From NCBI GenBank assembly GCA_034440575.1, contig JAOTOL010001662.1:3933501-3997500 (forward strand): 64,000 nucleotides of DNA, in the 5' to 3' direction. Both the position numbers and the translations under genes were made by a program. The stretch comes from Imbricaverruca yamaguchii (lineage: Eukaryota; Arthropoda; Thecostraca; Neoverrucidae). The notes below the pieces were generated by a model that saw nothing but the letters and a program-made list of their open reading frames with translations, searched no databases and was not told where the DNA came from. Of the stretch, positions 1-64,000 are shown piece after piece (the stretch's first letter is position 1; each line of letters starts with the position of its first letter).

Positions 1-276
1 GCCAATCAGCAGCACATCGCCCACGTGTGCACTTCCGTCGGTCCCGACGACAAGGCGTAAACACACGAGCGGGGCATATGGGGCGAGGTGCGGCAGCCAG
101 CGAGTCGAGGTCGTCCGACCAAGCTGACAAGATGGGTCGTGTCACCGACACTGCCCGGTGCTCGGCGCCGTCGGCAATATCCTGCGGCAGTTACAGCGCG
201 CCTCGCGGTGATGAGTCCGTCCAATGGAACGTTTTTGTTTGTCTGGCGCTGCGCTGAAGGCCTAGTTACGTGTCGC

Positions 277-618
277 GCCACGGAGACACGACGGGGTGGT
301 GAGAGGCGGTCAGATGCATCTCAGGATAATGATGCCACGGAGACACGACGGGGTGGTGAGAGGCGGTCAGATGCATCTCAGGATAATGATGCCACGAAGA
401 CACGACAGGGTGGTGAGAGGCGGTCAGATGCATCTCAGGATAATGATGCCACGGAGACACGACGGGGTGGTGAGAGGCGGTCAAGTGCATCTCAGGATAA
501 TGGTGCCACGGAGACACGACGGGGTGGTGAGAGGCGGTCAAGTGCATCTCAGGATAATGATGCCACGGAGACACGACGGGGTGGTGAGAGGCGGTCAAAT
601 GCATCTCAGGATAATGGT
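277..618. repeat. 57-bp minisatellite, six copies
   Basis: Six head-to-tail copies begin at 277, 334, 391, 448, 505 and 562 with only scattered substitutions. A partial seventh start at 619 breaks off. The unit opens with GCCACGGAGACACGACGGGG. Because 57 is a multiple of 3 and the unit lacks stops, long ORFs run through it on both strands. I treat these as artefacts. Confidence 0.95.
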
Positions 619-707
619 GCCACGGATAGATGGACTTTGGTGTGAAGAACAGCATGGAGGGAGGAAAGTTTAGTGTGTGTTCTCTTCAAAGCGTCGGATG
701 CAAGACC

Positions 708-1039
708 CGAAACCTGGTTAATTCATGGAACCGGAAGCTACTGTCGCGAATTGGTAGTGAATATTCCGATATCTGACCGCACTTCATCTAATATCGGATG
801 AATGCTGATCTTCGGATGTGCTGGAGCATTGGTTTGCTTACTCAGCAGGAGCTCCAATGATTTTTTATGGAGAAATCCATGGATGTGCTGCAGTGTGGAA
901 CCGTGACTGATGGGCGACGGGCCCCGTCGAAACCTGGTTAATTCATGGAACCGGAAGCTACTGTCGCGAATTGGTAGTGAATATTCCGATATCTGACCGC
1001 ACTTCATCTAATATCGGATGAATGCTGATCTTCGGATGT
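708..1039. repeat. Perfect 112-bp direct duplication
   Basis: Bases 708-819 and 928-1039 are identical by eye and 220 bp apart. They are separated by about 108 bp of unrelated sequence. Both copies contain an ATATCGGATGAATGC stretch. Perfect identity implies a recent duplication. No coding potential was recognised. Confidence 0.93.
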
Positions 1040-1227
1040 CTTCGGATGGTCTCCTGCGAGTGTATCTCTGTGCGGCCAGTGCATGCTAAGTTGCGGGTCG
1101 CCGCCACGCTAGTGCTGCCGGTGCTGGCTGACATATGTCACTGTTCGGCTGGGTTGGGAGCTGCAGAACTACGCCCATTCTTTAAATTTCAATTTTTCCC
1201 AATTTGATCTGTCCATGGACTTTGCCC

Positions 1228-1646
1228 ATCTGTCTGTCTGCTCCGTCTATCTGTCTGTCCGCTCTGTCTATCTGTCTGCTCTGTCTGTCTGCTCTGTCTA
1301 TCTGTCTGCTCTGTCCATTTGTCTGTCTGTTCTGTTCATATGTGCTGTCTGTTCTGTTTATCTGTCTGCTCTGTCTATAGGTCTGCTCTGTCTATATGTC
1401 TGCTCTGTCTATATGTCTGCTCTGTCTATATGTCTGCTCTGTCTATATGTCTGCTCTGTCTATATGTCTGCTCTTTATCTATGTCTGGTCTGTCTGCTCT
1501 GTCTATCTGTCTGCTCTGTCTATCTGTCTGCTCTGTCTATCTGTCTGCTCTGTCTATCTGTCTGCTCTGTCTATCTGTCTGCTCTGTCTATCTGTCTGCT
1601 CTGTCTATCTGTCTGCTCTGTCTATCTGTCTGCTCTGTCTATCTGC
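1228..1646. repeat. 17-bp pyrimidine-rich minisatellite
   Basis: The unit is TCTGCTCTGTCTATCTG, with variants near 1320-1500 where CTATATG replaces CTATCTG. The 3' half (1500-1646) is almost homogeneous and the 5' half is degenerate. All three forward frames stay open, giving Ser/Cys/Leu-rich ORFs that I do not regard as genes. Confidence 0.95.
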
Positions 1647-2610
1647 GCCGTTTGATGAGTGGGAGGTGCGGCCGCCGTTGCTGTACCATCACAGCGGCCG
1701 ATTACGCCCCTGCCGATCTCTGGACACATAATCGCATCGCAGAGCGGCGACCGGTAAACAAAGGTGCCCTCACCCCGCCCCACCCAGCCCCCACTCCACC
1801 CCAACGGCAGCGAGTGCTGGCTCCGGGACCTCCGCGAAGGTTGGGAAGTATCGCCTGCATAGTGGGGAGGGTAGTGGTGGAGGACACCCACTGGCTATTG
1901 TGACGACATGCACAGCCGCCATTATCATGCGAGTACATGGACATGGTGGTGTGTGGTACAGTGAGAGGGACACCGGAGTCGATATTTACACAGGTTAGCA
2001 TATTGCTATAATATATAATTATGTATATACATGCATGCATATACATGCATGCATATGCATGCATATATATAATTCTGCCTGAGTTGTGAGTCACATTCTA
2101 AGCGCTTTGGAGACGCGCTACACGGCCATGCTCCGAAGCCGAAAACAAGCACTCGGTACGGCGAAATCCAGCCCGCGTGGGGCGCCGAGCACGCCGGAGC
2201 AGAATGCCGACGTGGTGACACGCGGCGCGTCGCCTGACAACAACGTATGGCGACAACGTATGGCGACAACAACGTATAGCGACAACGACGTATGGCGCGT
2301 CGCCTGGCAACAACACCCGTCCGGCATTACATGAGCCGCCGACTCGGCAACCGCAACACCCGGTCACGAGAGACGTGGGTGGTTTGCGGTGTGCAAACAA
2401 ACCCAGAGCAGCGCGTCCCGGCGGAGCGCGAGACACACGGTGAGCTTCATGGTGGTGTGTGCCCAACTGCCGACTGGGGTATCACGCCCACGGTGCTGCA
2501 CGAGCGTCTGAGTGCGGCCCGGCGCTGACCGAGGTTTCGTGAAGTCACTCTCACATGCCGACCAAGATCAGTCAACGATGATCTGCTATGACCGCTATGT
2601 TGAGGAAGTT
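1647..2610. other. Spacer without a recognised gene
   Basis: This is unique sequence between two minisatellites. It holds an AT-rich alternating tract of ATGCAT palindromes (about 2020-2075). It also holds a short degenerate repeat of ACAACGTATGGCG at 2234-2300, flanked by two copies of GCGTCGCCTG(A/G)CAACAAC. No protein family was recognised. Confidence 0.6.
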
Positions 2611-3281
2611 GCGGGTTGGTACCTACTGTGGGTGGTGCCTGCTGCGGATGGTGCCTGCTGCGGGTTTGTACCTGCTGCGGATGATACCTGCTGCGGGTTG
2701 GTACCTGCTGTGGGTGGTGCCTGCTGCGGATGGTGCCTGCTGCGGATGGTGCCTGCTGCGGATGGTGCCTGCTGCAGATGGTGCCTGCTGCGGATGATAC
2801 CTGCTGCGGGTTGGTACCTGCTGTGGGTGGTGCCTGCTGCGGATGGTGCCTGCTGCGGATGGTGCCTGCTGCGGATGGTGCCTGCTGCGGGTTGGTACCT
2901 GCTGTGGGTGGTGCCTGCTGTGGGTGGTGCCTGCTGCGGATGGTGCCTGCTGCGGATGGTGCCTGCTGCGGATGATACCTGCTGCGGGTTGGTACCTGCT
3001 GTGGGTGGTGCCTGCTGCGGATGGTGCCTGCTGCGGATGGTGCCTGCTGCGGATGGTGCCTGCTGCGGATGGTGCCTGCTGCGGGTTGGTACCTGCTGTG
3101 GGTGGTGCCTGCTGTGGGTGGTGCCTGCTGGGGATGGTACCTGCTGCAGATGGTGCCTGCTGAGGATGGTACCTGCTGCGGGTTGATACCTGCTGCGGAT
3201 GATGCCTGCTGCGAATGGTGCCTGCTGCGGATGGTGCCTGCTGCGGGTTGGTACCTGCTGTGGGTGGTGCCTGCTGTGAAT
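2611..3281. repeat. 16-bp minisatellite with higher-order pattern
   Basis: The basic unit is GGTGCCTGCTGCGGAT, repeated about 40 times. Variant units (GGTTGGTACCTGCTGTGG) recur at irregular larger intervals, giving a higher-order pattern. A long reverse-strand ORF (Gln/Ala/Gly/Thr-rich) and several forward Cys-rich ORFs lie wholly inside it and are not credible genes. Confidence 0.95.
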
Positions 3282-3606
3282 GGGCGCAGAATTACAGCAA
3301 CCCGGAAGCCATAATTTGGCTTCCTGTTTGTTTTCTTGTTCTGGCTTCTGTCATTTACAGCAGACATGGATCATTCGCACTGTGCTGGCAATCGTTGTGT
3401 ATACAACTATGCCCTCTGACCCCTTTACAGTGGCAGTGCTGGATCGGGTTGATATTTTGGTCACACGCGCCGAATGAACATCGGTGTGAATAATAATAAT
3501 CTCACGGCGTTCGAACGGGCTCGTCAGCAGCCAGCAATAATTAGTTCCCTGCTATGCTGGTGCACATCCAGTCATCTTGCGGGGTATTTCTTGTATACTT
3601 GCAGGC
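3282..3606. other. Unique spacer ending in a splice-acceptor-like site
   Basis: No gene was seen. A short palindrome, GGAAGCC-N7-GGCTTCC, lies near 3302-3322. The segment ends in a pyrimidine-rich run and CAG at 3602-3604, immediately before the ATG of the next gene. This would fit an intron 3' end, with a 5' non-coding exon further upstream that I cannot place. Confidence 0.4.
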
Positions 3607-4487
3607 ATGAGGTATGATCCAGCGTTTGAACGGCTAGCTGAAAGTGAGGAATATGTGGAGATCCCAGAAGATGTACTTGACAGCATGTCAACAGACCAGA
3701 AGGTCTCTTACGAACTATGTCGGGCGGTGAAAGCTGGAAGTCTGTCCGCAAGTATGCAAGAAATGAAGCCTGGCAAGTTGAACCACGCGCGCTGGTTGAC
3801 AACAGGTGAGAGGATAGTGTACTTGTGGACCAGGCAGCACGGCCTCACCGACTCAAACAAGAGAATCCTGAGACGGCTGGCAGAGTTCTGCGTCAACGTA
3901 TATTTCAAGTGCTACTTTGAGATTAAGACGAAGCCCAAAGTCGTGGACGCACCCGAACACATAATAACCCATCTCCGGACCTTTAGTACGCAACCAGAAG
4001 AGGTTCAGGCGGCGGTTACCCGCTGTGTTCGGTATTCCGCCTGGTACGCCCATCCTGAGAGCCTCCTGCTGTCCCTTCTCGCCAGCGAACAACCTGAAGA
4101 TAGGAAGTTTGCCATCGAAAGGATCATCGGTGTGAGAGGAGGAGCAGAGTACGGGGACAAGTCGCCAAGGACGAGAAGGAAACCTAAGATCAGCATGTCC
4201 TCCTCATCACTTATACAACTGATCGACTGGGACGACACAGAGATCACGAAACCTGTGTTTACGTGCGGAATCGCCACAACAGAACTCAGGAGGATCATAT
4301 CCATGCCGCTGGATGTCCCTCCGTTCCCTGCGAATGCCCAGTCGACGGAGCGGGCGGTCCAGCACGTTACGACAGCCGCTGGAAAGGTCAGGAGGCCCGA
4401 GATGGCTCTGTCCGCGCCAGTGCCCACCACAGAAAACAGTTACCAGTGTTCCTCTCTAAGAAGGTTATAATGGAAGCTATGAAGTAG
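3607..4487 (+). pseudogene. Arthropod uncharacterised protein family, C-terminal frameshift
   Basis: This is the longest unique ORF in the window. The open frame runs from ATG 3607 to a stop at 4468-4470. I chose 3607 because the ORF upstream of it starts at a non-ATG codon and a CAG acceptor sits just before it. Visible blocks are PGKLNHARWLTTGERIVYLW (about residues 57-76), then AEFCVNVYFKCYFEIK and AHPESLLLSLL. Later comes TTELRRIISMPLDVPPFP followed by TERAVQHVTTAA. I recall these blocks, in this order, from multicopy uncharacterised proteins in crustacean and spider genomes; the function is unknown. The family's last block (GQEARDGSVRA, then a short tail and stop) is present but in the -1 frame, ending at TAG 4485-4487. 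One base therefore seems lost near 4380, by decay or assembly error. No intact domain of known activity was seen. Confidence 0.7.
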
Positions 4488-5318
4488 GCCAATGACGTGG
4501 AATAGTAAAAAGGCCACACAAAACTGTACTTTATGCATTCTGTCCTTCAGATATCTATTATTTCCTTCAGCCGATCACTAAACGGTAGTCCTGTGTGCTA
4601 TGCAATTATTTCCTACATTACAAACGATTACTATGATACTTCAAAGCTTGTTTTATGTTATTTGAAGTTTTCAAGAAACATGTTCGCTTTTTGTATTTTG
4701 TATATGAACCTGCCTTTGCCTTTTTCAACATACCTACTATTGTCTCCCCCTGGATCCGCCCCTGAGGGAACCTAGGCATCAGTTTTCAGTTCGTTAGTAT
4801 AAATTTTAGATGTAGACTGGACATGCTTTTGATCAATGAGTCAATTTTCCGAGTTAATGAAAAAAGCACCTATAGATGGCGTTAGTGAGAGATGTGTCGG
4901 ACGGACCAGAGAAACCGTCAGAAATATATCCAATATACGCTTTAGCGCGCTGAAAAGTGGTAATCATAGGTATCTTGGTGTGAACATCACGAATATAACA
5001 GTCACACACCTTTCAGACATGCCTTTGTGTCCATAGTCCCATATTTAGCATAAAGTTAGGAAACATACCTGCAGAAAAGTGTAAATTTGCGGACCAGAAA
5101 ATGCTTTGATCCAAAAACAGCTTTCGAATTTGAAATCAGCACACTCGATTACATCTCAAAATCGCATGGCCGAATCTCGAATCCAAAATTTATCAAGGAC
5201 GCTGTGCCCTACTGTTCATAGGAAGCACATTCCTTCCAGCCTTTCAAGCTCATTTTGTGTTGCTTATGTCGGAAATTGTATTAACCAAACGTTTCTTGTT
5301 GACAGGAATCCAGCCATA
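4488..5318. other. Unique AT-rich sequence, no gene recognised
   Basis: The stretch follows the 3.6-4.5 kb locus. Apart from a transposon-terminus-like motif at 4741-4764 I see no repeat, RNA gene or coding signature. Confidence 0.5.
4741..4764 (-). mobile_element. Solitary transposon-terminus-like motif
   Basis: The motif CCCCCTGGATCCGCCCCTG reads CAGGGGCGGATCCAGGGGG on the opposite strand. This resembles common metazoan hAT-type non-autonomous element ends and the left end of the MITE at 8795. I could not find a matching opposite end nearby, so this may be a remnant. Confidence 0.4.
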
Positions 5319-5612
5319 GTCAGTTCACTGAACTGCCAATGTTGTTTTCAAACTGAGACATGCAAAGCAGCAACAGCAAAGTCCCATCTCGCTCTCTTCA
5401 TGGCTGCAGAGCAGATGACCACGTGATGATCTCAAACAGGACATTCTGCCATTTGATACTGGACCGTGGCCAACCTGGTAGACTTGTCACCTAACGTCTA
5501 ACTGTAAAGCGGTGCAGTACTTCCTACCAACAATTGCTGTTAAACGGCACAGTCTACATTTCTCGTGACCGCACATGACAGTGAAATATAATTCGGTAGC
5601 GGACTGTACATT
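5319..5612 (+). repeat. Diverged dispersed repeat, copy A
   Basis: This aligns by eye with 7684-8008 in the same orientation. Shared blocks include CAGTTCA, CCAATG, ATGCAA(A/G)GCAG and TTCATGGCTGCA against CTCCATGGCTGCA. Further on are CGTGATGA, ACTGG(A/G)CCGTGG, GC(A/G)CAGTCTA and TCGGTA(G/A)C(A/G)GAC. The order is conserved with indels. The frame is broken by stops in this copy. Family unknown; an old transposon is the simplest explanation. Confidence 0.6.
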
Positions 5613-5924
5613 GTACAGAAATTGTTCTGCGTCTCTGAAAGGATGCAGCGAGATGTGTCATGCAATGTGATGTAAGTATGTGGTGTAAGGATATAGGTAT
5701 GTTATGAATTAAATGCGAAAGCATTTGATAATTTATTTTATTGCATAGCAATCACTATGATTACAGGAAGTGCGTTTTGAAAATGAACTTATATTAACTC
5801 CAAACGTCGACGAGTATATGTCAAGCTTAGTAAATGTTTTGCCTCAACACACTGATAGGGACTGGCGAATAGTGCCAAAGTTGGACTATAACGAGCGAAC
5901 CAGTGATAGACGCCGAGTGTATTA

Positions 5925-5985
5925 TCATACATACATGTATGTGCATATATATGTATATATATATACATGCATATATACAATACAC
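5925..5985. repeat. ATACATGTATGT-type AT-rich microsatellite
   Basis: This is an alternating purine-pyrimidine tract of ATACATGTATGTG and (TA)n, largely self-complementary. It is low complexity and no function is inferred. Confidence 0.75.
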
Positions 5986-7107
5986 TATTTGTGATAGTAA
6001 TTCGTCACTTGCCTTCTACTCGTGGCTTGCTTGAATGCCTGTTTCGCGATTGGTGTCACAGTATCTGATCAGAGATCCTTTATCAATTTGGCCATGCCAT
6101 TTGGTCTGGGAAGCGATTTCGACCCGTACAAATCAGTCGGTCGTGGTTTCCGGCAGTTCCAAGAAGCATGTCATTGAAGTCAATTCAGCTTTCGCCCAAT
6201 ATAAAGTTCTAGAAGCTCAATCGCACTAAATTTCAAACGTTCGACCATATCTGGAACTGGACATTCCCGTGCGACGTTGATTCTGGAAAGTGATGTATAT
6301 TGGCCCCGTGGGTGGTATTCCTGCTGCCCTTCCGGCAATAGAACACACAGCATGTTGCTTGCAATGCTGCTCCATCCTCAAATGACGAAATGCTGGTTCA
6401 TTTACACACAGTGACCGATGACCCGGATGAACTTACTGCTGATTAATGCATCGTAGAAACGTTTGAATGTAAGCAAATTGGATACCATCCGCTGAAAACC
6501 GTTATTAGCTACAACTAAATATGAATATGTTCCCTGACATGCAGCGCACAATACAGGCAATAGCATAATAATGCACACCGCAAAATACATGCAGTGCGCC
6601 AAGAAGTTGGGCTTCCAAATAAAGCACGTGCAATGTAATCAACCAAGTAATCAACTTATCAATCAAACTGAATTAATCAAGAAGTGTAGAACTTGAAAAT
6701 TGAATCATTGTAGAGCTAAATCGTCAGGAATGGCATCACTGTAGGGAGTTACATGGTGAGAAATTGCCCCGGGAAGGGACTACCCTAAAAGTTCAAAGTT
6801 GTCGGAATTTTGCCACTTGATGTTAAAAAAATATCCATTATTTCCATAGAAACCTGCCCTTTTTGACAAACGGTTCCCTTATTTGGAAACACTATTTCTT
6901 AGTTTGTTTCATTTTAATCCTCCTTGGGGCCGATCATCGGGTCCGCTCCCTCCCCCTCCAATTGCATGGCACGCATGCCCCAAATTGCATGGCACGCATG
7001 ACACTGTTATCAATCAGTAATACAGGACGCATAAGCATGCTGCTAGATGCAGGAGGTCAAAATGTTATCGGAAATGACGTCGATTCAGGAAACGTCAAAT
7101 TGCATAA
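5986..7107. other. Unique AT-rich sequence, no gene recognised
   Basis: No coding signature longer than chance is seen. A local direct repeat of AATTGCATGGCACGCATG occurs twice near 6958-7000. Nothing else was recognised. Confidence 0.5.
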
Positions 7108-7400
7108 GTAATCGCTTGTAAGGGCCCGTAGAATCAGGGAAGGGCCAGCATGCATTCGCAAGGGACCAACCACTTTCGTAAGGATCTGTAAACGTTCACA
7201 AGGGCCGGTATATGCTCGCAAGGGATAAAAACATTAGTAAAGGTCCGTGGACGTTCGTAATGCGTCCGTGGACGTCTGTAGGCGTTCGTAGAGACTAGTA
7301 GACGTTTGGAAGAACCCGTAAACGTGTGTAAGGACCCTTAAACTCGCATAAGGCCCCTAAGACGCTTGTAAGGGCATGAGGCATCACTGACAATCGTAAG
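7108..7400. repeat. Degenerate ~22-26-bp tandem repeat
   Basis: The motif CGTTCGTAAGGGCCCGTAGA recurs with heavy divergence and variable spacing (GTAAGGGCCCGTAG, GCAAGGGACCA, GTAAGGATCTGTAAACG, GTCCGTGGACGTTCGTA and others). An isolated echo occurs at 7549-7562. It is an old, decayed minisatellite. Confidence 0.75.
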
Positions 7401-7683
7401 GGTCCATAGGCGTATTTCAGCATCCACAGTGAGATTTGCATGCGATTTGCATTGCACACATTTGTACCAACAATAGCTTCGGTAGCCACAAAATGTGGTG
7501 CTGGCCTTTCTATCTCCGTCATGTCGACTCCGTAGATGACTACGTACGGACTCGTAGACGGTCTCAGAAACCTGAGAACAGCATCAGCAAAACAAAGAAA
7601 GGATTAATTGCATCATAAACCTCTCCTTTCCTTTCTGTGGTGCCGAAGTCCAAAATCCATAGTGATAAATTGGTCCTTGTCGG

Positions 7684-8008
7684 CAGTTCATTGTGGTCCG
7701 TTCCCTGAACAGCCCCAATGCTGTGTGTCTGACCGGGGTATGCAAGGCAGGAGCAGCGCAGAGCCGTCTCTATCTCCCTCCATGGCTGCACGACAAATTG
7801 TTTCGTGATGACCGCAAACGCAATTTCCTGCCCTTGAACACTGGGCCGTGGGCCGTGGTCATCATCCTGGTACGCTGTGAAGGAAGGCCTAAATGTAAGG
7901 CGGCGCAGTATGCTCACGAATAATAACTGTCAAGCTGCACAGTCTAGGCTCCCAATCGCCGGCAATGCATTGGGCTCATCTGAACATAACTCGGTAACAG
8001 ACCGCACC
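7684..8008 (+). repeat. Diverged dispersed repeat, copy B
   Basis: This is the partner of 5319-5612, about 2.37 kb downstream and in the same orientation. A forward frame is open across 7693-7923 and contains WLHDKLFRDDRKRNF. The equivalent frame in copy A is interrupted, so any coding role is uncertain. The spacing could reflect an old duplication or two independent insertions. Confidence 0.6.
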
Positions 8009-8297
8009 TACAAGGGTAGCACTGTTTGCCGTGAGTCAGCATTCGTGATGAGCTTCTGGGCATCTGGACCTTTCTCTGCGCATTCATAAGGAGCTTTGGC
8101 TTTCTCCGTGGGTCTACACGGACTGGAGTCGCTCTCTGAAGCGTGTCGTTATCGATGCTGAGAGCCGCGCCTCCTTAACATGCCGAGGCCGTCGTCGGCG
8201 AACAGCGAAGTCGCCCGACGCCGCGGGTACAAAAACAACGCTACACCAGGCGCGAGCCACTTCCGGGTAGTGAACGGCGTCGCACTACCCGAGGCCA

Positions 8298-8478
8298 CAG
8301 CACGTTGTTGTGCTTCCCCAGACTATCGCAGGATGTCGCGTTTCCCTAGGCTACCGCACTGTATCGCGCGTCCCCAGACCACCTCACCGTTTCGCGTTTC
8401 CCCAGGCCACCGCACGGTGTCGCGTTTCCTCAGGCCACTTCACGGTGTGATGTTTCCCCAGGTCACCTCACGGTTCAC
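8298..8478. repeat. ~31-bp degenerate minisatellite
   Basis: About six copies of GCGTTTCCCCAGGCCACCGC plus a CACGGTGT tail occur, 28-32 bp apart, with moderate divergence. The array lies inside a 155-codon forward ORF, which is therefore suspect. Confidence 0.85.
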
Positions 8479-8794
8479 GCTGCCGATAATGGATCGAATC
8501 AAAGCATTAAAGCAGAGTAAGTATAACATTTTCGTAGCTTATTTACATAGACGCAAATTGGCGTGCAGGCAATTCAATGTTACTACAGCTGACCTATCAT
8601 TTTATGAAGCAATCACAATAGCACTAAGGATGTCCAGCTACGTCTAATATGTAATGAAAGTGAAAGGAAGTCGATTGAAAATTCGCTCTGCACAAAAGGG
8701 ATCTTTGTCTTTGCCTAAAGTTGTTCTATCTTTGCCATGCGTTCGTATTTAGGTAGAGCTTAGCTGTATTGTGCACCATGTAATATCTTATAAG
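8479..8794. other. Unique spacer
   Basis: No repeat or gene was recognised between the 31-bp array and the MITE. Confidence 0.4.
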
Positions 8795-8975
8795 CAGGGG
8801 CGGATACAGGGAGCACTGGTGAATCCCCCTCCCCTACATGGAAGGGTGTCCCCTGTCTGGAAAGGCATTCGTTCAGTCAGTTCGAGTGCATCCCCCCCGC
8901 CCAACGAAGTTTTCTGCTGAAGGCACCCGTCCCAGGAAATTCCTCCCCCTGGACAATAATTCACATCCGCCTCTG
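8795..8975 (+). mobile_element. 181-bp hAT-type MITE
   Basis: The left end is CAGGGGCGGATACAG and the right end is CACATCCGCCTCTG, which reads CAGAGGCGGATGTG in reverse. The element is flanked by an imperfect 8-bp duplication: CTTATAAG at 8787-8794 and GTTGTAAG at 8976-8983 (6 of 8 match). An 8-bp target duplication and a CAGNGGCGGAT terminus are typical of hAT-superfamily non-autonomous elements. The interior is short, C-rich and non-coding. Confidence 0.75.
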
Positions 8976-9193
8976 GTTGTAAGTGGCTTAGAAATATTTT
9001 GAGTCGTGCCTTCGGAGAAGCCAAATACCACTTAATTTAGAGAAAGTGTGCTTTAAATTCGCAGGCAGACACCGTTCACAATATAATCAGCAATCACTAT
9101 CGCTATCACTATATCTTGCACCTGTACGGAGCGCGTCAGCATACATGTGACACCATTGCCGTTATCACGTGCTAGCGTGCAATCGCACAAGTA

Positions 9194-9263
9194 GCGAAGC
9201 TCAACCAGCTTCGGTTGAAGCTGGTGCTGACCGGCTTCAACCGAATCCCGATCAGAGCTTCGC
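9194..9263. other. Nested perfect/near-perfect hairpin
   Basis: The inner arms are TTCGGTTGAAGCTGGT (9210-9225) and ACCGGCTTCAACCGAA (9230-9245), which pair over 16 bp with a single G-T type mismatch around a 4-nt loop. The outer arms GCGAAGCTC (9194-9202) and GAGCTTCGC (9255-9263) pair perfectly. It could be a cruciform, a transposon relic or a structured RNA. Confidence 0.7.
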
Positions 9264-9475
9264 CACATGTCCGCTGCCCGCGACGGCCGACAGGCTTGGA
9301 GCGGCGACACGGCTACGGCACCTGGAGTGTTCGGACCCCTCCCGTCCAGAGTGGCTGGCGACCTGGTGACGTATGACGTCATCGGCCGGCTGTCGCTTGA
9401 TCAACAGTAGGAGGTGCTTCGGAGCTGATGGCTATTACTGCACTGGACTGGAAAGGCAGCGCTGAACAGGCATGT

Positions 9476-9620
9476 GCTGGTGGCTGGCAGATCAGTGTGC
9501 GTAATATCGCTAACGAACAAGCAGGTGATGGTGGATGACCTGTCAGTGTTAGTGACATGGCTGCCGCACAGTCAGGTGACGGTGGCTGACAGGTCAATGT
9601 TCGTGCCGTGGCCACTGGCC
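9476..9620. repeat. Degenerate ~57-bp repeat, about 2.5 copies
   Basis: Segments carrying GGTGATGGTGGATGACCTGTC, AGGTGACGGTGGCTGACAGG and an earlier GTGGCTGGCAGATCAGTG recur at roughly 55-60 bp, each followed by a GTGTTAGTG/GTGCGTAA-like block. Strongly diverged. Confidence 0.5.
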
Positions 9621-10140
9621 AGCCAGGTGTGGCTTGAGCGATAGTCCAGGCGAACCTTGTCTGGACCGCGAAGAACCTACTGCGGACTTGATCTGAAAGG
9701 GTCGCTACCACTACACTATATTACTGGACTTTCCAAAGGCAACGGGCATCGCGAGGTAGCCGGGCGCGTGACATGTATTCCCGGCTGCTCGACGAAAACC
9801 CGAAGTGGCTGTTTACTAGAGCAGCGTGACATTCCGCCCTCATCGCGTATTCCTCAGCGGCTCTGTTTTCCGGCTAAATATGCAGCAGCTCCTTCGAATC
9901 AAGTATCACCAAATAATAGGCCAAGGTCTGCCTTGACCACTCAAGTGACAAGGATCTCTGGGGCTTCCAGTTGAAGTTCAACTTCTCTACAACAGCGCAG
10001 TGGCCTGGACTTGAATGGCAACTCCGCTGCACAGTAGCCCACCCTTCTGCCAATGACGTCGGACAGGGACCCGCCTCATCATCGAGGACAGCGGGCAGAG
10101 GCGAGGAGAAGATCAGCGTGTATTCCTCCTTGTGCATGGG

Positions 10141-10219
10141 GACGAGTAGTCTAGGGGTAAGTTGCCCGTTTCACAATCGAAGGGTTGTGGATTCGAGTCT
10201 CACCTGTCGCTACTCTTCG
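10141..10219 (+). mobile_element. tRNA-derived SINE head
   Basis: An A-box-like TAGTCTAGGGG (10147-10157) and a B-box-like GGATTCGAGTC (10189-10199) are spaced as in a tRNA gene. The D- and T-arm pairings are imperfect and no clean acceptor stem closes at tRNA length. A longer one, GACGAGTAG with CTACTCTTC, closes only over about 78 nt. A SINE or tRNA pseudogene is therefore more likely than a working tRNA gene. Confidence 0.6.
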
Positions 10220-10289
10220 CCCGCGACCAATCGGCGTGAGAGATTGGCGACACTACATGGCTCAACGGTCGATGTGTCGCAGAACCAAT

Positions 10290-10778
10290 AGCCAACCAAC
10301 AATCCTCCTTTTGCATAGCTGAAGTGTTTGCAATATTGGGCGTGACGTTTTGAAGTAATGATGTCTGGTGTCAAAATCGGCAGGTAACATCAAAGAACAT
10401 CACAGTTTTTTTGTTGTTTTTGCGATATTGCTCTCTCCCCGGTGATATCGATAGCAAACGTGCAGATAATGGTATATTTGCCGCTAGAACACCAGCATGG
10501 CACTGTGGAGCGAGGCCTACGGGAACCACGGCCGAAGCGGACATGTAACCACGACCACTACAGCAGCCATTTGTACGACGCAACAGCGTTCTGGGGTGTG
10601 GTCCAACACGCTCTGGTTGCGCAAGTGCTTCCCAGAAGTTGAGCTGTCCCAACAGAAATAGTCCGCTCACCAATTTGATTTCTGCATCAGTGAAGCCCGA
10701 CACATGTTGTGTGCCGAACCCCGAATAGTAGGCATTTGGTGCGGATATACGATGCCTGTTGTATTTTTCGAGAGCTTG
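10290..10778. other. Unique sequence, no gene recognised
   Basis: Short ORFs only. No repeats or motifs were seen. Confidence 0.4.
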
Positions 10779-11705
10779 CTACGTTTCATCCTGTGTATAT
10801 CCATCCAGCCAGGAGGAAATATTGACATAATTACCGACACTGGGCAAGCTGAATAAGAAATCAGCCGCCGCATTTGATTTGGCTGATGGTCGGGGGTCGT
10901 CGGAGTGGCGCATCGACGCAAGAGCGAGACGCCGCAATGTGATTAGGTTCTGGGCCACGTACCGCAGTATTGATGAGCTGCCACTGCCGATTGTCTTAAT
11001 CTTGCCGGTAAGGATGTGCGCTGCACTTGGCCTGTATGTGACAGCAGGGTTGGTATGTATGTATGGGTTGGACTTGCCCATGGGTGGCGCGGGCAGAGCA
11101 CGCCGCCTGTTTTTGCCTGCGCTCACGGCTGGCGCCAGCTGGCCGACTGACGGGATTTCGGTAGTCGATGCCGCTGGCGGAGCGCCACCGTTTATCGCGC
11201 TCATCTCCATCGTGCGCTCAAGTTCCAGCGTCCACCACCGTGGTGCGCCCAGCCTGCTTTGGCTCGACCTCGGCCCACCCGGCGCGCGACGGTTGCGACT
11301 TCTCCTCCGGCGATGCAGCTGCCCAGTGTCGATGCGGCCACGGCGCGTCGCTGCCGACTCGGTCCGCAGCCATCTCGTCGGCGTCGACGACCGTCGACGG
11401 CTGGCAGCGGCGCGACGTGGGCGGCCGGTCGCGTCGGCTGTGTTTACGATTGCGTCGTCGACGAGTCGAGACACGGCTGGGCCAGGTATCGCCGCCGTCG
11501 CCGCCGTCGCCGCCGACACCGCCGCACACCACGAACACGGCAGGTAGAGATCACGACGCACGGGCACGACATCCGGCCGGCGGCCGTCCATCTGGCTGGC
11601 CCGTGTCGACCTGTCGACGCCGAGCCGAGAGCGACGCTCCAGTTGTGCCGCTGAAAATCGTCTCGTCGGATGCACACATACACACCTGGTAGTGAAGACA
11701 CGCAC
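10779..11705 (-). CDS. Unrecognised 308-codon ORF, doubtful gene
   Basis: This is a non-repetitive open frame of 308 codons, starting at ATG 11705-11703 and ending at a TGA near 10779. The N-terminal half lies in very GC-rich DNA (Arg/Ala/Ser-rich, low complexity), where long ORFs are expected on both strands; a 222-codon ORF overlaps on the plus strand. The C-terminal third (about 10779-11150) has ordinary base composition and reads as plausible globular protein (for example NPYIHTNPAVTYRPSAAHI), which is the only reason to keep it. No family, signal peptide or membrane segment was recognised, and no promoter or splice context supports it. Chance openness is a serious alternative. Confidence 0.2.
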   Translation of the reverse strand: MRVFTTRCVCVHPTRRFSAAQLERRSRLGVDRSTRASQMDGRRPDVVPVRRDLYLPCSWCAAVSAATAATAAIPGPAVSRLVDDAIVNTADATGRPRRAAASRRRSSTPTRWLRTESAATRRGRIDTGQLHRRRRSRNRRAPGGPRSSQSRLGAPRWWTLELERTMEMSAINGGAPPAASTTEIPSVGQLAPAVSAGKNRRRALPAPPMGKSNPYIHTNPAVTYRPSAAHILTGKIKTIGSGSSSILRYVAQNLITLRRLALASMRHSDDPRPSAKSNAAADFLFSLPSVGNYVNISSWLDGYTQDET

Positions 11706-12460
11706 TGGAAGGGCAGGATGCCCTCAAGCTCTCTCCTCGGCGATTGGACAGCAGATTTGCCTGCATATTGTACGGCGCAACAATTGATACCGTCGGCCGG
11801 CAGAGGTGCAAGTTTTTAGACATCGACTTCGAAGTCCACCTGGGTGACTCAAATGCGGTAATGCGATAATGGAGCTGGTGCCTTTGTGAGGCCTATGATT
11901 CTATACACACTAACTTATTGTATCTGGAATCCCATAGCCTAGTTGCAATTACTCCCAGTCATTTCGAATGGGCCCAAAAGTCCCTCGAGATACCGGAGGT
12001 TAGTTCGCCAGTCCAGATTGACACAGGTGACTGTTCAACCTCTATGGACCTTATGCCCTTGCGTGGGAATGATCCATGCTTAAAACGTATATTTTCCTTG
12101 CGGAATATTAGGACACAAATTTGCCAGCATTTAACCCGATACCTCAACAATACTGGAATCAATGCTCGAACAATCGAACAATGCTTGAGAAAAAACGCCG
12201 ATTACAATGATGACTGCTGGAAAGTGGACACGAGTTCCGTTTCTGAACCTTCCGCTGTTAGAGCGACACATGGTGGGAATTTAACTACAAAACTGATAGA
12301 TTCCAAGAGAAACTTCACACGAGCCAATCGCCAGAAATAGCCGACGTCGGCAGTATAGACCCGCAGAGCCGAGCACAGGACAGTTGACCACGTGCTCACC
12401 ACGTAGCGGTCAGAGTGCAGGGATAGTGAAGCGCTGTTTTAGCCCATCTACCGTACGTGC
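11706..12460. other. Unique sequence, no gene recognised
   Basis: A 140-codon forward ORF (11918-12340) is within the length expected by chance at this composition and has no recognised motif. Confidence 0.4.
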
Positions 12461-12716
12461 ATCCAGGTGACACCATATGAAACGTCCAGATGACATCATG
12501 CGCTATATCCAGGTGACACTATGCAATACATCCAGGTGTCGCCATATGAAACATCCATTCCTACCGTACGTAAATCGAACTGATGCCATGGGATCTAGCC
12601 ATGTCTACCGCATGTTCACTCGAGTGATACCATGGGATGCAGCATGCTTGCCGCACGCTATATCCATGGGATATGCCGCGTGCCTACTCATGGTATCAGA
12701 GTGATGCCATGGGACG
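12461..12716. repeat. Degenerate ~27-31-bp tandem repeat
   Basis: The first half repeats ATCCAGGTGACACCATATGA with variants (CATCCAGGTGACACTATGCA, CATCCAGGTGTCGCCATATG). The second half carries related GATGCCATGGGAT / GATACCATGGGAT units. Spacing is irregular. This is an old minisatellite. Confidence 0.65.
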
Positions 12717-12806
12717 AGGCTGGGAATATCGTAATCAGCAATTTTGCGAGTTAATTTTTTCATACGACGTCCGCACGAGAGCCGCTAAAATTATCTGAAC
12801 ATTCCT

Positions 12807-12900
12807 GGGCGCGGACGGGTCCCCGCCCACGGCCGTTGGTGCAGGTCACGAGTGGGCGCGGACGGGTCCCCGCCCACGGCCGTTGGTGCAGGCCACGAGT
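12807..12900. repeat. 47-bp tandem duplication
   Basis: Two adjacent copies (12807-12853 and 12854-12900) of a GC-rich unit beginning GGGCGCGGACGGGTCCCCGC differ at about one base. This is a recent duplication. Confidence 0.9.
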
Positions 12901-13230
12901 GAGACTAACGGACGGCAGGAATGTGCGGCGCATAAGCCGACACGCCCGGAAATCGCCCGGCGGCGCGGCCAGCCCCAAAGAGGAGTCTGGCCTGGCGGCG
13001 GCGGGCGGCGGCTCCGAGGACCAGTCGTGGCGGCGGCGGCGGCGGCGGTCGTGTCGTGTCGTGTCGCCCGCCAGAAGTGATAACCCAATTACGGCCGGAC
13101 GGCTGCCAATCTAAGCGGCCGGATCTCAAATGGGACAGGCGTCATACTAATGAGGGGATCGGTGGAGGGCGGCCAACCGCGTGTTGGCCGGCCGCGTCGA
13201 GTTGTGCCGCCGCGCGCTGCAGCGTCAGCG
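12901..13230. other. GC-rich spacer
   Basis: It contains a short (GGC)n tract at about 13027-13050 and several overlapping low-complexity ORFs. No gene is supported. Confidence 0.45.
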
Positions 13231-13590
13231 GGATTATGTTGCCTGCTGGGCGGTGCGGCGGCGAAGAGAGACGGCCGCGGCCGGCAGCGCTGCTGGCCGC
13301 CGCCGCCGGCTGCCGGTGCGGGATTATGTTGGCTGCTGGGCGGTGCGGCGGCGAAGAGAGACGGCCGCGGCCGGCAGCGCTGCTGGCCGCCGCCGCCGGC
13401 TACCGGTGCGGGATTATGTTGCCTGCTGGGCGGTGCGGCGGCGAAGAGAGACGGCCGCCGCCAGCAGCGCTGCTGGCCGCCGCCGCCGGCTGCCGGTGCG
13501 GGATTATGTTGGCTGCTGGGCGGTGCGGCGGCGAAGAGAGACGGCGGCGGCCGGCAGCGCTGCTGGCCGCCGCCGCCGACTGCCGGTGCG
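13231..13590. repeat. 90-bp GC-rich minisatellite, four copies
   Basis: Copies start at 13231, 13321, 13411 and 13501 with GGATTATGTTG(C/G)CTGCTGGG. Differences are few: CCTGC and GGCTGC alternate after TATGTT, and single changes occur near GGCCGCGGCC. The unit is a multiple of 3, so three forward frames and one reverse frame are open for 120-200 codons. These ORFs are artefacts. Confidence 0.95.
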
Positions 13591-13716
13591 GGTCTGGCGG
13601 CCCGACCAGCGGAGGCGTGCCTATGCACGTCAGTGCTCCACGGGTACTACGCCGCTAGCTGAGCCACCCACCGAAACAATTGTTACTGCGATGGATTGCG
13701 AGCCTTACTGGTGAAC

Positions 13717-13809
13717 GACCTCGACATATCAAGGGATGACCTCGACATATCGATGGACGACCTCGACATATCGATGGACGACCTCTACATATCGATGGAC
13801 GATCTCGAC
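13717..13809. repeat. 21-bp minisatellite, four and a half copies
   Basis: The unit GACCTCGACATATCGATGGAC starts at 13717, 13738, 13759 and 13780, with a decayed copy at 13801. Two copies are perfect. Confidence 0.93.
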
Positions 13810-14469
13810 TCGTGACGGCACATGCAATCAAGGAGGCACGGTGGTCAGCGCGCATGGTCAATTCTTCAGCATCACGTCGATGAAATATGGAACCTCATCG
13901 ATTCTTCTTTCATCCCATGTTTCACATGGGTGACGGCTTCCAAAGTTCACCCGGGGGCCTGTGCATGCAGCAGTTTGGACGCGTTCGAGAATCGTTGACA
14001 GCTCCGCAGATATCAATGGTAGCCCTGTCCTGTCAAGAGCAGTCAGTCAGCCTTCCCGTTCAAGGAGATATTAATTCCGATTTTCCTTTAATCGTACCAG
14101 AGTTGCGTGACTCCAACCAGCGTGATGCTTTCCATTTAATTGCTTTCCATTTGTTGGGAGAAGCCCAACGGTATCAAACCTTTATACTTCAGGCTAGTCG
14201 ATGACCTGTCATGGCAAGAAATGTACACACTCGTCTGCAGCGTTGTTTGTCATCACTGGTCACACCATTGTCAGGTCTCCACTTTAGTCCAAGCCACCAT
14301 CACCACCAAGCCGACGCGTGTCGACCACATACAGCCACAGCTCGTGGTGTTGGCTATGCGCTAGATGGACCAGCTGCTCCTTTGGCTGCCATCGCTGGTG
14401 GCGGGACGGATTGGTCCGGCCGTTGCCCGTGGTGGCGGGACGGCTTGGTCTGGCTGCACTGTGCGCCGC
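13810..14469. other. Unique sequence, no gene recognised
   Basis: A forward ORF (13887-14204, 105 codons) reads as possible protein but shows no recognised motif and is within chance length. Confidence 0.4.
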
Positions 14470-14836
14470 CGTTGATGCTGGCTATCCCCGGCTGTACGCC
14501 GCTGTTAGTGCTGGCTATCCCCGGCTGTACGCCGCTGTTAGTGCTGGCTATCCCCGGCTGTACGCCGCTGTTAGTGCTGGCTATCCCCGGCTGTACGCCG
14601 CTGTTAGTGCTGGCTATCCCCGGCTGTACGCTGCTGTTAGTGCTGGCTATCCCCGGCTGTACGCCGCTGTTAGTGCTGGCTATCCCCGGCTGTACCCCGC
14701 TGTTGGTGCTGGCTATCCCCGGCCGCTCGGTTGGCGGCTGTGCGCCGCTGTTGGTGCTGGCTATCCCCGGCCGCTCGGTTGGCGGCTGTGCGCCGCTGTT
14801 AGTGCTGTCTATCCCCGGCCGCTCGGTTGGCGGCTG
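14470..14836. repeat. 33-bp minisatellite with expanded 3' variant
   Basis: Units of GTTAGTGCTGGCTATCCCCG plus GCTGTACGCCGCT occur about seven times. After about 14720, three longer variants insert a GCCGCTCGGTTGGCGG block. The frames are open on both strands because the unit is a multiple of 3. Confidence 0.94.
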
Positions 14837-15884
14837 TGGGCTCCCCGCCGCTGCCGGTGGCAGCTGACCGATGGCGGGCTGTGTCGGCGTCGCCGGCTGT
14901 CCCTTCGCCTCCAACTGCTACCCCGCTGACTTTCCCGTGGGGTGAGGAAGCTGACCGCCCGATGTCTCAGAGCGTCCTCGGAAATCAGTTCGCACCGCAC
15001 ACTCAGAACCCCGCGACCCTTTGTGGACGCTGTCGGTTTCCGCGGCCGGTGCAGCGTTCTCTGCTGGCTTCGCATCGCTGTCGACGACTGCCACCTGTCG
15101 CTTCACCTGCACCTGCTTCACCTAACGCTGCCACCTGTCGCTTCATCTACGGCTCTATCGCCCATGCTGCGCTGCCGGCCACCGTCCGGCCAGTCGGTCG
15201 GGGTCCAGCTACGGCCCTGCCTGCATCTCTTGACACCGGCATAATGGCACCTAGCACGACGAACTGCCTGTCATCTTCATCACTGCCAATATCCGCCTGA
15301 TAGTGCCGTCTTAATACGCCTTGACGTCCGTCCTGTGCATCACGTAGCGGTTTTCCTAAAACTACCGTATGCTATCCTGAATTTAGCTTCTCTATGGTTT
15401 GGTTTTCTCCAATGTCAATGAAAATCGGTAGTGGCAAGTGGTGTGAGAAGGAAAAAAACTTTCGCGTACATCAGGTGCTGTATCGGCAGCTTAAGCTCGG
15501 CTTTGTGCTAAATGTAACGCAGAACGTGTAACGAAATTGACACGAGCGCATAAGCAATCTTGATCAATAACTGCTAGCTTTTATGCAGTATCATGAAGGT
15601 ATGCTGAAGTTTAGTCGGGCCCCCGTACCACCCCACCCCTCCGTTCCCACGACGAATAAGTGTTCAGGCCCCTTTAGGTGAATATCAAGCACTACCAGTT
15701 AACACCTAACCTTCCCTTTATAACCACACCAAAATCCAGTGAGGCACTCGTACATCGCCATCTCTGCCAGACCTATAACACTCAGTCTATCATGACCCAT
15801 CCGTTGCATTTCACCTGGCATACAACTATCATACTGTTCAGTTATGGTCAAGCTGGCGTGCCACAGCTGGTGTACCGTCGCCTG
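14837..15884. other. GC-rich to mixed spacer, no gene recognised
   Basis: A short direct repeat of CTGCCACCTGTCGCTTCA occurs twice around 15088-15145. From about 15300 onward the sequence is unique and of ordinary composition. Nothing else was recognised. Confidence 0.45.
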
Positions 15885-16188
15885 GTAACTGGGTGGCGTA
15901 ACGACCCGGCCACCCACCTGCCGCCCATCGTCTGGCAACTGGGTGGCGTAACGACCCGGCCACCCACCGCCGCGCCTGCCGCCCATCGTCTGGTAACTGG
16001 GTGGCGTAACGACCCGGCCACCCACCGCCGCGCCTGCCGCCCATCGTCTGGTAACTGGGTGGCGTAACGACCCGGCCACCCACCGCCGCGCCTGCCGCCC
16101 ATCGTCTGGTAACTGGGTGGCGTAACGACCCGGCCACCCACCGCCGCGCCTGCCGCCCATCGTCTGATAACTGGGTGGCGTAACGACC
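15885..16188. repeat. 58-bp minisatellite
   Basis: Repeat starts (GTAACTGGGTGGCGTAACGA) fall at 15885, 15935, 15993, 16051, 16109 and 16167. The first unit is 50 bp because it lacks a CCGCCGCG block. The copies are nearly identical, and a strong reverse-strand ORF is a by-product. Confidence 0.95.
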
Positions 16189-16340
16189 ACAGGAGCCGAT
16201 AACTGCCACCGCATCTCACCGCATGGCCGTGGACGACGGCAACCTCAGCCAGGGGTCCGATGCTCTAATGATCTACTGCCATTGGACCGTCATCCCAGCA
16301 GGTGTGCGAGACGAAGACTGGGCCGCCTGTGTCACATCTA

Positions 16341-16578
16341 CGCTGCCGCTGCCGTCCCTTACTACCGCTCACATCCCCACTGCCACTGCCGCCCCTTACT
16401 ACCGATCACATCCCCACTGCCGCCCACATCCCCATTGCCTCTGCCACTCCCTACTGCCGCTCACATCCCCACTGCCGCTGCTAACCCTTACTGCCGCTCG
16501 CATCCCCACTGCCGCTCACATCCCCACTGCCGCTGCCACCCCTTACTGCCGCTCACATCCCCACTGCCGCTGCCCCAC
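16341..16578. repeat. Degenerate CACATCCCCACTGCCGCT array
   Basis: The motif TCACATCCCCACTGCCGC recurs at variable distances, with inserts of CCTTACTGCCGC and CTGCTGCC-like blocks. It is an irregular minisatellite. The forward ORFs are repeat-derived. Confidence 0.85.
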
Positions 16579-16761
16579 TGTATCATCATTTACTGTCGCT
16601 TCAATTCCAACAATGGGGTCCGCTACACAAATTTGGTCAGCGTTGGTTTCCGATGTATAAAATCACGCTGAGTTCAAAAATGCTCATATTGAATGTTGAA
16701 AATGCCGAAATCATGGAGAAAATCCACTTTCTTTAAATGCCCTCGGGGCAGTATTCACGCG

Positions 16762-16813
16762 TGACGTCACTCGATAGTAAGCCAAATGGCGCATACGAGA
16801 CAAACAATATAAA
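16762..16813 (+). promoter_or_regulatory. CRE palindrome plus TATA box
   Basis: A perfect palindrome, GTGACGTCAC (16761-16770), is followed by TCGATAGTA. An AATATAAA TATA-box candidate lies at 16806-16813. The ATG at 16939 is about 125 bp downstream, a sensible distance for transcription starting near 16840. It is a motif match only and untested. Confidence 0.45.
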
Positions 16814-16938
16814 CGCGTATACAAGGTGGGAAGTTCATACGGCCTTGAGAAGTTCGTTCGTTGTGGAGGGTATCTATTAGTGTTTTGAGACATATTTTTC
16901 GCATTAAAGTCAGTCAGATTGGACTATTAACTGGAAGG

Positions 16939-17066
16939 ATGGAGCCTGGGTATGTAAAAGCGGATTCTAGAAACCTCCCTGACATAAATCACATCATGGT
17001 AGCTGAGTTTTTCTCCAAGTCCGACCTCCACGTGTCTGCTGAGATCCGGGCGGTGAAGAATCAGAG
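16939..17066 (+). CDS. Candidate first exon, SWIM/YqaJ-type arthropod family
   Basis: From ATG 16939 the frame reads 42 codons and ends at AG|GTGAGA, a good 5' splice site with GT at 17067-17068. The residues VKADSRNLPDINHIMVAEFF and VSAEIRAVKNQ resemble the N-terminus of multicopy arthropod proteins that carry a SWIM zinc finger and sometimes a YqaJ-like nuclease domain. In those, a short peptide with LP, a hydrophobic stretch and SAE(V/I)R(G/A)VK precedes the zinc finger. This is recalled resemblance, not a search. No downstream exon with the expected Cys/His motif was found in the following kilobases, so the gene is either truncated, a pseudogene, or has a long first intron. A CRE/TATA promoter sits just upstream. 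Confidence 0.4.
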
Positions 17067-17721
17067 GTGAGACATGATGGTTACAGGGGGGTTTGAGATT
17101 GTGGTACAGGAGGGCGGGGAGCAGCAGCTGGCATAATTTATTTATGCTACTGGTTTTACCAATTAAAACTGGCTGGCAGAAAATGCTGGTGGCAAAAAGG
17201 ATTTTAGTAGGAATGATGACATCAGTTGGCTGCCTATGGCTGATGGATATGGCTACATCCACAGCAATCTACAATTTCATAGACTTTTCCCCATGTTTGT
17301 ACAAGGGGGGGAATATATAACATGCATCAAAGGTGGTAAATGCAATGAATAGGTTAGGGCACCATTACTCCATATCATGCACATAGTGTCCCCTAAGACA
17401 AGTATGATGGTCATAATTTGGCCTTGTTACTTGTAAGTTGGAATTTACCCCTATTCTTTAACATGCCCATCAGCTGATATTCTAAATTTTTGTAGATACA
17501 GAAAATAATAGTTAGCAACCATAGATCACTGACTGACATGGGGCCTAGTGATCATTTGGCAATTTCAAACAGGTCAAATAATTGTATTGTTCACAGAAAT
17601 GCTTAAAGCTGTGTCAGCAGGCCTCGCATACATGCCATGGCATATGATTTATGTGCATGTTAAGTTTGCAGGTACAAATGTGCTTACCTAGGTACCTATA
17701 CCCACCATTTAGATGTGGTCA
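17067..17721. other. AT-rich, intron-like sequence
   Basis: It begins with the GTGAGA donor of the preceding exon and contains no further recognisable exon. It would be the first part of an intron if that gene is real. Confidence 0.35.
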
Positions 17722-18123
17722 GTTGACAAAAGGATCATGAATTTCTGTAAAATTGGAATGAATCATTTCATGCAGAATATTAAAAGACAGGCTCACACAT
17801 ACCATGTGTTGACAACCTGGGTGGGCATTTCTGGCACTTACCAGTTTAAAGCAAGTTTTTTCCTTATCCTCAGTGAAAACAAAAATAATGACACTTGTTT
17901 GTTTTCATGGTAGCACTGAACAACATATCTAACTTACCAGTTTAAGCCAGGTTTAACCAGGGAAAATTGGCAATAATTAAAGCATTCACTATTATGCACA
18001 TGGTAATTTGGGTGGGTTTCTTTGGTTGGTATCATGTCACCACATAAATATGAATTCATATCATTCTGCTAGTAGGTAATGTTTTATTCCAATTTGCCAT
18101 AAATTCATGATCATTTTGTCAAC
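17722..18123. repeat. Inverted repeat, ~60-bp arms
   Basis: The left arm 17722-17781 (GTTGACAAAAGGATCATGAA and onward) is the reverse complement of the right arm 18063-18123 with several mismatches and small gaps. Between them are two direct ACTTACCAGTTTAA(A/G)(G/C)C motifs (about 17836 and 17934). The architecture suggests a foldback or MITE-like relic of about 400 bp. Confidence 0.7.
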
Positions 18124-18509
18124 AGACTACATTGACATGGTAAGGAATTGATGTGCCCACAGACCTAACATGCATGGAGATCCTGAACCATGGGGCATAT
18201 GTAAGAACTGCCTTCCTAGCTTTAGGCACTTATGTGCACCAGACAGACTTCGGTATGTTTTTACATTGTATGCCTCGCCATTTGGGCCCATTTACGTCGG
18301 GGTTCAACAGCACGGGGTACTGGTAGGAATATTTTGTTAGGCGTGAGAGAGGTAGAATTAGTGCACTGAGGCACAAAACACCACTTATAAGTCACAGTTG
18401 AGCTCATTTTCATGGACTTTTACGCACAAATTCGAAACTCTCGCCAGCACGCTATTTCCCCACCCTCGTCAGGCGCAAATAACCTTGTAAATAATACCCT
18501 TGGCAGTCG

Positions 18510-18640
18510 TACTATCGAGTGACGTCAGTGCTTTGTCAGCCAATCAGATTATTGGAATTAAATGACGTAATTAATAGGTTTTTAACAATTTTTGTACTTT
18601 TTAGCTTATATAAATCACAAATAACAAGCACATACTGACT
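18510..18640 (+). promoter_or_regulatory. CRE-CCAAT-TATA promoter-like region
   Basis: TGACGTCA at 18520-18527, CCAAT at 18540-18544, an inverted ATTGG at 18551-18555 and TATATAAA at 18607-18614 are arranged as in a eukaryotic polymerase II promoter. Transcription would begin near 18640. No convincing coding exon follows within a kilobase. The CRE block matches 16762-16779 in inverted orientation over 18 bases. Confidence 0.4.
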
Positions 18641-18973
18641 TATAATTTAAAGCACATATACCCAACATAATCTTTACCCGGCTCAAAAAAGTGTAGTAGA
18701 CCCCATTGTGTTACATCCGCACCGGCGCTCACGCAATCCTACCGCTACCACCTTCCCCATAAGCACCCCTTTCTTACTATCGCCTCTTCCATGCCGCTCC
18801 GTAACAACTCGCCTCACCATGCACAGGCTCATCATTTCCGAATCACACTCTCCATTGTGCCTTTTATACTCTCCACATTATTTTTATTTTATGTCCAGAT
18901 CCATACATACACAAATATTTCATTGTCATGCCCATTCACTTCGCTTTCCCCTCCATCCGAATCGTGCCTGGGT

Positions 18974-19073
18974 CTGTCCCCATGTTCTTCGTCAGTAGCG
19001 ACTTTCTTCCCATCATCGGTACGCTGTCTCCATGTTCTTCCTCAGTAGCGACTTTCTTCCCACAATCGGTACG
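18974..19073. repeat. 50-bp tandem duplication
   Basis: Copies at 18974-19023 and 19024-19073 share CATGTTCTTC(G/C)TCAGTAGCG and the rest of the unit with about three differences. No coding role is apparent. Confidence 0.88.
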
Positions 19074-20304
19074 CAAATACACGGCATGTTCCGTTCAACC
19101 TAACCTAAGCTTGTAATGCAACGTAACCCAACACAGTGTCTGGTACCAAATGCGCTGCGAGTTCCTCCCCATTCTCCTCTTCCTCCTCTTCCTCCTTCGC
19201 TTCCTCCCCTTCTCCAGCCTTCCAGCCGAACAAATGGTATGCACATTTTCAGAGTGGCTGGTATATGCAAGGGATCTCCATTTGAGTTCCTTACATAAAT
19301 TAAGTGGGATGATCACCACCATCAGCCGGGTGGGCATGGATTCGACACACCTACCATAGAAATTGAGGGGTTTGCGTTAGACTACCGTAGTCACCTTATT
19401 AAGCATGCACCACGACGGTACGACGGCAGCTAAATCGATGTGATTGAGTTTGAAATATTAAGCAGGGCCAACCCACAGGTCGCGAGCGGGGTCTTGCGAG
19501 GACGGTTCGTAATTCAGGCTCTGATTGGAGCGACAGAGCGCGTTTGGCGTCTAAAATGCGCGCCCACATCTCATTAACTTAAGCGCTTTGATGACGTCCA
19601 GTTACGCTTCCAAATGAGCGTCGGTTGTTGGATATCCATCAGCAGGATCGCAAACTTTGAGCGCCCATCAGGGGAGACAGACGCAGCTGCCATTCCCGCG
19701 GACGGCAAATTGGGATGTTTATTTCCGACGGGCTCCACTTCTGCAGAAGACCCCGCCGCCGGCCGAAGCCCTACGCCGACGTTTGAGCGGCCGGGCGGTC
19801 CGCGTTCGCGGCAGCCCAGAACTCGCAGTGTTCCAACTTCGAGTGTCCGTGTCATCGCGAGAATAACGAGCCGTGTGGCAACACCGCCGGAATGGTTTAG
19901 CGGGCAGGGCGATCTTCATCTGCAAATGAGGCATGAATTCCTCAACTGCCCGACTTTGACGTTGTCGTTCGAACTTGGTGACAGCGTCGGCGTTGTGGAG
20001 TGAAACATTTCGGAGCGACAGGGAGGGGGGGGCGACGGCAAGGACGGATCGGAGCGCATCGCTACCCGCACTGTTCCACTCTGACGTCCACTCTAGGAAG
20101 AAGTTGGAAGTAGTGGTTCACATGGGAGCCGCGACTGCTGGGGTCCTGAGGCTCAGACCACAGGCGATATTGTTTTATGTGGTTGGTACGATCCCACCTG
20201 CAAAAAGAAACTGATAATGTTTGGAAGCATTCGGTGCCTTCCCGAACGTTCAGCTTCTGGATCAGGCGACATCTGAGCCGCGTGGATGGACTTGCCCGAC
20301 GGTG
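19074..20304. other. Unique region, no gene recognised
   Basis: It includes a C/T-rich tract (19165-19215) and a GC-rich block (19650-20110) with overlapping ORFs of about 130 codons on opposite strands, none with a recognised motif. Confidence 0.4.
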
Positions 20305-20869
20305 CCGTCACGGGTCTGTCGGGGGCTCTCCGTCACGGGTCTGTCGGGAGGCTCTCCGTCACGGGTCTGCCGGGAGGCTCTCCGTCACGGGTCTGCCGGG
20401 GGCTCTCCGTCACGGGTCTGCCGGGAGGCTCTCCGTCACGGGTCTGCCGGGGGCTCTCCGTCACGGGTCTGCCGGGAGGCTCTCCGTAACGGGTCTGCCG
20501 GGAGGCTCTCCGTCACGGGTCTGCCGGGGGCTCTCCGTCACGGGTCTGCCGGGGGCTCTCCGTCACGGGTCTGCCGGGAGGCTCTCCGTCACGGGTCTGC
20601 CGGGGGCTCTCCGTCACGGGTCTGCCGGGAGGCTCTCCGTAACGGGTCTGCCGGGAGGCTCTCCGTCACGGGTCTGCCGGGGGGCTCTCCGTCACGGGTC
20701 TGCCGGGAGGCTCTCCGTAACGGGTCTGCCGGGAGGCTCTCCGTCACGGGTCTGCCGGGAGGCTCTCCGTAACGGGTCTGCCGGGAGGCTCTCCGTCACG
20801 GGTCTGCCGGGAGGCTCTCCGTCTGCTGGGAGGCTCTCCGTCACGGGTCTGCCGGGGGTTCTCCGTCAC
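20305..20869. repeat. 26-bp minisatellite
   Basis: About 22 copies of CACGGGTCTGCCGGGAGGCT plus CTCCGT occur. Units alternate between 25, 26 and 27 bp according to the GGGAGG, GGGGG or GGGGGG variant. The irregular length shifts frames, yet all forward frames are stop-free. The ORFs are artefacts. Confidence 0.95.
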
Positions 20870-21790
20870 AGTAAACACCACCATGGTTCGCGGCGTGCTC
20901 GGCGAGTAGGATCGCCTGCCTTTCTGACCTCTCCTTAAAGATGGGATACGTTTGGAAGAGTTGTGTAGCTATGACATAGGATGGTGTATTACAAATCAGT
21001 AAACATGTTTTCCTTTCATCTATGCATGTGATGGAACCATCTCCATTGCGCCTTTGGTTGCCAAATGCTTAATGCAATGTTTTCTGTATAGCAGCACCGA
21101 GTAATAGCAACAAGCATTGATACGGCAAGCGTGCCAGTCCTTAAGCTTCTAAAAGTAGGTGGCCCGCGCAGTAACCGACAATGGTATGACCTCGGGAAAG
21201 CGTTGCTTTGTCTCTACGATGAGGTGGTGAGGGAGTCGGTGAGTGGGTTTGACAGGAGCACGACAGCAATGTGAAGAGCAGAAGCTGAACCTTCGAGCAG
21301 CTGGACTGAGCATGTTATGAAATGTGGACCATTAGGAGCAGTTTACCTACATTTCCGATGCATCCACGATATTTCGCAGAGAAACCCAATTGCGGAAATA
21401 GTGCCACCAGTTTCGGCTTACACACATTGAAGAAGCCGCATTCTCTTCAGTCGAAATTGTCTGCATTGCACCTGAATTGGGTATACCAATCTCTGTTGAA
21501 TATCGTATACCAATATAAAACGCATGCGCAATTATGCCGAACTTAGCATAGATTCTCCGGTGTGTCCAGGCCCGCTTTTCTCGCATTCATCCCTCTCGGT
21601 TTGTCATGCACGGAACCTCCAACACTTCGCTGGACGGCACCTAACTACGGGCGTCTGGCAGCTGACACTGTCACTGATGATGCTGCCCGGCGTCGGGCAC
21701 GTGGACCGCGTGGTGTCATCGTGTAACACGCGTCTAGTGTCTGGCCAGCCACCACTAAATCAGAACCGACTGCACCGCCACCGAATACAT
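20870..21790. other. Unique sequence, no gene recognised
   Basis: A GTATACCAAT motif occurs twice near 21480-21515. Nothing else stands out. Confidence 0.45.
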
Positions 21791-22460
21791 TCATCACCGC
21801 CGAGATCCATCAGCGCCGAGATCCATCAGCGCCGAGATCCATCAGCGCCGAGATCCATCAGCGCCGAGATCCATCAGCGCCGAGATCCATCAGCGCCGAG
21901 ATCCATCAGCGCCGAGATCCATCAGCGCCAAGGTCCATTAGCGTGCCAAGGTCCATCAGCGCCGTGTTCCATCAGCGCCGAGGTCCATCAGCGTCGAGAT
22001 CCATCAGCGCCAAGGTCCATCAGCTCCGAGGTCCATCAGCGTTGTGTTCAATCAGCACCGTGATCCATCAGCGCCGAGATCCATCAGCGCCGAGATCGAT
22101 CCGCGCCAAGCTCCATCAGTCCCACCGAGATCCATCAGCGCGGAGATCCATCAGCTCCACCGAGATCCATTAGCTCCACCGAGATTCATCAGCGCCGAGA
22201 TCGGTCAGCGCCGAGATCCATCAGTGCTGATATCCGTCAGCGCCGAGGTCAATCAGCACTGTGTTCCATTGACGCCGAGATCCATCAACTCCACCGATAG
22301 CTGTCAGCGCCGAGATCCATCAGCGTCGAAATCCATCAACGCCAATATTTATCAGCGTCGAGATGTATTGGTGCCGAGATCCACCAGCTTTACCGATATC
22401 CATCAGCGCCGGGATTCATCGGCGCCGAGATCCCTCATGGCCGAGATCCATCAGCGTTGG
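21791..22460. repeat. 16-bp minisatellite grading into decay
   Basis: The unit GCCGAGATCCATCAGC is perfect for about eight copies (21800-21925) and becomes progressively diverged, with inserted bases, to 22460. The gradient suggests recent expansion at the left end of an older array. Confidence 0.95.
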
Positions 22461-23121
22461 ACAGGTACCGACGTGTAGCTCCGCCATCAAGCCCTTTCTG
22501 TGAGCAAACAATGCCCGAAACGCCAAAACTATGGGGAAAACCGTCAAATATCTAGATTAAAAGAGTAAGATATAAATACGAGTTCAAGAAACTTCGACTA
22601 GACACACTGCGGGTAGAATATCATGGTTTAAAAAAGAGCATAGCGGTCCGACCGGGCCGGGTTGTTGAGATGAACGTTTGTACCACGGGAACAGACTCTA
22701 TGGGGCTTCATCCTCTCTCGTAATCAAGTATGTGACATAATCGATTGCTGGGCAGCAAGGCGACCAGAAGCATACACATTAATCCTGGGATTCCCGTCGT
22801 GCCAATAACATATGCATGATATCGTGCCCCCTATCCCCCCACACACAACAAACAACTCCTGTGCAGGCATGTTTACGCATTCTAGAATATGCCTCGCGAG
22901 ATGTGAGCTCGTCAGCTTGCGTTTTCCTTTTCACCGGAAGCCCTCGACATAATACAACTCCTGTTGTCTCTCTGTCTGCTACTCTCAAAATATGAATAAT
23001 ATAATATCTGAGTTTTACGCTTCTTGACGTCGAGGGCACCCTAGGCTACACCATGCATGATAACGATGCATACAGGGAGTTTCCGTTAGTGGTCAGGTTT
23101 ACATCGCGACAGGAGAGAATC
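22461..23121. other. Unique sequence, no gene recognised
   Basis: Short ORFs only. No motif or repeat was recognised. Confidence 0.45.
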
Positions 23122-23156
23122 CTAGCTGCCTGCAGTGGCTAGATACACTAGATTTG

Positions 23157-23684
23157 GTATTGGAGTAGAAGGTGGGGCAACATGGTTAGGTACTGTAGTG
23201 GAAGGTGGGGCAACACGGTCAGGCACTGGAGTGGAAGGTGGGGCAACACGGTCAGGTACTGGAGTGGAAGGTGGGGCAACACGGCCAGGTACTGTAGTGG
23301 AAGGTGGGGCAACACGGTCAGGCACTGGAGTGGAAGGTGGGGCAACACGGCCAGGTACTGTAGTGGAAGGTGGGGCAACACGGTCAGGCACTGGAGTGGA
23401 AGGTGGGGCAACACGGTCAGGTACTGGAGTGGAAGGTGGGGCAACACGGTCAGGTACTGGAGTGGAAGGTGGGGCAACACGGCCAGGTACTGGAGTGGAA
23501 GGTGGGGCAACACGGTCAGGTACTGGAGTGGAAGGTGGGGCAACACGGTCAGGTACTGGAGTGGAAGGTGGGGCAACACGGTCAGGTACTGGAGTGGAAG
23601 GTGGGGCAACACGGTCAGGTACTGGAGTGGGAGGTGGGGCAACACGGTCAGGTACTGGAGTGGAAGGTGGGGCAACACGGTCAG
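23157..23684. repeat. 33-bp minisatellite, about 16 copies
   Basis: Units of GTACTGGAGTGGAAGGTGGG plus GCAACACGGTCAG differ mainly at two alternating positions (GTACTG/GCACTG and GGTCAG/GGCCAG). The combinations recur in a non-random order, suggesting multi-unit duplications. Confidence 0.95.
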
Positions 23685-23732
23685 GTAGGGTTAGTCGGTC
23701 AGGTAGGGTTAGACGGCCAGGTAGGGTTAGTC
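23679..23732. repeat. 18-bp repeat, three copies
   Basis: GGTCAGGTAGGGTTAGTC occurs at 23679, 23697 and 23715 with one or two changes, directly abutting the 33-bp array and sharing its GGTCAGGTA start. It probably derives from that unit. Confidence 0.9.
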
Positions 23733-24832
23733 GGGCAGCCTTAATTTCAGCTAATCTATCCGCAACATTTATGTTAAGCACCACTTCCAAACCGGCCTCA
23801 AGGACCACTTCAACTGGCATAGATTGTGAAATATGTCTTCTTCGTTGTTTTGATGTTTGTTTTTTATCGACGCCCGAGTCGTTTGGCTTTCATTTGTGTT
23901 CACTTTCACTTTCACTTTCACTAATATTTGTCTGAGGTAGACATATTCTTCCAAAATACTTGACAGAGCCACGACTTACATGATACGCATATTCTATTCC
24001 GGAAGCTGTTATCAAAGAAGTGATAAAATGGTTGCTGTTTTTAAACGATATATTGCTGAATATGTTGCTGATGGAGTCAGACGGACACCGCACACTGAAG
24101 ATGGCCTTCCTGCCCGCGCCGTGTGCATCCTGTCAAAGCGAGCGTTGGCGACGATCTCCTCCTCGAGATCGCTGTCATTTGCCCGTTGTGTCCGCCTGTA
24201 AATATCCGTCTGACTCTATCTGTTATAAACACGATAGATCCGAAATAGCTTCTCTTTTAAAGCTTATTTTGTGGTTTTGTATAAGGATCTCCAAAAACAT
24301 ATAATTTGGCCGTATTAGGGAAAATGATTCGTGTTGGCGATAAGCGAGATACCGGATATAAATATGAAATCATTGTTTAGTTACGGGCCAAGGAGTGGTA
24401 GGGTGTTCACCTGACACATTGCATTCCTCTATCCATACACAGCCGTTCCTCGAGGTGCTGCTATCACGAAACATGTGTTACTAATTGTGTTACTGCGAGT
24501 ATTGCTTGCACGCCCTTGCATGTCCATGAGTGATATTCACTGCAAAGTCGAATGGGTCAAATATTTTCAGCTCTTCACCGAATAGCAGCGGTTGTATAGT
24601 GGAATTTAAGGCATATAAAAATAGCGGTAGAACGTAGAAATAACTGCCGGCGAGCTGTTGTCACCCGCCATCGTGATGCTACTTCATCCGTTGTTGCGCC
24701 ACTGTTCAGGCCCCGAGGCGGCGCGCAGGGGTGCCGCCACGCCCGTCTGTGTGTCAAAACCGCACCAGGTCTGTGATCGGATTAGCCGGTGGCGGCAGCG
24801 CGGTCGACCGCCGGTGGTAAACTATAAAAGAA

Positions 24833-24839
24833 GCCGGTC
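24833..24839 (+). promoter_or_regulatory. TATA-box candidate
   Basis: ACTATAAAAGAAG sits in an abrupt AT interruption of GC-rich sequence. This is a good polymerase II TATA context, but no gene is assigned downstream. Confidence 0.3.
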
Positions 24840-25044
24840 GCCGGGCCGTGCCTTGTTTACAGGCGCAGCCGGACCCGTGCGCCGACTGTCGAGAGCCGGC
24901 CGGCGAGCCCGGGTCTCGCGAGCCTTACTTGTTCCGGCGGCGGACTTGCGGTCGGACTGTGGAAGTGCGCCGCAGAGGTTCGCCAGTCGACAAATCAAAT
25001 AGTTTGCCCGGCCGCTGAGTGAGAAGTGACCGGCTGGTAAAAGT

Positions 25045-25051
25045 TATAAAA
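25045..25051 (+). promoter_or_regulatory. TATA-box candidate
   Basis: GTTATAAAAGCGTG is followed about 20-25 bp later by TCTCAATC, a loose initiator-like match. It could drive the region after 25080, where a 108-codon ORF without recognised motif begins at 25097. Confidence 0.3.
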
Positions 25052-25079
25052 GCGTGCTTCTCAATCTACACGCAGCAAT

Positions 25080-26029
25080 AGCCGAGACTGAATCTCTTGA
25101 TCGGCTCGCCAGAGTTGTCAAGGTTGCATTTCAAGAAGCATCCTAAAGAACAGATAGATGATTTTTCAACTGAAATACGCTTGGCATACCAATTTACAAG
25201 CAAAATACCTAAAGGTAGAGCATGCCCTATGTATTGGCGCAATGCGTGCCAATGGCGTCAGCTTAAGTTGACCCGAACCCAAGACCACATCGCATCTTCC
25301 CCTGCTATGTTGCAAGATATCCGAGCATCTGGCGCAAAAAATGGATCGGAAGGTCAGTCAGTGGATTTTAATGTCCATCCCATTTCAGAGGAGCATTCAG
25401 AGGGAAGGTACACCTTTAGTTGACTCCACGATAATGCACACACGGCATAATTATTGCATCACAGATTAAAGGGCAGAGGTGCAAGCAATGGGCGAGGGCC
25501 AGCCTCATCCTTATTATAAACATAAATATAACAATAGCTTGTGTGATTTGCATCACGGAAGACCAAACTTGTCAGCTCGCTTCGCGCGCAAACAGTGGTA
25601 TCAATACAAAAAATGCCCCCCTCTTCCTCTCTAGGCTTCGCTCATACTCAAAGGGGAGGTTGACGATCACTTCCTTTGGCATCCCCCGAAAAGTCATCTA
25701 AAGAACCTCTGAATGCGACTCAGTGAAGATGTACCTAATGAACTAGAAATTACTCCACATTCCTCTCACTGCAATAATGACAGCGAATGTCAGCATTGAC
25801 TTCATTGTCCTAGCCCCATTCAGGTCATGTCCGGGAATGAACTCAATGGGAGTTCTTTTAAGGAATCGGCAAACTCACCGAGCCAATTAATAGTCCCCAT
25901 TGAGGCCCTTTGGGAGGCTCCCACAGAGTTTTCTTCGGATGAAGCACATGGAATCTACAGAGGTCCATTTGGGGTTGCGTGGCAGAACAAAAATCAGTCA
26001 CTTTTCATGCAAGATGGATGCAATTGCAA
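25080..26029. other. Unique sequence, no gene recognised
   Basis: A 108-codon forward ORF (25097-25423) lacks any recognised motif. Nothing else was seen. Confidence 0.4.
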
Positions 26030-26180
26030 TGTAATAAGGACGGACAGGTAGAGGACAGATGAAATAAGGATGGACAACTGCAATACAGATGGGATGAACA
26101 AGTATAATGCAGATGGAATAAGGATGAACAGGTAAAATACGGATGGAGCAAGGATGGACAAGTAGAATCACATGGAATAT
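26030..26180. repeat. Degenerate ~33-bp repeat
   Basis: AATAAGGATGGACAAG, GATGGGATGAACAAG and GGAATAAGGATGAACAGG recur at about 30-35 bp with GTA(A/G)AAT(A/C)-like linkers. Strongly diverged. Confidence 0.65.
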
Positions 26181-27189
26181 GTCGTATGCAACATGAGCTT
26201 CGAGTTTGATGGTTCTGGTCAATACGACAACCACTGGATGAATGGGAAGATAATATTCGGTGATCGGGGGTAATCACAAATATTAAGGACCATAAGGAAC
26301 AATTAAGATGCCCTTTGTCAAGGGTCTCTCGCCGGCGACCTATGTAAGCTGCGCCTTGTTGGAAATTGTGTGCGTTGTCCCGACTCCTGGCGGTAGGCTA
26401 TGCTATGCACCGGGCGCCTGGAATGTCAGCCAGCTACTGGACCCGCCGTTCTGCCACAGAGAAAGTGAAGACGCCGCGAAGTCGCCCCTGACCGGCAGAA
26501 CACGTGTCAGCGCACTACCCAGTCAGTGCGCCTACTACAGGTCACTGGTTACTGGCACAGGCTACTGGCACAGGTTACTGGCACATCCACCCGGCCGGCT
26601 GGTACACACCCCGCCGGTCATGTGCTCCGGTGAGGTGAGGCATCGGCCAGCCAATCCAGCAGACTGCCGCGTCTGGCCAGTGCAGTGCATTCGCTCCAGC
26701 GAGCTGGAAACGAGCTCAGACGGCTGCGCTGGTTTCAATCAGCCGAAGACGCACCACGTGACTACGATTACGGTGAAAACGCCGCGTGAGATTGTGTTCA
26801 CGATGAGGTATTTGTGCAGTTGGCTCTCTAATCTGTTAATTGCATTTAGAACACAGCCCATAAATGTTGAAATGCTCCACTGGCCCGGCCTGGAGGCGGT
26901 CCAACACAACACATGCCCATCAGATTATGCTCAGCACGGCGTGTGGGTGGTGTCCAAGTAAACCTGGTTCGGGACTTGTCTAGTGTACAAGTTTGTCTCG
27001 AAAAGCTTCACTGCCAGCTGGCAGGGATCCCAAGCTGAGGCTCTGGCTCAACGTGCTCTGTCCCGTCACCACCGACTCAGTCCTGTCCTGTCACATTGAT
27101 CACGACATTTATCAGCTAATTAACTGACGTATGTAAATGACAGAGGTTAGTGAGCGTAGGGCGGAGGGGAGGTGAGGTGTGCTGTATTG
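26181..27189. other. Unique region, unrecognised 217-codon ORF
   Basis: A forward ORF spans 26308-26961. It includes a small internal repeat (CTACTGGCACAGG) and is moderately GC-rich. No conserved motif, signal peptide or splice context was identified, so I do not call it a gene. Confidence 0.3.
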
Positions 27190-27445
27190 TCGGAGAGGTG
27201 CATGTGAGGGTGTCGGAATGTCAGGGGATGTAGGAAAGAGTGTCGGATAGTCAGGGTGCACAGGTCGGGGGTGTCAGATAGTCAGGGAAGCACAGATGGG
27301 GTGCTTGGTGGTCAGATGAGCGTAACAGGAGTGCTGGATGTTTGGTGGAGCGTGGGTCAGGGCGGTCGAAGGAGTGCACGTCAGGGGTGGTGTGCCGGAT
27401 GGTCATAGGAGTGCAGATGATAAGTGTTGGGTGCCTGATCCGCCC
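27190..27445. repeat. Degenerate ~30-33-bp repeat
   Basis: GTGTCGGATAGTCAGGGTGC, GTGTCAGATAGTCAGGGAAG and GTGCTTGGTGGTCAGATGAG recur with heavy drift. An old minisatellite next to the decayed arrays that follow. Confidence 0.65.
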
Positions 27446-27639
27446 TAAGCAGCCCGGATTGTCTATCATTCGTAACGGCGTCTAGGAATACACCTCTATG
27501 TGAGGTTAAATATCAGGCTCTCACCTTAATTGCGCGGATTCTGCTACTCGCTGGATGCTCAACTGTCAGACCGTGACGGATCAGCAGCGTCCTGGAATTC
27601 ACCTTTCGTAGAGTGGAGGGTAACAGACAATGAGATCAA

Positions 27640-28480
27640 AAGTACTCATGACGTCAACACAGCCTGAAAGAGGGCGGCACTATCCGGAAATGCATAGGAC
27701 AAAAAGGTGAGCAAGGAGCCCGACGGGACAGAAGATGATGCTGTCAAGGAGAATCCAAGGCTGACAACGAGGCCCCCAGGAAATATAATCAGGTTCCTAT
27801 AAGAGACATAGAACAGAGATTGTGGGGAGGCCCCCGGGACCGAAAAGAGACCTCCAGGACGAAAAGAATGCCACCGAGACGGGCAAGAAGCCACCCAGGG
27901 TAACACGAGAAGGCTTCCGATGGGTGGCAATATATTCTTAATTTGGAAAACGAGGCCCAAAATATGGAAAAAAGGACCCTACGATAAAAATAATGAAAAG
28001 AGATATTTATCCGGACGCAAGAGGGGGCCCCAAGACAGGTAAGAAGGTTCCCCTAGGAATGAGAGAGGGCCACTGAGATCAGGCAGATGAGGCCCACATT
28101 TTAGAAGACGAGTACCCTAGAAGAGAAGATTTAGGACTAGGACGCAAAAGCAACCTGCTAAGAGGATAATGAAGCTCCAAACACAGATGAGGAGGCCTCC
28201 AAGACGTGAAAGGAGTCCCACAATTTTAAAAAGGAGTCACTTAGGGCAGGGTAGGAGGCCCCATAAATCAAGAGAATGCTAAAAATTGGCACGGAAGCGC
28301 CCAGGATTGCAAAGGAGGCCTCAATACGGGAAGGGATGCCCCAGAAAATGAGAGGAGGCCCTAAGACCTAAAAAGAAAGTCAGGTGAGGTTTCGGAGACG
28401 CAAAAATAGGCACCAAAACGAGTAAAGTTTCACCAAGATGGAAAGGATGATACAGAGACATGGCAGGAGGCACCTAATTC
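27640..28480. repeat. Long decayed array of ~30-bp AGGAGGCCCC units
   Basis: Words such as GAGGCCCCCAGGA, GGAGGCCCCCGGGACC, GAGGGGGCCCCAAGACAGG and GAGGAGGCCCTAAGACC appear every 25-35 bp through about 840 bp. Each is followed by an A-rich linker. The individual units are too diverged to count reliably. Confidence 0.7.
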
Positions 28481-29949
28481 GGATGATTCGGATCCATTGA
28501 GTTCAACAATCCCCAAGAGTTCAACTGATGCAGTTGTATGTTGTTAGTTTCCTGGACAGCAATTCCGGAAATCACAATTCCGTTCACAGGTCAGAACATG
28601 TTTTTGATAGGTGTTGTTTCGAGATAAGTTTCAGAATTCTATGATGTTGGGCGCTAGATAGTGCTCCCTTCGGGCGGCATCTACATGTGCTGCATGTGCT
28701 ACATGTAGTGGCGTCGCTACGAAATTCTTCCGGGGGGCAAGATCGAAAGGGGGCCTCCTGCTCCCCGAAAAGGGGTCTCCATTGTGTTAGGGCCTCCTAT
28801 TGTTTTAGGCCCTTAGTATGGTTTGGGAATGGGATACATGATTTCATATTAATGTACTGTTTGTTCTTGGCATGGCGCATTAATTACTCAACACGCAAAA
28901 GCAATAATCATTATTTTTGGCTGAAAACTGGGACATACCAAGGTATAAATAAGTAATATTTGGATAAATACCTAAGTGTGAAAACCAACCAACGTCTCAA
29001 TGGTTTTTCGAACAGAAGAATATTCCCGCTGGCCTCTAGATTGCAGCGAGGCTGATGCTAAGCATATCTTTCAGATATGTCCTATTGATCAATCCATCGT
29101 TATGTCCTCCAAGAATAACTGAATATGCTAGATTCATCACTACTGTTATTTATTACCACCAGCTTGATGCCCTAAGCAAAGCTTAAGCGATCATTTATCA
29201 GTCCTTGGACGATAATTTCGCGAAGATGACAACAACAAGAAGTGGGTTACATTGGTTTTCCGATCGGAATCTTAGGGATTTGCGAATTTTTCTAACGTCT
29301 GGTGCGCGCTACAAGGCACCTGTCAAACACGTTAAAATAACAAATTCTTCGTGAATGCATTCACGCGCTGGGATTTCGACCGCAATTTTGTCAAAGGGGA
29401 CTTATCAAAATGAAACGATTAGTGATCAACTAAATTCTCCTGTTGAGGGGCCTAATCTACCACTATCTTTCCTGATTCGTCGGATTTCAACCCCAACTCC
29501 CCCACCAAATTCTACGGTTTTATGTTGGTATCCATTGACAAATCAACTCATGCTGTTGAAATTACACCCATACCACAACAGCCAGATCGGTATTCGAAAA
29601 TGTCAACCTGGAGCCCTCCAAAAAAAAGAAGGGATTCCCAAAAAATCAACATCAGGGTCGGTAAAATGGCTCTGGAGCACAGGACATATTACCAGATGCC
29701 TTTACAAATTGTGTACGCCGCCGAAAAAAACCGAATCTCGAAAAATCGAGATGGGATACAAATACATGGCGCCAAGGTCTCGAAATGTCGGGCCGGAATT
29801 CGGGCTTTTGAGAGGAAAAAAATCAGAAAGATCCATACAAATAGTATTGAGCTCAGAAAACTGGCGTTGGGTAACCGGAACCAAGCGCCTGGGAGTGATA
29901 AGTCAGGCTGGGACACAGCAAAAATCGCACCGAAGCCCCAAAACCGAAC

Positions 29950-30150
29950 GCCCACAAATGTGCGTTAGAAACCCCAAATAAACACAGCAGGACCTCAAGA
30001 GCACACCGGGGGCCGAAAATACAACTGACGCTCCGAAGCACACATTCTCCCAAAAAGCGACAGGGCCTCAAAACATGCGTTGCAGCCCTAAATTAGCATA
30101 CATGAAGCTCTGAAAAAATACACTGGAAGCTCTCAAGGCACGCAGGGACC
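29950..30150 (-). repeat. Decayed ~30-bp array, reverse orientation
   Basis: A-rich linkers alternate with AGGGCCTCAAA, GGGGGCCGAAAAT and CAGGACCTCAAG blocks. This is the complement of the GGGGCCCC/TTTT units at 30190-30480. Confidence 0.6.
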
Positions 30151-30189
30151 ATGCTAACTTGATGCACGTGTGGGCCTAGACGCCAATTT

Positions 30190-30480
30190 TGTGGAGATTC
30201 TACGGACTACCGATGGGAATTGTGGGTTCCGAGCGCGATATTTTGGGGGACAGATTCGAGGTTGTGGGAAGCGTTGTACTTAGCTGTTACCCAACGCGAT
30301 TTTGGCGGTTCCTATTGCAAGTTTTCGAGACTCGGAACGAGTTTTCGGGGGCCCGAAGTATTTATTTGGAGACCCCTGCGCGAATTCTGGTGGACCAATG
30401 CGAATATTGGTGGCCCCAGCGCGAGTTTTGGAGCCCCGGCACGATTCTTGGGAGCTTATGCCTCTCAGGATAGAGGGGCA
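30190..30480 (+). repeat. Decayed ~30-bp GGGCCCC/TTTT array
   Basis: Units such as GCGCGATATTTTGGGGGAC, GCGAGTTTTGGAGCCCC and GGCACGATTCTTGGGAGC repeat about every 30 bp. The order and several whole units match 63530-63720, so this is a dispersed family rather than one local array. Confidence 0.7.
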
Positions 30481-30692
30481 TTTGCCCTTTTTTGAAAGAA
30501 ATTTAATCCGAGTTGTTGCTGGGGTAGCTTTAAGAACCAGGGTTCTATTCCTAAGCAGAGCTTGTTGCGCGAACCCTATCCCCACCACCCGATCCATGAA
30601 TCCCAGTTTAACGGCAGAATTTTGATCGAAAGTTTAACGTGCACCGACACGGTCGCACGGTAGCTCGTCCCCCGGCCTTATCGGGCCGACAG

Positions 30693-31172
30693 CGTATCAT
30701 AACCTCCACAGTTCATAACCTCCACAGGTCACAACCTCCACAAATTCAACACATCGCAGCGGTCGTAACCTCCACAGGTCATAACCTCCACAGGTCATAA
30801 CCTCCACAAGTACGCATCGGTCATAACCTCCACAGGTCGTAACCTCCACAAGCCCGCAGCGGTCATAACCTCCACAGGTCGTAACCTCCACAACTCCGAA
30901 GCGGTCATAACCTCCACAGGTCATAACCTCCACAGGTCGTAATCCCCACAGGTTGCAACCTCCACAAGTACGAAGCGGTCATAACCTCCACAACTCAGCA
31001 GCGGTCGTAACCTCCACAGGTTGCAACCTCCACAGATTCAAGAACTTTTTTAATTTTCTAGAAGCATCACTTCAGATAGCTATCGCTAGGTAGCAGCACG
31101 GTCTACGTATTACACTAATGAGATTGAATACTGAATCATAGGTAACAATATTTATCGCCAGATGGCAGGATG
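30693..31172 (+). repeat. Left inverted terminus of foldback element
   Basis: Tandem (C/G)(A/G)TAACCTCCACAGGT units run to about 31036, with longer variants inserting AGTACGCATCGG-like spacers. A unique segment to about 31172 then matches the right terminus, ending near GATGGCAGGATG. Confidence 0.85.
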
Positions 31173-32559
31173 ATACAATTGAGTACGTGGTCTTTGCGTG
31201 CAGCTGTCCTATTGTTCGAGAGCTCGGTAGCCCGCGCATCGACGCGTGGGAAAGTAATGCGTTGCGCAGTGGCCGATGATCGTATAACATTCACACGATT
31301 TTCGCCTGCAATGCGTCGACGCGTGGGAAAATAATGCGACACGCAGTGGCGGATGATGGCAAGACATTTGCATGTTATCCGTCTGCAATATGCCATGCAA
31401 TGACCAGGCCATGAAATGCAACGATGCCTTTTCATGGCCTGGTCAGGCGTAGGAACGTCCTCAAAAGTGAGTGGGCCAGGGCGAACAGCAGGGACGCATC
31501 AAGTAATTTCGCAAAATACCATGGTTGAGCACTTTTGGGTCGATAACCCGATAATTTTAATTGTAAACACACAACTTTTACCACTAGGATGGGGACCGTT
31601 AAAGAACATCCGTTGTTCACTGATGTTCATGGGGAGAAAGAATAGACCGCCAGTCCAACTTATCCCGTAAACGAACATTTTGAAATGGCCAAAAGCTGCA
31701 GGGGGTCATTATGAGTTCACCGATCTATGCTTTTGCACAATTCAGATTGTTGTTCATTGAGTTGAGTTTTTCCCCTTAGACATTCTTCACACGTTCATAT
31801 TTTCATGACATGTTACTTGAATGTGAAGGTGAGAAAGGGTTTGATTTGATTAAGATTGCCAGATATTGCCATACTTAGTACTTATTGGCCCACAGACGTT
31901 TCTAAGGCAGTGTTCACCTTACAAGTTTGCACTGGCTGCTAGTAAGAACGAAACCTACTTGCTGGCCGATGAAGAAATTATCATGATTATTGTTGGAGAT
32001 GATGAGAAAAGGAAAGACGGGTGATCGCTGGTTGAAGATGCTTTGATCCGGTTTGTGGGAGGCCATGATTTGCAAGCTGACAGAATGGGGAAAAGAAAAG
32101 CTCTATAAATAATAACATTTGGTATTGTGTTCGTCCTCAGGGCCTCATCAGTCACCTCAAACATTTGTGCAGTGCACATCGTGCACTTTATAATATTTGT
32201 CACTTGAAAGGAAATGCTACAACTGCATCACGTAACACCCGGCTGAAGCGGAATGAAAGCGCATATGTTGAGGACCAACAAAGCAGTGCAAAACAGCTGA
32301 TAGGTGACAACACACGACACCTCATAAAGTCATAACGTGTTCAGACTTAGGGCCGCAAGGGCCCATCCTGAATTCACTTCGATGACTCTCCTTCCCACGT
32401 TTTCTAGTGGCTAAGAAATCCGGATAACCGCTTAGCTTTGACGCACCTCATTTCTGATTAAATAACAACGCTTCCAGATTGGGTACCGAACTGAGAGTCC
32501 AGTTAGGTGTTCTTTTCCTTTCCGATTTTCTTTGTCTTCGGATGTGTTTTAAGGCACCA

Positions 32560-33170
32560 GCAATTTTTTGCTTGGGGCTCGACACGTTGCGAGCAATTTA
32601 TGCGATACCGGATTTTTAAACAAAAGTAAAGTTTTGTTACTTATTTTTGTGTACCGACGATAATTTGTAAGCATCGGTGCGTTTTCGTGGGCCCCGCAGT
32701 GTTCATTTAGTGCACTGTCTTTTCATTCCTTTTCTAGGACCATGTCGATTTTTTAGGGACCTAGCCTGTTTTTGAGGCCCTATGTTGTATCAAACCCCGC
32801 TGTGCTTTGAGGGACCGTTGTGTCTTGATTTTTAGCTCCGGTGTGTATACTTAGAGCAGCAGAATGTCTTAAGGCAATGCCGTTTTATTCCAGACTCGGA
32901 AAGCTTTGAAGCGCTCGGTGCATTTTCGTACTCAAGTTATGCTCTTTGAGTCCCGCTGTGGTTTTTCCTCATGTTTGTGGGACTTCGGCACAATATTAAG
33001 GGTCCGGTATAATTTCTTTGGATCCGGTCTCGACGTTTCTGGCCCAGTGGCGTGGTTCCGGGAGAATCGGACGTCACTTTTCTGGGCTTGACAGTTTTTA
33101 GTGACTGATTCTGAATTATGTAAAGTCCCAGCCAAGGCCTGATTTTTCAGGCCCTCGGCGACATTTCTGT
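32560..33170 (+). repeat. Decayed ~30-bp array inside the foldback element
   Basis: Words such as GCGTTTTCGTGGGCCCCGC, GATTTTTTAGGGACC and CTGTTTTTGAGGCCC repeat about every 30 bp. It is the same family as the arrays at 30190 and 35440. Its presence inside the foldback element shows the family was carried by, or spread into, different mobile units. Confidence 0.65.
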
Positions 33171-34751
33171 ATTTTTATGTCCAACATAACTATAAGACAA
33201 GATTAAGACAGGAGAAATCTTAAATTCAGCTGCAATTTCCAACCGCAAAATCAAATGATGGTATACAAAAATAGCCCAAAAAAATCACTTCATCCCATAA
33301 ATTTTAACAAGAGATACAGTGTCGGTGCATTCTGTAGAACTTTACCACTGTTTAACTGATTAAGCCGAGGTGCTTTAGATGTACGCAAATACAATCGTAC
33401 ATGATGAGTAATACATGAGTAATTCTTTCCTTGAGGATTTGGAACGGTGGTCTAGCCTGGTGGTCGCTTACCTACAAAAAGCAGTTGCTTCGTCCAGCAA
33501 GCGCTATTGCGACATAAAAAATTCCAACACCGTGCAAGTAAAAGAGAGCCAACTCGTAATGAACCTGGAGTGCACAAGAGGCAGGAGGCTATAATGAACT
33601 ATGGGTAACCTGTTCTCGCAGGTTAATGCACATTTTCACCAGCGACACCGTGACGGTTTCGCGATGCGAACAATCATCGGATTTTAATCGAAAGAAAAAA
33701 TGCTTTATCGGAGGAAATTCTGGTCCAACAAACATTGGACTGCCAGCGGATTTTAAAGCAAAACACCCACAGAAGCATACAATTATAGCGGAAACACTAC
33801 AGCGGATAGGTTTGTACTCAAGATGAAGTTTCCATTTAGACAAAATGTGTTTCCACGGGAGCTGTGCATCCCATAATAAAAAATGAAGAAAATATGTACT
33901 TTTGAATGATCTACATTCGTCCAGTACACTCTACAATTACCTACGTTATTTGAATATAATTGTTAATCTGAAAGAAAAGTTTTCAACAAAAGTTTAAAAA
34001 GTTGCACAGAAGATGCGACATGGGGGCTTTCTCCGCCGGTATTTTAGGATATTTGGATATTAATATCAATATTTGCTATGGCAAAATGTCCTTTCCGAGA
34101 CGCGAACTCCGAATCACCGGCTTGAATTACATGCTTATAGTATTATAATGGGCATCGCAACCACTCAGAAGGTAAGAAAATACCGTCAAATCACCCTACT
34201 TCACCGACTCAGCAGAAATCACAATTTTTGGAAGAAAAAAATGGGGAAAAATTCCCAAAACTGTGAGAATTCCTAAGTGGCCCACGACCCCTGATCCCAT
34301 ATTCAGCCAAAAAAAATCGGTCAGCGATTTTCCAAACCAAACTCCGAATCACCCACTCCTGGCAAAAGCGCCAAGTCGACTCCTAATCACCCACTTCGGC
34401 TTCCATAACTTTTCATCAGCGACACCGTGACTGGTTCGCGACGTGAACCGTCCACTTTTGCGCCACAGACGCTGCGCTTTCTCCGTTCCTTCCCAAGACA
34501 GCTGATCAATGGCGTCACCAGGGTACGACTAGTCGGCATATTCAGGGCGGACAATGCAAATATTGCGCGATAATCACAATGTATTCAACATTTTAGGTAG
34601 CCATCAAATCTGATACAAACAGGTCTGAGCAGGGTGTTCGTTCTCTGCATCCGCCACTGTGCCGCATATCAGCTTCCCACGGGGCGACGGCCGGTTCCCG
34701 ACGTCTGAAAAGTTAACAATGTGCACACACAGAAAAAGCGTATTCAACGAC

Positions 34752-35254
34752 ACATCCTGCCATCTAGTGAGAAATATTGTTATCTATGCTTCAACGTTCA
34801 ATCGCATGACATTCATTCAATATCCGTTGCTATAATACCTAGACCGTGCTGCTACCTAGCGATAGCTATCTGAAGTGATGCTTCTCGAAAATTAAAAAAA
34901 AGTTCTTGAATCTGTGGAGGTTTCAACCTGTGGAGGTTACGACCGCTGCTGAGTTGTGGAGGTTATGACCGCTTCGTACTTGTGGAGGTTGCAACCTGTG
35001 GGGATTACGACCTGTGGAGGTTATGACCTGTGGATGTTATGACCGCTTCGGAGTTGTGGAGGTTACGACCTGTGGAGGTTACGACCTGTGGAGGTTATGA
35101 CCGCTGCGGACTTGTGGAGGTTACGACCTGTGGAGGTTATGACCGCTGCGGACTTGTGGAGGTTATGACCTGTGGAGGTTACGACCGCTGCGATGTGTTG
35201 AATTTGTGGAGGTTTTGACCTGTGGAGGTTACGACCTGTGGAGGTTATGATACG
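34752..35254 (-). repeat. Right inverted terminus of foldback element
   Basis: The unique segment 34752-34915 (CATCCTGCCATCTAG to TTCTTGAATC) is followed by TGTGGAGGTTATGACC-type tandem units to 35254. By eye the unique part agrees with the left arm at roughly four of five bases, better near GCTACCTAGCGATAGCTATC. Confidence 0.85.
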
Positions 35255-35269
35255 TCTCCATCGGGCCAG

Positions 35270-35398
35270 CTGCCAACTGACACTCCCGGCCGGGGGCTAA
35301 ATGCCAGCGCGCGAAGCGACTCCAACCCTGTGTTGCCAGGACAGGGGAGACCAGTGCAGACCAGCGCTCTAACAACTGAGCTACCGAGGTGGTAAATG
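35270..35398 (-). mobile_element. tRNA-derived SINE head, reverse strand
   Basis: On the minus strand a block reads CTCGGTAGCTCAGTTGTTAG then AGCGCTGGTCTG, like the 5' half of a tRNA (A box complement at 35373-35383). A B-box-like GGTTGGAGTCG has its complement at 35317-35327. The A-B spacing is about 45 bp and the anticodon arm does not close, so this is a SINE or tRNA pseudogene, not a functional tRNA. It begins directly beyond the right foldback terminus. Confidence 0.65.
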
Positions 35399-35439
35399 GC
35401 AAATGGCATACCACTTTGATATGCCACTGCGGCTACTGA

Positions 35440-36050
35440 AGGAGTATGTTTTTGTCCCAGAGTGACATTTCGGTTAAGAATTGGTTCTTGGATCATTTGC
35501 AACTTTTGGGGCCGGGTGCGCCTTTCTGGGCCTCCAAAGTGATTTTCAATGGCTGCGACGTGATTTTGTATAGTCCAATGTGATCTTTTGGGCCCCGACG
35601 TCATTTGCTTGGATCCCTAGTGCAAACTTTAGCTGCCTCGACACATTTTCGTGGTCATTTAGGTTTTGTGGCGTCATTGTTGGCCCCAGAGTTGAAGTGT
35701 TTTTGTGTTTCTTTTGTGTGTTTTTGTATGCTCTTCAGACTTGGACCCATGTCCGGGGTGTTTTTCGTTGCTCCGGCTTCATTTGCTTTGGTCCCAATTA
35801 GACTGTTGTGGAATGGTACGACCTGTCGTGCCACTATATTGATTTTCATGGTCCGGTCGTAAATTTTTGGTACATCCAGGCTCAGCGTGAATTTCAGGGG
35901 CCCCGGTCGGATTTTTTGTGTCCATATCGTAATTTTGAAACACTCCGGCACGACTTCTAGCATTTCTTAGGGGTCTCTGCAAATTATAGGTCTCATCTCG
36001 CGCCATAGGTATCTTGCTCCATTTCCTGGAGCCTCTTTATTGGTTTTCAA
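35440..36050 (+). repeat. Decayed ~30-bp GGGCCCC/TTTT array
   Basis: Units such as GATCTTTTGGGCCCCGACG, GGTTTTGTGGCGTC and TTTCAGGGGCCCCGGTCGG are spaced about 30 bp and lie between the SINE head and the right hAT-like end. Same family as 30190-30480. Confidence 0.65.
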
Positions 36051-36117
36051 CGTCCCCCCAGTCTCACGGCAGGGAGGGGGCAATTGCCCCCACTGCCCCC
36101 CGGTGGCGACGCCCCTG

Positions 36118-37546
36118 GGTACATGCACTACATGTGCGTGGTAGTCTAGCCCGGTACTCGCTTTTAACTAGTGAGTAGTTAAGTAGCTGCATGTGCTACT
36201 TGTGTACAATTATAGACGAATATATGTCAACCCAACGCAAGAGCACCGCCATCTCTGGATGTTACATATACAATGTGGTTCCCGATGTTGAGATGTGATT
36301 CTTTATTCTATTCACTACATATTTTATTTTTATCCTATTCCGGTTTCCTGTGGTTCCTTTTGAACACATATTGCCGCTCAGCAGTGGCGTACCTAGGATT
36401 TGCGTCATGAGAAAAGGGATTTGAAGGGGTTGCAACCTACCCTATGTTTTTATGGCGCTGGTTTCCGGCAACTATTTTTCGAAGTGTTCGTTTTATCCTT
36501 TAGGCACAATAATTGGTACCAACTAAATTTTGCAGTGAAGAGGGCCTGCCACCATCGTTCCTTTGCCACCAGATTGCATCCCCCTCTGCTTTCAAAGGTA
36601 CATGCTTATTGAACATAATGAAACAATGTCAGTTCACTCCCAACACGGAACTGCCGAAGGCCTTCCGTGGGGGTGACCCACAGAAGGCCGTCGATTTCAT
36701 CATAAGGCACAGGTATGTAGAAGGCACCGCTGCTGTATGCATTGTAATAATGCTCATGCTTTCAAGCTATGCTATGGCCAAGTTCGGCTGTAGACGCTGG
36801 TTTCATAGCAATCTAAAGGTCTGCTTTCGAAACATTCTCACCACTATTTTGGATGCGGTGCAACTATGAATTTATGATTTCTAAAGATATTTTCGATGAA
36901 TACCTCATCGATAGACTATCGATTCATGTTTGGTAGATCAAAATTATCTGGTAAGAATTGGCTCTATCACAAGGCCAAAAAAAAAGTTCCCTTTCTGATT
37001 GTTTTCTCATCCTGTATCTAATCAGCAAAAACATCGGAATCTGGTTTCATACCAGTGCAGTTCACACAACGATGAATCCAATTACGGCTTCCGCGAGCAA
37101 TCCCACCATTAGCCTTTGAGTGCACAATAAGCTCCGCCCCTATACGTCAATAGATCCTTGCTTTGTGTATACGGGAGTATGGTTCATGCTAACACATTAT
37201 TTAGCTCCTGTGCGCCTTCATCAAAAAGAAAATACTGAAGAACGCTTCCACTAAGCGTCCCAAAGGCTCAAAATGCATCTCTTGTCTCTGCATCTCTTGT
37301 CGTTTATCTAGCAGTCATTCACCAGCTGACGTAAATCGGAACGCTTGTAGCCAAGGTGCAATCACAAATTTGTTCCCCCTAAAAATGCTAGCACTCTAGC
37401 TACGATGCACGTCAGGAGCCGAAAGCTAATCGCCCATGCCGTTAATGGATCGTCTGTCAAAATCGGTGCCAGTTTTTGCAAGCTGCCAGCACCCACTTAT
37501 CTGCCTTTCCCACACGGCAGCCACGTCCTGTGGGCGCCCGCCGCCC
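36118..37546. other. Unique sequence with a second transposon-end motif
   Basis: CAGTGGCGTACCTAGGA at 36382-36398 resembles another hAT-type left terminus. I found no partner end. No gene was recognised; a 118-codon ORF (36513-36869) is within chance. Confidence 0.45.
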
Positions 37547-37591
37547 TTCCTCCCCTCCCCTCCCCTCCCCTCCCCTCCCCTCCCCTCCCCT
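37547..37591. repeat. (TCCCC)n microsatellite
   Basis: About eight pentamer copies make a strand-asymmetric tract with G-quadruplex potential on the minus strand. Confidence 0.92.
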
Positions 37592-37735
37592 GCCCGTCAC
37601 ACCGGTCCACCTGCCGGCGGTGTCGACGCTGCTGGTGTCGGTAATGGGTGTCGTCATTGCGGCACAATCACAGCTGAGCCGCTCGCTGATTCTGATCAGG
37701 TACACTGGCCGTGACCGTGGTGGCTCGCTACAGGC

Positions 37736-38040
37736 GTGACGATGGTGGTGAAGTCCCCTCAGGTGTGATCGTGATGGTCAACTCCGCCGCCAGCATGGCG
37801 GTGATGGCTAAGAACGCCTCGGATGAGACAGCGATGGTCAAATCCGCCACAGACGTGACGGCGATGGTTAAGTTCGCCTCAGGCGTGACAATGGTGGTTA
37901 AGTTCGTCTCAGACGTGACGGCGATGGTTAATTCCCCTCAGACGTGACGGCGATGGTTAAGTTCGCCTTAGGCGTGACAGTGCTGGCTAAGTTCGCCTCA
38001 GACGTGATGGCGATAGTTAAGTCCGTCTCAGATGTCATGG
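37736..38040. repeat. ~30-bp minisatellite
   Basis: Units of GTGACGGCGATGGTTAAGTT plus CGCCTCAGAC occur about ten times with moderate divergence and a few 27-bp variants. Confidence 0.9.
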
Positions 38041-38159
38041 TCATGTTCGAGGTTCGAGAGACCGGTCACAACCGGCATTCTACAGTACATATCACTGGAG
38101 ATCATTCTGCACAAGGGATGTTATCCAATTAATGCAAGGTTATTTGCTTTCCGCCTCAC
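38041..38159. other. Unique spacer between arrays
   Basis: A 120-bp non-repetitive segment is the only unique DNA between two arrays. No motif was recognised. Confidence 0.5.
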
Positions 38160-38385
38160 CCGCAGACCTGGCGGTAGTATGAGATGTACACCCGCAGACC
38201 CAGCGGTTGTGTTGGGGGTACCCCCCCAGACCAGGCGGTTGTGTTGGAGGTACCCCCCCAGACCAGGCGGTTGTGTTGGAGGTACACCCACAGACCCGGC
38301 GGCAGGTCGGAGGCATGCCTATATACCCGGCAGTAGTGTTGGAGACATCTGCAGACCAGGCGGTAATGTCGGAGACACATCTGCA
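38160..38385. repeat. 32-bp minisatellite, decayed edges
   Basis: Copies of CAGACCAGGCGGTTGTGTTG plus GAGGTACCCCCC are perfect in the middle (38218-38285) and diverged on both sides. Confidence 0.9.
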
Positions 38386-38388
38386 GGT

Positions 38389-39232
38389 CGACCAGTGGTG
38401 TTCCGGCCACACTCCGGGACCTGTCATTGGTGTTCCGGCCACACTCCGGGACCTGTCAGTGGTGTTCCGGCTACGCTCCGGGACCTGTCAGTGGTGTTCC
38501 GGCCACACTCCGGGACCTGTCAGTGGTGTTCCGGCCACACTCCGGGACCTGTCAGTGGTGTGCCGGCCACACTCCGGGACCTGTCAGTGGTGTTCCGGCC
38601 ACACTCCGTGGCCTGTCAGTGGTGTTCCGGCTACGCTCCGGGACCTGTCAGTGGTGTGCCGGCCACACTCCGGGACCTGTCAGTGGTGATCCGGCCACAC
38701 TCCGGGACCTGTCAGTGGTGTTCCGGCCACACTCCGGGACCTGTAAGTGGTGTGCCGGCCACACTCCGGGACCTGTCAGTGGTGTTCCGGCTACGCTCCG
38801 TGGCCTGTCAGTGGTGTTCCGGCCACACTCCGGGACCTGTCAGTGGTGTTCCGGCCACACTCCGGGACCTGTCAGTGGTGTTCCGGCCACACTCCTGGAC
38901 CTGTCAGTGGTGTGCCGGCCACACTCCGGGACCTGTCATTGGTGTTCCGGCTACGCTCCGGGACCTGTCAGTGGTGTGCCGGCCACACTCCGGGACCTGT
39001 CAGTGGTGTTCCGGCTACGCTCCGTGGCCTGTCAGTGGTGTTCCGGCCACACTCCGGGACCTGTCAGTGGTGTGCCGGCCACACTCCGGGACCTGTCAGT
39101 GGTGTTCCGGCTACGCTCCGTGGCCTGTCAGTGGTGTTCCGGCCACACTCCGGGACCTGTCAGTGGTGTTCCGGCCACACTCCGTGGCCTGTCAGTGGTG
39201 TTCCGGCTACGCTCCGGGACCTGGCAGTGTGG
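38389..39232. repeat. 32-bp minisatellite, about 26 copies
   Basis: The unit is GGTGTTCCGGCCACACTCCG plus GGACCTGTCAGT. Variant units (GTGCCGG, GGCTACGCTCC, CCGTGGCC) recur in repeating order. This implies the array grew by copying blocks of several units. All three forward frames are open because units and frame shift together every 96 bp. Confidence 0.96.
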
Positions 39233-39350
39233 CGTAGGCTGGAGGTTCGTGCCACGTCCATGCCGCCGGCCGGCGACGCCGTCCAGTCGACAGTCAATGC
39301 CGGCATACCGACACGTGCCGCGAGGGTCGTGGGTGCTGTGGGAGCGCGTG

Positions 39351-39505
39351 TCACCACAGTCACCACGCTGACAGCCACCACTGTCACCACGCTGACAGCC
39401 ACCACTGTCACCACGCTGACAGCCACCACTGTCACCACGCTGACAGCCACCACTGTCACCACGCTGACAGCCACCACTGTCACCACGCTGACAACCGCCA
39501 CAGTC
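39351..39505. repeat. 24-bp minisatellite, six copies
   Basis: ACCACGCTGACAGCCACCACTGTC repeats almost perfectly, encoding Thr/Val-rich or Gly/Asp/Cys-rich octamers depending on strand. No gene context is seen. Confidence 0.94.
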
Positions 39506-39544
39506 ATGCCGGCCACGTTCAAGCCGCCTGTCAACGCTCCCTGT

Positions 39545-40255
39545 CGGTACCTGGTCCAATGATGGCAGCCTGTCTGTCGGTACCTGGTCCAGTGATGACA
39601 GCCGGTCTGTCAGTACCTGGTCCAGTGATGGCAGGCGGTCTGTCGGTACCTGGTCCAGTGATGGCAGCCGGTCTGTCAGTACCTGGTACAGTGATGGCAG
39701 GCGGTCTGTCGGTACCTGGTCCAGTGATGGCAGCCGGTCTGTCGGTACCTGGTCCAGTGATGGCAGCCGGTCTGTCAGTACCTGATCCAGTGATGGCAGC
39801 CGGTCTGTCAGTACCTGGTCCAGTAGTGGCAGGCGGTCTGTCAGTACCTGGTCCAGTAATGACAGGCGGTCTGTCAGTACCTGGTCCAGTGATGACAGGT
39901 GGTCTGTCAGTACCTGGTCCAGTGATGACAGCCGGTCTGTCAGTACCTGGTCCAGTAGTGGCAGCCGGTCTGTCAGTACCTGGTTCAGTAGTGGCAGGCG
40001 GTCTGTCAGTACCTGGTCCAGTGATGGCAGGCGGTCTGTCAGTACCTGGTCCAGTGATGGCAGGCGGTCTGTCAGTACCTGGTCCAGTGATGGCAGGCGG
40101 TCTGTCAGTACCTGGTCCAGTAGTGGCAGGCGGTCTGTCAGTACCTGGTCCAGTGATGGCAGGCGGTCTGTCAGTACCTGGTCCAGTGATGGCAGGCGGT
40201 CTGTCAGTACCTGGTCCAGTAATGGCAGGTTGATACCTGATCTCGTATAATGGCA
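39545..40255. repeat. 33-bp minisatellite, about 21 copies
   Basis: The unit is CTGTCAGTACCTGGTCCAGT plus GATGGCAGGCGGT. Variants alternate at GTCAGT/GTCGGT, GATGGC/AGTGGC/GATGAC and GGCGGT/GCCGGT. A forward frame of 224 codons encodes an 11-residue repeat (GLSVPGPVMAG), with no plausible start or flanking gene. Confidence 0.96.
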
Positions 40256-40458
40256 GGCGGTCTGTCGATATCTGGTCCAGTAGTGATAGCGGGTCTGTCG
40301 ATATGTCGATGTCGCGGTGTCGCTATCTGTCTATTAAAGGTGGGCATGACCTGCCATTTTAGGCAATTGGATTATTTGCTTTGTTCACGATGAAAGCACC
40401 GGAAAGCACAACAGGATCCAGCCACTGGGCCTGGGGGCGCTAAGTGAGCTCAGGGCTG

Positions 40459-40488
40459 ATTGGGCAGTTTCCCCGTGACTAATATAAA
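40459..40488 (+). promoter_or_regulatory. Inverted CCAAT plus TATA box
   Basis: ATTGG at 40459-40463 and AATATAAACG with TATAAA at 40483-40488 precede a strong Kozak-type CACCATGG at 40507-40513. The distance from TATA to ATG is short (about 25 bp), so the leader would be minimal. Confidence 0.35.
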
Positions 40489-40509
40489 CGGCTGTCGAAG
40501 TTTCTCACC

Positions 40510-40559
40510 ATGGAAGATGACCAACCGGTGTTGGTTTTACGCTTGCGAGGTACATACAG
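40510..40559 (+). CDS. Candidate short first exon
   Basis: From ATG 40510 the frame reads MEDDQPVLVLRLRGTY and ends at ACAG|GTAAGC, a near-consensus donor (GT at 40560-40561). Two tandem acceptors TTCAG|G lie at 40649 and 40666. Only the second keeps the frame open, adding about 20 codons (RMVVSIPRWKQNTNDKGK) up to another donor-like ACAG|GTGACC near 40731. No family was recognised. The Kozak context, TATA box and donor-acceptor pair are the whole case, so this may be coincidence. Confidence 0.25.
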
Positions 40560-40731
40560 GTAAGCTTCCACACTCTTTTGCAATGCTTCGCATTTCTCAT
40601 ATATCAACGAAGTAAGTAGCAAATTACGACTTCAACTGTGCCTGTTCAGGAGCATGGCGCGTTCAGGAGAATGGTAGTATCAATACCACGTTGGAAGCAG
40701 AACACCAACGACAAGGGAAAAGTTCCGTACA

Positions 40732-42224
40732 GGTGACCGTCGACCTCTATGCCAGTTTTCGGAACTCGAAAGATAATTTGGTGTGTATGGTGCTCGTTTA
40801 TGCATGGTCTTTACGCTTGCAGAATGACATGGCATGCCCCTCCCTCAATGATTTTGGAAAAGCTCTACCCCTGCTCCGGTTCACAAGAAAGTACCGCGAT
40901 AGTAGAAGGATGCTATTCATTTGCTCACTTGCTATGCTATCTGTCCTTTGTTATGCAGGTATCTTTTTTTTTGCTTAGAAACGTGAACACGTGAAGAATA
41001 AAATGCCAATAACTACGTGTCGGCATTTTACCTGAAAACAGTGTTCGTCTACAGATCAACACTCTTTTCAAGACCACACAAGACAAAATGTCATGGGGTC
41101 TTGTCTTGTGGTATTAAGGTGAATATTTTTGCATTGCTATACGAGTTCAATTGAGTGTAATGTTCCATAACTAGGCACCCAATTATACGCTTTGGTTCGA
41201 ATACAGTAAGTCTTGATAGCAAACGACAAAGGCAATAGGCTCGACAGTACGTTTGCATTGTCGTACGCTACAATTTGATGCAATGTACGTCTGGTCGAAC
41301 GGTGATTGCCCGTCAGCACTGATTAGAGCAAAGCGAAGGTCCGCTTCAATGTCCCACATGTGCGCTACCTCAGCATGCTCAGGCGGGTTCTCGGAAGTAT
41401 TTTCAACCATCACCTGCACGTCATGAATTATCTTGCCTGCACCCATGTTCTGCAATATGCATCCCAAACTGATTAATCGCGAAATTAAGGCCAGAAGAAA
41501 GATGATCAATGATCATGTTGCGCTTCGGTGTTCAAACATTCTGCTGTGCTATGTTCTGCGATTTAATTGATCAATACTGTTGTGATTCCATTTTAGTGTT
41601 AAACATTGAAACGCTATGTGAGGGTGTGCTCAAATCTGGCATTTCTTCCTCGGCATCGTTCTAATCATTAGTCGCATAGTATGCCCAGAATTGCTGCAAA
41701 CCGCAGAAAGCGAATTTGTCTTCCAGATTAAATATTGTAGTTAAGATGGCCACCTCCAACTTCTGAGTCTGCCTTTGCCCTCATACATTTTTTTGGTTCA
41801 CATAAGTCTTGTTTCGTAATGTTGCACAGACTAATTAAAAGAGCATCTTCTCGTAGGTTCGCATCGCCGACAGTCCAACGCAGTGGTGGTTCACAGGCAT
41901 TTCCACTTTAAGGTTGGTCTTATCCATTAACCTTTGTTCCAACCACAAAAAGCTATTTTCCCATGACCGCGATGCTAAGTCAAAGCTACGATCCTCCGTG
42001 CCATTCGTGTAACTGTGGGTGAATTGTGAAACCATGACGCAAGCCACTCGCTCCCATGACGTTTGTGCTCATACGTATTACGGGGAACGTACAAGGATGT
42101 CAGTAGAAGGTGCTATTAAAGCGGCTGGACGAGCGAAGGCAAGAGGCAAGCTATGAAGCTTCCCTGATTTAGATCTGGACAACATCGGACGTTTCTTTCT
42201 GCATCTGACACAACGACATCAGAG
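40732..42224. other. Unique AT-rich sequence, no gene recognised
   Basis: A hairpin-prone stretch pairs GACCACACAAGAC with GTCTTGTCTTGTGG imperfectly around 41070-41112. No other feature was recognised. Confidence 0.4.
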
Positions 42225-42455
42225 GTGATATTACAGGGACTCATTCGTATCGTCGGGGATGACCTTACAGGGTCTCGTCCGTATCACCGGAGATGACCTT
42301 ACAGGGACTCGTCCGTATCACCGGAGATGACCTTACAGAGACTCGTCCGTATCACCGGGGATGACCTTACAGGGACTCGTCCGTATCACTAGGGATGACC
42401 TTACAGGGACTCTATTACCGGGGATGACATTACGGGAACTCGTCCATATCTCCAG
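42225..42455. repeat. 34-bp minisatellite
   Basis: Units of GATGACCTTACAGGGACTCG plus TCCGTATCACCGGA start at 42224, 42258, 42292 and 42326 and continue with decay to about 42455. Confidence 0.92.
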
Positions 42456-45350
42456 AGATATAGTCTTCATTTGGCACTGCAGATGATAGACGACAGATAG
42501 GAGCCATACAAAGTCGCATTACAGTAAGTGACAAACGGGACCATCCTGCAGCTTAGGGAACGCCAGCGTGGTTGCTTGTTGTGCACTATCGTGAATAACT
42601 GACGGTGGTACTTTTCTATAACCGTCCTCTGTGACAATCCTGTTGTGGTGGTGGTGGGGGGGGGGGGGGCAGCAGGGAAGGCCGGATGGCCGGCGACTAT
42701 CCGAGCGGTGTGCATGCGACGCCGTCGCCGTGATTAGCCGCACTCGGCCAGTCGTCGTGGCCGACGACGTTTGACGCCAGATGTTGCCGACACTGCTCCG
42801 CTTTGGCGACTCGACCTGCTTTCAGCGGTGCTGAAAGCACCGGCCGGCCGCACCGCGTAAAGTGGTTTCGCTCCGGCCTGAGTTGCGCCGAGAGGTTCGG
42901 AGAACGGCGGCGGTGACGGCGGCGACCTGGCAGGTGTTGGCGACGGCGCGATTGTCTGGTCTGGTCCCTGGTCTAGCCTGGTCTGGCCTGGTCTGGTCTG
43001 GTCGGCACCGGGCGTCGCCGCCACTGGCTGGAGCGGTTGCCGCGGACGTTCGGAGGTCAGGTGAAGGATGGTATGGCGAGCGTGCACGTACGCAACACAC
43101 GCGGCCACTGCTGTGTGGGGAGCAGTTGCACGTGCTGGTCTTCCACCCTCGGTCTAATGACTGGCCATGCCGTGTGGAGTCGACCTGGAGTTATTTTATG
43201 AAATATGTAGTCATTTTAATTTTATTAAAGATGTAGCTATTTTTATTTTATGAAATTTGTAGTTATTTAATTAAATATGTTGTAAGATTCGTAATTTTCG
43301 AGAAAAAAATTGTTTTATCAAAAATTGCTTCCATTTGCAAAATAATATTCAATTGATAACGCCACCAGGTACATACCACCCACCATCGTGTTGCCCAGTG
43401 GCATGATTAGGTTACTTTTGGGTTTTAAAATAAATTTAATTCTTATTAACCTTTCGATTTTTCGTCTGAGCCCTGGTTTGTCATCCCAACCGACGACTGC
43501 ACTCGTCCTATCGACCGCACCACGTCACGTTCTGCAGCCGCGCGCAGTACACTCGGAGCACACCCGGTCCACGTTTGTTCCCTCGACATGACCCCCCGCA
43601 GGGGTCGGCTCGGGTAGATGACCAGCCCTTGCCCTGGGTCACATGGGGTGCAAGCTTAGGGGTGCGACAGCCAAATAGTACTGAGTCGTTCAACTAGTAT
43701 GCCACAGACCACAAACCACTTGTCTCCAAAGGCAACTTGTGTATTGGCAATGCAACAGCATGGGGTCTCTAGCCTCGTTGGGGATGTGAAAGATAAAAGT
43801 GTCCAAAGTTTATTACAATGATGATGCATGATGATGCACACAAACGGTCCTAATTATCTCTCCAATCCCATCCAACACTAGAAGAGCAGAGGCTGTTTTC
43901 ATATATTTCGTGGCACGTATAGCTCATCCGAACTGTCACTATATGCCCGTATACTGTCTCTGATAGGAAGAAAATGGAAATGAAGGGACGAATTAGAGCA
44001 GTGTGGAAGTGTGCCGACTATCCTGGACATCTCCGTTCTTCAGAATATTTAATACCTATTTGCTGACCTGAGGGCGTAGTTGGTCGTAGCCGGATGATAT
44101 TAATGTATGACGTTGGCTTAAATCGGTTTAAAATGGCCGTCTGAAAATGCAGCAGGCGGAAAATGGCTATTCACTAGCTCAACCCCACCTTTCCAGTTTG
44201 CTTCGTAATTTGCGGTACTTGACATTGCGCAAGCATAGAGAATGTTCAGAGGCCATGAATCAATAGATTCTGGTTCTACTGTTCAAAAGACGACCGCGAA
44301 GAAGCTCGGCATAAAAATTGGAATTGAGCCAGAATATACAGCTGACTATCATGCAGTCATAAATGTGTTCTGAAGACAGCAGCGTTAATAAACTGATAGC
44401 GTTGCAATCTTCCATTCGTTGAATTGCAGTGAAACTAAAACTAAACAACGTGTACCGTTCAGCATGGGCGTGCGATTCCAGCCCCTGGCTGTCCGTCTGT
44501 GCACGTCGTGCAACTAAGGCAACCTGAAAATGAACAATTGTTTGGCATATGGAAATAAACATTTTTATTGCATAAATATTGTAGTCGATTTTCATCTCAA
44601 GTCCACTTCCATGCTTGCTCCTCAAATTGTGCATCAATTCACACCGGATCCTGTTAATTGTGATCGTGTCCCTTAAATTATTGCTTCCTATTGGTCCAGA
44701 TGAACCAGGGAAACCAAGTCTAACGAGCAAGCACTAAACAACTGACGATTGTCCAAGCGTGATCATCCGCCCCGCTTCATTAATACGTCTGCCAGAGTGG
44801 GAGAATTTCCCGTCAGGGTAGTGGATTTCCTCATCTCAAAAGGCAAATGGATGCCGGAAACTGAGCCGGGCGTACCGGGCGTAATTCCTGTGCACCTGGA
44901 CGGTCGAGCGCTTCGTCTAGGTGAAGCGAAACGGCTAATGCGGCAACACTGCTTCGTTAATATTCGGTCGTCACCACGAAAGGTTCCAGCGTAGTAGAAC
45001 AAATTGATCCTCATAAAAGCAGATTCACCATAGGTGACTGCAATTATCGTCAGGAATCGGAGCGTTGCGGGTTGCTGTTTTCATGTGCTGGGCGGATGCA
45101 AGTGAGCGTCACGTTCCTTCCCCATGCCAATTATTCTTCAGCTCTGACTCATTCCAGCCACTCGTAATTTAGTGGTTACTTCAGCCTGCTTAATAGCTGC
45201 CTTGGCACACCTGTTCGGCAGCAACCCTCGTTTCGAAAGTGTGCAAGAGTGTCCCGAGGTTTTCGCCACGGCCAGCACCAGAGGTAAGCCCCCAGACACT
45301 TCTCACAGCGTTGGATCTATGCTTTGAACTCCTGACTTTGGAGTGCATAG
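42456..45350. other. Mostly unique region, no gene recognised
   Basis: It contains a (GGT)n run ending in 14 consecutive G (42643-42669) and a GC-rich block with a (CTGGT)n tract at about 42955-43003. Long AT-rich stretches follow. Overlapping ORFs in the GC-rich block are on both strands and look like composition effects. A 156-codon reverse ORF (44260-44730) has no recognised motif. Confidence 0.4.
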
Positions 45351-48300
45351 TCCACTACACATGGCTATTGCACAATGGCTATTACAGTAGGGCTATTACA
45401 ACCACTACATCTGGCTATTACAGTATGGTTACAGTGCAGTACACTACAGTAGGGTCCGGATCCACCCATCGATAAAAAAAATTCCAAAGTGACGTCACTA
45501 GGGGGCTAGATTTTCACGACTTTTGACGACTTATATTACGTTTTTAGCTCTGGGGCGTTCATTTTTGGGGATATTTGAGAGAGAAAAATTGTAATCAGAA
45601 ACGGACGGCGAAATCAACCAAGGCCATACAAATTTTCGGCCCCACCAAAAATACATGTTTTTTTCATTCAAAATTTTGAGATTTCAAATATTCTTTAATT
45701 CTCCTTTTCTAATGGGCAGAGCAGACCAAGAAACGTTGTTGGAAGTTAACTTGCACTAATAAAAAATGCCTACTTTAGCCAGAATCTTCGATTTGAACTG
45801 CAATAGGGAAATGTGCAAAATTTATATGTAGTCAAAAACGAAAAAAATGGCAAATTCCCCTCGTACTTTTGTTGCATCCCTAAAGATAAGCAAACGCTGA
45901 AAGTTTCATTAAGAAATGTCGACCCGTTAAAGCGTGATGACTGGTTGAACTGTTTTGGAGGTGACCTCACTTGACCTTGACTAACTCGTTGACCCTAGAT
46001 GACCTGACTTCAAAATGTTGATGCAGCATGTCAAACTGATGTGGGAAAAGGTATGCCAAATTTTGGCGCGATGCCGTGCGTCGTTCGTTCACTATCCGCG
46101 AAAAACCTGAGTGAGGGTCGGCGGTTGAAGACCCCCCCGAGACGGGACGGATTAAACATTGTCATTAGGAATTTTGCACAGAAGAGACATGCATTTAATA
46201 TGCAGCCGTAGATTCTTCCACATGCATACAGCCAAGCGCTAACTCTTCCAAATGTCTAAGAACGAATGATTATTGAAATTAGTACTTAACCTGTTACTGC
46301 AAATACAAAATCTAGAGAAAAATATAAATAGATCTTGATGAGCTTCATTGAGGGAAAAACTTAGGCCAGCGCGTTCTAAAATGGCATCATTCCATCCCAC
46401 ATTGATCTGGGTGTCAAATCTTCCCTCCCCCCGTCCAATATGCGCAATAGCTTGAAAACGCGTCGAAATATCTTCACGACATTTCCAATGGCTCTCACTT
46501 GATCCATTCTACGCCTTTTGTCAACAAGAAACCCATAGGGTCATGACAGGTCAGGCGTGAGTGACGTCAGCGTGACATCATGTTTGCCGATTATTTCCAA
46601 AAACGCATTGGTGCACACACATTGGCGTGGAATCGGAACGAGTGAAGGTATTTGTGGAATGTAAACGGCAATTGAGAGGCCATTAGTAGGTTATTAACGT
46701 GTTATGTCGCTGTTTGCTTTAATATTTCACTTCAAATTATCGGCAAAGTGCCAAACAAAATAGTGTTGAAAGAAATGTAATGTTGATACTTTTATCCTGA
46801 TATTCAAATCATCCCGGGAAAATGGAACAACATATCCAAGAAGTAGCTATGAAGAATGTCTGCACTAATTAATATAGCTGTACTACATAATCTATACTAT
46901 TTAATCTGCATATTTAATAAAATATCAATGAAAATGACTGGGTTATGGCTTCAAGTGTACCGCAGTTCAAGCCCAGTACTGCAAACCACATCGGTACAGC
47001 GTGCGCCGACCGGCCGCGAGACTGCCTTAGTACGCACTTAAGACACAATTTCCAACCCTCCCTGAGACCGCACGTCATGGCGCTGTCAATTGCCGTTGGA
47101 AGTTTTAAAACCGACCCAGTCGTTTGTGGGATCAGCAGGGGACAACCCCCCCCAACCCCCACCACCCCACCACCCCCCACACACACATGGGTCAATGGTG
47201 TGAGGCTAAGAAGCCCGGTCAATACCGAGTTTTCTCACCAGAAGGAAAGAGGGAAGCAATTTCCGAATCGCGTAGGCTGTGGAGAAAAAGGACCGGACGA
47301 GCCGTTCTTCCATATCTGAGTTTTCCTATTCCTCCGGGAAGTTGCTATGATTATGTGACCCCACCATTCGGATCCGCTTCTCGTCCTGTACGGAGACGAC
47401 ATAACATCCGATCCGATATCATCATGTCGAATATCCACATCAAATTATTATCACCAGCAGTGCGTCTCCGCCTTAGCTGTCGCGCACCACATACACACCA
47501 AGGTCCTCTAAAGCATTGAGGGGGACCGGTCTGGGGAGCTAAGCTTGTCCCCACGTCATAGGGGGCCTTTCTTGTGTGGTTGGCGACTTCGCGAATGGGG
47601 GTCATGCTAAACACCGAAAAAAAACCTGCTGTACCCAACACAGCACCTGCCTGAGTCCGAATGTGTTCCCGTGTCCGGTCCGTCCTGTTATCAATACACT
47701 GGAACACCGTGACTGCCGTACAGCGAAATATAGATTGTCACCGACCCGGATATGGACGCTGGAGGCACTTACTGCCCTCTGCTAATTGGGCCATCATTAA
47801 AGTATCCGGCCAGGTTTTTTGTTGCTTCTACTCCTGCCGCCGATTCGCTGTCAGTATTTTGTTTCTTTCAGCGTGTTCTGTTCGCGAGCCATGCCGACGC
47901 CAGTGTACTGAACAGGAACGAGACGGGCAACTGGCAGATCTCGTGACAGGCGAACAGCCCAGCCAGCCGTACCACCTACCAGGCTGCGCCTGTCGCAGCA
48001 GCACGCCGTCATCCCGACTGATGTACATCCGTGGCGGCCGGTCTCCCTGGTTGTTCGACAGATGGCACACAATAGACACCGATTAAGACCAACGACGCGA
48101 GCGCCTCCCACACAACACTGACGTCTATGATCAGCACACCCGGCAACATTGGTGCGGCGACTTAGTTAGGAGACACCAAGGGAGTTCATAATACACTACT
48201 GAACACACGTACGTGGCTGTGGGTGAGCGACGTGTATTCAGTGGGCAGGATTACCTACTAATGTGCTATTATTCGTTATAATTATTTATGATAATTATTC

Positions 48301-48560
48301 GGCAGTGGTATTTTAAGAATGCATGTCGAAATGTGTAGGCATATGCGCGGGTAATTGATGTTTTATAAAACGTGGCCAATATAGTGAGTAGCCTGCATGT
48401 AATCACATAGCCCCGCTATGACCCACACACCGCGAGTAGAAAACGCTGCAGTGGCCAGGCCATGGGTCCGGGGACGGCGCACGACGCGGGGGATCAAGGG
48501 AGTGACGTCACGGCCGCCATGGCGTCACGCCGGCGACGGTCACTCGCCGCTGGTGGTGAC
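45351..48560. other. Unique region, no gene recognised
   Basis: Short GGCTATTACAGTA repeats occur at about 45360-45430. Degenerate GACCT/TGACC words cluster at 45960-46010. A C-rich tract (47148-47185) lies inside a 131-codon ORF. No family was recognised on either strand. Confidence 0.4.
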
Positions 48561-48911
48561 TGTCCCCAGCCGCTCCCCAGCCGCTCCCCAATCCGGTCCC
48601 CAGCCCGATCCTGAGCCTGACCCTGAGCCGACCACTGCAGCGGTGCTATGACCACCCCAGCCGATCTTCAGCCGCTTTTCCAGCTGGTCTCCAGCCGGTT
48701 CTCAGCCGTTCCCCAGCCGGTCCTCATCCAGTCTCCAGCCGCTCCCCAGCCGGTCCTCATATAGTCTCCAGCCGGTCCACAGCTGCTCCACAGCCGCCCC
48801 TCAACCGGCCCTCAGCCACTCCCCAGCCGTTCCTCATCCAGCCCCCAGCCGCTCCCCAGCCGGTCCTTATCCAGTCCCCAGCCGGTCCTGAGCCGCTCTC
48901 CAGCCCGGTCC
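48561..48911. repeat. Irregular CCCCAGCCGCTC / CAGCCGGTCCTCAT array
   Basis: Words of 10-15 bp (CCCCAGCCGCTCCCCAGCC, GGTCCTCATCCAGTC) alternate without a fixed long period. It is a decayed short-unit minisatellite. Confidence 0.85.
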
Positions 48912-49436
48912 GGAGCCGACCGGCACGCAAGGACAATCTGGGTGCGAATCAGCGCCCGTCCAGCTGCCGCACAGACACAGCTGGATCGACCGCGCCGGCT
49001 GCGTCTTCCTGCGCTCTCCTTTGTCTCCTCATCGCACCTTCCGGCGCTCTTGTCCCGGTATCAGATCGAAGCGGTGCACGCGGCAACTGACCGTCAACTG
49101 ATCGCGGCCACGCCTGCCGCATTCACTTCGCAGATAGTGATGAACGTTTCTGCGACGGCCGTGTCGACTTTGCACCTGGTGTATAAAACAAATCAGGCAA
49201 CAGAACGAAAATCTGAACCCCATATCCTCATTAATTCAGTTTTTGTGGCTTATTCAGTTGTTCGGCAGGCTAGAGCTAGAACGCATAAAGTATCAAGCAT
49301 GACCCTTCCGTAATTCCTGAAACGACATTGAATATAAGTGGCACAGCTCAAGAGGAAAATCCCGACATCCTGGAAGCAGTGGCGGTGCCAGAGCGTTGTG
49401 GCGGTTTAGTCACAGCTGTCCTCAGCGGTTTAATTG
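48912..49436. other. Unique spacer
   Basis: A 123-codon forward ORF (48942-49313) has no recognised motif. Nothing else was seen. Confidence 0.4.
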
Positions 49437-49445
49437 TATGCATAC

Positions 49446-49526
<81 letters not shown>

Positions 49527-49621
49527 TATATATGTATATATATTTATATTCTTAAATATACATATATACATATATACATGTATATATATACATATATGCA
49601 TACATAAGATATTTATATGTA

Positions 49622-49688
<67 letters not shown>

Positions 49689-49690
49689 AT
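49437..49690. repeat. (TA)n microsatellite
   Basis: Two long alternating TA blocks are separated by TATGTATATATTTATATTC-like interruptions. Low complexity. Confidence 0.95.
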
Positions 49691-50497
49691 ACAGGTATCA
49701 GCCTGATTGGTGGATAAAAATTTATGATTGAGAGGGATAATGACCCCACGTAATAACAGCGACGTAATGTAAACATAAGATGCTTGAAGAAGGGGATGAA
49801 AAAATAAGCAAATGAAGTCAGTAGAAAGGAATTAAGTCGATTGTTTCAAGCGGAGATAGAGTGAGATTATAAAGGTATGTTTATGCATTACATTATTTGA
49901 CGTCACCAAAGGGGCCCTAAGATGATACACCTGGGAAGAAAGGTCAGACAGAGGCTAGTGGTTGCCTAACTATTCATCACCCTTGAAAGCCAATCAAATG
50001 TCCACAACGCAAACCGTCTTGGTGCCTGATACGCATGGTGTGTGGGGCACAGCTCCGGCAGTTTCGACGCTGTCTAGGTTCTTGTAGCATAACGGGAAGG
50101 GCTGTCCGTTCGGTGAGAGGTCGCTGCTGCTAAACGTAATAGCGATATATTGCTTATGAAACGTTAATTATCGTATTGCAATTGAGCAAGTTAGGTTTCG
50201 GAATGGTTCATGAGAAAAATTAACCTGATCCTACGTCTTTTAACTGTGCACTGAGAAAAAGAAGCACGTAACAAAAGCATATTTTGTCGCTAAAATCAGG
50301 TTAGGCAGTGCCTCAAGCGCCTGAGTGAGCACGCCGCCACTGCCTAAAAGGTAGTCCATCTCGCTGCTCCCGCTTTTACACACAATTGTAAGCAGGTCGA
50401 GTTCCGGTGACCTCATTGTGTACTATACAGTGCGCCGAGGTGCCGAGGTCGTCAGATCCAGTGTGCGAGCTGGGAGCCGGTCACGTCCCGGGCAGTA
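49691..50497. other. Unique sequence, no gene recognised
   Basis: No motif, repeat or credible ORF was seen. Confidence 0.45.
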
Positions 50498-50685
50498 CTA
50501 CTCGGGTGGATGCTACACGGGAGGGTGCTACACGGGAGGGCGCTACACGGGTGGGTCCTGCACGGGAGGGTGCTACACGAGAGGGTGCTTCACTGGATCG
50601 TGCTACACGGGTGGGTTCTACACGGGAGGGTGCTACACGGGTGGGTGCTTCACGGGATGGTGCTTCACGGGAGGGTACCGAAGTG
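50498..50685. repeat. 15-bp minisatellite
   Basis: GCTACACGGGAGGGT and variants (GGGTGGGT, GCTTCACGGGA) repeat about 12 times, flanked by two copies of a GTCAGATCCAGTGT block (about 50453 and 50686). Repeat-derived ORFs in all forward frames are not genes. Confidence 0.92.
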
Positions 50686-53217
50686 GTCAGATCCAGTGTA
50701 CCAGCTGGGGGCCGGCCCCGTCCCAGGCAGTGCTACACGGGAGGCTGCCGCCGCCAGCTGCCACAGCCAGCCGATATTTGTGGGAGTGTTTACTCAGAGG
50801 GGCCGTCGCCGGGCTGCCAGCGCCGAGCGCCTGCGTAACGACGCAGCCGGACGCCGTACGACGCCGGGCCGCATGACAGGTGCAGCTTTACGACAGCGTG
50901 CACTCGTGGCAGTGTCCCGGTGGCGATAGTTTGCGGTGGTGTGCAGTGCTGGTTATTTGGCACGGTCGGCTCCAATGCTGCCCCGGCGACCTCGACCTTC
51001 AGTGCGACGTCTCGACAGTAACGCTCGTCTTGCATGCTTGATGGGAAAAGTGGGCTGAGGAAAGATTGACCAAGTCGGCCAATAACGCAACCAGGTATTA
51101 TGATTTATTTTTAACACTTGTAATTTTGGGACATGACAGCAGCTAGCGCAACGATGTAGTTCGGATAATTCCAAGAAGAAAAACATATAAGGCCGCACAA
51201 CTTTGCCTTCCCTCGAAGATATTCGTAATTATCCGTCAAGCGCAGATATGCCGTAATTCAAACAGATTTCCATTTGTACTGTCATTGGTAGGCTTGACGA
51301 GCGGATTATTGCATATATCGATATATGTACGGTCAACACTTCGATTCAACTACTTGACTGCTATTGAATGTGGTTTCACCGGCATCAGTAAGACGAACAG
51401 TTCTGGAAATAGCCACCACTCGACCCAAGCAACCCTACGGCTGACGTTTGCAATGACGCAATGAAACACGCAAAAGTCACGTTGATATCTCCTGCGTTGG
51501 GTAGAGTGACTTTCAACGCAATATTCGGTGTCGCTTTTTGTCATATCGCTATTCATTCACAACATTGTAGGGTCTCTGATCCTCATGTAGATCGAAGATG
51601 AAAAAGCTCCCAAATGGCTAGCCAGCAGTGTGCTCTCTCATCAGTCGATTTGTTTCCTGCTGATGTTTTCAACACCATGAACTCATCGTACAATACTGAT
51701 GTCTAACGTCGTTTGCGCATTCTGGAGCTAGAATACGTCTGAACACCTCTATCGTACTTTAATACTTACTGCCTGCTCAGGCAGTATATATACGTATTAT
51801 ATTGGTTCTACTCACTGCTTTTGCTTCGTAGCCAGTGTACAGAGGCGTACAGTGGGCTATAGGCTATGCAGTGACATCTTACACCGATTGTGTTAACATT
51901 TCAGCATGAAAATCAGAAGTGTAGCGTTTTGCGCCTCTGCTATTTCGTTCCCACTACTTCCAATCCTGCATCCGACGCGATGCACAAAACCGTTGCTAAC
52001 TTCTCAATGAGAATCAATCCCGCCCGGTGAATTGAGATGACAAGGAGCGGTCTATTCAAACAGCCTGGAGCGGAAATGTTCCGGCCCAAATTTAATTGCA
52101 CTCCCGACTCTCATTCGCCGAGCACCTCGGACACGTTTGTGTTCACCAAGTCGGCCGGGTGACCCGAGTTCGTGGAATCCATCATCTGGCAGCATCTGGC
52201 AGCATCTGGCAGCTGTGTGAGTCGCCGCGCGTCAGCCGGTTTACTCTCGGGAAACATACTCGAGTGTCTGAAGCGGCTCGCGTGTTGTCTCAGCCGCCGC
52301 CGTTCCCACGACTGCCGTGGAGACCGGCGCCCCTCTCGCCGCTGGGGCCGCCTCTGGTGCCCGGGCCACACGCCGAGGAGCGGTCAGCCGACCTAGACAC
52401 TGTGGCTTCTAGGCTAACCGACTGTTATCCGAGTTAGTTGGTTATTGGGGCTTTGGGACGCATCGACTACAGAGGTCATGCAACGCCTGGCTATTATCCG
52501 AGGGAGGTTGGATGCCTTCGATTCCCCAGGAATTGGCCCCATCGATGGCTGGATTCCCACGAAAATTTTCAACAGGCGACTCAGGAACTAGTTGTCGCCT
52601 TTCCCTTCAGTAGACTTAGGGTGTTGTTCATAGCGTGTGAAACATCGTAAGTCGTACTAGGATGTCGTCTATCATGGATGTAAGAAGAGGAATACCCGTG
52701 CCCTGCGACCCCCTCCCTTTCCGACCGCGCTATTTTCGGGATAGAATCACCAGGGCGGGCCTGGATAGAATCAGCTGTAAGAGCGACTTGGTCCACCACT
52801 TGAAGCAAGTAGAAGATGAAATGTGTCCACTGCTAATTTTGGCTTAAATATCGTACGGGTAGCGAGCTGGCCTTAGCTGTTTTTAGCCACCTACGAAACA
52901 CAACTACACTGTTAATAATGAAAACACGCTTTGTGTTTTGGAAGTATGTGCAATTTTAACACGGCACAGCCTGTGATTGGAACGCGCCTACGCCGTGTAA
53001 CCTACTTTTAAAACACGCCCTTTGATAATTTAAAAGCGCGTTCCAGGCGAGTTCCAGAAGTAGGTTGTAGGGTGTAAAAGCTGCAATACTTTCAAAACTC
53101 GGATGTATGTTTACTTTCTCCGCCTCAAAGACTACTTCTAAAATATGGACGGTTTATAACTTTTATTTTATTTTCAGATTACTGCTGCAACTCATTCTAA
53201 TACAGAGAGACGGATGG
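50686..53217. other. Unique region, no gene recognised
   Basis: A triple CTGGCAGCAT repeat lies at 52185-52214. ORFs of 60-113 codons show no recognised motif. Confidence 0.4.
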
Positions 53218-53392
53218 TAAGAGATAGACAGATAGACAGACAGACTGGCATATGGACAGACAGACGAATGGTCGAAAGAACGAAAGAGATGGATGGACAG
53301 ACAGAGAGATGGTTAGATAGATGGATGGACAGGGATAGGGAGAGATGGACAGGGACAGACAGTCAGAGAGACAGAGACAGAGCTCACAGTGC
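53218..53392. repeat. GACA/GATA-type microsatellite
   Basis: Interrupted (GACA)n, (GATA)n and (GATG)n tetranucleotides, purine-rich on the plus strand. Confidence 0.88.
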
Positions 53393-53448
53393 TCGAAACT
53401 TACTCATTCTTTTCTGAACCGCAATCGGCATACCGCTATCAATGTTCA

Positions 53449-53874
53449 CTACAAGGGTTGCCAGGACAACCGCCACCCTCCCACACCCCTTTTTGTAATC
53501 AGTGGAAGCTTTTGGTGGAACATTGAGAACGCCACACTCCACAGCAGCAACATATCAACTAGGTCCGTGTCACTTCTGTCCAGCACCACCATGTCACACC
53601 CCTCAATCATCAGAACATAAGCATTGTTCTGCACCCTGAAGCAGGGCTTGCTGGTGCTGGGTGTCTCGTCTTCATCACCGATCACTTATGTGATGGTGTC
53701 TCCCAGACACTCGCAGAATACTTCGACCTTGTCGTCGTCTGCAAGGAGTGATTTGGAGAGTCGGATATGAATGGATGTAGAGGATGTGAATAGACTTGGG
53801 ACAAAACTTGGGAGACCTCTAGCACTTTTCACACACGCCTCGCAACTGCATTCGGTGGATAAAAATTGAATCAC
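53449..53874 (-). pseudogene. Possible decayed coding fragment, unrecognised
   Basis: Two reverse-strand open segments lie in the same frame, separated by one TAA (53688-53686). Together they span about 140 codons. They read as plausible protein: CECLGDTIT, then after the stop VIGDEDETPSTSKPCF, then GCDMVVLDRSDTDLVDMLLL. The latter has the shape of the (S/D)DTD(V/L) hydrophobic blocks seen in some metazoan transposon-encoded proteins. That parallel is loose. A TTACAG acceptor-like site lies just upstream (reverse strand, about 53890). The base composition is ordinary, so the openness is less easily blamed on GC content. It could equally be chance. Confidence 0.25.
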
Positions 53875-54415
53875 ATTTGACCGCTGTAACGAATTTATTT
53901 ACACACGTTCCAGGTTTACGTTTCCACGTTTCCAGGTTCCAGGTTTACTTAGAAGCAAATTATTCGGAAACGGGAAGGTCACCAAGATAAGTCATTGGAA
54001 GGTTCACGACAGGCAATACAAACTTCGGGGGAGCATATCGGAGGCGTATGGATGGAAACCACATTAGCATCCTAATATATTTCTTACAATCTGATATCGA
54101 CAATGGTTCAAAATGGTATTTGTTCAAACAGACTCGATGATCTCACCTTAACCAGAATTTTCGATTTGGGGTTCAGTCAATATCGAATCTCACCAGTACG
54201 AATCGTCAAACCCTTCAGCTCCGAGAACTTCAGCAATTCAAGTCTTTCAACTCGTTTAACCTACGGCAGTTTCACCACCTTCCACTGTATCTCTCGGAAT
54301 TTCCTGCCGTCTATGGATACAAATAACAGCTGTAGTTACTGCCTCGAGCATACTGTGAATAAAGGCAGACAGTTTTTCCACCTTATCGAGAGAATTCCAA
54401 CTATTGTTGAACTTC
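53875..54415. other. Unique sequence with CCACGTTTCCAGG repeats
   Basis: A small cluster of (A/C)CGTTTCCAGGTT words occurs at 53907-53945. No gene was recognised. Confidence 0.45.
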
Positions 54416-54600
54416 TTGATTTTTGGATTTTGGACGTTTCGTCTTTGGACGTTCGATTTTTGGACTTTGCGTCTTTAGATGTTCGGTTTTTTGGACTTTA
54501 TGATTCTTGGATGTTTGGTTTTTGGACGTTATGATTCTTGAACTTTATGATTCTTGGACTTTCTGTCTTTGAACTTTATCTTTTTTGACGTTTCGATACG
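54416..54600. repeat. Degenerate TTTTTGGACGTT array
   Basis: TTGATTTTTGGATTTTGGACG, TTCGATTTTTGGACTTTGCG and ATGATTCTTGGACTTT repeat at about 15-25 bp. T-rich and strongly diverged. Confidence 0.8.
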
Positions 54601-55595
54601 GACCCATAAACTGCGATAAACTAAAGTTTAATCCAGACATTGAAAATTAATGGATGCACCGCTTAGCAGTGCATTTCTTAGCACAATGTGAGCAAAACAT
54701 AAGTGAGCTTGTGTACAACAATGGACAATGACGGACTGTTAGTCTTGAGGTCCAGACATCAAGACTGCAAAATAAGTGATACTTCTGCAAAGCAATAATA
54801 AAGAAAGTAGAAGGCAGTTGCGAATTGCTGCGCATTGCCGACAACCATGTGGCTGATTACGCTGTGCTGACAGTCGAGAGCCTAATGGAGTATTTATGAA
54901 TGAAATGCTGATAAAGTGTGAGTGTGATGATTTGTAAATTAGCGCTGAATTATTCAGTGCTCGGTGGTGTGCGAAACGTGTGCGAAAATGTCCGAGAAAG
55001 TGGAGAAAAAGCAACAAACATTGGCGCTCGAAGTCGGCTTTTGATAGCTGTCAGCTGAAGCACTATTGGCCGTTGCAAACGATTTCATGTGTTTATGTGT
55101 TTGCAGAAGATGCGACATGGTCGATAATCATGTCGATACGGTCGACAACCAAGCGAGGGATGGCACCGCAGAAATTAAGCCTCACGGTGAGGGGTTAAAT
55201 TCGCAAATAATAATTATACGAAAATTTCGTGAAAATTGGTCATGATGCGACAGGATGCCCAAATGAGATTTGCTATTTTAGCCATTTAGTATGAGCATTA
55301 AAAATGCGCACGTCATTTACAATGGAGCATATTGTTTGCGAATTCTCGCGGAGGGAGAATAACGAAAAGTTGAGATAACTGGAAAAGTTCACGCCGCCGG
55401 CATGAGGCTCTGTGCGCACGGCACCAACCCGAAATGCTGGGGAGTTGTGCTCGTCCGGCATTGCCTCCGTTGACAGTGGGGGAATTGCGCTTCACGCTTG
55501 CCCTACGCGGCGGATACCTGCAGGTCCACCTGTTCTCAGTTGAACAGGATCCCTGCGCATCTGGTGCAAGGGCGGCACGCGAGGGCGGGCGCGTG
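54601..55595. other. Unique sequence, no gene recognised
   Basis: No repeat or credible coding exon was seen. Confidence 0.4.
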
Positions 55596-55599
55596 GCGT

Positions 55600-55890
55600 G
55601 TGTGCGCGTGTGTGCGCGCGCGTGTGTGTGTGTGCGCGGGTGTGGGTGGGTGTGCTCGGGTACGGGGGTGTGCGCGGGTGCGGGGGTGTGTGGGCGTGCG
55701 TCGGTACGGGGGGTGTTGGTTGGTTGGTTATTGGAGTTTAGGGGCGCATGGTACGGGGGTGTGTGGGTGTGCTCGGGTACGGGGGTGTGCGCGGGTACGG
55801 GGGTGTGTGGGTGTGCGCGGGTACGGTGGGTGTGTGGGTGTGCACGGGTACGGTGGGTGTGTGGGTGTGCACGGGTACGGTGGGTGTGTG
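55600..55890. repeat. GT-rich minisatellite
   Basis: GTGTGGGTGTGCACGGGTACGG plus TGG-like units (about 25 bp) run over the 3' half. The 5' half is an irregular (GT/GC)n tract. His/Pro/Thr-rich ORFs on the reverse strand are repeat artefacts. Confidence 0.88.
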
Positions 55891-56492
55891 TGAATTGATT
55901 GCTGATGCATACCACGCCTTGATGCACTGCCTTGGCTCATAGCAGATTCGACGCCTTGAATTGGCCGAGGTAGGTTAATTATATGATATATACCTTCCTA
56001 ATTATATGATCATGGACACTCGGCTCTGGACACTGGATAGCCTAACCTATACAGTTTTGTACTCTTTATGTCTGCGTGCCCTTGACGTGGCACGCAGACC
56101 ATATAGTGCTGCATACAAGTCGTCGAGGTGTTCACATGCATATTATTTTAATCACAGGCAATTTAACATATGTGACAAAGTGGCAACAACCCTTGTGATG
56201 ACTATTTGAGGCGTCCGCTGCCGCATCTGTGCATTGTCCTAATTCCATTCCATCTCATTCATTCCATTCCCCGTTGTGGTGTGGTCTCGTCCGTCTGCCC
56301 CTCCTGATCTGTGTGTGGGTGTGGTCCGATGTGTGTGTGGGGATGCTGTGGTGATGGTTGTGGTGGTGTTGGGGTTTGATAGGTTTGAGTGCGCTTGACG
56401 GTGGTTTTGAGGATGGTGCTGGTGTTGGTGGTCTTGTTTTGCGTGTTAGTGGTGCTCGTGTATGCGGAGGTTGTGATTGTTCTGTGTTGTGT
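55891..56492. other. Unique sequence then GT-rich tract
   Basis: A TTCCATTC repeat occurs near 56240-56268, then a GGTGTGG-type G/T-rich tract to about 56460. No gene is supported. Confidence 0.45.
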
Positions 56493-56605
56493 TGCTGGGA
56501 GCGATTTTGCAGAGCCGGGTAGTCTGCGTTTGATGGTGGTGATGGCGGTTGTCTGTGCAAACCCGGCTCTGTACGGCCACGCCGACGGCAGGTCCTGGCC
56601 CGGTA
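56493..56605 (+). repeat. Dispersed repeat copy with hairpin, copy 1
   Basis: GCTGGGAGCGATTTTGCAGA leads into a potential hairpin whose arms are AGAGCCGGGT (56511-56520) and ACCCGGCTCT (56561-56570). A near copy lies at 57153. It may be a transposon terminus. Confidence 0.65.
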
Positions 56606-57152
56606 CATGCCCCCTTGGTACACCCGGCGGAGCGGAGTTTAAGCACTATTTAGAACACTTTTCACACCCCACTCACCCACCAACATTGGGTGGGGCCAAC
56701 ACCCACCAAAATTGGATGCAAGGGCCCTCCCAAAATCATACAAATGTGGGTACTACAAATCATACTACCCTCTTATTTTCCGGAAGTGAGTGCGCAATGA
56801 ACATAGAACAAAAATATTGTATATATTCACCACACATATTTCACGACTTTTTTATGTTCATTGCTTATGCATCAAATCAGCTGCATCATCAGCTGATCAC
56901 CAAATCAGTGTCTTCAGCCTCTATCAGAGCAAATAGTGTTGAATGTTGCTACGTTAACGTTAAGCCATTGGATACTAAATTGATTGCCAATATTGCTAAA
57001 TCATTTTTTGTCTTTGCTCCATCATCATCGTCGATATTTCACGCTCGCTCAAATGCGTACGGGGTGTGAGCGTACGGGGTGTGAGATTCGATTCGATATC
57101 GGCTGGACGTTTTTTCACCTCTGTTCTAGGTGTACCTCTGTACTTTTAGTCA
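56606..57152. other. Unique AT-rich sequence between repeat copies
   Basis: A 226-codon forward ORF covers 56389-57069, but half of it lies in GT-rich low complexity and no motif was recognised. Confidence 0.4.
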
Positions 57153-57250
57153 TGCTGGGAGCGATATTGCAGAGCCGGGTAGTCTGCGTGTGACGGTTGT
57201 CTGTACAAACCCAGCTCTGTACGGCGAGCCGGCCACGCTGCCGGCAAGTC
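57153..57250 (+). repeat. Dispersed repeat copy with hairpin, copy 2
   Basis: It matches 56493-56605 in the same orientation, 660 bp downstream, with a shorter loop (a TGATGGTGGTGATGG-like segment is missing) and one arm change. It ends in GCCACGCTGCCGGCAAGTCC, compared with GCCACGCCGACGGCAGGTCC in copy 1. Confidence 0.65.
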
Positions 57251-59368
57251 CTTGCTAGTATTTTGCTTTTCTCGTGCTTTCTTGCTAGTCTTTTCTTATA
57301 GCCTTTTCTTTGGGTATTATATTTTTGGTATGTTATGAATGTGCATAACACCAATTAGGACAACTAGTTTTCTGTGCAAGTGCTTACTTTTCAGTTTGTG
57401 AGCAAAATAACACCAAAAAGAGGCTTTGAGTTTGAGAAAAAAACAATGTTTAAAAATTAAAATCAAATGCAACAAAACCTAACACGCGTCCCGGAGGGCC
57501 TCTGAAAATTACAAGCACTGGATGGGCAGATTCCGCCTCCCCCTAGCATCTCAGCTTCTATTAAAGCTAGAGCAGCGAAATTTGCAGGGTGGATGGATCC
57601 TAGTTACCTTAGTTATCTTCAAGGTCAAATGAGGTCAAAATGTCACAATAGATTGAGTGGATTGGCTGTTATGGATCGCTGTGATTGTGTTTAAATGCTC
57701 CAAAATTGGCATAGATGACGTTTTTGACATTACTAATAATACAATACAGATTACCAGGTAACTTGAGGTTTTGAGGTAACCGTCTTTGCCATCTAGCAGC
57801 ACTTTATCAGGTCATTACTCCAGTTACCGGAACCGGGCCGCCCGTCCGACTGCTCCGACGGCGCAATCGGCTTCGCAAAGAAAGGAGTACATGAATAGTG
57901 TATTGAAACGCTTGGTGCATGACAAGCAGTAGTGTTCAAGATGTATAGTGGGTAACATGCAAAGTGGCACCAATTGCTTGACGGTCATTCCAGTTGGTTC
58001 CATTAACCTGTATGAACTTGGCGACTTGACCTCGGTAATCAAACATGACTTTGAAACCATATAAGCATAAACGTATGCTTATTTGCATAAGCATATAAGC
58101 ATAACAATGCACATCAAATAAATCGCTAGTGTCGCGAAGAACACTTGAGACCCCAAGTCAGTGTTTTTGCACTGTGGAAAGAGTGATAATACAACACACA
58201 TGCAACCGGTTTAATACGCACCACGCTTACCGGCTTACCACGCAAAAGATGAGAGATACAAAAGCAATCTAGAGCAATCTGATACTTTTTTGTAATTTTT
58301 CCTGAAGCAAAGGTTTTTTGCCGATGCCAAAATAATTTGGCATACACCATGGTGAGTGCATTTGCCAGCATTGCTATTGAACCAAAAATAGTGGTAGAAG
58401 AAATAATAATACTTCTAATAATAATATTTCGTGTGGTAATAATAATGAAATAATGGTACCATCATGGTAGGGTTATGCAACCTCCAAATCCATCCCAACC
58501 CAGGACAAAGAACTTCCCTGAAATTCTGAAATTGTGTTCCGTGGCGGCAGCGTAAAGCAGACACGGACCTTCCAGTCTAACCAGTAAGTGGCTCCGAAGC
58601 TAGACAGTAAGTGCAGTGCAGTGCAGCAGTAAGTGGCTCAGCTACTTCAAACACCGACTTCCGTGGATTCCCTTCCGTGGATTATTGGTCCATTGGGGGT
58701 GAGGGGGTGGGGGCAGCAACAAGTACGAGTGCTTGCGTTGCCATTGCGTTCGAGTACTCAATACTCCGTAAGTACTCCAGATACTCAGTCCGAACTTCAG
58801 TCTGATATTTAATGCGCAATAATGTAGGGCAATCATTTATTTGTGAACAGCGATGGATGATGAATGAACAGTACTAACGGTACGCTGGACAGTCAAGGTG
58901 ATTTCATCGCCATATTTGGGCATGTTGATGTCACAATTACGGTGATACCAAACAGCACAAACAAACATGGAGCTCCATATCAAAACACGAAGAGATGACG
59001 AAGGATTCCTTTTGGTTTGGTTTTGTCTTGGCAACTTGTGATAACATGATGAACTTGGTGGTCTATATTGGTCACGTGACCCTATTGCCGTCGATACGTG
59101 GCAAAGTCGCAGCTTACTCCAGAGCAGGTAAGTACCTATATCGCTAGGTTCGTAGGGTCCAAACGATGCGGTGCCTGGGCAGGACCAACACTGGAGCGTC
59201 GATCGCGGTCCCGCGGCTACTGGTGGCCGCTGGTGAATGCTTCGAGCCCGGTAGGGGGACACACGACATTGTACGAAGAATTTTACTTGGAGCGTGCGCC
59301 GTGCAACCGAACCGCAACCGAGCGTGCGCCGGTGCAACCGCCAACCGAAACGAAGGCGAAACGACGTC
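57251..59368. other. Unique region, no gene recognised
   Basis: Small tandem AGTAAGTG(C/G) and GTGCA words occur at 58585-58640. AT-rich (AATAAT)n lies near 58400-58455. No coding exon was recognised. Confidence 0.4.
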
Positions 59369-60215
59369 TCACGGGCTGGCCAGACGGCCCGTGAACAGCG
59401 CCACACCAGTCTCACGGTCGCAGATAACGATCACGAACGGTGGCGGAAGTCGAGCAGCTCGAGCGCGCACACAGCCACCAGGCGCATCGTGATAGGTCGG
59501 CTGCTACAACGGCTCGCGCAGATCGAACCCGTCGTCCAGCCGGAAGCGCGGCACCACAACGCGCGCGCGCAGGCTGCGCAGCGAGCCGCGCACGTCGGCC
59601 AGACTCACGTCGGCCAGCCGCTGCTCCAGCTGCGACAGCCCGTCGCGCGCGCGCGGCAGCAGCAGCAGCATGCCGAACCGGCGACCGGCGAACGGCAGCT
59701 CGACGGCCTGGCGGTCGAAGCCGGGCACGCTGTTGTTGCCCTGCAGGCACGTTCCGTTCAGCGTCATCAATCGCGTGCGCACCGGTCCCGTCGGCGTGAA
59801 GAAGTCCTCAGTCTCCTCAGTCCACTCGACCTTGAACGCGTGCTCCCAGCCCGCCCTGAAGTGACCAGTCGGATGGCGGCCGACAGCCGGCACCAAATCC
59901 TTGATCTTTCCTTGGTCAGCGTATCCACTTCGCCGTTGATCAGCTGACTCGTGCCGGCCGCGTCGCCGAAGTCGACGCTCCGCATCTCTCCGGCGTATTT
60001 GTCCCGCAGCAGGCCGGCGTAGCTGTCCAGGACGCGGAACGACTTCACGTACCGCCGGCTGGCTGGACGCCGTCGGGCCGGCGCAAGGCCGTCAGCAGCG
60101 CCTGGTAGCCGGCGTGCACGTCTGTCGTACGGTCGGCGTGCCCATCAACCGACGGGCCATGTCGCCGCCGGCGCCGGCCAGCGTCATGGCCAGCGCCGCC
60201 GACGCACCGCGCGTC
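59369..60215 (-). pseudogene. Degenerate serpin pseudogene
   Basis: Serpins are ~400-residue protease inhibitors. Family blocks appear in order on the minus strand: SAALAMTLAGAGGDMARRLM (helix B-C region), GYQALLTALRR, SYAGLLRDKYAGEMRSVDFG, and INGEVDTLT followed in another frame by GKIKDLV. Then come FRAGWEHAFKVEW, QAVELPFAGRRFGMLLLLPR, and finally FVIVICDRETGVALFTGRL with a stop at 59371-59369, the usual serpin C-terminus. Breaks are visible. The frame changes near 60130, near 60055 and near 59915. A TAG at 59506-59504 lies in frame with the C-terminus. Between DLREPL and PPPFVIV there are only about 26 codons, where about 60 are normal, so the hinge and reactive-centre loop are missing. 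The N-terminus is lost at a TA microsatellite. It cannot encode a working inhibitor as read. Assembly error could explain the small shifts but not the missing loop. Confidence 0.85.
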
Positions 60216-60224
60216 GCGTCACCG

Positions 60225-60302
60225 ACATACCCATATATATATATATATATATGGCGTATATATATATCACGAGTCAGCTATATATATATATATATCTATG
60301 GC

Positions 60303-60345
<43 letters not shown>
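60225..60345. repeat. (TA)n microsatellite with GGCGTA interruptions
   Basis: Three TA blocks are split by ATGGCGTATAT and CACGAGTCAGC. It directly truncates the 5' side of the serpin pseudogene. Confidence 0.93.
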
Positions 60346-60347
<2 letters not shown>

Positions 60348-60914
60348 TGGTGCATTAAGGGCACAATAGAAATCTGCACCAGTGGGCCGCAAAAGGCACT
60401 GCAAATGCTTACAACTTTACTTTACAACTTGTATATTTTTTGTCAAATATCTGCTTCCCGGTTCACAAGTATGAACCCTATGGACTAGGGTTAACCATAA
60501 GCCTACACATGAATGGATCTGCACGTTTGGCTTGTGTGTGCATATGCAGTTTGCATATATTAGTGGACAATTGTGGAAATAATTGGTGCGACGTTTGCCG
60601 GCTGTTTGCTCGCTGCAGTTCGCTATGCATGAAGTCACAAATTGTAAAATTGCAGAAAAACAGCAGCTTCTACCCAACTGCAGATGTAGAGTCCTTCTTG
60701 CGTGGTTCATAAAACTTCCCGAATACATCGCGTACGATTATATTCGTAGTACAACTTTCCCGTGTGTTTGCGCATACGCATTTCAAGTACGAATGTATCG
60801 CTAACTGGTAGCATAAATAACGGGGGCAGCAGCACACTTACCTGCGTGGCCGACCGATGAGCGCGCAGTGGCGCCAATAACTACTAAAAACTGGGGGGGG
60901 ACATGCCCCAACGA

Positions 60915-60939
60915 GTTGACTTGCTCCCAGCAAGTCAAC
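60915..60939. other. Perfect 11-bp hairpin
   Basis: GTTGACTTGCT, a CCC loop and AGCAAGTCAAC form a perfect stem. It is not followed by a T-run, so no terminator-like role is suggested. It could be a transposon or structural relic. Confidence 0.75.
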
Positions 60940-62084
60940 GGAAATAGATACGGAAATTCCCGGGCAACTCCCGCCGGTCCAGTGAGGGAACTGTGGTTGG
61001 CGAAAAAAAAAATCATCAACTAACAATATAAGAAACCTCCACTTGTGGCTTCGCCTGCGTTCCTTAATCACTCGCATCGCAGCCGTAATGGACGAGTGAT
61101 CGGCGCATACGTGGTGACCATCTCTGCCGCAGCGCGGCTTGAACTCTATCCTGTGTACTGAACCATGGCGGGAAGGGAGAACACACACCAACGGTGTCTA
61201 CTACTGATGGTGGCCTCAGCTGAGATACCACCCGCGCAAATGATGTCGCATGAGCCGACGGGGACAGCTTCCGGAGTGAATACACGGCACCACTCGCGAC
61301 CCGATCTGGCCACTATGGAAATGACCTGTCGGCGATCCGCGACTGGGCCGTGCACTCCTGACCCGCTGTCTGCACGTCGGTCGCTGGCAGCCGGTGGCTG
61401 TGGAAGGCTGACTTTACCATTTCTCCATTTCTTCCTCTGCCATTTCTTTTGGAAATCACAATTTGAAATCATATATAAGTAATCAAACATCCGTAGACTT
61501 TAAGTAATCCAATAGTTTTGTGTTATGTTTTATGTTTTATGTGATTCAACATCAGTCGGTTTAGGCCATCTAACATCAATAGGCCAGGTACATCACATTT
61601 CATTGATTATAATTGCATGCTATTTTTCATCATATACCACCACAACCAAAACCGTTTCCCATCTGCTGTTTTGGGCGCTAAATGACCAACCATGGTCGAT
61701 GCACCCTAAAACCACAATCACACACACACACACACACATCTGCTGTTTAGGTGGGATAGCATGCACCTGCATTGCCAAATTACCTTTCTTGTATTCCAAT
61801 TTGTATTGTATTTCAATGGTGGTGATATTCTTTTCTTGGCCTGATTTATCAGATAGAACTATGCTAACCTAAAGTGCCTAAAACCTAAACCTAAAATTGT
61901 GAAGTTTTTATTTCTGAAAGAAATAGCTGTCAAATTAATTGAAATAACATCAGCAAACACCAAGAATACAACGTGATCACATTGTGGTCCAGGGACTCCT
62001 TGTTCATTTTTACAATTGACAAGATAGAAAATGTAGAGTAAAATGTGAAGAGAAAATGTACAAGAATATTTTATTTGTATATCC

Positions 62085-62126
62085 AGCCGACATTGTCTTC
62101 ATGAATAGATGAAGACAATGTGGGCT
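62085..62126. other. 18-bp hairpin with 6-nt loop
   Basis: AGCCGACATTGTCTTCAT (62085-62102) pairs with ATGAAGACAATGTGGGCT (62109-62126), with one mismatch. Looser complementarity continues outward. The loop is short for a typical animal miRNA precursor, so a miniature palindromic element is as likely. Confidence 0.75.
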
Positions 62127-62944
62127 GAATGTAAATGTAATGCTGCTGCTGCTGCTTCATGTTGAAATGCTGCTTTTGTTGCACCTGATTGCTATGCCAA
62201 TTAGGCTAATAAATACGTTGCTTTTTCCTGTATTTATTAGGCAAATAAAACCATGGCAACCAACCATGTATCTGTAAAGATGTGGATCTAGTCTACCATT
62301 TTCAGTCAGCAAATCTGATCCAAATAATCCAGTTCTCTGACCTTAACTTATTGCAACTAAAGCTTAGTGGTAAATGGTTGACATGTGGTATCATGATTGT
62401 TATTTCTTTGCATTTGATACCAACAAACACACAAGTTGGTATTTCTGGTCACAAACGAGGTTTTGATAGATGATTGAATGCATACTGCATACAACAAATA
62501 TAACTTACCCATGTATTTACACTGCTTAAGCTTAATCTTGGTTAAAATGCAAAATTATACCAAAGACAGCTTTAAAACAAGTCATATCCAAGAACTAATT
62601 ATTTCAAGCTTTCGAAATTGAGCTTCGAAGAAACCTTCATGTGAGGGGGCACATGCCCCCTATTCTCCCTGTATCTGTCCGTGACTTCTGCATCTGCCAG
62701 CTGGCCGTGTTCAGGCTCACAGTTTTATATTTTCTTCGAAGAAGAAAGACCTCTATCCGACGCCGACGGATTGTGCTTTTCGGGTCTCTGGAATCCAAGA
62801 AGACTGCTCTAACTTCGACCTGCTGATGGCATGCCTTTCTGCGTCGATCACCATGCACGTGCGGGTTGATTTTATCACGGCCCAGACGTCCAGTTTCGTG
62901 GCACTTATTGGCGCACTGTGACGTAGGTTAGCGCAATCGCGAGC

Positions 62945-63190
62945 GGCCGGAAGCCCCATTTCCCCGCGAGCAGCTCGGAGACCAGAAGCCGTTCCAGCTG
63001 CTCCTGTCGATGCTCTCATAACTGAGTGCAGCAGGAGATGCCGCATGTCCGTGAGCTGTTGCAAACTTTTCTTCAAGGGCTACCGCAGGCAGCTTGGGCA
63101 ACATTATCGACGCTGTGAGAGGAAGCTTCTCTTGACCAACTGGCTACCACAGCTGACAGATTCTTGGACGCGTCAGCGTCAGGCCTTTTG
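62945..63190 (+). pseudogene. Broken Ty3/Gypsy-like Gag (capsid) fragment
   Basis: The conserved Gag pattern of a charged-LGD motif followed by P, QLL and hydrophobics is visible in PEAPFPREQLGDQKPFQLLL, ending at TAA 63019-63021. After a frame shift the expected continuation follows: ELLQTFLQGLPQAAWATLST, a TGA at 63115-63117, then SLDQLATTADRFLDA. This order matches the C-terminal capsid region of Gypsy-type retrotransposon Gag in arthropods. It has one shift and two stops, no recognised upstream capsid half, and no protease, reverse transcriptase or LTR in view, so it is a dead remnant. The frame stays open to 63436 but loses resemblance after about 63190. Confidence 0.65.
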
Positions 63191-63299
63191 TACGCAATGA
63201 CACCGGGATTATCGGCAGCGCAGAAGGTGCCAGTCGGCACAATGTCTCAGGATATCAGTTGCAGTTTCAGTTGCTCAGAATATCAGTTCTTTGCGTTGC

Positions 63300-63900
63300 T
63301 GGGGTCAACGCAATTTTGTGGATCTCTTCTGAATTTGGCAAGTCCTAGTTTCGGACAAATTTTGAATCACCGGCGCCACGTCTTCGTGCCCGCCTCGATT
63401 TCTGGAGATCCGTATGTTTTTTGTCCGGGGCCATAACGATTTTTTGGAAGCATCTGGTGCTATGCTTTGGGCCACTGAGCGATTTCTCGGTTCGGATATT
63501 TTTTCCCCGAAATCCCTCCTTATTTTCGAGGGTTATGATTATATCTGGACTACTGACGGGTATTGTGGGTCCCGTGCGCGATATTTGGGAGACAGCTCTG
63601 GTTTGCGAGGCCTCTGGTAATCAGCTGGGTCCACAATGCGATTTCGGGGTGTCCTGTCGCAATTTTTAGGGCCCCGGCACGATTCTTAGGAACTATCTCT
63701 CACAGGAGGGTGCGGGAAATTGGCCCCTTTGGGACATCACTCCTGATCCACTTCGCGCGATATTTCAGACCCCTATTGCGATTCTTCGGCCTCACGTTTA
63801 TATTTTTCCTTGCCCTGATATTCTTTTCCGGGACCCAACAGGATTTTGGGAGATGTTGACGCGACTTTGACGGATGTTGTTGATTGTTAATTTGACGGAT
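63300..63900 (+). repeat. Decayed ~30-bp GGGCCCC/TTTT array, distant copy
   Basis: TATTGTGGGTCCCGTGCGCG, GGGAGACAG and GGGCCCCGGCACGATTCTTA match 30220-30480 in order and orientation. The sequence then continues with GCGATATTTCAGACCCC-type units to the window edge. It suggests another copy of the element family that fills 28.7-36.1 kb. Confidence 0.7.
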
Positions 63901-64000
63901 GATGTTGGGAGATGTTGACGTTGACGCGAGGCCACAGCCTGACATCCCGGGTCAGAATCGATATTTTGGGATCAGCCGTGACTTTTTGGGCTCCCAGTCA
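63901..64000. other. Window edge, repeat continues
   Basis: GATGTTGGGAGATGTTGACG words repeat at about 63850-63920, followed by more GATATTTTGGG-type units. The structure runs off the window. Confidence 0.45.

What the first reader, a model, noticed from the sequence alone, without database searches (positions are those of the whole stretch)
30693..35254. Large foldback element with termini made of 16-bp tandem repeats
Both ends carry 14-20 copies of CATAACCTCCACAGGT-type repeats in opposite orientation. Each is joined to a unique inner block that is also inverted. This two-layer terminus is typical of FB/Galileo-like foldback elements, which are rarely described outside a few insects and other groups. 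The interior carries no recognised transposase, so either a novel protein mobilises it or it is a non-autonomous member.
Basis: partly seen in the sequence, partly recalled or inferred. Interest (0 to 1): 0.85.

Follow-up and report, generated by a model that had tools for sequence, protein, structure and literature searches.

The report
Giant non-autonomous foldback jumping element
This is a shortened copy of a recently spread family of very large jumping DNA elements whose ends are long inverted stacks of a short repeat, and which probably depends on a cutting enzyme made elsewhere in the genome.

Summary
The element spans 30688-35259 (4572 bp). Each end carries 16 ACCTCCACA-type units in opposite orientation, followed by an inverted inner block. 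An exact 8-bp duplication, ATCGGGCC, flanks it, and related repeats elsewhere hold that site once, without the element. It is a real insertion.

The source genome (767 Mb) holds 188 exact right-end 24-mers. Of 20 other copies read at both ends, 11 have exact 8-bp duplications, two match at 7 of 8 and seven do not match. Ten of the 20 are 13.2-13.6 kb long; the window copy lacks about 8.8 kb of that form. Sixteen copies differ by 1.2% on average over 2 kb, so the family spread recently.

One 13.4-kb copy, scanned in six frames, shows no recognised domain above cut-off and no open frame longer than shuffles give, so it looks non-autonomous. The plan (stacked-repeat arms, unequal 6-bp tips, 8-bp duplication) is closest to Mutator-type foldbacks such as Tm1; Galileo has 7-bp duplications. 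MULE and P transposases exist in the genome, but none was linked to a copy. hAT and Merlin searches did not complete. Superfamily unresolved.

The parts
30680..30687 (.). left target-site duplication ATCGGGCC
   Evidence: the site is present once in three aligned element-free relatives
30688..30693 (+). left tip GACAGC, not matched by the right tip (right tip read inward: GGAGAC)
   Evidence: the GACAGC tip stands in the left ends of the copies listed (one variant, L069, reads GACATT)
30694..31036 (+). left repeat array, 16 ACCTCCACA-type units
31037..31172 (+). left inner block, inverted counterpart of the right inner block
31173..34752 (.). interior of the window copy, no recognised coding capacity
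   Evidence: open frames listed; domain scan done on the full-length copy
33182..33183 (.). junction of the internal deletion of about 8.8 kb relative to the 13.3-kb form
34753..34909 (-). right inner block
34910..35253 (-). right repeat array, 16 ACCTCCACA-type units on the minus strand
35254..35259 (+). right tip GTCTCC (GGAGAC read inward)
35260..35267 (.). right target-site duplication ATCGGGCC

Best explanation
A non-autonomous foldback DNA transposon. Shown: exact ends, an 8-bp target duplication, element-free relatives of the target, dispersed near-identical copies, and a common 13.3-kb form of which this copy lacks about 8.8 kb. Inferred: a DDE transposase made by another element binds the stacked units in both arms (multiple binding sites), cuts at the tips and inserts the element through 8-bp staggered cuts; copy number then rises by gap repair or replication-timed transposition. 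The internal deletion would come from interrupted gap repair, before or after insertion. Superfamily of the transposase, my split: Mutator/MULE of the Tm1-Phantom kind about 45%, P about 25%, hAT about 15%, other 15%.
For: 8-bp duplication in the window; 11 of 20 other two-ended copies exact, 2 more at 7 of 8. Joined flanks match continuously across the junction in 40 of 40 scored places (of 3211 candidates) at 87-90%, and three aligned ones hold ATCGGGCC once. 188 exact right ends, control 0. Ten of 20 copies are 13.24-13.59 kb; pieces of several copies align at about 97-99% to the C1272 copy over their held lengths. Mean K2P 0.0122 over 120 pairs of 16 copies. No Pfam domain over cut-off in six frames of the C1272 copy, while the same stop-masked method finds a MULE domain in a positive control; longest open frames are not above Markov shuffles (50, 78, 97 and 83 of 200 shuffles reach them, four pieces). 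Unequal tips outside the inverted repeat, stacked short units and 8-10 bp duplications are described for Tm1, which has a MULE transposase partner (passages of PMC3169594).
Against: No partner transposase was linked to these ends. Seven of 20 two-ended copies have no matching duplication. Target sites lean to a G-T-Y-Y-R-R-A-C pattern, which fits P or hAT at least as well as MULE; Tm1 passages report no target consensus. Only one full-length copy was scanned for domains, in three pieces, so a strongly diverged or many-exon transposase, or one broken in that copy only, could be missed.
Confidence: 0.75

Rival explanations
1. Galileo/P-type foldback: mobilised by a P-superfamily (THAP) transposase.
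For: 8-bp duplications as in P elements (passages of PMC7776569); palindrome-like target lean GTYYRRAC; 33 P-type domain matches in the genome, four of them (C618, C940, C1063, C1353) with the same score and 459-aa open frames; Galileo has long internally repetitive arms (passages of PMC3573991).
Against: Galileo has 7-bp duplications. Comparing with the 100 right ends listed (contigs up to C1144 only), just one P-match contig, C739, bears a right end, about 40 kb away. No P domain in the scanned full-length copy.
Confidence: 0.25
2. hAT-driven non-autonomous element.
For: 8-bp duplication; T at position 2 and A at position 7 of the target enriched (0.90 against 0.49 expected of 2, 0 of 2000 draws). 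The hAT consensus nTnnnnAn is recalled; papers holding the string appear in the listing, not read.
Against: hAT tips are usually equal and short-armed (recalled); the tips here differ. The search for hAT transposases did not complete.
Confidence: 0.15
3. An autonomous element with an unrecognised transposase or a many-exon gene in the 13.3-kb interior.
For: The 13.3-kb form is uniform and common (10 of 20) and very young, as expected of a self-moving master.
Against: No domain over cut-off in six frames; open frames at chance length; the interior carries simple repeats and 67-bp tandem units.
Confidence: 0.1
4. Assembly artefact or plain segmental duplication.
For: Seven of 20 copies lack matching duplications, and some contigs share one flank but not the other (C804 and C815), so some joins of near-identical copies may be wrong.
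Against: Exact duplications in the window and 11 of 20 copies; element-free target sites; diverse flanks (39 distinct left flanks).
Confidence: 0.03

Closest known systems
Tm1, Mutator/Foldback family of root-knot nematodes (PMC3169594; passages read)
   Same: Composite arms of a variable number of short tandem units (about 14 bp there), an extra conserved motif at the inner end, unequal 7-bp tips outside the inverted repeat, 8-10 bp duplications, many copies without a transposase, some copies without duplications.
   Different: Tm1 units and tips are different in sequence; duplications mostly 9 bp; a MULE-encoding member is known; Tm1 is described as senescent, while this family is young; this family has a 13.3-kb form.
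Galileo, P superfamily, Drosophila (PMC3573991; passages read)
   Same: Long internally repetitive inverted arms; deletion derivatives; copies with non-matching flanks, read there as chimeras.
   Different: 7-bp duplications; P-type transposase inside complete copies; tandem unit about 210 bp rather than 16 bp.
Tetris, Drosophila virilis foldback (PMC4079207; passages read)
   Same: Foldback arms with tandem repeats, no coding capacity, no autonomous partner found, 8-10 bp duplications; its authors suggest Mutator.
   Different: About 220-bp units; only three structurally complete copies reported.
Rehavkus (outgroup or member of MULEs; passages of PMC6446971)
   Same: MULE-like element with a minisatellite near an end; TIRs of 26-400 bp.
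   Different: 9-bp duplications; minisatellite before the 3' end only; encodes a transposase with PHD finger.

Membership tests
Foldback transposons (structural class) | long inverted ends built of short tandem units plus inner inverted domain | tested here: met
Foldback transposons (structural class) | mobile: target duplication and element-free sites | tested here: met
   11 of 20 other copies exact
Mutator/MULE (Tm1-like) | 8-11 bp target duplication (PMC6446971) | tested here: met
   8 bp
Mutator/MULE (Tm1-like) | unequal short tips outside the inverted repeat (Tm1) | tested here: met
   GACAGC against GGAGAC; PMC3169594 passages
Mutator/MULE (Tm1-like) | MULE transposase inside an element with these ends | tested here: inconclusive
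   none in the C1272 copy; 51 MULE matches in the genome; 2 of the 30 MULE loci fetched have a related array nearby, but the MULE exon lies on the outer side of it
Galileo | 7-bp target duplication | tested here: not met
   8 bp
P superfamily | 8-bp target duplication | tested here: met
P superfamily | P-type transposase inside an element with these ends | tested here: inconclusive
   none in the C1272 copy; 33 matches in the genome, none near a listed right end on contigs up to C1144 (one search lists 100 of 188)
hAT | hAT transposase with these ends | not tested
   search unanswered
Merlin | Merlin transposase with these ends | not tested
   search unanswered
Drosophila FB/NOF | 9-bp target duplication (recalled) | tested here: not met
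   8 bp
Rehavkus | 9-bp duplication and minisatellite before the 3' end only (PMC6446971) | tested here: not met
   8 bp and arrays at both ends

The most novel reading that the evidence does not exclude
A giant foldback element that multiplies as a uniform 13.3-kb non-coding unit, with stacked binding sites in its arms letting it outcompete its own, much shorter, helper element. It would be an unusually large young parasite of a parasite, and its near-identical copies would be exchanging ends across the genome, as the seven copies without matching duplications suggest.
Probability: 0.3. Interest if true: 0.6.

Novelty: new member of a known kind. Interest (0 to 1): 0.42.

Why it matters
Foldback elements arise in several superfamilies and are linked to chromosome rearrangement in flies. 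A young, uniform, 13-kb family with at least 188 exact right ends makes it possible to ask how non-coding elements this large are mobilised, and whether stacked repeat units in the arms are what attracts the enzyme.

Tried and rejected
Tc1/mariner reading (TA duplication): my first reading of the ends; dropped when GACAGCGTA proved to belong to the element in other copies. MULE partner at L082/L083: two of the 30 MULE loci fetched carry a related array (13 units each, one mismatch allowed), but array orientation and its inner boundary put the interior on the side of a baculovirus-F-like envelope fragment (PF12259, E 3.4e-6) and the MULE exon outside; the two loci share most of this arrangement (96% over 1559 bp), so they are not independent. 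Positional check of MULE and P matches against right ends was made by eye and covers only contigs up to C1144, since one search lists 100 of 188 places; the nearest MULE match is about 10 kb outside a copy on C861. Idea that all the youngest copies lack duplications (note): wrong, since of the four nearly identical ones (C1201, C1272, C538, C804) C1201 has TTTTCGAA at both ends. Swap test: the right flank 8-mer of C538 equals the left flank 8-mer of C1237, but 201 bases of C1237 at the expected right end showed no terminus (L108), so exchange is not shown. Viral contigs: 0 exact matches to a two-unit pattern. Rfam: no match in the window or in L010, L030, L032. Similarity of the element to the rest of the window: none reported. 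Organism: one protein search with a serpin-like frame returned a single unnamed relative; the organism stays unidentified. Copies left out of the 20: those with only one end read (for instance C1078, C1374, C1302, C1250, C1237), C861 (left-end pattern not found in L057) and C1425 (left end at the contig start).

Full report
What is there. The window lies in a 767-Mb genome of 1430 contigs. Between 30688 and 35259 stands an element of 4572 bp. Its left end reads GACAGCGTATCATAACC and its right end, read inward, GGAGACGTATCATAACC. The two tips differ in four of the first six bases and then agree. Each arm holds 16 ACCTCCACA-type units spaced 16, 26, 32 or 34 bp. Inner blocks follow that are also inverted, 97% over 67 nt and 84% over 55 nt.

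It is an insertion. An exact 8-bp direct repeat, ATCGGGCC, flanks it. With the flanks joined and one copy of the repeat kept, a 320-base query matched the genome continuously across the junction in 40 of 40 scored places (3211 candidates) at 87-90%. Three of these, aligned, show GGCCTTATCGGGCCAGCTGCC without interruption. The element therefore sits in a member of a high-copy repeat. By eye the right part of that repeat recalls a tRNA gene, but ARAGORN found no tRNA in the window.

The family. The right-end 24-mer occurs 188 times exactly (82 and 106 by strand; reversed control 0). The count for the left end did not complete. I could read both ends of 20 further copies. Eleven have identical 8-bp duplications, two match at 7 of 8, and seven match at 0-3 of 8. 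Lengths run from 7.2 to 21.0 kb, with ten of 20 between 13,242 and 13,593 bp. One long copy, C1011, contains a 2.8-kb insert with 86% inverted ends of its own. The window copy follows the common form for about 2.49 kb, then jumps to its last 2.1 kb. The jump, at 33182/33183, removes about 8.8 kb.

Age. Over about 2 kb inside the left arm, 16 copies (15 and the window's) differ by a mean K2P of 0.0122, at most 0.0235 (120 pairs). Three copies equal the majority sequence, one differs by a single base, and the window copy differs at 9 of 1992 sites. This is a recent spread. One pair on C1275 (L028), lying head to head about 280 bp apart, is older (90-96%).

Coding capacity. The C1272 copy (13,361 bp) was scanned in six frames, in three pieces, with X at each stop. 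Five families appeared at E 0.17 to 0.74, all below their cut-offs, none a transposase. As a control, the same treatment of L082 still shows a MULE domain at E 3.9e-9. The longest open frames of four pieces are reached by 50, 78, 97 and 83 of 200 Markov shuffles; simple repeats at L010:4551-5300 were left out. Domains across piece borders, and genes broken in this copy alone, could be missed.

Search for a helper. PF10551 gave 51 MULE matches. Of the 30 loci fetched, two (L082, L083) carry an array related to the arms (83% over 271 bp). Its orientation puts the MULE exon outside the array and an envelope-like fragment inside, and the two loci are near-duplicates. PF21788 gave 33 P-type matches, four of them with 459-aa open frames and equal scores. 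Set by eye against the 100 right ends that one search lists (contigs up to C1144), no MULE or P match lies inside a copy. The nearest is a MULE match about 10 kb outside the C861 copy. hAT and Merlin searches did not complete.

Target choice. In 39 distinct left flanks, information rises in the last eight to ten bases, with a lean to G-T-Y-Y-R-R-A-C (mean 4.59 of 8 matches against 3.00 in draws from the same flanks, 0 of 2000 draws as high). The motif was chosen after looking, so the figure overstates its strength. Full palindromic symmetry is not above chance (332 of 2000 draws reach it). The lean fits P or hAT at least as well as MULE.

How it most likely works. The arms act as stacked binding sites for a transposase made elsewhere. 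For Galileo, tandem units in the arms are reported to contain secondary transposase binding sites (passages of PMC3573991 and PMC4079207). The enzyme cuts at the unequal tips and inserts with an 8-bp stagger. The stagger and the insertion are shown; the enzyme, the binding and the cutting are inferred. The unequal tips outside the inverted repeat, the stacked short units and the 8-10 bp duplications match the description of Tm1, a Mutator-type foldback (PMC3169594, passages), more closely than that of Galileo. I put MULE first, at about 45%, without calling it a member.

Copies without matching duplications. Seven of 20 have none. C804 and C815 share a right flank but not a left one, and the C538 right 8-mer equals the C1237 left 8-mer. 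This may be exchange between copies, as proposed for Galileo chimeras, or wrong joins between near-identical 13-kb repeats. Three of the four nearly identical copies lack duplications and one (C1201) has them. The data do not decide.

Novelty. Foldbacks without a known helper are known (Tetris). The paper searches made for foldback elements (listings, with passages read in six papers) did not bring up a non-coding foldback of 13 kb; this is a limited search of an open-licence library. I file it as a new member of a known kind, of unresolved superfamily and unusual size.

Noticed in passing
L082:97-1779 and L083: A baculovirus-F-like envelope fragment, an array related to the foldback arms and a MULE transposase exon stand side by side; the two loci are near-duplicates.
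   Followed up: partly
G000 contigs C618, C940, C1063, C1353 (and C1379): P-type transposase matches with equal scores; 459-aa open frames in the first four and 343 aa in C1379, perhaps a young P-like family. Flanks could not be fetched.
   Followed up: no
L028:4608-6000: Two foldback copies lie head to head with about 280 bp between their left ends, at lower identity than the rest.
   Followed up: partly
L011:1454-4248: A nested 2.8-kb insert with 87-bp, 86% identical inverted ends inside a foldback copy.
   Followed up: partly
window:30528-30687 and 35260-35427: High-copy repeat that received the insertion (3211 first-look candidates); tRNA-like by eye, but ARAGORN and Rfam gave nothing in the window.
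   Followed up: partly
window:1-64000: Very dense minisatellites: 101 tandem-repeat rows in 64 kb, overlapping rows included.
   Followed up: no
window:59504-60091 (-): Open frame whose one reported relative (72% over 35% of the query) bears the serpin domain PF00079.
   Followed up: no
L030:2607-2876: Tandem units of about 67 bp inside the 13.3-kb interior.
   Followed up: no
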